Shown here: in pieces, positions 1 to 37,912 of the stretch | Numbering within the stretch: the first letter of the stretch is position 1 | Layout: every line of letters begins with the position of its first letter | Position numbers and translations under genes: made by a program | Notes under the pieces: model-generated | The model's database searches: none | What the model was told of the DNA's origin: nothing | What the model saw: only the letters and a program-made list of their open reading frames with translations | Assembly (NCBI RefSeq): GCF_004117855.1 | Contig: NZ_QWBW01000047.1 | Location: 1-37,912, forward strand | From: Modicisalibacter coralii | Lineage (GTDB): Bacteria > Pseudomonadota > Gammaproteobacteria > Pseudomonadales > Halomonadaceae | Length of the DNA: 37,912 bases | Direction of reading: 5' to 3'

Positions 1-2
1 TC

Positions 3-476
3 GCAGACGCTGCCGCCGAGCCACCCAGGGCCGAGCGCAAGACGCCGGTGCCCAGCGGCCAGTCGCTGCTCGCCCAGGCCTCGTCGAGCGTGCGCGAGCG
101 CGGCTTCGAGGCCACCCCGGCCGGCGGCGGCGAGGCGGGCGACGCCAGCCAGCGCGGCGCCCGGCAGGCCGCCGAGGCGCGCTACATCGAGGACTGGACC
201 CGGCGCGTCGAGACCTACGGCAACCGCTTCTATCCAGCCCCGCCGGAACTCGACGGCCAGCTGCGGATCCGGGTGGTGATCGGCCGCGACGGTCAGTTGC
301 GCGAGGCAGAGGTGATACAATCCTCCGGAGAGCCCGAACTCGACCAGTCCGCCCTCGACACCGTGCGGGGCGCCGCGCCCTATCGACCCTTCGACAGCGG
401 CATGGGATCGCGGGACAGCCTCACCATCACGCGGGTCTGGCGGTACGGCAAAGGCAACAACTTCGGCGTGCGTTGA
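3..476 (+). CDS. TonB-family energy transducer, C-terminal part (5' end outside window)
   Basis: The reading frame is open from the window edge, so only the last ~157 residues are visible. The C-terminal ~80 residues look like the periplasmic TonB C-terminal domain: a FYPAPPELDGQLRIRVVI stretch, then a glycine-containing turn (GRDGQL), an EVIQSSG strand, a helix with LDQSALDTVRGAAPYRPF, and a final TRVWRYG strand. The part before it is Ala/Gly/Arg-rich and probably belongs to the periplasm-spanning linker. In this family the domain contacts the TonB box of outer-membrane receptors and passes on energy from ExbB/ExbD. The gene ends 14 bp before yqgE, so the two may be co-transcribed. An in-frame GTG at 48 is inside the gene and is unlikely to be its start. 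A TonB paralogue of unknown partner is the safest call. Confidence 0.8.
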   Translation, partial: ADAAAEPPRAERKTPVPSGQSLLAQASSSVRERGFEATPAGGGEAGDASQRGARQAAEARYIEDWTRRVETYGNRFYPAPPELDGQLRIRVVIGRDGQLREAEVIQSSGEPELDQSALDTVRGAAPYRPFDSGMGSRDSLTITRVWRYGKGNNFGVR

Positions 477-490
477 CGCCCGGGAGGCCC

Positions 491-1048
491 ATGCAAAGCT
501 TGCGCAATCATTTCCTGCTGGCGATGCCTCATCTCGAGGACCCCCATTTCGCCGGCAGCCTGAGCTACCTGTGCGATCACGACGACAACGGCACCATGGG
601 TGTGATCGTCAACCATCCCCTCGAGCTGACCCTCGACGCCCTGCTCGAGCAGCTCGACATCGATGCCGACGCCTGTCCCGCCCGCGACCAGCCGGTCTAC
701 TACGGCGGGCCGGTGCATCGCGACCGCGGTTTCATCCTGCACCGGGGCAGCGCCGAGCCCTGGGACTCGAGCATCCAGGTCGCCGACGACGTGGCGCTGA
801 CCACCTCCATGGACATGCTTCACGCGCTGGCCCGTGGCGAGGGCCCGGAGCGCTTCATCGTCTGCCTGGGCTGCTGCGGCTGGGAGGCCGGTCAGCTGGA
901 AAACGAGCTCAAGGAGAATACCTGGCTGACCGTCGAGGCCCAGCCGGGGGTGATCTTCGACCTGCCCCCCGAGCAGCGCCTCAACGCGGCGGCGGGGATC
1001 CTCGGCGTCGACCTCAACCTGCTCACCGGCGAGGCGGGGCACAGTTGA
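491..1048 (+). CDS. yqgE: YqgE/AlgH family protein (DUF179)
   Basis: The 185-residue protein starts at an ATG with a GGGAGG ribosome site at 482-487. An in-frame upstream start at 473 would overlap the tonB stop and lacks such a site. Family signs: N-terminal FLLAMPHLEDPHFAGSLSYL, then MGVIVNHPLELTL, YYGGPVHRDRGFILH, and the C-terminal LGCCGWEAGQLENEL. This matches the compact YqgE/AlgH fold (~185 residues). No enzymatic activity is firmly established for the family; in Pseudomonas it was first described as a regulator of alginate genes. It overlaps ruvX by four bases (TTGA), the conserved yqgE-ruvX pairing of gammaproteobacteria, so the two are very probably translated from one message. Confidence 0.93.
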   Translation: MQSLRNHFLLAMPHLEDPHFAGSLSYLCDHDDNGTMGVIVNHPLELTLDALLEQLDIDADACPARDQPVYYGGPVHRDRGFILHRGSAEPWDSSIQVADDVALTTSMDMLHALARGEGPERFIVCLGCCGWEAGQLENELKENTWLTVEAQPGVIFDLPPEQRLNAAAGILGVDLNLLTGEAGHS

Positions 1049-1491
1049 GCGGCGAGCGGCTGGTGCTGGCGTTCGACTTCGGCACCCGACGCATCGGCGT
1101 GGCGGTGGGCAACGAGCTGATCCGCCGCGCCACGGCGCTGGAGCCGCTGCCGGCGCGTGACGGCATCCCCGACTGGACGGTGGTCACGCGGCTGGTCGAG
1201 GAGTGGCAGCCGGATCTGTTCGTGGTGGGCCTGCCGATCGACAACGACGGCAGCGAGACGACCATGAGCACGCGCGCGCGCAAGTTCGGCAAGCGCCTCT
1301 ACGGCCGCTACGGCAAGCCCTGCGAGATGGTCGACGAGCGCGGTTCGACCCGCGAGGCCAAGAGCATCGCCCGCGAGCGGGGGCATCGCGGCAACTACCG
1401 CGAGGAGAGCGTCGACGGCCTGGCCGCGCAGCTGATCCTGGAGAGCTTCTTCGCCGCCGGCGAGGGCCTGCCGCTGCGCCCGTTGGGCTGA
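1045..1491 (+). CDS. ruvX: Putative Holliday junction resolvase RuvX (YqgF)
   Basis: The 148-residue product is close to the usual 138-150. The start is a TTG that shares bases with the yqgE stop (TTGA); the longer frame from 571 only runs antiparallel through yqgE. RNase H-like fold features are visible: an N-terminal LAFDFGTRRIGVAVGN strand with the first catalytic Asp, FVVGLPIDNDGSE, the VDERGSTREA segment with an acidic residue, and the last motif VDGLAAQLILESF with its Asp. The family is proposed to act on Holliday junctions and on 5' ends of pre-16S rRNA. Context supports the call: yqgE is directly upstream, and a strong hairpin follows 20 bases after the stop. Confidence 0.92.
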   Translation: MSGERLVLAFDFGTRRIGVAVGNELIRRATALEPLPARDGIPDWTVVTRLVEEWQPDLFVVGLPIDNDGSETTMSTRARKFGKRLYGRYGKPCEMVDERGSTREAKSIARERGHRGNYREESVDGLAAQLILESFFAAGEGLPLRPLG

Positions 1492-1510
1492 TCATCTTCG
1501 CGACGCCGAA

Positions 1511-1546
1511 CGCCAACGGCCGGCCCTCTGGGGCCGGCCGTTGGCG
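1511..1546. terminator. Bidirectional terminator between ruvX and pyrB
   Basis: A perfect 15-bp stem (1511-1525 with 1532-1546) closes a six-base loop that can tighten to four bases. It lies between the convergent ends of ruvX and pyrB. There is no long T-run on either side (TTGT follows on the plus strand), so termination efficiency is uncertain, but position and stem strength make it the shared end of both genes. Confidence 0.7.
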
Positions 1547-1559
1547 TTGTGGATGTCAC

Positions 1560-2591
1560 TCAGAGTGTCCGGTCGTCGACGCCGAAGGTCCTGGGCACGA
1601 ACCAGCCCACGTCGCGAAGGTCCCGTTCGATCAGATCCTCGACCTGAAGCAGGGTGGCGAAGATCGCCATGCGTACCGGGATGCCGTTGTCGGTCTGGCG
1701 GAAGATCGCCAGGCGCGGATCGCCGTTGAGGTCGACGTCGAGGTCGTTGGCGCCCGGCCGGCTGTCCCGCGGCAACGGGTGCATGACCACGGTGGTGGCG
1801 CTGCAGTGGCGGTCGAGGAACGCCTTGTCGACGCGGAAATCGTGCGAGACGCCGGCGAAGCTCTCCGAGAGCTCCTCGGTGAAGCGCTCCTTCTGGATGC
1901 GCGTGGTGTAGACCACGTCGAGGTCGCTGAAGTCGCTGTCGAGGCTCTCGCGCTCCTCGATGCGATGGCCGCGCGAGGCCACCAGATCGATCAGGTGGCG
2001 CGGCATCTCCAGCCCCGGCGGCGAGACCAGGGTGATGCGCAGCGGCTCGTAGAGCGACAGCAGCTTGATCAGCGAGTGCACGGTGCGCCCGTACTTGAGG
2101 TCCCCGGTGAGCAGCAGATGCGCGCCGGCCAGGTGCTTGCCGAGGCGGGTGAACTCCTTGTCGATGGTGTACAGATCGAGCAGCGCCTGGCTGGGGTGCT
2201 CGCCGGGCCCGTCGCCGCCGTTGATCACCGGCACGTTGACCGCCTCGGCGAACTCGGCCACCGAGCCCTGGTCGGGGTGGCGCATGACCAGGGCGTCGCA
2301 GTAGCCGCTCATCACCCGGCTGGTGTCGTAGAGCGACTCGCCCTTGGCCATCGACGAGAAGGTGAAACCGGTGGTGTCGCAGACGCTGCCGCCGAGCCGA
2401 CAGAAGGCGGCGTTGAAGCTGACCCGCGTGCGGGTGCTGGCCTCGAAGAACAGGTTGCCGAGCACCGCGCCCTCGAGCACCCGGGTGACCTTGCGGCGAC
2501 TGGCGATCGGTTCCATGCGGCCGGCAACACGCAGCAGATGATCGACCCAATCGCGGGACAGGGAGTCGACGGAAAGCAGGTGGGACGTCAT
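1560..2591 (-). CDS. pyrB: Aspartate carbamoyltransferase catalytic subunit
   Basis: This 343-residue enzyme joins carbamoyl phosphate to aspartate, the first committed step of pyrimidine synthesis. Carbamoyl-phosphate-binding STRTR lies at residues 52-56, the KGES catalytic loop near 83-86, HPSQ at 132-135 and HPLPR at 271-275. STRTR plus HPSQ favours aspartate over ornithine carbamoyltransferase. The protein is longer than the ~310-residue E. coli catalytic chain, with a C-terminal tail to GVDDRTL. No pyrI regulatory chain or inactive dihydroorotase (pyrC') lies beside it. In pseudomonads pyrB follows ruvX in the same direction with pyrC' behind it; here it faces ruvX. The cytosolic enzyme presumably works alone or with a partner coded elsewhere. 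Confidence 0.94.
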   Translation of the reverse strand: MTSHLLSVDSLSRDWVDHLLRVAGRMEPIASRRKVTRVLEGAVLGNLFFEASTRTRVSFNAAFCRLGGSVCDTTGFTFSSMAKGESLYDTSRVMSGYCDALVMRHPDQGSVAEFAEAVNVPVINGGDGPGEHPSQALLDLYTIDKEFTRLGKHLAGAHLLLTGDLKYGRTVHSLIKLLSLYEPLRITLVSPPGLEMPRHLIDLVASRGHRIEERESLDSDFSDLDVVYTTRIQKERFTEELSESFAGVSHDFRVDKAFLDRHCSATTVVMHPLPRDSRPGANDLDVDLNGDPRLAIFRQTDNGIPVRMAIFATLLQVEDLIERDLRDVGWFVPRTFGVDDRTL

Positions 2592-2760
2592 CGGCGTGGC
2601 CTCGCGGTCGGCTGGCGGAAAAGTTGCCCGCTAGTGTAACGGCCACGGGCGATGTCAGCACGTCGTCGATCGCTTGTCGGCCCCGCGGGGCGCTTCTATC
2701 TTGCAGTGATCGGCAGCGCCAGCGGAGTTGGCGCAATATGCACACACAGGAGTGACTGCC

Positions 2761-3615
2761 ATGACCGATCGCAAGCAACCGCCCCAGGAGCAGGACAAGC
2801 AACCCGGCGACGAACACGCCATGCGACCCGAGCCGGAATTCATCCGCGCCAGCTATCGCGGCACCGACAAGCTCGCCGGCAAGACGGCGATCATCACCGG
2901 TGGCGACAGCGGTATCGGCCGCGCCGTGGCGCTGCACTTCGCCCGCGAGGGCGCGGACTGCGTGCTCGCCTACCTCGACGAGGAGCACGATGCCGAGGAC
3001 ACCCGCGCGCTGGTCGAGGCCGAGGGGCGGCGCTGCGAGCTGATGCGCGGCGACGTCGGCGACCCCGGCTTCTGCCGCGAGGTCGTCGAGCGCGCCCGGG
3101 CGGTGTTCGGCGGTGTCAACATTCTGGTCAACAACGCCGCCGAGCAGCATGACTGGGACGACATCACCCAGATCCCCGACGAGCAGCTCACGCGCACCTT
3201 CCAGACCAACATCTTCAGCCATTTCTACCTGGCCAAGCTGGTGGTTCCGCTGATGGGCGAGGGCGATACCATCATCGCCACGTCCTCGGTCAACGCCTTC
3301 AAGGGCAACGACACGCTGATCGACTACTCGGCGACCAAGGGCGCCATCCAGGGGCTGGTACGCTCGCTGGCGCAGTCGCTGGTGGGGCGTGGCATCCGCG
3401 TCAACGCGGTGGCGCCGGGGCCGGTGTGGACGCCGCTGATCCCGGCCAGCTTCGACGAGGAGAAGGTCGCCGGCTTCGGCGGCCAGGTGCCGATGGACCG
3501 CGCCGGCCAGCCCAGCGAGATGGGGCCGGCCTACGTCTACCTGGCCAGCGAGGAATCTTCGTACATGACCGGCCAGACCCTGCACCTCAACGGCGGGGTG
3601 ATCCTCAACACCTGA
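2761..3615 (+). CDS. SDR family NAD(P)-dependent oxidoreductase (YghA-like)
   Basis: The 284-residue short-chain dehydrogenase starts at ATG 2761 with AGGAGTG at 2748-2754; a start at 2728 would add eleven residues without a ribosome site. Residues 1-40 form the polar N-terminal extension (many Gln/Pro/Glu) typical of the YghA/YhdF-type SDRs. Then come the Rossmann glycine motif TGGDSGIG (46-53), NNAA at 124-127, the catalytic Ser near 176, and YxxxK (Tyr189, Lys193). Members are often linked to general or osmotic stress, but the substrate is not readable from sequence. It stands alone between the divergent pyrB and the convergent iclR. The absence of a basic residue right after the glycine motif leaves NAD or NADP preference open. 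Confidence 0.9.
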   Translation: MTDRKQPPQEQDKQPGDEHAMRPEPEFIRASYRGTDKLAGKTAIITGGDSGIGRAVALHFAREGADCVLAYLDEEHDAEDTRALVEAEGRRCELMRGDVGDPGFCREVVERARAVFGGVNILVNNAAEQHDWDDITQIPDEQLTRTFQTNIFSHFYLAKLVVPLMGEGDTIIATSSVNAFKGNDTLIDYSATKGAIQGLVRSLAQSLVGRGIRVNAVAPGPVWTPLIPASFDEEKVAGFGGQVPMDRAGQPSEMGPAYVYLASEESSYMTGQTLHLNGGVILNT

Positions 3616-3623
3616 TCGGGGAG

Positions 3624-3653
3624 ACGGCGGCGATCAGTCCCGATCGCCGTCGT
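3624..3653. terminator. Terminator-like hairpin between SDR gene and iclR
   Basis: Arms 3624-3635 and 3642-3653 pair over 12 bases with one G-T wobble and a six-base loop. The hairpin begins eight bases after the SDR stop and covers the last codons and stop of the convergent iclR. It could end both transcripts, though no T-run follows. Confidence 0.55.
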
Positions 3654-4473
3654 CGGGGATCTGGCCGCCGACCTGGGTGGTGATCTCGCGCGCCGCGCGG
3701 CTGACCATGCCGCCCAGTTCCGCCAGCCGCGACTCGGGAATCCGCGCCACCGGACCGGAGACCGAGATCGCCGCCAGCGGGGCGCCGTGTTCGTCGTGCA
3801 GCGAGGCGGCCACGCAGTTGAGGCCGACGGCGTGTTCCTCGCGGTCGCAGGCATAGCCCTGGCGACGGATCTCGGCCAGGCTCTCGCGCAGCCGCGCCGG
3901 GGTGTCGAGGGTGTTGGGCGTGACCCGGTTGAGGCCGCGGCTCTGCAGGATGCGCTCGACCTCCTTGTCGGGCAGCCAGGCGAGCAGTGCCTTGCCCACG
4001 CCCGAGGCGTGCAGCGGCGCCCGGGAGCCGAGCCGGGTGATCATGCGCATCATCTGCGACGACTCGCTCTGGGCGAGAAACACCGCCATGCCCTCGTCGC
4101 GGATCGCCAGGTTGGCGGTCTCGCCGCTTTCCCGGGTGAGACGGCGCAGGAAGGGCCGCGCGGTGGCCACGAAGTCGCGCGCCTCGAGGAAGGTGTTGCC
4201 GATCTGGAAGGTCTTGACGCCGATCTTCCACAGGCCCAGCTCGCCATCGTGGGTGATGAAGCCCTGCTTGTGCAGTGCCTGCAGCAGGCGGTGCGTAGTG
4301 GAGGGGGCCAGGCCGACGATCTGGGCAATGTCGGACAGCCCCAGGCCGCTCGGCGCCGCCGCCAGCCCTTCGAGGATGTTGAGGCCGCGGACCAGTGACT
4401 GGCTGTGGCCGCCGGTGCTCTTGCCGGAGCCCGCCGGACGGCCGACTGGCTTGCGTTTGCTCTCTACTGTCAC
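3634..4473 (-). CDS. IclR family transcriptional regulator
   Basis: I place the start at the GTG whose complement is 4471-4473 (product VTVESKRKPVGRPAG), with a GGAG ribosome site about a dozen bases upstream; this gives 279 residues, a normal IclR length. The longer open frame to 4815 runs antisense through uraD. After a basic N-terminal arm there is a winged helix-turn-helix (about residues 24-90: SLVRGLNILEGLAA, LSDIAQIVGLAPSTTHRLLQALHKQGFI), then the IclR effector domain with the HASGVGKALLAWLP segment and CDREEHAVGLNCVAA. Effector domains of this type bind small organic acids. It lies 119 bp downstream of uraD on the same strand, so a ureide or allantoin-like effector is plausible (AllR is an IclR protein), but it could serve another pathway. 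Confidence 0.9.
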   Translation of the reverse strand: MTVESKRKPVGRPAGSGKSTGGHSQSLVRGLNILEGLAAAPSGLGLSDIAQIVGLAPSTTHRLLQALHKQGFITHDGELGLWKIGVKTFQIGNTFLEARDFVATARPFLRRLTRESGETANLAIRDEGMAVFLAQSESSQMMRMITRLGSRAPLHASGVGKALLAWLPDKEVERILQSRGLNRVTPNTLDTPARLRESLAEIRRQGYACDREEHAVGLNCVAASLHDEHGAPLAAISVSGPVARIPESRLAELGGMVSRAAREITTQVGGQIPDDGDRD

Positions 4474-4592
4474 GCCCCGTTCTCCGTAATCGACTCGATC
4501 TCTGGCGAACAAGGATACACACTCCCGCCAGGACTGTCCGCCGTCACGGAAACGACTTCCATTTCTCGCGCTCGGCTCGTCGGGCGGGCGTG

Positions 4593-5120
4593 TCAGCGGG
4601 CGACGCGGCCCTCCAGGCGCAGCCGGGCGATGCGATGGATCTGCTCGAGGGCGGTGCGCCGCTCCTCGTCGGGCGTGTGCTCCAGGCGGCGCTCGAAGGC
4701 GGCGAGGATCCGGTGGCGGTCGCTGCCCTTCACGGCCATCACGAAGGGAAAGTCGAAGCGCGCCTTGTAGGCGTCGTTGTAGCGGTGGAAGCGGGCGAAT
4801 TCCTCGGGACTGCACTGGTCGAGGCCGGCACCGGCCTGCTCGCGGGTCGAGTCGTCGGTCAGCTCGCCACGCTCGGCGGCCTTGCCGGCGAGGTCCGGGT
4901 GGGCGCGGATCACCGCCAGCTGGCGTGTTTCGGGGGCGGCGTCGAGCACCGCGGCCAGCGCCTCGCTCAGCCCCGCCGGCGTGTCATGGCGCTCGTCGAG
5001 GCCGGCATCCCAGGCCTGCTCGGCGATCCACGGGGAGTGTTCGTAGACGTCGCCGTAGCGGCGGACGAAGGTCTCGCGATCCAGCGTGCTGGGGCGGGGG
5101 TCCAGAATTTCCTCGGTCAT
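4593..5120 (-). CDS. uraD: 2-oxo-4-hydroxy-4-carboxy-5-ureidoimidazoline (OHCU) decarboxylase
   Basis: UraD performs the last step from urate to S-allantoin: it decarboxylates OHCU stereospecifically. The 175-residue length is typical. Diagnostic segments are FVRRYGDVYEHSPWIAEQAW near the N-terminus (with the conserved EHSPW), IRAHPDLAGKAA with the HPDLA motif, LDQCSPEEFARFHRYNDAY, and the FPFVMAVKG segment that lines the active site. The gene is divergent from uraH across a 180-bp AT-rich promoter region. UraH makes the OHCU substrate, so the pair channels the unstable product of urate oxidation. Cytosolic; no signal peptide. Confidence 0.95.
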   Translation of the reverse strand: MTEEILDPRPSTLDRETFVRRYGDVYEHSPWIAEQAWDAGLDERHDTPAGLSEALAAVLDAAPETRQLAVIRAHPDLAGKAAERGELTDDSTREQAGAGLDQCSPEEFARFHRYNDAYKARFDFPFVMAVKGSDRHRILAAFERRLEHTPDEERRTALEQIHRIARLRLEGRVAR

Positions 5121-5170
5121 GCGGCGCTCTCCTCGACGACGATCGGCGCCTCGCCGATCCGGTGGCTGAG

Positions 5171-5205
5171 ATTGTATGACACGATAGACTATAAACTGTA
5201 TACAA
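5171..5205. promoter_or_regulatory. Candidate GntR/FCD operator between uraD and uraH
   Basis: ATTGTAT (5171-5177) faces ATACAA (5200-5205) as a spaced inverted repeat, and the right part contains the palindromic core GTATAC (5198-5203). GTATACAA recurs at 7003-7010 just upstream of the gntR gene that closes this block. GTATAC cores are common in operators of FCD-type GntR regulators. The site is placed to act on both divergent genes. Confidence 0.5.
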
Positions 5206-5212
5206 AAAAATT

Positions 5213-5241
5213 TTGAAATGTCGTCTACTAACCGCTAAAAC
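5213..5241 (+). promoter_or_regulatory. Putative sigma70 promoter of uraH-puuD
   Basis: TTGAAA (5213-5218) and TAAAAC (5236-5241) are separated by 17 bases and stand directly downstream of the GTATACAA site. Transcription would begin about 50 bases before the uraH start. The -35 box is near consensus and the -10 box matches four of six. Confidence 0.45.
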
Positions 5242-5300
5242 TGTTTTTGTGCCTGCGGCTCTCGTCGCCGCCCGACATCTTGCTCCAGGAGACCTAGCCG

Positions 5301-5654
5301 ATGGGACGCCTTACCACACACGTCTTGGATACCGCGCGTGGTGCCCCCGGGCGCGAACTGCGCATCGAGATCTTCCGCCTCGACGGCGAGGAGCGGGTCC
5401 GCCTCGGCGAGGTGATCACCAACGACGACGGTCGCTGCGACGCACCGCTCCTCGAGGGCGAGGCCTTCACCGAAGGCGAATACGAACTGCTGTTCCACGC
5501 CGGCGACTACCTGGACGCCCATGACGCGCCCGGCACCGCGCCCCGCTTTCTCGATCGCATTCCCCTGCGCTTCGGCGTCGCCGACGCCAGCCAGCACTAC
5601 CATGTGCCGCTGCTGCTCTCGCCGTTCGGGTATTCGACCTACCGCGGCAGTTGA
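5301..5654 (+). CDS. uraH: 5-hydroxyisourate hydrolase (transthyretin-like)
   Basis: UraH hydrolyses 5-hydroxyisourate, the immediate product of urate oxidation, to OHCU. The 117-residue chain begins [11 protein letters not shown] with active-site His7, has the conserved arginine Arg45 in NDDGRC, the His99/His101 pair in [12 protein letters not shown], and ends in the signature tetrapeptide YRGS. An AGGAGA ribosome site lies at 5286-5291. No signal peptide, so it acts in the cytosol, as most bacterial copies do. It is followed 50 bp later by puuD and lies opposite uraD, putting urate oxidase, hydrolase and decarboxylase side by side. Confidence 0.96.
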
Positions 5655-5704
5655 TCCGTTACCCTCTGACGACCGATAACAATGCATAACACGAGTACTG
5701 GCTG

Positions 5705-6844
5705 ATGGAAGCGTACCTTCTCGACTTCGGAAACATGCTGCTGCGCTGGCTGCACGTCATCGCGGCGATCGCCTGGATCGGCGAATCGATCTACTTCGTC
5801 ATGCTCGACAACGGGCTGCGTACCCCCAAGGCCGCCGAGGACCGTGACAAGGGCGTCTTCGGCGAGATGTGGGCGGTCCATGGCGGCGGTTTCTATCACA
5901 ACCAGAAATACGCCAGCGCCCCGGCCAAGCTCCCCGAGGACCTGCACTGGTCGTTCTGGAAAGCCTATACCACCTGGCTGTCCGGGTTCGGGCTGTTCCT
6001 GCTGCTGTACATGTCCAAGCCGGACTTCTACCTGATCAACCACTCCAGCGACTGGGCCTGGGCGGCGAATCTCGCCGGCTGGCAGGCCAATCTGGTGGCG
6101 CTGGCCTTCCTGCTCGGCGGCTGGGTGGTCTACAACGAGCTGTGCAAGCGCATCAGCCCCAACATGACCCGCGACGGGATTCTCAGCCTGGCGGTGGCGG
6201 TGATGATGATCGTCGTGGCCTACCTGAGCACGCACATCTTCTCGGGGCGCGCGGCCTTCCTGCTGACCGGCGCGGTGATGGCCACCGCCATGTCGGCCAA
6301 CGTGTTCTTCTGGATCATTCCCGGCCAGCGACGCATGGTCAAGGCGATGAAGGCCGGCGAGACGCCGGACCCGCTCGACGGCAAGCGCGGCAAGCAGCGT
6401 TCGGTGCACAACACCTACTTCACGCTGCCGGTGGTGTTCCTGATGCTCAGCAACCACTACTCGTTCACCTACTCGCATCCCAATGCCTGGGTGATCATGG
6501 TGCTGTTCATCTTCGCCGGGGCGCTGATCCGCCAGTTCTTCGTGCTGATGCACAGCGGCCAGATCAAGCCGGCCTATCCGGTCGCCGGCGCGGCGCTGAT
6601 CCTGCTCGCGGTGTGGGTCGCCATGCCGGTGTCCTCGACGCCGTCGGCCGACGGCGAGGGTGTCGCCTCGGCCGAGGACAGCCGGGACACGGCGAGCGCC
6701 ACCCCGCAAGCGTCTGACGACGTGGCGGCCGGCGGTCCGCACCGCCGGCCGGCGTGGCGTTCGACGACGCGGCGCAGATCAAGCGGCAGATGGAGCAGAT
6801 CCAGCAGGTGGTGGCCAGCGGCTACATGCCGCTGGGCAACCTGA
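5705..6844 (+). CDS. puuD: Membrane urate oxidase PuuD, membrane domain intact, cytochrome c tail frameshifted
   Basis: The N-terminal ~300 residues match the PuuD/DUF989 membrane domain that oxidises urate: LRWLHVIAAIAWIGESIYF opens the first membrane segment, followed by the conserved AVHGGGFYHNQKYA and about eight hydrophobic segments up to LILLAVWVAMP. Complete PuuD proteins continue into a periplasmic cytochrome c domain with a CxxCH heme site. Here the frame runs through a Ser/Ala/Asp-rich linker into Arg-rich nonsense after about codon 345 and stops at 6842-6844, while the true C-terminus continues in another frame (6751-6894). No Cys-x-x-Cys-His exists in any frame nearby. The membrane domain may still be made, but electrons could not pass through its own heme. 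A base-calling or assembly error cannot be excluded. No clear ribosome site precedes the ATG; coupling to uraH is possible. Confidence 0.85.
   Translation: MEAYLLDFGNMLLRWLHVIAAIAWIGESIYFVMLDNGLRTPKAAEDRDKGVFGEMWAVHGGGFYHNQKYASAPAKLPEDLHWSFWKAYTTWLSGFGLFLLLYMSKPDFYLINHSSDWAWAANLAGWQANLVALAFLLGGWVVYNELCKRISPNMTRDGILSLAVAVMMIVVAYLSTHIFSGRAAFLLTGAVMATAMSANVFFWIIPGQRRMVKAMKAGETPDPLDGKRGKQRSVHNTYFTLPVVFLMLSNHYSFTYSHPNAWVIMVLFIFAGALIRQFFVLMHSGQIKPAYPVAGAALILLAVWVAMPVSSTPSADGEGVASAEDSRDTASATPQASDDVAAGGPHRRPAWRSTTRRRSSGRWSRSSRWWPAATCRWAT
6726..6751. repeat. Perfect inverted repeat at the puuD break point
   Basis: Eleven-base arms (6726-6736 and 6741-6751) flank a four-base loop with no mismatch. It lies exactly where the puuD reading frame switches and where the heme-binding segment should be. 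Such hairpins promote deletion by replication slippage and also cause sequencing artefacts. Confidence 0.85.
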
Positions 6845-6894
6845 CCGAGATGACCGATCAGGAACGCCAGGCGATCGCCGCCTGGGGGCAGTGA
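6751..6894 (+). pseudogene. Out-of-frame remnant of the PuuD cytochrome c domain
   Basis: In the +1 frame the DNA reads GVAFDDAAQIKRQMEQIQ, then SGYMPLGNLTEMTDQE and a final AIAAWGQ before TGA at 6892-6894. This is the normal end of a PuuD cytochrome c domain, where the Met of MPLGNLT is the expected axial heme ligand. It has lost its link to the membrane domain: upstream in the same frame there is a stop at 6715-6717, and about twenty codons that should carry CxxCH are missing. The preserved sequence suggests a recent event. Confidence 0.75.
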
Positions 6895-6926
6895 CCGCGC
6901 TTCGCGCGACGCTGCCCGACCGGCAG

Positions 6927-6959
6927 GACGGCCCGCCTCGGCGACGAGCGCGGGCCGTC
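6927..6959 (+). terminator. Hairpin after puuD
   Basis: GACGGCCCGC (6927-6936) pairs perfectly with 6950-6959 across a 13-base loop, 32 bases after the original puuD stop. Only TCGTTGG follows, so it is a weak intrinsic terminator at best. It separates puuD from the gntR promoter. Confidence 0.45.
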
Positions 6960-7002
6960 GTCGTTGGTCCCGGGGGCGAAGTCGTCGTTGCCGGCAGGTT
7001 AC

Positions 7003-7010
7003 GTATACAA
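7003..7010. promoter_or_regulatory. GTATACAA site upstream of gntR
   Basis: This is the same octamer as in the uraD-uraH intergenic region (5198-5205), 38 bases before the gntR start codon. It would fit autoregulation by the encoded FCD regulator. Confidence 0.45.
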
Positions 7011-7048
7011 TGGTTGCATCGACGAATTCTGATACGGGGATCTCGAGC

Positions 7049-7804
7049 ATGAGCGAACGCCAGCAAGCGCCGGGCAATGCCAGCGCGGCGGCTCACGGTG
7101 AACCGGCGAAGCGCCGACGCGGCAAGAACGGCGACGGCGCGCAGCGCCACGATGCCATCTATCGCACCATCAGCGACGCGATCATCGAGCATCGCCTGCG
7201 TCCCGGTGCGCGGCTGCGCGAGGATGCCCTGGCCGAGGTGTTCGGGGTCAGCCGCACCGGAATCCGCAAGATCCTCCAGCGGCTCGCTCACGAGCACCTG
7301 GTGACGCTCACCCCGCGTCGCGGTGCCAGTGTCACCCGGCCCACCGCCGAGGAGGCGCGCGACGTGTTCGCGGCGCGCCAGATGGTCGAGTGCGGGATCA
7401 TGGAGGCCGTCGCCCGGCGGATCACCGCCAATGACGTGCGCCATCTGCGTGACCTGGCCGGCCGCGAACGCCAGGCGCTCAGGGGGGGCGAGCAGAGCAC
7501 CGCGATCAAGCTGTCGGCGGCATTCCACGAGTATCTGGCCCAGCTTTCCGGAAACGCCACCCTGGCGGAGTTCATCGGGCGGCTGTGTTCGCGTTCCTCG
7601 CTGATTCTCGCCGTCTACGGCTCCGCCGGGCACCTGGGCTGCGAGTCCCATGACCACGACGAGTTGATCAAACATCTCGAGGCGCGGCGCGGCGAGCGGG
7701 CCACCGCCTTCATGGGGCGCCACCTCAAGGCGATCGAGGCCTCGCTGTCGATCGAGGAGGAGCAGGAGGAGACCCCCGACCTGCGCCAGATATTCGCCCT
7801 GTGA
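7049..7804 (+). CDS. GntR family transcriptional regulator, FCD subfamily
   Basis: The start is ATG 7049, with GGGGA eight bases upstream; an ATG at 7010 overlaps the candidate operator and is less likely. The 251-residue protein has a basic, disordered N-terminus (AKRRRGKN), a GntR winged helix at about residues 35-100 (IYRTISDAIIEHRLRPGARL, LAEVFGVSRTGIRKILQRL), then an all-helical FCD effector domain including FAARQMVECGIMEAVARR, AAFHEYLAQLSGN and HDELIKHLEARRGERA, whose Asp/His residues normally hold a metal and a carboxylate ligand. It follows the urate genes in the same direction. Together with the shared GTATACAA sites this makes it the best candidate regulator of urate degradation. 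The effector is unknown. Confidence 0.88.
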   Translation: MSERQQAPGNASAAAHGEPAKRRRGKNGDGAQRHDAIYRTISDAIIEHRLRPGARLREDALAEVFGVSRTGIRKILQRLAHEHLVTLTPRRGASVTRPTAEEARDVFAARQMVECGIMEAVARRITANDVRHLRDLAGRERQALRGGEQSTAIKLSAAFHEYLAQLSGNATLAEFIGRLCSRSSLILAVYGSAGHLGCESHDHDELIKHLEARRGERATAFMGRHLKAIEASLSIEEEQEETPDLRQIFAL

Positions 7805-7903
7805 CACGGCGCGTCGCCGTCCGCGCTTCCCCGCCCAACTATGGACACCCCGCGGCACAGCGGGTAGGATACGGCGCGTCGGTGCGCATCACGCACCGGC
7901 CTT

Positions 7904-7980
7904 CCGCCCTTAGCTCAGCTGGATAGAGCGTTGCCCTCCGGAGGCAAAGGTCATAGGTTCGAATCCTATAGGGCGGGCCA
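7904..7980 (+). tRNA. tRNA-Arg (anticodon CCG)
   Basis: A full cloverleaf can be drawn. The acceptor stem CCGCCCT pairs with AGGGCGG; the D arm is GCTC...GAGC; the anticodon stem TTGCC/GGCAA holds loop CTCCGGA with anticodon CCG; the T arm is ATAGG-TTCGAAT-CCTAT. Discriminator G and an encoded CCA end it at 7980. It reads the CGG arginine codon, common in this GC-rich genome. Confidence 0.97.
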
Positions 7981-7988
7981 GATACAGC

Positions 7989-8024
7989 AAGGGCCTGCGA
8001 GTGATCGCAGGCCCTTCTTCTTTC
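7989..8024 (+). terminator. Rho-independent terminator of the tRNA-Arg gene
   Basis: A perfect 12-bp stem (7989-8000 with 8005-8016) closes a GTGA loop and is followed by the pyrimidine tract CTTCTTTCCC. It begins nine bases after the tRNA CCA end. Confidence 0.9.
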
Positions 8025-8088
8025 CCGGCTCCCTCGCCGTTTGAAGCGAACCGCTGCATGCGGATCGACCGATCCCATCCGCCCCTTG

Positions 8089-9138
8089 TCAGGCCTTGTC
8101 ACCCAGGGCGGTGATATGTTCCGGCAAGCGATCGTGGGAGCCGTACATGAAGTGGTTCTCCATGCGCTCCGCAAATTGGGCGGCTTCCGGTTCACGCCCC
8201 ACCGCCATGGCCACTTCGCGCACGTGCATCGGCGATGCCCCGCAGCATACGCCGAGGTAATTGACCCCCAGGGCATGAACGTCGCGCGCAAAGGCGCCGA
8301 GCTCGTAACGGTTGCAGAACAGCGGGTCCAGGGCGGTCGGGAAGGCGCGTCCGTGGGGCGCCGGACAGCTGCATCCCTGATTGTCGGAGAGGTTGAAGAA
8401 CGTCGGCTCCTGCTCGGTGGTGCGATAGGTCACCGGCAGTGCCGCCACATGGCAGGTAACGGCGTCGCGAATCTGCTGGATCCAGGGGCGCATGGTGTCC
8501 GGCCCCCGGAAGCAGTTCAGGCCGACCACGCTGGCGCCCTGCTGCTCGAGGGCGACACAGGTTTCCACGATACCGGGGCCATCGACCATGCGGTTCTCGG
8601 CCATCGGTGCCAGGGTGACCACGGCAGGCAGCCCCTGGGCCTTGATCGCTGCCAGGGCCGCTTCGGCTTCGCCGGCATAATAGAAGGTTTCCGCGATGAT
8701 GAAATCGGCGCCTTCCTCGACGGCCCATTGCACCATCTCGTCGAACATGGCGCGCACGCTCTGCTGGGCGGCCGGATCTTCCGGGTCCCAGACGTTGCTG
8801 TTGGAAATGTTGCCGGCCATCAGGTTGCCGGGTTTTTCATCGGCCACCTTGCGAGCGATCTTCAACGCAGCCCGGTTCAGTGGTTCCAGCAGTTCCTCCT
8901 TGCCGATCACCCGCATTTTTTCGCGGTGGCCGTTGTAGGTGAACGCCTGAACGACATCCGACCCCGCATGCTGGAAATCGCGATGCAGCGCTTCCAGCGC
9001 GTCCGGGCGCAACAGCGCCACTTCGGGCACGAACTCACCGGCGGAGAGATAACCGCGCCGTTCGAGCTCGAACAGAAAGCCCTCGGCACAGATCAGGGGG
9101 CCCTGGTCGAGTCGTTGGGTGATCAGGTCTTGCGTCAT
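8089..9138 (-). CDS. Homocysteine S-methyltransferase family protein, betaine-homocysteine methyltransferase-like
   Basis: The 349-residue barrel protein has the three zinc cysteines of the family: Cys209 in GLNC, and Cys298-Cys299 in GVCCGA, at nearly the same positions as in animal betaine-homocysteine methyltransferase. Other matches are AEGFLFELERRGYLS, VVQAFTYNGHREKM, MAGNISNSNVW and IIAETFYYAGEAEAAL. Such enzymes move a methyl group from betaine, dimethylsulfoniopropionate or S-methylmethionine to homocysteine to form methionine. Betaine as donor would suit a halophile that accumulates it, but the donor cannot be fixed from sequence. The gene stands alone, so no operon hint is available. 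Cytosolic. Confidence 0.87.
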   Translation of the reverse strand: MTQDLITQRLDQGPLICAEGFLFELERRGYLSAGEFVPEVALLRPDALEALHRDFQHAGSDVVQAFTYNGHREKMRVIGKEELLEPLNRAALKIARKVADEKPGNLMAGNISNSNVWDPEDPAAQQSVRAMFDEMVQWAVEEGADFIIAETFYYAGEAEAALAAIKAQGLPAVVTLAPMAENRMVDGPGIVETCVALEQQGASVVGLNCFRGPDTMRPWIQQIRDAVTCHVAALPVTYRTTEQEPTFFNLSDNQGCSCPAPHGRAFPTALDPLFCNRYELGAFARDVHALGVNYLGVCCGASPMHVREVAMAVGREPEAAQFAERMENHFMYGSHDRLPEHITALGDKA

Positions 9139-9428
9139 GGGTGAATGCCTCGGCGGTGGTGTGCGTCTTCAATCGAGGCCGCATTTTGGCAGCCCCTCGG
9201 CGTCCACCACCAATGAAGAATTTCCACCTCAAGGTGAATCTGGCTCATGTTAGCAGGAGTTTCTAGTAGGCGGGTGCATATTCCATCCGCCCAGTCGTTG
9301 CAGGTTCCCCGATGATCAGGTGGGCGACAGGCGTTATCCTTTGCGGGCCGCCAAGGATGCCAGGTCGTTCATGACGTGGGTGGAAGAGAAGCCCCAGCCA
9401 ATCAAACAACGATAGTGAGAGGTTTCTA
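9139..9428. other. 290-bp intergenic region between the methyltransferase and the orphan membrane protein
   Basis: No convincing gene is visible. It is less GC-rich than its surroundings towards the right end. It must hold the leftward promoter of the methyltransferase gene; a small imperfect palindrome, CACCTCAAGGTG, lies at 9225-9236, about 90 bases upstream of that start. No terminator or RNA gene was recognised. Confidence 0.5.
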
Positions 9429-9779
9429 ATGAGATGGCTAAAGAGGATGAAGTTGTTTGATAAACTCCTGATTGCGATAAGCTTGATAATGATTGCCTGG
9501 TTTTATATCGGCGCCGCTATCAAGATGAACTTTGCACAGAACCTGTTAGTCTTCGGAATTGGCATGCCGTTTTCGATGTGGTTGACCTCTCGAATCATGG
9601 ACGGGCCGGAGTCTCGGAGAAGGAAGCGGCGAAACGGGCTGATCCCCCTTTCACCACCTGACAAAAAGCCTTCCGTGCTGTCGAAAGCGTTCAGCGACAG
9701 TAGTTATTATCTAACGCAACTGCTTTTTCTGATTATTTTTTTCCCTTTCCTATTAATCGCCTTGAAATGGCTGGATTGA
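9429..9779 (+). CDS. Small hypothetical membrane protein
   Basis: The 116-residue protein is not one I recognise. Three hydrophobic stretches are visible: LLIAISLIMIAWFYIGAAI (about 13-31), a second at about 38-52 (NLLVFGIGMPFSMWL), and a C-terminal one, LLFLIIFFPFLLIALKWL. Between the second and third is a basic loop (ESRRRKRRNG). By the positive-inside rule the loop should be cytoplasmic. GAGAGG at 9418-9423 is a usable ribosome site for ATG 9429. The gene is clearly richer in A+T and in Lys, Ile, Phe and Asn codons than its neighbours, suggesting recent acquisition. Function unknown. Confidence 0.65.
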   Translation: MRWLKRMKLFDKLLIAISLIMIAWFYIGAAIKMNFAQNLLVFGIGMPFSMWLTSRIMDGPESRRRKRRNGLIPLSPPDKKPSVLSKAFSDSSYYLTQLLFLIIFFPFLLIALKWLD

Positions 9780-9817
9780 TAGCTCTAAACGTCGACTCGG
9801 CCTTGTCGTGGACGAGC

Positions 9818-10702
9818 TCAATCCGCTTCGCGAATCAGTGTGAGCAATGCCATCGCCGCGGCCGATAGCGGGTGACGTCTTCGCATGATGACGCCCAGTT
9901 CGCGATCGATGGTCGGTTCGACCAGGGGGCGGTATTCGATCCCCGTGGCGGCGATCTGGCGGAAGCTCAGCGCGGGCAGCACGCTGATTCCCACCCCGGC
10001 GGCGACCATGCGCCCCACCGTGGCGATCTGGCTGACCTCGCAGAGCATGTCGAGCGGCGAGCCGACGTCGGCCATGACCCGGTCGATATCCTGACGCGAG
10101 CTCGACAGGCGGTTGATACCGATGAAGGGATACCCGGCCAGCTGGGCCCAGGTCACGGAGGTCTGCTCCAGCAAGGGGTGGCCCAGCGGGCACACGGCGA
10201 CATAGCGGTCGTTCAGGATCGCTTCGAAGGTCAGGTCGTCGGATTCCCGGGGCGGGACCGAGAATCCCAGATCGGCCCTGCCTTCCCGAACCAGTTGATT
10301 GACCTGCTCGGCCAGCACGTCGTGCAGGCTCAGATTGATCTGCGGATGCTGCTCGCGAAAGGTCGCGATGACGGTGGGCAGCAGGCCTGCGGCCAGGGTG
10401 GGCAGGGCGGCGAGGGTGACCTTGCCGCGTTTCTTCAGGAAGCGTTCGTTGAGATCGTCGAAGGCCTCCGTCCAGTCGTTGAGCAACCGAGTCGCCACGG
10501 GCAGGAAGGCCTCACCCTCCGGCGTGAGCCACAACTGGCGCGTGGTACGGGCGAACAGCTTGCCGCCCACCGCTTCCTCCAGCTTGCGAATGGCGATGCT
10601 CAACGCCGGCTGGGAGAGGTGAATGCGTTCGCTGGCTTCCGCCAGGCTGCGCGAGTGGGCGACGGCGACGAACGCCCGTAGCTGCTTGACGCTGGGATTC
10701 AT
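9818..10702 (-). CDS. LysR family transcriptional regulator (divergent from TRAP operon)
   Basis: The 294-residue protein has the standard LysR layout: winged helix-turn-helix at residues 5-65 (VKQLRAFVAVAHSRSLAEASERIHLSQPALSIAIRKLEE), a linker helix, and a periplasmic-binding-like effector domain from about 92 (VTLAALPTLAAGLLP...) with the GRMVAAGVGISVLPA segment. It is divergent from the TAXI-TRAP operon with a 144-bp gap that starts AT-rich. LysR proteins usually control the divergent operon, so it is the likely activator of the transporter/AtuA genes, with the imported compound or a metabolite as ligand. It is closely related to the second LysR at 27499. Confidence 0.92.
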   Translation of the reverse strand: MNPSVKQLRAFVAVAHSRSLAEASERIHLSQPALSIAIRKLEEAVGGKLFARTTRQLWLTPEGEAFLPVATRLLNDWTEAFDDLNERFLKKRGKVTLAALPTLAAGLLPTVIATFREQHPQINLSLHDVLAEQVNQLVREGRADLGFSVPPRESDDLTFEAILNDRYVAVCPLGHPLLEQTSVTWAQLAGYPFIGINRLSSSRQDIDRVMADVGSPLDMLCEVSQIATVGRMVAAGVGISVLPALSFRQIAATGIEYRPLVEPTIDRELGVIMRRRHPLSAAAMALLTLIREAD

Positions 10703-10726
10703 TTAATAAATATAAGAAAAATTAAA
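10702..10726. promoter_or_regulatory. Candidate LysR operator in the lysR/TRAP intergenic region
   Basis: TTTAAT (10702-10707) and ATTAAA (10721-10726) form an inverted repeat with a 13-base AT-rich spacer, touching the lysR start codon. Position fits autoregulation and activation of the divergent operon. AT-rich sequence makes chance symmetry more likely. Confidence 0.35.
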
Positions 10727-10846
10727 AACTATTCAATGTACAAAAGAATCCGGCGCGGCGACGCTATCCGGGAGGGCGCTGGACGCTCGGCGCCAACAAT
10801 AACGCCAGACAACAACAAGGGCCCGCACGAGGCCCATGGAGCCACA

Positions 10847-11815
10847 ATGAAAACGCTACTCACCGCCATGGCGGCCAGCCTCGCCGTGCTGGCCGCATCC
10901 GCCGCCGCACACGCCGAAGAACGCCTCCTGATCGGCTCGACATCCAGCTCGTCGAGTCATTACGGCTATTTCGTGGCCGTCAATCAGATCATCAACAACC
11001 AGGTGGACGGCGTCAGCTCGTCGGTGGCGGAGACCGGGGCGACGGTCGACAACCTGCGCCGGATCAGTCGCCGGCAGATCGACCTGGGCCTGGTCACCAC
11101 CAACACCGGCTATCACGCCTATAAGGGCGTGGACGATTTCGAGGGCCACGCCGTCGACAGCCGGCTGCTCTGGGTCTATACCGTCGCCCCGCAGAACGCG
11201 GTCGTCCGCGAGGATTCGGGCGTCACCGCGCTGGAAGGGCTCGAGGATGTCCGCTTCAACCCGGGCATCACCGGCTCGGCGACGGAAGCCACCACCGAAG
11301 CGGTGATGAAGACCCTCGGCATCCAGCCCGATTACGTGCGCGGCTCGACCACCGACATCGTCAGTGCCATCAAGGACGACCGTCTGGCGGGCTACGTCAA
11401 ATCCGGCGTGGGGGATCGGCTCGATGGGTCGACCATGGACATCGCGACCTTCACACCGGTGCGCATCCTGTCGCTGAGCGATGACCAGGCCGCGACCCTC
11501 CGCGAGAAGATGCCGGACATCGGTGTGGTCGATATCCCGGCGGGGGCGGGCGAGGGCATCCCGGCCTACAAGACCTGGGCCTTCGGCGTCGCCGTGCATG
11601 CCCGTCCCGGGCTGGACGAAGCAACCGCCTACCGGATCGTCAAGGCCGTCATGGAAAACCCGGAGCCGCAGGCCAACGCCTTCTCCGCGGTCAAGGGTGC
11701 CGACATGCCGCGCATGACGCTCGACGTGGGCACCGTCCCGCTGCATCCCGGCGCCGCCCGCTACTACCGGGAGCAGGGGCTGGAGATTCCCGACGCCCTG
11801 CAGCCGGTCGAGTGA
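10847..11815 (+). CDS. TAXI family TRAP transporter solute-binding subunit
   Basis: The start is ATG 10847, with GGAG five bases upstream; an upstream in-frame ATG would add a non-secretory leader. The 322-residue protein begins with a signal peptide (MKTLLTAMAASLAVLAAS, cleavage after AHA). The mature part starts RLLIGSTSSSSSHYGYF, typical of TAXI-type (TRAP-associated extracytoplasmic immunogenic) binding proteins, and includes AETGATVDNLRRISRRQIDLGLVTTNTGYHAY. It captures a substrate, usually an organic acid or amino acid, in the periplasm for the fused TRAP permease that begins 18 bp downstream. The substrate is unknown; the AtuA-type genes behind the permease are the only clue. Confidence 0.92.
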   Translation: MKTLLTAMAASLAVLAASAAAHAEERLLIGSTSSSSSHYGYFVAVNQIINNQVDGVSSSVAETGATVDNLRRISRRQIDLGLVTTNTGYHAYKGVDDFEGHAVDSRLLWVYTVAPQNAVVREDSGVTALEGLEDVRFNPGITGSATEATTEAVMKTLGIQPDYVRGSTTDIVSAIKDDRLAGYVKSGVGDRLDGSTMDIATFTPVRILSLSDDQAATLREKMPDIGVVDIPAGAGEGIPAYKTWAFGVAVHARPGLDEATAYRIVKAVMENPEPQANAFSAVKGADMPRMTLDVGTVPLHPGAARYYREQGLEIPDALQPVE

Positions 11816-11833
11816 CGTTCGGGAGCAAGACGC

Positions 11834-13744
11834 ATGCGTGAGTCCCTGACCAAAGCCCTGGCCCTGTCGCTGGGCGGGCTGATCCTCTATACCTCGGCGA
11901 CCGGGGCCTTCGACAGCCTGATCCAGCGCAGCGTCTTCCTCGCGCTGGTCCTGTTGCTGGGGCTCGCCATCTACCCGCTGGGGGCCGGCACGCGCTGGCG
12001 GCCCCTGGGGATCGCCATCGACCTGCTGCTGGCCGCCGGTGCCGTGCTGGCCTGCGGCTACATCGCCGTCAATCAGCATCAGATCCTCACCGAACTGCCG
12101 TGGGCGACGCCGTCGGACATGCTGATGACCGCGGCGCTGGTGGTGACCATTCTCGAACTGTCACGCCGCGCCATCGGCCTGATCTTCCCGCTGCTCGTCC
12201 TCGCCGGACTGGGGTATGCCTTCCTGGGCGCCTACATCCCCGGCCCCCTGGGCCACCGGGGCTTCGGGCCGGCCTTCGTCACCGAAACCCTGTTCCTCGG
12301 TGACCTGGGCATCTGGGGCATGCTGGTCGGGGTGGCGGCCACCACCATCGCCGCCTTCGTGCTGTTCGGCGGCCTGCTGCTGCACACCGGGGGCGGGCAG
12401 ACGTTCATGGATCTGGCGCTACGTATCAGCGGTCGCGCCCCGGGTGGCGCGGCCAAGGTGGCCACGGTGGCATCGGGGCTGTTCGGCATGGTGAGCGGCA
12501 GTGCGGTGGCGAACGTCGCCACGACCGGCAACTTCACCATCCCGATGATGAAGCGCCTGGGCTACCCGCGGCCCTTCGCCGCCGGTGTCGAAGCGGTCGC
12601 CTCCACCGGTGGCCAGATCGCGCCGCCGATCCTGGGGGCGGCGGCCTTCATCATGGCTGAGATCCTCGGCGAGAGTTATGTGCGTATCGCCCTGGCCGCG
12701 CTGCTGCCGGCGGTATTCTTCTATCTGGGGGTCTTCCTGACCATCCACATGGTCGCGCGGCGGCGTGGCCTGCAGGTGGTGCCCGACGACGAGTTGCCGA
12801 GCTGGGCCTCGGTGCTGCGTCCCGAGCGGCTGATCCCCATCCTGGCCGCGCTGGGCGGGCTCTTCTACGGCGTGCTGTCGGGCCGTTCGATCCAGACGTC
12901 GGCCTTCTACGGCGTGCTGATGACGGTGCTCGCCTATGTCGGCTTCGCCGTGCTGGCGCATCGCGCCTGGCGCGACATCGGGGCCTGCCTGCTCGCCGGG
13001 TTGATCGACGCCGGCAAGGGCATGGTGATCATCGGCGTGTTGCTGGCCGGCGCCCAGATCCTGGTGGCGATGATCGGCATGACCGGCATCGGCGTCACCC
13101 TGGCCAGCCTGATCGTCGAGGTGGGCGGGCAATCGACGTTCCTGGTCGCCCTCATCGTGGGCGGAGTCTGCCTGATCCTGGGCATGGGCATCCCTACCAC
13201 GGCCGCCTATGTGCTGGTCGCATCCGTGCTGGCGCCGGCCCTCACCGAGATCGGGATCGAACCGCTGATCGCGCATCTGTTCGTGTTCTACTTCGCCACC
13301 TTGTCGGTCATCACACCGCCGGTGTGCGTGGCCGTCTTCGTGGCCTCGGGCATCGCCCAGACCAACTGGCTCCCCGCGGCCGGCGAGTCGGTCCGCCTGG
13401 CCGCGGCCATCTACGTCATCCCCTTCCTGCTGCTGATCTATCCGGCGCTGGCCGGGTTCGGCGGCTGGACCGACATCGTCCTGGCGACCTGTCAGGGGCT
13501 GGCCTTCGTCACGGCGTTCGCCGCCTTGATGTCGCGGGTCTCCGTGACCGGGCACCGCGGACTCGACGTCATCGGCCTGGTGCTGGTCATCGCCCTGGCC
13601 CTGACGCCGGGCTGGCTGACCACGCTGGCCGCGCTCGGCGGCCTGATCGGCCTGTATCTGCGTCATCGGCGCCTGGCTCGCCGGGATGGCATGCAGCGCC
13701 TTGACCCGCGAGAGATCCCCGCCGTGAAGGAGACCCGCACATGA
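11834..13744 (+). CDS. TRAP transporter permease, fused small and large (4TM/12TM) subunits
   Basis: The 636-residue inner-membrane protein has about four hydrophobic helices at the N-terminus (the DctQ-like part) fused to the twelve-helix DctM-like part, as usual for TAXI-type systems. Recognisable DctM features are GGLLLHTGGGQTFMDLAL, GMVSGSAVANVATTGNFTIPMMKR, ASTGGQIAPPILGAAAFIMAE, and the second repeat GMGIPTTAAYVLVASVLAPAL with HLFVFYFATLSVITPPVCVA. Transport is driven by a sodium or proton gradient, not ATP. The stop overlaps the AtuA start as ATGA (13741-13744), so translation is probably coupled. Confidence 0.95.
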   Translation: MRESLTKALALSLGGLILYTSATGAFDSLIQRSVFLALVLLLGLAIYPLGAGTRWRPLGIAIDLLLAAGAVLACGYIAVNQHQILTELPWATPSDMLMTAALVVTILELSRRAIGLIFPLLVLAGLGYAFLGAYIPGPLGHRGFGPAFVTETLFLGDLGIWGMLVGVAATTIAAFVLFGGLLLHTGGGQTFMDLALRISGRAPGGAAKVATVASGLFGMVSGSAVANVATTGNFTIPMMKRLGYPRPFAAGVEAVASTGGQIAPPILGAAAFIMAEILGESYVRIALAALLPAVFFYLGVFLTIHMVARRRGLQVVPDDELPSWASVLRPERLIPILAALGGLFYGVLSGRSIQTSAFYGVLMTVLAYVGFAVLAHRAWRDIGACLLAGLIDAGKGMVIIGVLLAGAQILVAMIGMTGIGVTLASLIVEVGGQSTFLVALIVGGVCLILGMGIPTTAAYVLVASVLAPALTEIGIEPLIAHLFVFYFATLSVITPPVCVAVFVASGIAQTNWLPAAGESVRLAAAIYVIPFLLLIYPALAGFGGWTDIVLATCQGLAFVTAFAALMSRVSVTGHRGLDVIGLVLVIALALTPGWLTTLAALGGLIGLYLRHRRLARRDGMQRLDPREIPAVKETRT

Positions 13745-15126
13745 CCTTTCTGCTGGGCAGTGGCGCCGGTTTCTCCGGTGACCGCACCGATGCGGCGGTA
13801 CCGGTGGTCGCCGAGCTGATCCGCCGGGGGCAGCCCTGCGCCCTGGTCTTCGAGACGCTGGGCGAGCGGACCCTGGCCGCCGCCCACCGGGCCCTGCGCG
13901 AGTCTCCTCGGGCGGGGTTCGAGCCGCTGCTCGAGGAGTTGCTGAGCCCGGTGCTGGACGACTGTCTGGAACACGGCATCACCATCCTGGGCAACTTCGG
14001 CGCCGCCAACCCCGCGGGGGCCTGCGAGGTGGTCGCCGGGCTCGCCCGCCAGCTCGGCCGGCCCGACGTGCGCATCGGCCGGGTTCAGGGCGACGATATC
14101 CGGGCCGCGCTGGGCGATCTCGACCTGCAGCTCTGGGAGGCCGAGACCCAGGCGCTACCCGGTGCCGATCAGTTGATCTCCGCCAATGTCTATCTGGGGG
14201 CGGCGCCCTTGTGCCAGGCGCTGGAACTGGGGGCGCAGGTGGTGGTCACCGGTCGTGTCGCCGACCCCGCGCTGTTCCTGGCGCCGCTGGTGACGCATTT
14301 CGGCTGGGCCTGGGACGACTGGGATCGGCTGGCGGCCGGGATCATGGCCGGTCATCTGGGCGAGTGTGGATCCCAGGTCAGCGGCGGCTACTTCGCCGAC
14401 CCGGGCGTCAAGGACGTGGCGGGGCTCGCGACCCTGGGCTACCCGATCATCGAGGTGGAGGCGGAGGGGCGCCTGGTCGTGACCAAGCCGCCGGGCACCG
14501 GCGGGGCGGTGACCGAGCAGACGGTCAAGGAACAGCTACTCTACGAAGTCCACGACCCCGGTGCCTATCTCACCCCCGATGTCGTCGTCGATCTTTCCGG
14601 CATCAGCGTCCGGCAGATCGGGCCCGACCGGGTCGAGGTCACCGGCATTCGCGGCCGGCCGGCCCCGGCACGGCTCAAGACCACGGTCTGCTACGAGGGC
14701 GGCTGGCAGGGCGAAGCGGAGATTTCCTACGCCGGGCCCAACGCGCTCGGTCGGGCACGCCTGGCGGCGCAGGTGTTGCGCGAGCGCCTGGCATTCCGGG
14801 CGCCTGCCGAGCTTCGCCAGCGGCTGGATATCATCGGCCTGGCCAGCGTCTTCGACGACGACACCGGCACGCTGCAGCAGGCGCCGGCCGCGACGGAGGG
14901 CGACTATCGGCTGCGTCTGGCGGTCGAGCATGCCGAACGGCGCTGGGTCGAGCGTGCGACCCAGGAGCTGCTGGCGCTCTACTGTGCCGGCCCCGCCGGC
15001 GGCGGTGGGGTACGCCGTCACTTCCTGCGGCGCGTGTGTACCGCCTCCTATCTCGTCAGACGCGACGATGTGGACGCCTTCGCCACCCTCTTCGAGTCCG
15101 GGAGACTGCCCCATGACACCCTCTGA
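13741..15126 (+). CDS. AtuA-type (DUF1446) acyclic terpene utilisation family protein
   Basis: The 461-residue protein belongs to the AtuA/DUF1446 family. Visible hallmarks are the N-terminal GSGAGFSGDRTDAAVPVVAEL, the NFGAANPAGACEVVAGLAR strand-turn, the NVYLGAAPLCQALELGAQVVVTGRVADPALFLAPL core, HLGECGSQVSGGYFADPG, and KPPGTGGAVTEQTVKEQLLYEVHDP. The reaction has not been defined for the family; the founding member sits in the citronellol/geraniol cluster of Pseudomonas aeruginosa, but many homologues lie in unrelated catabolic operons. No acyl-CoA genes of terpene breakdown are present here, so a terpene role should not be assumed. A 14-base overlap joins it to the next gene. Confidence 0.88.
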   Translation: MTFLLGSGAGFSGDRTDAAVPVVAELIRRGQPCALVFETLGERTLAAAHRALRESPRAGFEPLLEELLSPVLDDCLEHGITILGNFGAANPAGACEVVAGLARQLGRPDVRIGRVQGDDIRAALGDLDLQLWEAETQALPGADQLISANVYLGAAPLCQALELGAQVVVTGRVADPALFLAPLVTHFGWAWDDWDRLAAGIMAGHLGECGSQVSGGYFADPGVKDVAGLATLGYPIIEVEAEGRLVVTKPPGTGGAVTEQTVKEQLLYEVHDPGAYLTPDVVVDLSGISVRQIGPDRVEVTGIRGRPAPARLKTTVCYEGGWQGEAEISYAGPNALGRARLAAQVLRERLAFRAPAELRQRLDIIGLASVFDDDTGTLQQAPAATEGDYRLRLAVEHAERRWVERATQELLALYCAGPAGGGGVRRHFLRRVCTASYLVRRDDVDAFATLFESGRLPHDTL

Positions 15127-15466
15127 TATTGCCGAGCTGGTGACAGTGCCCCTGCACCGGCTGGCGCACTCCCGGGCGGGAGACAAGGGCAACCGGCTCA
15201 ACCTCTCGTTGTTCGCGTACAGGCCGGAGACGTATGCCGTCCTGGTCGAACAGGTCACCGAGGCCCGGGTGCGGGAGCTGTTCGCCCATCGCGGCGTCAC
15301 TCGGGTCGATCGCTACCTGGTGCCGGGGCTCGGGGGGATGAACCTGGTACTGGACGACGTCCTGCAGGGCGGAGTGAACGGCGCGCTCAACCTGGACGGG
15401 CATGGCAAGACCCTGTCGTTCCTGCTGCTGGGCATGCCGGTCAGCGTCTACCCGCACCTCCTGTAA
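15113..15466 (+). CDS. AtuA-associated small protein (ferredoxin-fold AtuA-like domain)
   Basis: This 117-residue protein starts at ATG 15113 inside the end of the AtuA gene. It has the LHRLAHSRAGDKGNRLNLSLFA opening of the small proteins that accompany AtuA, then FAHRGVTRVDRYLVPGLGGMNLVLDDVLQGGV and NLDGHGKTLSFLLLGMPV. In many genomes this domain is fused to the C-terminus of AtuA as a single ~580-residue protein; here the two are separate but overlapping genes, so they very probably form one complex. Its role is unknown. A hairpin with a short T-run follows at 15481. Confidence 0.85.
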   Translation: MTPSDIAELVTVPLHRLAHSRAGDKGNRLNLSLFAYRPETYAVLVEQVTEARVRELFAHRGVTRVDRYLVPGLGGMNLVLDDVLQGGVNGALNLDGHGKTLSFLLLGMPVSVYPHLL

Positions 15467-15480
15467 CGCGATGATCAGCG

Positions 15481-15513
15481 CCGCCGCGACCGGCTCATGC
15501 CGAGCGGCGGTTT
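15481..15513 (+). terminator. Putative terminator of the TRAP/AtuA operon
   Basis: CCGCCGC (15481-15487) pairs with GCGGCGG (15504-15510), and an inner CGGC/GCCG stem (15491-15494 with 15499-15502) closes a TCAT loop; TTT follows. It stands 14 bases after the last stop of the operon. Confidence 0.55.
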
Positions 15514-15561
15514 CGCGCCCGGGGGCATGGCCGGCGACACCTTGTCTTGCCTTCGTTCAAC

Positions 15562-15581
15562 ATGTCTGTAATTCTGGACAT
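15562..15581. promoter_or_regulatory. ArsR operator and promoter
   Basis: ATGTC (15562-15566) and GACAT (15577-15581) form an inverted repeat ending at the arsR start codon. A -10-like TGTAAT (15567-15572) lies between the arms, with a weak TTGTCT (15542-15547) upstream. Repressor binding here would block the promoter; the predicted transcript starts only a few bases before the ATG. Confidence 0.5.
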
Positions 15582-15935
15582 ATGGACGATAACGATCTGC
15601 TCGAAACCTTCGCCGCGCTCTCCCAGGCGACCCGGCTGGAGACCTTCCGCCTGCTGGTACGCCATGAGCCGGAGGGGCTGCCGGCCGGCGAGATCGCCCG
15701 TCTTTTGGGGGTTCCGCACAACACCATGTCGACCCATCTCGGCGTGCTGGCACGCTCGGGGCTGGTGGTCTCGCGCCGGGAGAGTCGGTCGGTCATCTAC
15801 CGGGCCAGCCTCGGTCACATGCGGGAGGTGCTCGGCTTCCTGGTGCGCGACTGCTGTGCCGGCCGGCCCGAGCTGTGCGAGCCGCTGCTCGAGGAACTGC
15901 AGCCTGGCTGTCCATCAACAGGGGATCCGTCATGA
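15582..15935 (+). CDS. arsR: ArsR family arsenic-responsive repressor
   Basis: The 117-residue protein starts at ATG 15582; the longer frame begins inside the previous gene. It is a winged helix-turn-helix protein: LLETFAALSQATRLETFRLL, GEIARLLGVPHNTMSTHLGVLARSGLV, SRRESRSVIYRAS. The usual helix-3 CxC metal site is absent. Instead cysteines cluster at the C-terminus (Cys91, Cys92, Cys99, plus Cys110), like the C-terminal As(III) site described in the Acidithiobacillus ferrooxidans ArsR. Binding of arsenite or antimonite should release it from DNA. There is no Shine-Dalgarno sequence and the promoter -10 lies about ten bases upstream, so the message may be leaderless. Its stop overlaps arsC (ATGA). 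Confidence 0.92.
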   Translation: MDDNDLLETFAALSQATRLETFRLLVRHEPEGLPAGEIARLLGVPHNTMSTHLGVLARSGLVVSRRESRSVIYRASLGHMREVLGFLVRDCCAGRPELCEPLLEELQPGCPSTGDPS

Positions 15936-16345
15936 TCAGCGTGATCTATCACAACCCAGACTGCGGCACGTCGCGCAATACGCTGGCGATGATGCGCCAG
16001 TCCGGCGAGGAGCCGCATGTCATCGAGTACCTGAAGACGCCGCCTTCACGAGCGAAACTGCTCGAGCTGCTCGCGGCGATGGCCATGGCCCCGCGGGAAC
16101 TGCTGCGGCGCAAGGGCACGCCCTACGACGAACTGGGTTTGGACGACCCGGCACTGAGCGATGCGCAACTGATCGACGCCATGCTGGCGAATCCGATCCT
16201 GATCAACCGCCCGATCGTGGTCACGGAGCGGGGCACGGGACTGTGCCGGCCGTCGGAAAGGGTCCTGGCGCTGCTGCCCGACCCGGTGGCCGAGTTCACC
16301 AAGGAAGACGGCGAGGTCGTGCGTGCCCCGGGAGCGGCGTCGTGA
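15932..16345 (+). CDS. arsC: Arsenate reductase, glutaredoxin-dependent
   Basis: ArsC reduces arsenate to arsenite with glutathione and glutaredoxin. The 137-residue protein starts IYHNPDCGTSRNTLAM, the active-site loop of the glutaredoxin-linked class with catalytic Cys11. Downstream arginines in ELLRRKG and NRPIVVTERG correspond to the anion-binding arginines of plasmid R773 ArsC. GTPYDELGLDDPALSDAQLIDAML also fits. It overlaps arsR by four bases and is followed 67 bp later by arsB, completing a reduce-then-export route. Cytosolic. Confidence 0.95.
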   Translation: MISVIYHNPDCGTSRNTLAMMRQSGEEPHVIEYLKTPPSRAKLLELLAAMAMAPRELLRRKGTPYDELGLDDPALSDAQLIDAMLANPILINRPIVVTERGTGLCRPSERVLALLPDPVAEFTKEDGEVVRAPGAAS

Positions 16346-16412
16346 AATCGCGTCGGTGATAGCCCCGAGCCGCCATGGCCCTTACATCCGATAGCGAGAC
16401 AGGGAGTCGAAC

Positions 16413-17720
16413 ATGCTGGCCTTCGCCATCTTTCTGGTCACTCTGGTGCTGGTCATCTGGCAGCCCCGCGGGCTGGGTATCGGCTGGAGCGCGCTGGGCG
16501 GCGCCGCGGTGGCGCTGGCCACCGGCGTCGTCGACTGGGCCGATGTGGGTACCGTCTGGCACATCGTCTGGGATGCCACCTTCACCTTCGTGGCGCTGAT
16601 CATCATCTCCTTGATCCTCGACGAGGCCGGCTTCTTCGCCTGGGCGGCGCTGCACATCGCCCGCTGGGGCGACGGGCGGGGGCGACGGCTGTTCCCGCTG
16701 ATCGTGGTGCTCGGTGCGCTGATCGCGGCGGTGTTCGCCAACGACGGCGCGGCGCTGCTGCTGACGCCGATCGTCGTCGCCATCCTGGCGCGGCTCGAGT
16801 TCAGTACCGGGGCGGCGCTGGCCTTCATCATCGCCACCGGCTTCGTCGCCGACACCACCAGCCTGCCGCTGATCATCTCCAACCTGGTCAACATCGTCAG
16901 CGCCAATTACTTCGTGATCGGCTTCGATCGTTACGCCCAGGTGATGGTCCCGGTCGATCTGGTATCGCTGGCCGCCACCCTGCTGGTACTGGGGTGGTAT
17001 TTCCGTCGCGAGATCCCGCCTCGCTATGACGTCGAACGTCTGGAGGTGCCGGCGGCGGCGATTCGCGACCGCCAGGTCTTTCGTGCGGCCTTCCCCCTGC
17101 TGATCGTGCTGCTGATTGCGCTGTTCCTGACCGAGCGCTGGGCGATTCCGTTCTGCGTGATCATGGGTAGCGCGACGTTGGTGCTGATGGCCATCGCCGG
17201 GCGCTGGTTCACCCCGGGGCACGTGCACGTCGTCTCGCTCAAGCGGGTGATCAAGAACGCCCCCTGGCAGATCGTGCTGTTCTCGCTGGGCATGTATCTG
17301 GTGGTCTACGGGCTGGGCAACGCCTGGCTCACCGCCGGCGCGTCACGGGTGCTGGTATGGCTCGCCGGGCAGGGCGATCTGGTGGCGACCGTGGGGACCG
17401 GCGTGCTTTCGGCACTGCTCGCCTCGTTGATGAACAACCTGCCCTCGACGCTGGTCGGCGCCCTGGCCATCGATCAGGCGCAGGTCGCCAGCCAGACCCA
17501 GCAGTTGATGGTCTATGCCAACGTCATCGGCAATGACCTGGGGCCCAAGTTCACGCCCATCGGCAGTCTCGCCACGCTGCTCTGGTTGCACGTGCTGGCC
17601 GGCAAGGGCTATCGCATCGGCTGGGGTCAGTACATGAAGGTGGGGCTGGTCATCACTCCGCCGGTGCTGCTGGCCGCGCTGCTCGCCCTGGCGTGGTGGC
17701 TGCCGGCAATCACCCCCTGA
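16413..17720 (+). CDS. arsB: Arsenite/antimonite efflux pump ArsB
   Basis: The 435-residue inner-membrane protein has twelve or so hydrophobic segments and the ArsB hallmarks: WQPRGLGIGWSALGGA near the start, VFANDGAALLLTPIVVAIL, GFVADTTSLPLIISNLVNI, ALIASLMNN-like sequence (LLASLMNNLPSTLVGALAI) and NVIGNDLGPKFTPIGSLATLLWLHVL. It exports arsenite or antimonite, by proton gradient or with an ArsA ATPase; no arsA is present here, so it probably works as a secondary carrier. It is the last gene of arsRCB; no arsH, acr3 or arsD follows. Confidence 0.96.
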   Translation: MLAFAIFLVTLVLVIWQPRGLGIGWSALGGAAVALATGVVDWADVGTVWHIVWDATFTFVALIIISLILDEAGFFAWAALHIARWGDGRGRRLFPLIVVLGALIAAVFANDGAALLLTPIVVAILARLEFSTGAALAFIIATGFVADTTSLPLIISNLVNIVSANYFVIGFDRYAQVMVPVDLVSLAATLLVLGWYFRREIPPRYDVERLEVPAAAIRDRQVFRAAFPLLIVLLIALFLTERWAIPFCVIMGSATLVLMAIAGRWFTPGHVHVVSLKRVIKNAPWQIVLFSLGMYLVVYGLGNAWLTAGASRVLVWLAGQGDLVATVGTGVLSALLASLMNNLPSTLVGALAIDQAQVASQTQQLMVYANVIGNDLGPKFTPIGSLATLLWLHVLAGKGYRIGWGQYMKVGLVITPPVLLAALLALAWWLPAITP

Positions 17721-17914
17721 AGCGGGTCGAAACGCGGCGCCCTTTCGGTACCTCGAGGGCGTGAAACAGGGCGTGACCCGCGGGGCACGCCGGATGGTCT
17801 GCGTCGACTGAGCGTTGACGCCGGGCGTCCTCTTATGCCCAATGAAGGATTGACGGTCGTCGCCGGCTCCCCCGAGCGTATACGGCGATCGAGTTGCCGA
17901 ATTCTGGCCATCCA

Positions 17915-17934
17915 ATATCAGTAATTGTTGATAT
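17915..17934. promoter_or_regulatory. Inverted repeat upstream of the AraC-type gene
   Basis: ATATCA (17915-17920) and TGATAT (17929-17934) are separated by eight bases, 55 bases before the regulator start, in a locally AT-rich stretch. It may be part of the promoter or an operator. The rest of the 269-bp gap from arsB (17721-17989) shows only a weak hairpin at 17738-17761 (CGCCCT/AGGGCG) without a T-run. Confidence 0.35.
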
Positions 17935-17989
17935 ATGTCGATCATGGGTTGCCAGGTTCGCTGATGGCCTTTTCGCGGGGTAAGGTGCC

Positions 17990-18973
17990 ATGGACAACAA
18001 GAAAATCCCTATCGGGAAACCCAGTAGTCTGCCGAATTTTTTTCACGATGATACGCGAGACGTGCATCAGCACGCGAAATGTCTGAAAGGCTGGCGCCTG
18101 GATTTTCTCCAGATGAGCGAAGGGCCTTTCGAAGGCGAAGTCGTCCTCTTCGAGCTGGAAGGGCTCAAGATCATCAAGGACAGAATCAGCCAGTCCGTGC
18201 TCAAGAAAGGCGAGCTGGAGAACGCCTCGATCAGCTTCAGCGTGCCGTTATCGCAACCCCAATCCCCGCTCGTCTGCCAGGGAAAGACCTATCAGAAACC
18301 CGGGGTGTTGGCCCTGAGAAAAGGCGAGTTGCCGGAAATCAGGGTGCCGGCCGGCCTCGAACTGCTCTGCCTGAGCATGGACTCCCGGTCTCTGCTGGGG
18401 TTGCTGGACGGCCCCGATACCGGTATCGAGCAGTCGCTGGCCAAACCCTGTTACCTGCCCATCCCGGCGGGCTATCGAAATCTGGCCCGGCTCTTCGAAC
18501 TCACGTGCCAGTCGCGATTGTTTCATGATTACCCCGCCGTTCGGCGCGAGTTGCGCGATGACTTCCTGAGTCAGCTGCTGATTTTCCTGGAACGTGGCGA
18601 AGTCGAAAAGATCACCACATCCGCGCGCAAGCGCGTCGTCGATCGGGCGCGGGAGGTCATCGCCGCCAACGAGGACGATACGCTGACCATCCTTGCACTG
18701 TGCCAGGCCATCGGGGTGAGTCGACGCAAGCTGCAGTACTGCTTCCAGGACTGTCTGGGAGTCAGTCCCGTCACCTATATCAGGCTGTACCGCCTCAATG
18801 AAGTCCATAAGTCGCTGCTGAACGCGGGGGCAACGACCCATGTTCAGGACGAGGCGGCTCGCCGAGGGTTCTACCATCTGGGGCGTTTTGCCCTGGAGTA
18901 CCGGCGGCTGTTTGGGGAAAGGCCCTCGGAGACGTTGCGACGCGTCCAGGCCAATCGTGCCGAATCCGGATAA
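17990..18973 (+). CDS. AraC family transcriptional regulator (EutR-like)
   Basis: The 327-residue protein ends in a two-helix-turn-helix AraC domain (about residues 210-320): VVDRAREVIAANEDDTLTILALCQAIGVSRRKLQYCFQDCLGVSPVTYIRLYRLNEV in overlapping pieces, then a second unit with GFYHLGRFALEYRRLFGERPSE. The N-terminal ~200 residues form a sensor domain similar in arrangement to EutR/FeaR-type regulators, with GVLALRKGELPEIRVPAGLELL. It lies in the same direction as the channel, MFS carrier and amidase that follow, 59 bp upstream of the first, and is the likely activator of those genes. The inducer is not evident. Confidence 0.85.
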   Translation: MDNKKIPIGKPSSLPNFFHDDTRDVHQHAKCLKGWRLDFLQMSEGPFEGEVVLFELEGLKIIKDRISQSVLKKGELENASISFSVPLSQPQSPLVCQGKTYQKPGVLALRKGELPEIRVPAGLELLCLSMDSRSLLGLLDGPDTGIEQSLAKPCYLPIPAGYRNLARLFELTCQSRLFHDYPAVRRELRDDFLSQLLIFLERGEVEKITTSARKRVVDRAREVIAANEDDTLTILALCQAIGVSRRKLQYCFQDCLGVSPVTYIRLYRLNEVHKSLLNAGATTHVQDEAARRGFYHLGRFALEYRRLFGERPSETLRRVQANRAESG

Positions 18974-19032
18974 CGCCGAATCGGTGCCCGTGGTTAATCT
19001 CGTGCCCAATAATCACAACGACAAGGTGCACG

Positions 19033-19956
19033 ATGAACAAGAATCTCGCAGTATCCCTGACGCTGGCCGGCATGGCCCTTGCGGGCCCGGCCCTGGCCAC
19101 CGAGGCCGGGGCGCCCACCACCGCGATGGGGGTCTTCGACTTCGGCTCCGGTTTCCTTCCCCCGGCGACGCCGCACGGCAGTGTCGGCTTTCGCACGGCC
19201 TGGTACTCCGCCGATGACCTGAAGACCGCCGACGGTTCCTCCTCGCCCAACGACTTCTCCCTCGACGTGCTCTCGATCGGGCTGTCCTATATCTACATGA
19301 CGGACAAGACGTTCCTGGGGGCCCGCTACGGTTTCGGCGGCGTGGCGCCGTTTTTCGACATGGATGCCTCGTTGCGCGTCAAGGCCGGCGGGCGCACGGT
19401 GTTCGAGGACGACGCGAGCCCGTTCGCCCAGGCCGACCTGCAGATCCTGCCGGTGATGCTCGAGTGGCGGCCGCGGCCGGGCATGGGGGTCACCGCGCAA
19501 TTCCAGATCCAGGCCCCGACCGGCGACTACGACGAGGATCGGCTGGTCAGCCCGGGGCTCAATCACTGGGCCTTCTCGCCGATCGTCGGCTTCAGCTACA
19601 TCACCCCCGGCGGCTTCGAGTTCTCCACGCTGTCGCAACTGGATATCAACACGCGCAACCACGCCACGGATTACCGCAACGGTATCGAGTACCGCAACGA
19701 ATTCGCGCTCGGTCAGCATGTCGGTGCCTGGACGCTCGGGGTGGGCGGTTACTACTACGATCAGCTCACCGACGACGACAGCCCCTCGCTGGCCGACGGC
19801 GACGGCAATCGGGCCAAGACCTGGGCCGCCGGCCCGGCGCTCAGCTATGTCGAGCCCGGCATGCCGGCCGTGTGGCTTCACGCCTATCAGGAGTTCGGCG
19901 CCGAGAACCGTGCCGAAGGCTACAACATGGCGCTCCGTGTGGCCTACAGCTTCTAG
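19033..19956 (+). CDS. SphA/MetA-family outer-membrane transporter protein
   Basis: The 307-residue protein opens with a signal peptide (MNKNLAVSLTLAGMALAGPALA). The rest consists of alternating short amphipathic strands ending in an aromatic residue (LRVAYSF), typical of an outer-membrane beta barrel. It resembles the 'phenol degradation protein, meta pathway' family (SphA, MetA), with YIYMTDKTFLGARYGFG, QIQAPTGDYDEDRLVSPGLNHWAFSP and NYAT-like HATDYRNGIEY segments. Such channels often accompany catabolic genes for aromatic or hydrophobic substrates. Here it precedes an MFS carrier by nine bases and an amidase, suggesting that all three serve uptake and hydrolysis of one amide substrate. Confidence 0.85.
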   Translation: MNKNLAVSLTLAGMALAGPALATEAGAPTTAMGVFDFGSGFLPPATPHGSVGFRTAWYSADDLKTADGSSSPNDFSLDVLSIGLSYIYMTDKTFLGARYGFGGVAPFFDMDASLRVKAGGRTVFEDDASPFAQADLQILPVMLEWRPRPGMGVTAQFQIQAPTGDYDEDRLVSPGLNHWAFSPIVGFSYITPGGFEFSTLSQLDINTRNHATDYRNGIEYRNEFALGQHVGAWTLGVGGYYYDQLTDDDSPSLADGDGNRAKTWAAGPALSYVEPGMPAVWLHAYQEFGAENRAEGYNMALRVAYSF

Positions 19957-19965
19957 GGGGGACGC

Positions 19966-21189
19966 ATGACAACGACGACTTCACAAAGGCAGGCCGGGAC
20001 CCGCGAGGGGGCCGTGTTGCTGCTGGGCAGCAGCCTGACCATCGTCGGCTCGGTGATGGTGACCTCGGTAATCCCCAAGATGATGGCGGAGTTCGCGCCC
20101 ACCAATCCGCATGCCGACCTCTGGGTGCCGCTCGCCATCACCGGGCCGGCGCTGGCGATCGCGCTGTTCGCGCCGGTGGCCGGGTGGCTGGCGGATCGTG
20201 TCGGTCGCAAGCCGATGCTGGTGGTCGCGACCCTGCTCTACGCCATTCTGGGTGCCCTGCCGGCACAGCTCGATGCGCTGATGGGCCTGGTTGCCGCGCG
20301 ACTGCTGTTCGGCGTCGCCGAGGCGATGATCATGACCGGCTGCTCGACCCTGATCGCCGACTACTGGCGCGGCGAGCAACGCATGCGCTACGTCAACGGC
20401 CAGGTGATAACCATCGGCCTGGTCGGGGCGATCTTCTTCGCCGTGGGCGGCATGCTGGGCGAGGCCTCCTGGCGTACCCCCTTCTATCTCTACCTGCTGC
20501 CGCTGCTGCTGGTGCCGTTCATGCTGCGCGTGCTGTGGGAGCCGTCCCTCGAGCGTCAGCAGGCGTCCGACCAGGAGCGGGGCGAGGGCCGGGTGGACGT
20601 GGCCGCGCTGGTGGCCGGCTGCCTGCTGATCGGCGTGGGCATGGTGCTGTGCTTCGTCGTCACCATCCAGACGCCGGTGGTGCTGGTCGGCCTGGGCGTG
20701 ACGTCGAGTACCCTGATCGGGCTGGGCGCGGGCTGGGCGCTGCTCGCCTCGCTGCTGGGCGCGCTGCTGTGGCCCTGGGCACGGCGGGCGCTGGGCACGC
20801 GGGGCTGCAATGTGCTGTTGCTGCTGCTGCTGGCCATCGGGCTGTGGATACTCGCCGAGGCGCCCGACTACACGACCGTGCTGCTGGCGGTGACCATCCA
20901 CGGCATCGGCGCCGGCATGCTGGTGCCCAATGCCATGGCGCCGGTGATGAACGCCCTGACACCCAAGACCCGCGGCCGGGGGATGGGCCTGTTCACCGGC
21001 TGCCTTTACATCGGCCAGTTCGTCAGCCCGCTGGTGGTGGACCTGGCGGCGGGCCTCGGCGGCGATCTGACACACGCCATCCTGCTGCTCGCCGGGCTCG
21101 GGGCGCTCTACGCCCTCGGCTGGGCTGGCGCGGCCTGGTGGGGGCGCGCGCTCGTGGCCGCCTCCCGACACGACCGTTCCCCTTCCTGA
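19966..21189 (+). CDS. MFS transporter
   Basis: The 407-residue inner-membrane protein has twelve predicted helices. The motif-A loop WLADRVGRKPMLV lies between helices 2 and 3, and RLLFGVAEAMIMTGCSTLIADYW resembles the helix 4-5 region of drug/metabolite MFS carriers. A polar loop rich in Gln/Glu (LERQQASDQERGEGR) lies between the two halves. The gene is nine bases from the channel gene upstream and 15 bases from the amidase downstream. In this setting import of the amidase substrate is as likely as export. The substrate cannot be named. Confidence 0.88.
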   Translation: MTTTTSQRQAGTREGAVLLLGSSLTIVGSVMVTSVIPKMMAEFAPTNPHADLWVPLAITGPALAIALFAPVAGWLADRVGRKPMLVVATLLYAILGALPAQLDALMGLVAARLLFGVAEAMIMTGCSTLIADYWRGEQRMRYVNGQVITIGLVGAIFFAVGGMLGEASWRTPFYLYLLPLLLVPFMLRVLWEPSLERQQASDQERGEGRVDVAALVAGCLLIGVGMVLCFVVTIQTPVVLVGLGVTSSTLIGLGAGWALLASLLGALLWPWARRALGTRGCNVLLLLLLAIGLWILAEAPDYTTVLLAVTIHGIGAGMLVPNAMAPVMNALTPKTRGRGMGLFTGCLYIGQFVSPLVVDLAAGLGGDLTHAILLLAGLGALYALGWAGAAWWGRALVAASRHDRSPS

Positions 21190-21204
21190 TCCGGAGACTC
21201 ATCG

Positions 21205-22674
21205 ATGACGCATGACATTCACCCTCTGCTGGACACGCAAGACGGGGTGGCGCTCGGCCAGTACGTGCGCACGGGCGAGGTATCGAGCACGCAACTGGTC
21301 GAGGCGGTCATCGAACGCCTGGAGCGTGTCGAGCCGCATCTCAACGCGGTGGTCGAGCGGCTCTACGACACCGCGCGCGAGCGCAGTCGCCAGCCCGTCG
21401 TCGCCGGGCAGCCGTTTGCCGGCGTACCGACGCTGATCAAGGATCTCTTCTCGCCGCTCGAAGGCGCCTTGATGACCCAGGGGTCGCGTGCCCTCGATGC
21501 GGTGCGTGCCCCCTTCGACGACGAACTGGTGTCACGCCTGCGCCGGGCCGGCTGCGTACCGCTGGGTACCACCGCCTCGCCCGAGTTCGGCACCTCCTAC
21601 ACCACCGAGTCGAGCCTGCACGGCGCCACCCGCAACCCCTGGGACCCCGAGCGCAGCGCGGGCGGCTCCAGCGGCGGGGCGGCGGCGCTGGTGGCCGCTC
21701 GGGTCGTGCCCTTTGCCCACGGCAACGATGGCGGTGGTTCGCTGCGCGTACCCGCTTCCTGCTGCGGGGTGTTCGGCTTCAAGCCGAGCCGGGGGCTGAT
21801 GCCGTCGGGACCGCTGGTCGGCGAGGGCTGGGGCGGCATGGCCATTTCCCATGCCATCACCCTCAGCGTGCGCGACAGCGCGGCATTGCTCGACGCCACC
21901 GCAGGGGCCGACCTCGGCGCGCCCTACGCGGCGCCGATCACGCCGATGAGCTATCGGGCGGCGACCGAGCGCGACCCCGGGGCGCTGCGTATCGGACTGA
22001 TCGAAGGACCCACGCTGGCCCCGGAAGCCGCGGCCGTCGCCCGCCAGAGCGCGGCGCTGTGCGAATCGCTGGGGCATCGCGTCGAGCCGGTCACGCTGCC
22101 GCTCGACTGGGAGACGTTCTATCACCGCTGCTTCGACATCATCGGGCCCAGCACCCGCGAGACCCTGGACAGCCTGGGCGAGATGCGCGGCTCCCCCATC
22201 GACGAGCAACTGCTGGAGCCGCGTACCCGGGTGATGCTGCGCGAGCGCGGGGATCTGGACGCCACCCGTTACATCGCCGCGATCCATTACATGCATGGGC
22301 TGGGGCGTCGGATGGCGGCACTCATGGAGCAGTTCGACGTGCTGCTGTCGCCGACCCTGGCGCGCCAGCCGCCGCGCATCGGCGAGCTGGATGCCTTCGA
22401 CGAGCGGCGCTCGCTGGCGGAGATCATCGGCGATTTCCATGGCTACTGCCCGTTCACCGCGCTGTTCAACGCCACCGGACAACCGGCGATGTCGCTGCCG
22501 CTCTACTGGACGGACACGGGTCTGCCGCTGGGCACCCATGTCGCGGGTCGCTTCGGCGAGGAAAGCCGGCTGTTTTCCCTGGCGGCCCAGCTCGAGCGCG
22601 CCCAGCCATGGGCCGGGCGGATTCCGCCGATTCATGCCGGCATGAGCGCGGCCCCCGACCTGCAAGCGGGCTAG
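21205..22674 (+). CDS. Amidase signature family enzyme
   Basis: The 489-residue protein carries the full amidase-signature triad: Lys79 in PTLIKD, the cis-Ser Ser155 in GGSSGG, and nucleophile Ser179 in GNDGGGSLR, with the family's 24-residue spacing between the two serines. The C-terminal part has FTALFNATGQPAMSLPLYW and LPLGTHVAGRFGEESRLFSLAAQLE, common to stand-alone amidases. It is not GatA: no gatC or gatB is adjacent and the context is catabolic. It would hydrolyse a carboxylic amide to acid and ammonia. A CVPLGTTASPEFG segment is well conserved. Cytosolic; no signal peptide. Substrate unknown. Confidence 0.93.
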   Translation: MTHDIHPLLDTQDGVALGQYVRTGEVSSTQLVEAVIERLERVEPHLNAVVERLYDTARERSRQPVVAGQPFAGVPTLIKDLFSPLEGALMTQGSRALDAVRAPFDDELVSRLRRAGCVPLGTTASPEFGTSYTTESSLHGATRNPWDPERSAGGSSGGAAALVAARVVPFAHGNDGGGSLRVPASCCGVFGFKPSRGLMPSGPLVGEGWGGMAISHAITLSVRDSAALLDATAGADLGAPYAAPITPMSYRAATERDPGALRIGLIEGPTLAPEAAAVARQSAALCESLGHRVEPVTLPLDWETFYHRCFDIIGPSTRETLDSLGEMRGSPIDEQLLEPRTRVMLRERGDLDATRYIAAIHYMHGLGRRMAALMEQFDVLLSPTLARQPPRIGELDAFDERRSLAEIIGDFHGYCPFTALFNATGQPAMSLPLYWTDTGLPLGTHVAGRFGEESRLFSLAAQLERAQPWAGRIPPIHAGMSAAPDLQAG

Positions 22675-22681
22675 CCGGAGT

Positions 22682-22718
22682 GGCCGGGCCGTGCCGGATC
22701 ACGCGACACGGCCCGGCC
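22682..22718. terminator. Terminator-like hairpin between amidase and maiA
   Basis: A perfect 12-bp GC stem (22682-22693 with 22707-22718) and 13-base loop lie between the convergent ends of the two genes. There is no T-run, so efficiency is uncertain. Confidence 0.55.
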
Positions 22719-22732
22719 GGCCCCGGGGCTTC

Positions 22733-23374
22733 TCAGGCCGCGTCGGGCTGACGTTCGGGCCGGGCCTCGGCGAACGCGGGCAGGGTCTCCAGATGCGCGA
22801 CGATGCGCTCGAGTGTCGGGTAGGCGCCCAGGTCGCAGTCGAAGCGCCGGGCGTTGAACACCTGCGGCACCAGGCAGACGTCGGCTAGGCTCGGGGTGTC
22901 GCCGTGACAGCAGGCCCTGGTGGCCGGGGTGCCCGCCAGCTGCGTTTCCAGCGCGGCGAAGCCTTCGGCGATCCAGTGACGGTACCAGGCGAGCCTGGCG
23001 TCTTCCCCGATACCCAGCTCGCCGGTCAGGTAGCCGAGCACCCGCAGGTTGTCGAGGGGATGGATCTCACAGGCGATCAGCTGGGCGAGCGCACGGACCC
23101 GTGCGCGGCCCTCGGCGTCGGCCGGCAGCAGCGGCGGCGCGGGATGGCGTTCGTCCAGGTATTCGCAGATCGCCAGCGACTGGGTCAGCCGCGTGCCGTC
23201 GTCGGTCTCGAGCACCGGCACCAGGCCCTGCGGGTGGCGGGCGAGATGCGCCGCGTCGCGCTGTTCGCCCTTGATCAGGTTCACCGGCACCTGCTCGCAG
23301 GCCAGGCCCTTGAGGTTGAGCGCGATACGCACCCGGTAGGCGGCCGAGGAGCGGAAATAGCCGTAGAGTCTCAT
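22733..23374 (-). CDS. maiA: Maleylacetoacetate isomerase
   Basis: This zeta-class glutathione transferase turns maleylacetoacetate into fumarylacetoacetate. The 213-residue chain opens LYGYFRSSAAYRVRIALNLKG, with the SSxxxR(V)R glutathione site that defines zeta GSTs. NPQG-like sequence (HPQGLVPVLE), LTQSLAICEYLDE, and the helical domain with CEIHPLDNLRVL and GDTPSLADVCLVPQVFNA follow. It is the last gene of the leftward homogentisate run, 13 bp after the fumarylacetoacetase gene, so the whole lower tyrosine pathway is contiguous. Confidence 0.94.
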   Translation of the reverse strand: MRLYGYFRSSAAYRVRIALNLKGLACEQVPVNLIKGEQRDAAHLARHPQGLVPVLETDDGTRLTQSLAICEYLDERHPAPPLLPADAEGRARVRALAQLIACEIHPLDNLRVLGYLTGELGIGEDARLAWYRHWIAEGFAALETQLAGTPATRACCHGDTPSLADVCLVPQVFNARRFDCDLGAYPTLERIVAHLETLPAFAEARPERQPDAA

Positions 23375-23387
23375 CGTGGCTCCCCGC

Positions 23388-24407
23388 TCAGGTCGGCCGG
23401 TACGGCACCACCGGCTGGTCGATGGCGCCGAAGAGGCTCTGGCCTTGGCGATCGAACATCTCGATGCGCACGCGATCGCCGAAGCGCAGGAAGGGGGTCT
23501 TCATCTCGCCGTGGAGGATCTTCTCGACCATGCGTACCTCGGCCAGGCAGCTGTAACCGACGCCGCCCTCGGCGATCGGCTTGCCCGGGCCGCCGTCTTC
23601 GCCGGGGTTGGACACGGTGCCCGAGCCGATGATCGCCCCGGCGCCCAGGTGGCGGGTGCGTGCGGCGTGGGCGACGAGCTGCGGGAAGCCGAAGACCATG
23701 TCCGGGCCGGCCTCGGGCTCGCCGAACTTCTCGCCGTTGAGATGCACGGTCAGCGGCAGGTGGACGCGGCCGCCCCGCCAGGCGTCGCCCAGCTCGTCGG
23801 GGGTCACGGCGATCGGCGAGAAGCTCGAGGCCGGCTTGGCCTGGAAGAAGCCGAAGCCCTTGGCCAGCTCACCGGGGATCAGCCCGCGCAGGCTGACGTC
23901 GTTGACCAGCATGATCAGCTTGATGTGCCCGGCGGCCTGCTCGGGGGTGACCGCCATCGGCACGTCGTCGACGATCACCGCCAGCTCGCCCTCCAGGTCG
24001 ATGCCGTGCTCCTCGCTGATCGCCTCGATGGCCTCGGTGGGGGCCAGGAAGCTATCGCCGCCGCCCTGGTACATCAGCGGGTCGTTCCAGAACGATTCGG
24101 GCATCTCGGCGCCACGCGCCTGACGCACCAGCTGGACGTGGTTGAGGTAGGCCGAGCCGTCGGCCCAGTGGTAGGTGCGCGGCAGCGGCGAGTGCAGCGC
24201 GCTCATCTCCAGCGCGAAGGCCTCGGCGGCGCGGCCCTCGTTGAGCTCGGCATAGACGGCCTCGAGACGCGGGGCGAGGGCGTCCCACGCCTCGATGGCC
24301 TGTTGCAGGGTGGCGGCGATCCGCGGCACGCGCACGGCGCGCGTCAGGTCTCGGGAGACCACGATCAGCTGGCCGTCGCGGCCGTGCTTGAGCGAAGCGA
24401 GTTTCAT
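23388..24407 (-). CDS. Fumarylacetoacetase (fumarylacetoacetate hydrolase family)
   Basis: The 339-residue protein splits fumarylacetoacetate into fumarate and acetoacetate. A FAH-domain layout is visible: an N-terminal cap (MKLASLKHGRDGQLIVVSRD), then the core with GIDLEGELAVIVDDVPMAV (acidic metal ligands), LIMLVNDVSLRGLIP, KGFGFFQAKPASSFSPIAVTPDELG, and the IGSGTVSNPGEDGGPG loop. It is shorter than the ~420-residue animal enzyme, but this ~330-residue form is commonly found with hmgA in proteobacteria. AAGGA precedes the ATG. It lies between hmgA and maiA, which makes this substrate much more likely than another acylpyruvate. Confidence 0.9.
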   Translation of the reverse strand: MKLASLKHGRDGQLIVVSRDLTRAVRVPRIAATLQQAIEAWDALAPRLEAVYAELNEGRAAEAFALEMSALHSPLPRTYHWADGSAYLNHVQLVRQARGAEMPESFWNDPLMYQGGGDSFLAPTEAIEAISEEHGIDLEGELAVIVDDVPMAVTPEQAAGHIKLIMLVNDVSLRGLIPGELAKGFGFFQAKPASSFSPIAVTPDELGDAWRGGRVHLPLTVHLNGEKFGEPEAGPDMVFGFPQLVAHAARTRHLGAGAIIGSGTVSNPGEDGGPGKPIAEGGVGYSCLAEVRMVEKILHGEMKTPFLRFGDRVRIEMFDRQGQSLFGAIDQPVVPYRPT

Positions 24408-24440
24408 GATGGGGTCCTTGTTGTCGTCGGGGAGCGGTGA

Positions 24441-25745
24441 TCAGCGCTGGTCCGGGGAGAAGTGCGAGCGCAGCCCCGCCCAGACGTCGACGTAGTCGCG
24501 CTGGCGGAAGTCCGCGTTCAGGGCGGCCGGCGTGGGCTGGAAGACGTAGCGGCTCTCGAACATGAAGGCCAGGGTATCGCCCAGGTAGGCCGGCTCGAGT
24601 TCGGCATGCGTGGCCTTCTCGAAGGTCTCCGCGTCCGGGCCGTGGGGCGACATGCAGTTGTGCAGGCTGGCCCCGCCGGGCAGGAAGCCTTCCGCCTTGG
24701 CGTCGTACTCGCCGTGGATCAGGCCCATGAACTCGCTCATCAGGTTGCGATGGAAGTAGGGCGGGCGGAAGGTGTGCTCGGCGACCATCCAGCGCGGCGG
24801 AAAGATCACGAAGTCGATGTTGGCCGTCCCCGGGGTGTCCGAGGGCGAGGTCAGCACGGTGAAGATCGACGGGTCGGGATGGTCGAAGCTGACGGAGTTG
24901 ATGGTGTTGAAGCGTGCCAGGTCGTACTTGTAGGGCGCGTAGTTGCCGTGCCAGGCCACCACGTCGAGCGGCGAATGATCGAGCCGGGTGGCCCACAGCC
25001 GGCCCGAGAATTTGGCGACGAGTTCGATGTCGCCGCCGACGTCCTCGTAGTCGGCCACCGGGGCGAGGAAGTCACGCGGGTTGGCCAGGCCGTTGGCGCC
25101 GATCGGCCCCAGGCCGGGCAGCTCGAAGGGGCTGGCGTAGTTCTCGCAGACATAACCGCGCGCCGCGGCGTCCTCGAGACGAACCTGGAACTTGATGCCG
25201 CGGGGCACCACGGCGATCTCGCCCGGGGCGACATGGAGCCGGCCCAGCTCGGTGCGCAGCGTGAGCGCGCCCTGCTGCGGCACGATCAGCAGCTCGCCGT
25301 CGGCGTCGTAGAAGAAGCGCTCGGTCATGTCGCGGTTGCAGGCGTAGACGTGGACCCCGCAGCCGCTCTGGGCGGTGGCGTCGCCGTTGACGGCCACGCT
25401 CAGCATGCCGTCGACGAAGTCGGTGGGCGCCTCGGGCAGCGGGCGCGGGTCCCAGCGCATCTGATTGGGGTCGGCGGCCAGCTCGGCCGGCGGCGCGGTG
25501 ACCCAGTCCCCCGCCGGCAGTGGCCGGTAGGCGCTCTGCGCCACCGAGGGGCGGATGCGATACAGCCAGCTGCGCCGGTTGTGGCTGCGCGGCGCGGTGA
25601 AGGCCGAGCCGGTGAGCTGCTCGGCGTAGAGGCCGTAGGGGCAGCGCTGCGGGGCGTTCTGGCCCTCGGGCAGGGCGCCGGGGAGCGCCTCGCTGGCGTG
25701 GTGATTGCCGAACCCACTCAGGTAGTCGAGCTTGTCGGAAGGCAT
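24441..25745 (-). CDS. hmgA: Homogentisate 1,2-dioxygenase
   Basis: HmgA opens the ring of homogentisate to maleylacetoacetate using Fe(II) and O2. I use the ATG complementary to 25743-25745 ([20 protein letters not shown]), with GAGAGG upstream, giving 434 residues; the frame extends 15 codons further without support. Iron ligands expected from the human enzyme are present as His332 and Glu338 in FHRNLMSEF and His368 in SPHGPD. The YLSGFGN opening and [18 protein letters not shown] are highly conserved. It is the first gene of the hmgA-fahA-maiA run, with its own promoter and a palindrome over the start of transcription. Confidence 0.97.
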
Positions 25746-25793
25746 CGGGAAGACCTCTCTGCGTGGGAAGCGACGCCGCCTCCCGGGCAATTG

Positions 25794-25807
25794 GTTTCAA
25801 TTGAAAC
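25794..25807. promoter_or_regulatory. Perfect palindrome at the hmgA promoter
   Basis: GTTTCAATTGAAAC is a perfect 14-bp palindrome, 48 bases before the hmgA start. On the minus strand it lies directly after a -10-like box (25811-25816), so it would cover the transcription start and suit a repressor. HmgR, an IclR-family repressor, controls hmg genes in Pseudomonas putida; no such gene is adjacent here. Confidence 0.6.
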
Positions 25808-25810
25808 TAA

Positions 25811-25840
25811 ATGCTAGAGAGAGACCGCGATACGGGTCAA
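25811..25840 (-). promoter_or_regulatory. Putative sigma70 promoter of hmgA
   Basis: Read on the minus strand: TTGACC (25840-25835), an 18-base spacer, TAGCAT (25816-25811). Transcription would start inside the GTTTCAATTGAAAC palindrome. Confidence 0.5.
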
Positions 25841-25911
25841 GCGCTACACGACGAAAGTGGGAGGTCGACGAGGGCGAGGCCGGGGTGGCGGTTGGGGGGG
25901 ACATACGGAAA

Positions 25912-25957
25912 CGCCCCGCGCCCCGCCGGGTCTTGCGACGCGGCGGGGTGCGGGGCG
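25912..25957 (-). terminator. Terminator of the scoAB operon
   Basis: Arms 25912-25928 and 25941-25957 pair over 17 bases with one wobble and a 12-base loop. On the minus strand TTTCC follows the stem. It lies about 25 bases past the scoB stop and insulates the hmgA promoter. Confidence 0.75.
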
Positions 25958-25981
25958 GCAGGGGCGCTCAGTCAGTGGCTA

Positions 25982-26641
25982 TCAGGCGAACGTCATCTCC
26001 GGGACATGATCGGGCACGATGAGCTTGCCGGCGGTCTTGGCGACGATCTCGTCGACGCTGACGCCCGGGGCGCGCTCCTTGAGGATGAAGGCGCCGTTCT
26101 CGATCTCCAGATAGGCCAGGTCGGTGAGCACCCGGTTGATGCAGCCGGCCCCGGTCAGCGGCAGGTTGCAGCGCTCGAGCAGCTTGGACTCGCCGTGCTT
26201 GGAGGCGTGGGTCATGGTGCAGATGATGTTCTCGGCGCCGGCCACCAGGTCCATGGCGCCGCCCATGCCCTTGATCAGCTTGCCGGGGATCATCCATGAG
26301 GCGATGTTGCCGTGCTGGTCGACCTCGAAGGCGCCGAGCACGGTCAGGTCGACGTGGCCGCCGCGGATCATGGCGAAGGATTCCGCGGAGGAGAAGATCG
26401 CCGCGCCGGGCCGTGCGGTCACGGTCTGCTTGCCGGCGTTGATCATGTCCGGATCGACTTCCGCCTCGGTGGGAAAACGCCCCATGCCCAGCAGGCCGTT
26501 CTCGGACTGCAGCATGACGTCGATGTCATCCGGAATGTAGTTGGCTACCAGGGTGGGGATGCCGATCCCCAGGTTGACGTAGAAACCGTCCTCGAGTTCG
26601 CGCGCCACGCGCTGGGCCATCTGTTCGCGAGTCAGTGCCAT
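25982..26641 (-). CDS. scoB: 3-oxoacid CoA-transferase subunit B (succinyl-CoA:acetoacetate)
   Basis: The 219-residue beta subunit carries the catalytic glutamate: Glu47 in the QSENGLLGMG motif, which forms the CoA thioester. NLGIGIPTLVANYIP and GGHVDLTVLGAFEVDQHGNIASW are typical. With ScoA it moves CoA from succinyl-CoA to acetoacetate, releasing acetoacetyl-CoA for thiolysis. This activates the acetoacetate produced by fumarylacetoacetase encoded next door. It is 39 bp downstream of scoA and followed by a strong terminator. Related enzymes use other 3-oxoacids; the hmg context favours acetoacetate. Confidence 0.93.
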   Translation of the reverse strand: MALTREQMAQRVARELEDGFYVNLGIGIPTLVANYIPDDIDVMLQSENGLLGMGRFPTEAEVDPDMINAGKQTVTARPGAAIFSSAESFAMIRGGHVDLTVLGAFEVDQHGNIASWMIPGKLIKGMGGAMDLVAGAENIICTMTHASKHGESKLLERCNLPLTGAGCINRVLTDLAYLEIENGAFILKERAPGVSVDEIVAKTAGKLIVPDHVPEMTFA

Positions 26642-26680
26642 CGGTGATGCCTCTTGTCTTGTTGGTCGTGAATGACGCGC

Positions 26681-27382
26681 TCAGTCCTGATGCACGGTGC
26701 GCTTCTCGATGCGCTTCTCGAAGGTGCCCTGGATGAGGCGGTCGACGAAGATGCCGGGCGTATGGATCTGGTCGGGATCGAGCTCGCCGGGTTCGACGAT
26801 CTCCTCCACCTCGACCACGGTGATCCGGCCCGCGGTGGCGGCCAGCGGATTGAAGTTCTGGGCGGTGTTGCGATAGATGACGTTGCCGTAGCGGTCGGCC
26901 TTCCAGCCCTTGACGATGGCGAAGTCGCCGACCACGGACTCCTCGAGGATGTAGTGACGGCCGTTGAACACCCGCACCTCCTTGCCCTCGCCGATCGGCG
27001 TGCCGTAGCCGGTGGCGGTGTAGAAGGCGGGGATACCGGCGCCGCCGGCGCGCAGCTTCTCGGCCAGGGTGCCCTGGGGGGTGAGGACCACCTCGATCTC
27101 GCCGTCGAGCATCTGGCGCTCGAAGAGCGCGTTCTCGCCCACGTAGGAGGCATGGATGGTCTTGATCTGACGGTCCTCGAGCAGCAGCCCCAGACCGAAG
27201 CCGTCGACGCCGCAGTTGTTGGAATAGACGGTCAGGTCCTTGACCCCGCGGCGCTTGACCTCGGCGATCAGGTTCTCGGGAATACCGCAGAGGCCGAAGC
27301 CCCCGGCGAGCAGGGTCATGCCGTCCTCGAGTCCCTCGAGGGCCTCCGCGTAGGACCCTACGCGCTTGTCGAAACCGGCCAT
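26681..27382 (-). CDS. scoA: 3-oxoacid CoA-transferase subunit A
   Basis: The 233-residue alpha subunit has the CoA-binding opening [19 protein letters not shown], followed by [61 protein letters not shown] in successive pieces, and [18 protein letters not shown]. It pairs with ScoB in a heterodimer/tetramer. It is the first gene of the leftward operon, with a good promoter at 27413-27441 and a divergent LysR gene 116 bp away that probably regulates it. Confidence 0.94.
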
Positions 27383-27412
27383 GGCGTGTCTCCGTGTTGT
27401 TGTGCGTCTTGG

Positions 27413-27441
27413 ACTATGGCGCGGGGCGACTATTTTGTTAA
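27413..27441 (-). promoter_or_regulatory. Putative sigma70 promoter of scoAB
   Basis: Minus strand: TTAACA (27441-27436; five of six with TTGACA), a 17-base spacer, CATAGT (27418-27413). Transcription would start near 27406, some 24 bases before the scoA ATG. Confidence 0.55.
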
Positions 27442-27457
27442 GTTTGTTTTAAAAAAT

Positions 27458-27478
27458 GATTGTTGAGTTTTTTCAATC
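27458..27478. promoter_or_regulatory. Candidate LysR box between scoA and lysR
   Basis: GATTG (27458-27462) and CAATC (27474-27478) are arms of an inverted repeat with an 11-base AT-rich spacer, the T-N11-A style of LysR sites. Its centre is about 62 bases upstream of the predicted scoA transcription start, the usual activator position, and immediately before the lysR gene, fitting autoregulation. Confidence 0.55.
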
Positions 27479-27498
27479 AGTGAATCGGGGGCATGCCG

Positions 27499-28380
27499 AT
27501 GACCGTGAAGCAATTGCGTGCCTTCCTCGCCGTCGCCCAGACGCTCAGCTTCGCCCAGGCCAGCGAACGGCTGCACGTCTCGCAGTCGGCGCTCAGCCTC
27601 GCCATCAAGGCCCTGGAATCCCAGCTCGGCGGGGCGCTGTTCGGGCGCACCACGCGCCAGGTCCGGCTCACTCCCGAGGGCGAGGCGCTATTGCCCCTGG
27701 CGCGGCGCCTGATCGCCGAGTGGGACGATGTCGAGGATACCCTGCGGCGGCGTTTTCGCCTGCAGCAGGGCCGGGTGGTGGTCGCCGCCATGCCGTCGTT
27801 CGCCGCCAACCGGCTGCCCCCGCTGCTGGCGACCTTCCGCGACCGTTACCCGCGCGTGGGTATCACCGTGCACGACGTCATCAACGAGCAGGTCATCGAG
27901 ATGGTCCAGGCCCAGCGCGTCGAACTGGGCATCGCCTTCGAACCGCCGTCCGTGGCCGGATTGACCTTCTCGCCGATCTATCGGGATCGCTTCGTCGCGG
28001 CGGTGCCCCGGCAATCGTCGCTGGCCGGGCAGGCGGTCGTGACCTGGGCCCAGTTGCTGGCGCAGCCGTTCGTCGCCCTGCAGCGGCCCTCGCAGGTGCG
28101 CCTGATGCTCGAGCGGCATCTGCAGACGCGGGGCATGACGCTGCCGGTGGCCTTCGAGAGCCATCAGCTCGCCACGGTGGGACGCATGGTCAGCAGTGGG
28201 CTGGGGGTCAGCGCGGTCCCGGCGTTGTGCATCGAGCAGATGGCGTCGATGGGCGTTTGCTGCCTGCCGTTGACGGATCCGGTCATCGAGCGTTCGGTGG
28301 GGGTGCTGACCCGCGCCGACCAGGCGCTGTCGGTGGCGGCTTCCGCGCTCCACGAAGTGCTGCTGGCCGGCGACGCCTGA
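27499..28380 (+). CDS. LysR family transcriptional regulator (divergent from scoAB)
   Basis: Two ATGs lie six bases apart (27493 and 27499). The GGGGG run at 27487-27491 is properly spaced only for the second, giving 293 residues starting MTVKQLRAFLAVAQ. The winged helix (about 1-63: AQASERLHVSQSALSLAIKALE) is followed by the effector domain (VVVAAMPSFAANRLPPLLATF ... GRMVSSGLGVSAVPALCIEQ). It shares the TTRQ-x-x-LTPEGEA block and GRMV-x-x-G-x-G-x-S region with the LysR at 9818, so the two are close paralogues. The divergent arrangement and the intergenic GATTG/CAATC box point to control of scoAB, perhaps also sensing a ketoacid. Confidence 0.92.
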   Translation: MTVKQLRAFLAVAQTLSFAQASERLHVSQSALSLAIKALESQLGGALFGRTTRQVRLTPEGEALLPLARRLIAEWDDVEDTLRRRFRLQQGRVVVAAMPSFAANRLPPLLATFRDRYPRVGITVHDVINEQVIEMVQAQRVELGIAFEPPSVAGLTFSPIYRDRFVAAVPRQSSLAGQAVVTWAQLLAQPFVALQRPSQVRLMLERHLQTRGMTLPVAFESHQLATVGRMVSSGLGVSAVPALCIEQMASMGVCCLPLTDPVIERSVGVLTRADQALSVAASALHEVLLAGDA

Positions 28381-28575
28381 CGGCGACATGCCGCTTGCCC
28401 TGCCGATACCTCGTGGCCTGGCGGACAAACCACCGGGACCCGGTCCGAGCCGAACGAACACCGAATCGTCACCTTCCTGAAAGATTTTCGGCCTAGAGTC
28501 TTCTGCGCGTTTCGAGCGGTCAGCGGGGTCGACCGTTCGAACCATCGACGACTTCGTCTCGCAAAGGAGCCTTGC

Positions 28576-29922
28576 ATGTCTCGTTCGCCGCTTTCGTCTG
28601 TCGCGTCACGCTGCTGGCCCTCGGCCGCCTTGCTGAGTATCGGCGCCGCGGCCCTGCTGTCCGCCGGTTCGGCCCGGGCCGCCACCCAGATCGAATGGTG
28701 GCACGCCATGGGCGGGGGCCTGGGCAAGAAGGTCGACGAGATCGCCGCCGACTTCAACGCCAGCCAGGACGACTACGTCGTCAAGCCGGTGTTCAAGGGC
28801 AATTACACCGAAACCATGACCTCGGCGATCGCCGCCTTCCGTGCCGGCAAGGCACCGCAGATCGTCCAGATCTACGAGGTCGGCACGGCGACCATGATGC
28901 ACGCCAAGGGTGCCATCGTGCCGGTCTATCAACTGATGGCCGACGAGTCCGCCGACTTCGATCCGTCCGCCTACCTGCCCGCGGTCACCGGCTACTACAC
29001 CACCACCGACGGCAAGATGCTCTCGCTGCCGTTCAACTCCTCCACGCCGGTGACCTACGTCAATCGCGACATCCTGGAGCAGGCCGGCGTCGACGAGGTG
29101 CCCAGGACCTGGCAGGGGCTCGGCGAGGCGCTGGAGAAAGTGGTGGATTCCGGTGCCGCGGAGTGCGGTTTGACCACCACCTGGCCCTCCTGGGTGATGC
29201 TCGAGAACTACTCGGCGCGCAACGACATCCCCTTCGCCAGCGAGGCCAACGGCTTCGGGGGGCTGGATGCCCGTCTGCAGTTCAACGAGACGGCGGTGGT
29301 CGATCATATCCAGCGTCTTGCGCAGTGGCAGCAGGACGGTCGCTTCGTCTACGGGGGCCGCAAGGACGAGGCGGCGCCCAAGTTCTATTCCGGCGAGTGC
29401 GCGATGATGATGGGCTCGTCGGCCTCCTACGCCGGGGTGCGTGACAACGCCGATTTCGACTTCGGTGTCGCGCCGCTGCCCTACGACGCCGACGTGACCG
29501 ACACCCCCAACAACACCATCATCGGCGGCGCCTCGCTGTGGGTGCTCAACGGCGCCAGCGAGGCCCAGAAGAAGGGCATCGCCGAGTTCTTCGAGTATCT
29601 CTCCTCGCCCGAGGTGCAGGCCGACTGGCACCAGTTCACCGGGTACCTGCCGATCACCACCGCGGCCGCCGAGTTGACCCGCGAGCAGGGCTTCTACGAC
29701 GAGAACCCCGGTACCGACGTGGCGATCGAGCAGATGACCGGCTCTGCGCCCACCGAGAACTCCAAGGGGCTGCGGCTGGGCAACATGGTGCAGATCCGCG
29801 ACGTGATCAACGAGGCCCTGGAGAAGATCTTCGCCGGCAACGTCAGTGTCCAGGCGGGGCTCGACGAGGCCGCCGAGAAGGGCAATGCGTTGCTCGAGAA
29901 GTTCCAGCGCGCCAATAGCTAA
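28576..29922 (+). CDS. ugpB: sn-Glycerol-3-phosphate ABC transporter substrate-binding protein
   Basis: The 448-residue periplasmic protein has a signal peptide ending in SARA-ATQ and a strong AAAGGAG site before ATG 28576. The mature chain starts IEWWHAMGGGLGKKVDEIAADFN, the characteristic UgpB opening. Also visible are VFKGNYTETMTSAIAAFRAGKAPQIVQIYEVGTATMM (read in parts), LPFNSSTPVTYVNRDI, GLTTTWPSWVMLENYSA and GGASLWVLNGASEAQKKG. It binds glycerol-3-phosphate or glycerophosphodiesters. It heads ugpBAEC. A weak Pho-box-like pair (28466-28483) lies upstream, fewer matches than needed to claim PhoB control. Confidence 0.95.
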   Translation: MSRSPLSSVASRCWPSAALLSIGAAALLSAGSARAATQIEWWHAMGGGLGKKVDEIAADFNASQDDYVVKPVFKGNYTETMTSAIAAFRAGKAPQIVQIYEVGTATMMHAKGAIVPVYQLMADESADFDPSAYLPAVTGYYTTTDGKMLSLPFNSSTPVTYVNRDILEQAGVDEVPRTWQGLGEALEKVVDSGAAECGLTTTWPSWVMLENYSARNDIPFASEANGFGGLDARLQFNETAVVDHIQRLAQWQQDGRFVYGGRKDEAAPKFYSGECAMMMGSSASYAGVRDNADFDFGVAPLPYDADVTDTPNNTIIGGASLWVLNGASEAQKKGIAEFFEYLSSPEVQADWHQFTGYLPITTAAAELTREQGFYDENPGTDVAIEQMTGSAPTENSKGLRLGNMVQIRDVINEALEKIFAGNVSVQAGLDEAAEKGNALLEKFQRANS

Positions 29923-29939
29923 TTGCCCGGCAGGTTCGG

Positions 29940-29964
29940 CCCGCCACCGTCAGCCGGTGGCGGG
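29940..29964 (+). other. Intercistronic stem-loop between ugpB and ugpA
   Basis: CCCGCCACCG (29940-29949) pairs perfectly with 29955-29964 around a five-base loop, 18 bases after the ugpB stop; no T-run follows, and the ugpA ribosome site begins 14 bases later. Such hairpins after binding-protein genes protect the 3' end of the upstream message and lower expression of the permease genes. Read-through is expected. Confidence 0.6.
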
Positions 29965-29989
29965 TCGAGATGCGTGGCGGAGATCCTGA

Positions 29990-30865
29990 ATGACTCACTT
30001 CCAACGCTATCGTGTCACGCCCTGGCTACTGATGGCGCCGCAGTTGATCATCGTCGGGGTGTTCTTCTTCTGGCCGTCGCTGCAGGCGGTCGAACAGGCC
30101 TTCTACGTCGAGGACGCCTTCGGCCTGTCGCGGCAGTTCGCCGGGCTGGCCAACTTCGCGGCCGTGCTGCACGAGCCCGACTACTATCAGGCGCTGGGCA
30201 CCACCGTGGTCTTCTCGCTGTCGGTGGCGCTGGGCGCCATGGCCATCGCCCTGCTGCTGGCGGTGCAGGCCGACCGCGTCATCAAGGGGGCCAACGCCTA
30301 CAAGACGCTGCTGATCTGGCCCTACGCCGTGGCGCCGGCGGTGGCCGGGGTACTGTGGATGTTTCTCTTCGACCCCACCCTGGGGCTGGTGAGTGCCGGC
30401 CTCGAGTCACTGGGCATCGACTGGAACCACAACCTCGACGGCGATCAGGCGCTGCTGCTGGTGATCCTGGCCTCGGTGTGGAAGCAGATGAGCTACAACT
30501 TCGTGTTCTTCCTGGCCGGGCTGCAGACCATCCCCCGGAGTCTGCTGGAAGCCGCCGCCATCGACGGCGCCGGCCCCTGGCGGCGCTTCTGGACGGTGAC
30601 CTTTCCGCTGCTGTCGCCGACCAGCTTCTTCCTGCTGGTGATGAACGGCGTCTACGCCTGCTTCGAGACCTTTGCCACCATCGACACCGTGACCGGCGGC
30701 GGGCCGGCCGGCGCGACCACCACGCTGGTCTACAAGGTCTACGAGGATGGTTTCATCGGCCAGGATCTGGGGTCCAGCGCCGCCCAGTCGGTGCTGCTGA
30801 TGATCCTCGTGGGTCTGCTGACGCTGATCCAGTTCCGTTTCGTCGAACGTCGAGTCCAGTACTGA
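29990..30865 (+). CDS. ugpA: sn-Glycerol-3-phosphate ABC transporter permease UgpA
   Basis: The 291-residue MalF-type permease has six or so membrane helices ([20 protein letters not shown] first) and the EAA loop [20 protein letters not shown], which docks on the ATPase. Length and the [11 protein letters not shown] segment match UgpA. GGAG at 29979-29982 gives a good ribosome site. The stop overlaps the ugpE start (TGATG), so the two permease halves are translationally coupled in equal amounts. Confidence 0.95.
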
Positions 30866-31710
30866 TGCGCTACCAACGTCCCGGGCTGGATATCGCCAGC
30901 CATCTGTTGCTGGCCGTGGGCTGCGGCCTGTTCTTCCTGCCGGTGTGGCTGGCCTTCGCCGCCAGCACTCACTCCATGAGCGAGCTCTCCGGCCACGTCG
31001 CGCCGCTGTGGGTGGGCGACACCGGGCTGGCCAACTACGCGCGGTTGATCGAGGACCCGGTGAACAGCCTGGGCACCAACGTGCTGAAGCTGCTCGCCAA
31101 TTCGCTGGTGATGGCGCTGGGCATCGCCGTGGGCAAGATCGCCATCTCGCTGCTGGCCGCCTACGCCATCGTGTTCTTCCGCTTCCCGCTGCGCCGGCTG
31201 TGCTTCTGGCTGATCTTCATCACCCTGATGCTGCCGGTGGAGGTGCGAATCGTGCCCACCTACCAGGTGGCCGCCGACCTGCACCTGCTCGACAGCTACC
31301 CCGGGCTGATCCTGCCGCTGATCGCCAGCGCCACGGCGACCTTCCTGCTGCGGCAGTTCTACCTGACCATCCCGCCGGAACTGGTCGAGGCCGCGCGCAT
31401 CGACGGTGCCGGCCCCTGGCGCTTTCTGCGCGACATTCTGCTGCCGCTGTCGAAGACCAACATCGCCGCGCTGTTCGTGATCATGTTCCTCTACGGCTGG
31501 AACCAGTATCTGTGGCCGCTGCTGGTCACCACCGACGCCGATTACATGACCGTGGTGGTGAGCCTCAAGCGCCTGCTGACCACCGGTGACTCGCCGGTGC
31601 CCTGGCAGGACGTCACGGCCACCGCGATGCTGGCCATGGGGCCGCCGGTGCTGGTGATCCTACTGATGCAGCGCTACTTCGTCAAAGGCCTGGTCGACAG
31701 CGAGAAGTGA
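30865..31710 (+). CDS. ugpE: sn-Glycerol-3-phosphate ABC transporter permease UgpE
   Basis: The 281-residue MalG-type permease starts at ATG 30865, sharing its A with the ugpA stop; the longer frame to the left is non-coding. Membrane helices begin [21 protein letters not shown], and the EAA loop reads [23 protein letters not shown]. The [15 protein letters not shown] segment is highly typical of UgpE. The C-terminus [10 protein letters not shown] is the usual MalG-like end that contacts the ATPase. Together with UgpA it forms the membrane channel. Confidence 0.95.
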
Positions 31711-31733
31711 CGACCGATTCAACGGGAAACGCT

Positions 31734-32846
<1,113 letters not shown>

Positions 32847-32916
32847 ACGGATCGACCACGCGCCCGGCGGCCACACCGGCGCCGGAATCCACCCTGCCGA
32901 CGAGGCGAGTTCCGAC

Positions 32917-33735
32917 ATGACCTATACGCCTGCCATGCCTCTGAGGCCCTTCGGCGATTGCCCGCCCGAGATTCTCGGCGGCATTCGCTATCTGCTCACC
33001 GATATCGACGACACCCTCACCGAGGACGGCCGCCTGCACGCGGGAACGCTGGCGGCGCTGGAGCGGCTCGCCGAGGCCGGGATCTCGGTGATTCCGGTGA
33101 CCGGCGGCTGTGCCGGCTGGTGCGACCATATCGCCCGCGCCTGGCCGGTGGCGGCGGTGATCGGCGAGAACGGCGCCTTCAGCTTCCGGCGCCAGGGGGG
33201 CCGGCTGATCACCGCCTGGTGGGACAACCCGGTGCGCATGCGGTCCCGCCAGCGTCACGTGCTCGGCGTGGCCCGGCAACTGCTGCTCAGCCATCCCGAA
33301 GTCGCGCTGGCCCAGGATCAGGACTACCGGCTGTGTGACGTGGCGATCGACCACGCTCAGGCCGTCGGCCCGCTCGACCATTATCAGATCGAGGCGATCA
33401 TCGATGGTTTCCAGGCCACCGGCGTGCGCGCCAGGGCCAGCTCGATCCACATCAATGCCTGGCAGGGCGACTTCGACAAGGCGGGCATGGCGCTGCGCCT
33501 GCTCGGCGATACCTTCTCACTGACCCGGATGCAGCTCGAGCACCAGGTGATGGTCGTCGGCGACGCCCCCAACGACGCCCCGATGTTCGCCACCTTTCGC
33601 CATACCGTGGGTGTGGCCAACCTGTCTCCCTACCGCGAACGCATGGGCTGGAAACCGGCCTGGATCACCCGCGGTTCGCACGGCCGCGGGGTGGAGGAGA
33701 TCGCCGAGGCACTGCTGGCGGCGCGGGGTGGGTAG
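32917..33735 (+). CDS. HAD-superfamily (IIB-like) phosphatase in the ugp operon
   Basis: Starting at ATG 32917 (GAGG eleven bases upstream) the protein has 272 residues. HAD motif I is DIDDTLTEDG with nucleophile Asp29 and Asp31; motif II is VTGG (61-64); Lys188 is in DFDKAG; motif IV is GDAPNDAPMF with Asp216 and Asp220. A cap domain between motifs II and III, and EHQVMVVGD, fit the Cof/mannosyl-phosphoglycerate phosphatase class. In E. coli the fifth ugp gene is ugpQ, a glycerophosphodiesterase; here a phosphatase takes that place, 70 bp behind ugpC. It could dephosphorylate the imported phosphoester, but the substrate is unproven. Confidence 0.85.
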   Translation: MTYTPAMPLRPFGDCPPEILGGIRYLLTDIDDTLTEDGRLHAGTLAALERLAEAGISVIPVTGGCAGWCDHIARAWPVAAVIGENGAFSFRRQGGRLITAWWDNPVRMRSRQRHVLGVARQLLLSHPEVALAQDQDYRLCDVAIDHAQAVGPLDHYQIEAIIDGFQATGVRARASSIHINAWQGDFDKAGMALRLLGDTFSLTRMQLEHQVMVVGDAPNDAPMFATFRHTVGVANLSPYRERMGWKPAWITRGSHGRGVEEIAEALLAARGG

Positions 33736-33743
33736 GGCAGGCT

Positions 33744-34325
33744 TCACGCCTTCACCGGTCCCGCCTGCTGACTGAATGCCACCACCTCACCCACCCAGCG
33801 CTCGAGACGCGTGCGATCCACGGCCTCGGCATCGTAGAGCAGGTAGTAGACCAGCGGGGCGACCAGGCGCTCCATCAGCGTCTCGACGCTGGGTACGGTC
33901 TCGCCGCGCTGGCCGGCGCGCTGGACGATCGTCTGCATCTGTTGCCGGTTCAGGTCGCTGCAGCAGCGGCGCCGCTCGGCGTCGTCGCTGGCCAGCACGT
34001 CGCGCAGCATGCGCTGGCCGGGGCGAGAGGTCAGTTCGTCGTGATACTGCTCGCTCCAGGCCAGCAGGTCGCCGGCCAGGGTCCCGGTGTCGGCCGGTGG
34101 CGTTTCGGGACGCAGGCGTTCCAGGTTCACGTCGGCGAGCAGTTCGGCGAGATTTCCCCAGCGACGATAGAGGGTCGAGGGCGTCACCCCGGCGCGCTCG
34201 GCGATCCGCGGCAGGGTCAGGGCGTCGCGCGGCAGCTCGCGCTCGAGTTCGTGAACGGCCTGGTGCACGGCCTGCTGGATGCGGGCACTGCGGCCTCCGG
34301 GGCGTACGGCGGTTTTCTGAGTCAT
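33744..34325 (-). CDS. TetR family transcriptional regulator
   Basis: The 193-residue protein has an N-terminal TetR DNA-binding domain (about residues 14-62: RIQQAVHQAVHELERE, LTLPRIAERAGVTPSTLYRRWGNLAELLADV) and a helical ligand domain with the common C-terminal TetR fold (WSEQYHDELTSRPGQRMLRDVL, LMERLVAPLVYYLLYDAEAVD). It is divergent from an MFS efflux-type carrier across 87 bp that contain two near-identical palindromic sites, so it very probably represses that carrier and itself until a toxic ligand binds. It is convergent with the HAD gene eight bases away. Confidence 0.92.
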   Translation of the reverse strand: MTQKTAVRPGGRSARIQQAVHQAVHELERELPRDALTLPRIAERAGVTPSTLYRRWGNLAELLADVNLERLRPETPPADTGTLAGDLLAWSEQYHDELTSRPGQRMLRDVLASDDAERRRCCSDLNRQQMQTIVQRAGQRGETVPSVETLMERLVAPLVYYLLYDAEAVDRTRLERWVGEVVAFSQQAGPVKA

Positions 34326-34331
34326 GATTCC

Positions 34332-34354
34332 TTAACGCAAAATATTTGCTTTAA
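34332..34354. promoter_or_regulatory. TetR operator O1 (next to tetR)
   Basis: This 23-bp site begins TTAACGCAAAAT and ends TTGCTTTAA; nine of its eleven symmetric base pairs are complementary. It starts seven bases upstream of the tetR start and would cover its ribosome site or promoter. It matches O2 at 20 of 23 positions. Confidence 0.75.
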
Positions 34355-34379
34355 CGGGGCGGAGGCGTCATGCTTCGCA

Positions 34380-34402
34380 TTAACGCAAAATCTTAGCATT
34401 AA
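34380..34402. promoter_or_regulatory. TetR operator O2 (next to MFS gene)
   Basis: This second 23-bp copy begins TTAACGCAAAAT and ends TAGCATTAA, 48 bases from O1 start to start, touching the AAGGAG ribosome site of the MFS gene. Eight of eleven symmetric pairs are complementary. Two sites of this kind in a divergent tetR region indicate paired control. Confidence 0.75.
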
Positions 34403-34412
34403 GGAGTGGGTC

Positions 34413-35669
34413 ATGGCAGCTTCTTCCTCCCTTGACTGCACGCGGGGTGATGATTCTCCACGCACGGGACAGGCGCTGTTCTACCTGGGGCTCCTGGTCG
34501 TCTTCCTCGCCGCCTCGAGCGCGCCCACGCCGCTCTATCCGCTGTACCAGCGCGCCTGGGGGTTCTCGGCGACGCTGCTGACCCTGGTGTTCGCGGTCTA
34601 CATGTTCGCGCTGTTGCTGACGCTGCTGGTCAGCGGCTCGCTATCGGACCAGCGGGGGCGCAAGCCGGTGATCGCCCTGGCCGTGGCGCTCGAGGCGGTG
34701 TCGATGGGCATGTTCCTGCTCGCCGACGGTCCCGGCTGGCTGCTTGCCGGGCGCATCCTGCAGGGCGTGGCCACCGGCATCGCCACCAGTGCCCTGGCGG
34801 CGGCGATCCTCGACAGCCACGCGCGGCACGGGCCGCTGATGGCCAGCGTCGGACCGCTCTACGGCATGGCCTTCGGGGCGCTGTTCTCGGGGTTGCTGGT
34901 GGGCTACGCGCCGGCCCCGCTGCGCCTCGTCTTCGCGCTGTTGCTGGGGGCGTTGCTGTGGCAACTGGCGTGGCTGCCGAGGATGCGCGAGACGGCCAGG
35001 ACGACCCCCGGGCAGCCGCTGTCGCTGCGCCCGCGGGTACAGGTGCCGGTCGCGGTACGCGCCACTCTGCTGCGCGTGGTGCCGGTGGCCATCGCCGCCT
35101 GGGCGCTCGGCGGCTTCTCGCTGTCGCTGGGCCCCTCGCTGATCGCCGAGGTGGTGGATCTGCACAACCCGGCGATGGGCGGGCTGCTGGCCTTCCTGCT
35201 GCCGTTCGTGGGCGGCAGCAGCGTGCTCGTGCTGCGCCGGCAGACGCCGCGTCTGGCACTGCTGGTCGGTGGCTGGGGGCTCGCCGCGGGCATGGCGGTG
35301 ATGCTGGCCGGCGTGCACGGGCACACCGCGTGGCTGCTGCTGGCCGGCACCACGCTGGCGGGCACCGGCTTCGGCGCCGGCTTCATGGGCGTGATCCGCA
35401 CCATCACCCCGCTGGCGGCGCCCGCGGGGCGCGCGGCGCTGATGGCTGCCCTCTACGTGATCTGCTATCTCTCGGCGAGCGTGCCGGCGCTGATCGCCGG
35501 TGCCGCCACCCAGCAGGTGGGCCTGGAGACGACCACCTACGCCTACGGCGCGGTGGTGATCGCCCTCGCCGTGCTGGCGCTGATCGGTGTGCTCGGCGGC
35601 GGGCGCCGGAGCGTTGGCGCTGAATGCCCCGCTCGTCGATGTGCGCCGGCCGGGCCCCGCGATGAATGA
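34413..35669 (+). CDS. MFS transporter, probable drug/toxin efflux, TetR-controlled
   Basis: The 418-residue protein starts at ATG 34413 with AAGGAG six bases upstream; the in-frame extension to 33942 lies over tetR on the other strand and is not coding. It has twelve predicted helices, with SSAPTPLYPLYQ in the first loop and the motif-A loop SGSLSDQRGRKPVIAL between helices 2 and 3, followed by GRILQGVATGIATSALAAAIL. The last ~25 residues are hydrophilic. The divergent tetR and twin operators suggest export of a compound sensed by the repressor. The substrate is unknown. Confidence 0.9.
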   Translation: MAASSSLDCTRGDDSPRTGQALFYLGLLVVFLAASSAPTPLYPLYQRAWGFSATLLTLVFAVYMFALLLTLLVSGSLSDQRGRKPVIALAVALEAVSMGMFLLADGPGWLLAGRILQGVATGIATSALAAAILDSHARHGPLMASVGPLYGMAFGALFSGLLVGYAPAPLRLVFALLLGALLWQLAWLPRMRETARTTPGQPLSLRPRVQVPVAVRATLLRVVPVAIAAWALGGFSLSLGPSLIAEVVDLHNPAMGGLLAFLLPFVGGSSVLVLRRQTPRLALLVGGWGLAAGMAVMLAGVHGHTAWLLLAGTTLAGTGFGAGFMGVIRTITPLAAPAGRAALMAALYVICYLSASVPALIAGAATQQVGLETTTYAYGAVVIALAVLALIGVLGGGRRSVGAECPARRCAPAGPRDE

Positions 35670-35717
35670 ATCACCCGAGTATCGCTATCGACGCATCGAA
35701 CGACTCGCTGGCCGCGC

Positions 35718-36533
35718 TCAGCGCAATGAGCGCAGATTGGTCAGTACCGGGCTACCGGTGGCCGGGTCTTCGAGCAGCGTGCAGTCGATGCCGTAGAGCT
35801 CACGCACCAGTGCCTCGGTCATGATCGCCCGCGGCGGCCCCGCGGCGATGATGCGGCCGTCGAGCATCGCCACCAGATGGTCGGCGAAGCGGCAGGCGCT
35901 GACCAGGTCGTGGACCACCATCGCCAGCGTCTTGCCGGCGGCGGCCTGCGCCCGGATCAGTTCGAAGACCTCGAGTTGATGGCCGAGGTCGAGCGCCGAG
36001 GTCGGCTCGTCGAGCAGCAACAGCGGCGTCTGCTGAGCGATCGCCATGGCGATCCAGGCGCGCTGGCGCTGCCCCCCGGACATGGCGTCCAGCGGGCGGT
36101 CCGCCAGCGCGTGCAGATCCGCCGCGGTGAGCGCGGCATCGACGATCCGCTTGTCCTCCGCCGACCACTGCTGGAACAGCCCCTGATGCGGCTGACGGCC
36201 GAAGCGGATCAGCTCCGCGACCGTCAGCCCCTCCGGCGCCTGGGTCTCCTGCGGCAGCAGCGCCAGGCGCCTGGCCATCTCCCGGGCCGGCAGGCGCTGA
36301 ATATCGCGCCCGTCGAGCAGCACCGCTCCGGCATCCGGTGCATGCAGCCGTGACAGGCTGGCCAGCAGGGTGGACTTGCCGCAGCCGTTGGGTCCGACGA
36401 TCGCCGTTACCTGCCCGACCGGCAGTGTCAGGTCGAGGCCCTCGATTACCCGCCGCCGCGTGCGCCCGTGCCCGTAGCTCAACGACAGCTGTCTGGCGGC
36501 GAGTGGCGCCACCGATTCGCAAGGGGGACTCAT
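35718..36533 (-). CDS. Iron-siderophore ABC transporter ATP-binding protein (FepC/FhuC-like)
   Basis: The 271-residue ATPase has Walker A GPNGCGKST (47-55), Q-loop LLPQE (Gln95), signature MSGGQRQR beginning at 151, and Walker B LLLLDEP (171-177), with the switch His in MVVHDL. The PQETQAPEGLTVAELIRFGRQPHQ region and C-terminal GPPRAIMTEALVRELYGIDC are characteristic of the FepC/FhuC class that powers ferric-siderophore or heme uptake. It is the last gene of the leftward permease-permease-ATPase operon. Its start lies at the end of a chain of three 14-bp repeats with successive ATGA overlaps. Confidence 0.93.
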   Translation of the reverse strand: MSPPCESVAPLAARQLSLSYGHGRTRRRVIEGLDLTLPVGQVTAIVGPNGCGKSTLLASLSRLHAPDAGAVLLDGRDIQRLPAREMARRLALLPQETQAPEGLTVAELIRFGRQPHQGLFQQWSAEDKRIVDAALTAADLHALADRPLDAMSGGQRQRAWIAMAIAQQTPLLLLDEPTSALDLGHQLEVFELIRAQAAAGKTLAMVVHDLVSACRFADHLVAMLDGRIIAAGPPRAIMTEALVRELYGIDCTLLEDPATGSPVLTNLRSLR

Positions 36534-36570
36534 GACAGGACACTCATGATAGAAAGCTCATGACACAAAC
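36529..36570 (-). repeat. Three tandem 14-bp repeats with chained ATGA stop/start overlaps
   Basis: CTCATGA recurs at 36529, 36543 and 36557, exactly 14 bases apart. On the minus strand each copy supplies an ATGA. The permease stop overlaps the first ATG, which opens MSFLS-stop (36561-36544); its stop overlaps a second ATG opening MSVLS-stop (36547-36530); that stop overlaps the ATPase start at 36533. Only the first ATG has a good Shine-Dalgarno (GAGG, eight bases upstream), so ATPase translation may depend on two re-initiation steps. Confidence 0.8.
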
Positions 36571-37664
36571 CTCGACGAGGGGCGTAACAGAATCCAGAGC
36601 AGGAAGGGCGCGCCGATGATCGCCGTGACGATGCCCACCGGTACCTCGATCGGTGCCAGCAGCAGGCGTCCGGCCAGGTCGGCCGATGTCATCACCAGGG
36701 CGCCGGCGAGTACCGAGGCCGTCAGCGGCACGCCGCGCGGCGAGGAGAGCTGACGCGCGATCTCCGGGCCGATCAGCGCCACCAGCCCGACCGGCCCCGC
36801 CACCGCCACCGCCAGCCCGGTCAGGCCGACCGCAATCATCAAGGCCAGATAGCGACAGGCCTTGACGCGATAGCCGAGCCCGCGGGCCACCGCATCGGAG
36901 AAACGCAGCACCGTCATCGCCCGTGACAGCCAGGCCGCGCCGACGAAGGCGAGCAGCAGGCCGGCACCGAGCCACGCCACGGCGCCGGCGTCACGCGTGT
37001 TGAGACTGCCCACGGTCCACGGATAGGCGGCGTTGGCGGCATCGATCGCCACCCGCGCCATCATCAGTTGGGTCAGCGCACCGAAGACCGCGCCCACGCC
37101 GATGCCGGCGACGATGAAGCGGTAGCCGCGCGTGCCGATGTCGCTGGCCAGCGCGAAGGTGATCGCAGTGGCCGTCGCCGCGCCGACCAGCGCCATCGGC
37201 GGCGGCGCAAGGCTGGTCCCGACGCCGATCACCGAGGCGATCGCGAAGGCTGTTGCGCCGTTGTCGATGCCGACGATGCCGGGCGTTGCCAGCCGGTTGC
37301 GTGCCAGAGTCTGCATCAAACAGCCGGCCAGTGCGAAGGCTGCTCCGGTGGCGAGGCCGGCGAGCAGGCGCGGCAGGCGCAGCGCCTGAACCACGAAGAC
37401 GTGCATCGCGTCGCTCTGTCCGAGCAGCCCGCTCAACGCGGTTCGCGGGTCGAGCGGCAGGCTCCCCACGCAGAGAGAGAGCAGCGCCACGCCAGCAAGC
37501 GCCAGCGCCAAGGCGAGGTTGGCCAGCGCCGCGCGACGGTCGACCAGCACGGAGAGATCCCGACCGACGACCCGACCGGCGAGCCGCCATGTACCGTGAG
37601 GCGGCGGCACCTCGGCGGCTCGCCGAACACGATGCCGGGACGGAGAGAGCATGCGAGCCTTCAT
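36558..37664 (-). CDS. Iron-siderophore ABC transporter permease (FecCD family, FepG-like)
   Basis: The 368-residue FecCD-type permease has about nine to ten membrane helices. Family segments are ALRLPRLLAGLATGAAFALAGCLMQTLARNRLATPGIVGIDNGA (in parts), YRFIVAGIGVGAVFGALTQLMM, WTVGSLNTRDAGAVAWLG, and the ATPase-contact region GPVGLVALIGPEIARQL. The VGSLNTR rather than TGSLAGR form and length fit FepG-like second permeases. The first ~40 residues are basic and extend beyond the usual ~330, so the true start may be a later codon. Its start lies four bases after the upstream permease stop and its stop overlaps the repeat chain leading to the ATPase gene. Confidence 0.92.
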   Translation of the reverse strand: MKARMLSPSRHRVRRAAEVPPPHGTWRLAGRVVGRDLSVLVDRRAALANLALALALAGVALLSLCVGSLPLDPRTALSGLLGQSDAMHVFVVQALRLPRLLAGLATGAAFALAGCLMQTLARNRLATPGIVGIDNGATAFAIASVIGVGTSLAPPPMALVGAATATAITFALASDIGTRGYRFIVAGIGVGAVFGALTQLMMARVAIDAANAAYPWTVGSLNTRDAGAVAWLGAGLLLAFVGAAWLSRAMTVLRFSDAVARGLGYRVKACRYLALMIAVGLTGLAVAVAGPVGLVALIGPEIARQLSSPRGVPLTASVLAGALVMTSADLAGRLLLAPIEVPVGIVTAIIGAPFLLWILLRPSSRFVS

Positions 37665-37668
37665 GACC

Positions 37669-37911
37669 CTACACCGCCGGCAGTCGATGGGCGCGGACGA
37701 CCGCGATCAGCACCGGCGCGCCGACCAGCGCCGTGATCACCCCGAGCGGCATCTCCGAGGGTGCCACCAGCAGTCTCGACAGCACGTCCGCCCCGAGTAT
37801 CAGGATCGGCCCCAGCGGCAGGGCCAGCCACAGCGTGCGGCGAATGTCCGGTCCGGCGAGCGCTCGCGCCGCGAACGGCACCACCAGACCGACGAAGGCG
37901 ATGGGCCCCGC
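37669..37911 (-). CDS. Iron-siderophore ABC transporter permease, C-terminal fragment (5' end outside window)
   Basis: The frame is open from the window edge; the visible 80 residues are the C-terminus of another FecCD-type permease. AGPIAFVGLVVPFAARALAG is the conserved loop that contacts the ATPase, and ILILGADVLSRLLVAPSEMPLGVITALVGAPVLIAVV the last two helices. With the next permease it would form the heterodimeric channel (FepD/FepG-like). The binding protein and receptor genes, if linked, must lie beyond 37912. Confidence 0.92.
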   Translation of the reverse strand, partial: AGPIAFVGLVVPFAARALAGPDIRRTLWLALPLGPILILGADVLSRLLVAPSEMPLGVITALVGAPVLIAVVRAHRLPAV

Positions 37912-37912
37912 G

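Follow-up and report, generated by a model that had tools for sequence, protein, structure and literature searches.

The gene puuD, which encodes a urate oxidase, is interrupted in the window, by which we mean the whole analysed stretch of 37,912 nucleotides. Its membrane domain is followed by a shift of the reading frame at a perfect inverted repeat, and the heme-binding CxxCH motif is missing. This gene is probably a recent loss-of-function allele, created by a deletion associated with the hairpin. That the living strain carries this deletion, how it arose, and that activity is lost are inferred from the assembled sequence. The main rival to a recently broken puuD is an artefact of amplification, sequencing or contig joining.

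Results

The features of the locus, listed by position, are:

3634..4815, minus strand: IclR-family regulator beside the cluster, start codon uncertain (Pfam IclR_C and HTH_IclR)
4593..5120, minus strand: OHCU decarboxylase, intact (Pfam PF09349, E 5.7e-50)
5301..5654, plus strand: 5-hydroxyisourate hydrolase (HIUase), intact (Pfam Transthyretin/HIUase PF00576, E 4.7e-35)
5705..6736, plus strand: puuD frame 0 with start, Urate_ox_N/DUF989 membrane domain and beginning of the linker (Pfam PF06181 match)
6726..6751, no strand: perfect inverted repeat, 11-nt arms, 4-nt loop (exact match, rarity, fold)
6736..6894, plus strand: end of the PuuD cytochrome c domain in another frame, MPLGNLT present, CxxCH absent (similarity to the tail of L003)
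6737..6844, plus strand: 35 out-of-frame Arg-rich codons and a stop, which now close the puuD frame (translation)
7010..7804, plus strand: GntR/FCD-family regulator, downstream (Pfam GntR and FCD)

The reading frame of puuD

The puuD ORF (5705-6844, plus strand) comprises 379 codons for amino acids. Residues 3-305 match positions 1-293 of the 295 positions of the Urate_ox_N profile (PF06181) with 409 bits; the membrane domain is thus near-complete, as a preliminary description of this DNA had claimed. Residues 1-317 are about 90% identical to the PuuD proteins L003 and L083, and the closest PuuD among the best 80 of 588 relatives is that of Halomonadaceae bacterium T82-2 (L003, 90%). Judged from puuD, the host is most likely a Modicisalibacter of the Halomonadaceae. 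A Pfam profile search of the ORF gave no cytochrome domain at an E-value of 0.001, and a scan of its translation gave no CxxCH motif. The frame breaks near position 6736, which bears out the frameshift and the loss of the motif proposed earlier. The 35 Arg-rich residues that lead to the stop codon of the shifted frame (6842-6844) have no counterpart in the PuuD tails of the relatives.

The end of the cytochrome domain survives in a different frame, as had been described. It consists of 52 codons (6736-6891) followed by TGA (6892-6894) and is 73% identical to the corresponding end of L003, the nearest relative. The methionine heme ligand (MPLGNLT) is therefore encoded in the frame that closes at 6894 and not in the puuD frame, which closes at 6844. 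At all 17 positions which are conserved in more than 90% of 84 distinct relatives, the tail has kept the conserved residue; because these residues are still present, the break is either recent or an artefact. The median pN/pS value of the tail versus the relatives is 0.49, which is above 77 of the 84 intact tails and inside their range of 0.28-0.90; this somewhat raised value is weak evidence at best for a real relaxation. A comparison with L083 gave synonymous differences of 0.19 for the membrane domain (window 5705-6604) and 0.46 for the tail (6736-6891); intragenic recombination or uneven constraint could account for this unevenness.

Frame 0 and the frame of the tail overlap by a single base, T6736, and from their relative position it follows that the length of the missing segment must be 1 modulo 3. 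The linker reads ASDDTVAAAGSVGEIHAIIEQRCVSCH in L005 and ASDDVAAGG in the window. In those relatives whose linkers are similar (L004, L005, L007 and L008, among 12 relatives compared), about 26 codons lie between the GG- or AG-like linker end and the residue that aligns with the serine of SAPPAGV. Counted from the first cysteine of CxxCH, the same residue lies 14 positions away in 87 of the 91 relatives and 15 away in the remaining 4. The spacing of about 26 codons and the one-base overlap give a missing length of about 79 nt; the best estimate compared with the relatives is 76-79 nt, with a plausible range of 73-82 nt. The segment that should carry CxxCH is hence absent, as the preliminary description had stated; its size of about 20 codons or 60-70 bases was set too small.

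The inverted repeat at the junction

The repeat at 6726-6751 had been described as perfect, with 11-bp arms and a 4-base loop, and this is exact: The arms are 6726-6736 and 6741-6751, the loop is 6737-6740, and the surrounding sequence has a GC content of 71%. Within 461,538 bp of the genome there are 26 perfect repeats whose arms measure at least 11 nt and whose loop measures 3-8 nt; three order-1 Markov sequences contained 3, 4 and 3 repeats of this class. Only 0.092% of the positions are at most 8 nt away from the centre of any of the other 25 repeats. Moreover, single-stranded DNA of positions 6700-6775 folds better than shuffled sequences (z = -2.76; 4 of 200 shuffles folded as well). Given the rarity of the repeat and the fold relative to shuffles, a coincidence of hairpin and junction by chance is unlikely, according to an estimate which is post hoc.

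No conserved hairpin flanks the CxxCH motif in the 91 relatives; the longest arms there have 5-9 nt, compared with 4-10 nt in shuffled sequences. The right arm of the repeat, which belongs to conserved coding sequence (APPAG), probably represents ancestral sequence. The left arm falls within the hypervariable linker; it may likewise be ancestral or may stem from a template switch. The 18-nt direct repeats at 6710 and 6757 were considered as the endpoints of a deletion, and this was rejected, as both copies are still present.

Two further perfect hairpins of the window are stronger than the junction repeat and are placed as terminators would be. One (1509-1548, 18-nt arms, 4-nt loop) is located just downstream of an OTCase-like ORF (1560-2591, minus strand), the other (7989-8016, 12-nt arms, 4-nt loop) just downstream of an S-methyltransferase ORF (8089-9138, minus strand).

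Quality of the assembly

If the gap were an artefact, the living strain would possess an intact puuD, and the segment would have been lost at the GC-rich hairpin during amplification, sequencing or contig joining. We regard this explanation as unlikely, though it deserves to be taken seriously. It agrees with the position of the junction at a perfect hairpin in sequence of 71% GC, with the conserved tail, with the retention of a urate oxidase of the searched kinds in the 13 further genomes from the genus, and with the state of the genome, which is a draft of 74 contigs (4.44 Mb). On the other hand, the genome has a completeness rating of 99.99% and a contamination rating of 0.13%, and the following control speaks against the artefact.

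We took ORFs of at least 100 amino acids from 400 kb of sequence of the relative G011 and looked for them in 461,538 bp of the window genome. Matches were obtained for 148 non-overlapping ORFs; after dropping 39 with less than 65% identity, 109 were scored, and 96 of these were whole and 13 partial. The partial cases were inspected by eye. Eight (549, 309, 902, 876, 1100, 292, 271 and 139) turned out to be intact genes whose start had been called too far upstream in G011, two (718 and 344) are genes cut at contig ends, and two (665 and 918) are spurious. Judged in this way, puuD is the only clearly internally broken gene among the 109 ORFs, and the idea of an assembly ridden with frameshifts was consequently rejected. 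In addition, the remaining 25 perfect hairpins of this class were assembled in the 461,538 bp; two of them lie inside conserved coding sequence and one has arms of 18 nt. The control counts against a generally poor assembly and is compatible with a local error.

A search of the assembly for a detached PuuD cytochrome or the missing segment found neither, which also argues against an artefact, albeit with the little power of a 31-residue query. Two weak matches to the segment (E-values of 0.66 and 1.4) were rejected, since as far as their frames show they are not PuuD-related cytochromes; one of them is a 904-codon open frame with a chance-like CYPCH. A search of viral contigs and plasmids for a closer copy of the locus gave only distant matches with 49% and 78% identity to part of the query.

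Urate degradation in the genome and the genus

Xanthine dehydrogenase XdhB is encoded at full length on contig C6. The 74 contigs contain neither a second PuuD nor a uricase nor an HpxO above the cut-off of 500 bits. The PuuD membrane domain occurs in 12 of the 14 genomes of the genus, the window genome included, and all 11 others of these possess CxxCH. The tail of PuuD from one of them (L085 of G003) is the same as that of Modicisalibacter muralis (L002). The two genomes without PuuD, G008 and G013, have an HpxO above the cut-off and have kept OHCU decarboxylase, which is found in 14 of 14 genomes; judged from gene content, one urate oxidase has here been displaced by another within the genus. 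With PuuD, uricase and HpxO searched, the window genome is the only one of the 14 in which no apparently working urate oxidase was found.

This displacement in two of 14 genus members lends some plausibility to the assumption that a urate oxidase of a kind outside our search took over in the window genome as well, which would be compatible with a deletion in puuD. We consider such a takeover improbable, as the genome has no uricase and its three matches to the HpxO profile are partial and weak; the best has 36.8 bits, and similar weak matches occur throughout the genus.

CxxCH in related PuuD proteins

The alignment to PuuD genes of relatives, which the preliminary description had suggested as a check, drew on 80 loci, the best among 588 relatives detected, and on 11 further loci, all of them outside the window, with some genomes occurring twice across collections. 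CxxCH is present in all 91 of these relatives, which have 84 distinct tails, and none has the Arg-rich tail of the window. An order-wide search detected PF06181 in 159 of 293 genomes, many short DUF989 proteins included; in 20 order-level stretches picked by hand, all 20 full-length PuuD proteins contained CxxCH. These sequences indicate that a puuD without CxxCH is abnormal for the family. This agrees with passages of PMC4562309, which describe CXXCH as strictly conserved across all PuuD sequences, regard the cytochrome as probably essential, and cite a ccmC mutant that is unable to use purines.

Two other loci are mentioned as observations in their own right. Within L146 (G141:C1:3253000-3262000), a DUF989 paralogue of 258 amino acids without CxxCH (4686-5462, minus strand), 30.5% identical to the PuuD of the window, is located about 1.4 kb from an intact PuuD of 414 amino acids (2070-3314, plus strand). 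The match to PF06181 at G098:C577:1054-1743 contains one in-frame TAG and is possibly another broken puuD.

The preliminary description had also raised the possibility that electrons are passed to a separate cytochrome. Although the membrane domain is intact and the short paralogue in G141 shows that a DUF989 protein without cytochrome can stand beside an intact PuuD, it is very improbable that the membrane domain still oxidizes urate with an acceptor or cytochrome in trans, given that every full-length PuuD checked has a fused CxxCH, in line with the cited parts of PMC4562309, that a search of the genome for a detached PuuD cytochrome segment found none, that the new tail arose from a frame shift and does not end the protein cleanly, and that the old tail is still recognizable and would have left little time for adaptation.

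Discussion

The preliminary description had left the choice between a recent hairpin-driven deletion and an artefact. The controls favour a real recent deletion without proving it: puuD is the only clearly broken gene among the 109 ORFs, its tail is conserved, and its neighbours in the urate pathway are intact. Several points weigh against the deletion. It is known from one assembly of a single strain, and its loss of urate oxidase would be unusual, given that all 13 further members of the genus have an apparently working one of a searched kind; the near-intact tail would equally fit an artefact. Finally, a prior hairpin has to be assumed, and the arms around CxxCH in the relatives have at most 9 nt, like those in shuffled sequences.

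If the deletion is real, it would have removed about 76-79 nt, which encoded the helix preceding the heme site, CxxCH and the subsequent loop, and the same event would have displaced what remains of the cytochrome domain from its reading frame. The event was probably guided by DNA able to form a hairpin, and two routes can be envisaged. The inverted arms may already have flanked the lost segment, such that replication skipped the loop. Alternatively, the polymerase may have switched templates, copying the right arm in inverted form to create the left arm and jumping over the segment at the same time. Either route would yield a heme-less protein composed of the membrane domain and a meaningless Arg-rich tail. 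The strain is predicted to make urate yet to be unable to oxidize it, so that HIUase and OHCU decarboxylase would lack the substrate they normally receive.

With a real deletion, the strain would be a puuD null of natural origin, within a genus in which each of the 13 further genomes searched retains a known kind of urate oxidase, and one small event linked to a hairpin would have taken out the heme site. In case of an artefact, the annotation of this assembly wrongly shows a loss of urate oxidation. In either case, the understanding of PuuD is little changed. A functional split enzyme would be notable, since it would put the need for the cytochrome to a natural test, yet nothing supports such an enzyme.

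Comparison with known systems

Template switching at quasipalindromes has been described in E. coli, according to passages of PMC7202029. The junction in the window resembles such mutations in being located at an inverted repeat with perfect arms. It differs from what these passages describe by a net loss of about 76-79 nt.

The protein family itself is PuuD (COG3748; PF06181 with a C-terminal cytochrome c), as outlined in parts of Doniselli et al. 2015 (PMC4562309). The gene of the window deviates from the family described there by its lack of CxxCH and by the out-of-frame position of what remains of the cytochrome domain. It nevertheless shares with this family the full-length DUF989 membrane domain, the adjoining genes for HIUase and OHCU decarboxylase, and a recognizable cytochrome tail with the Met-ligand motif.
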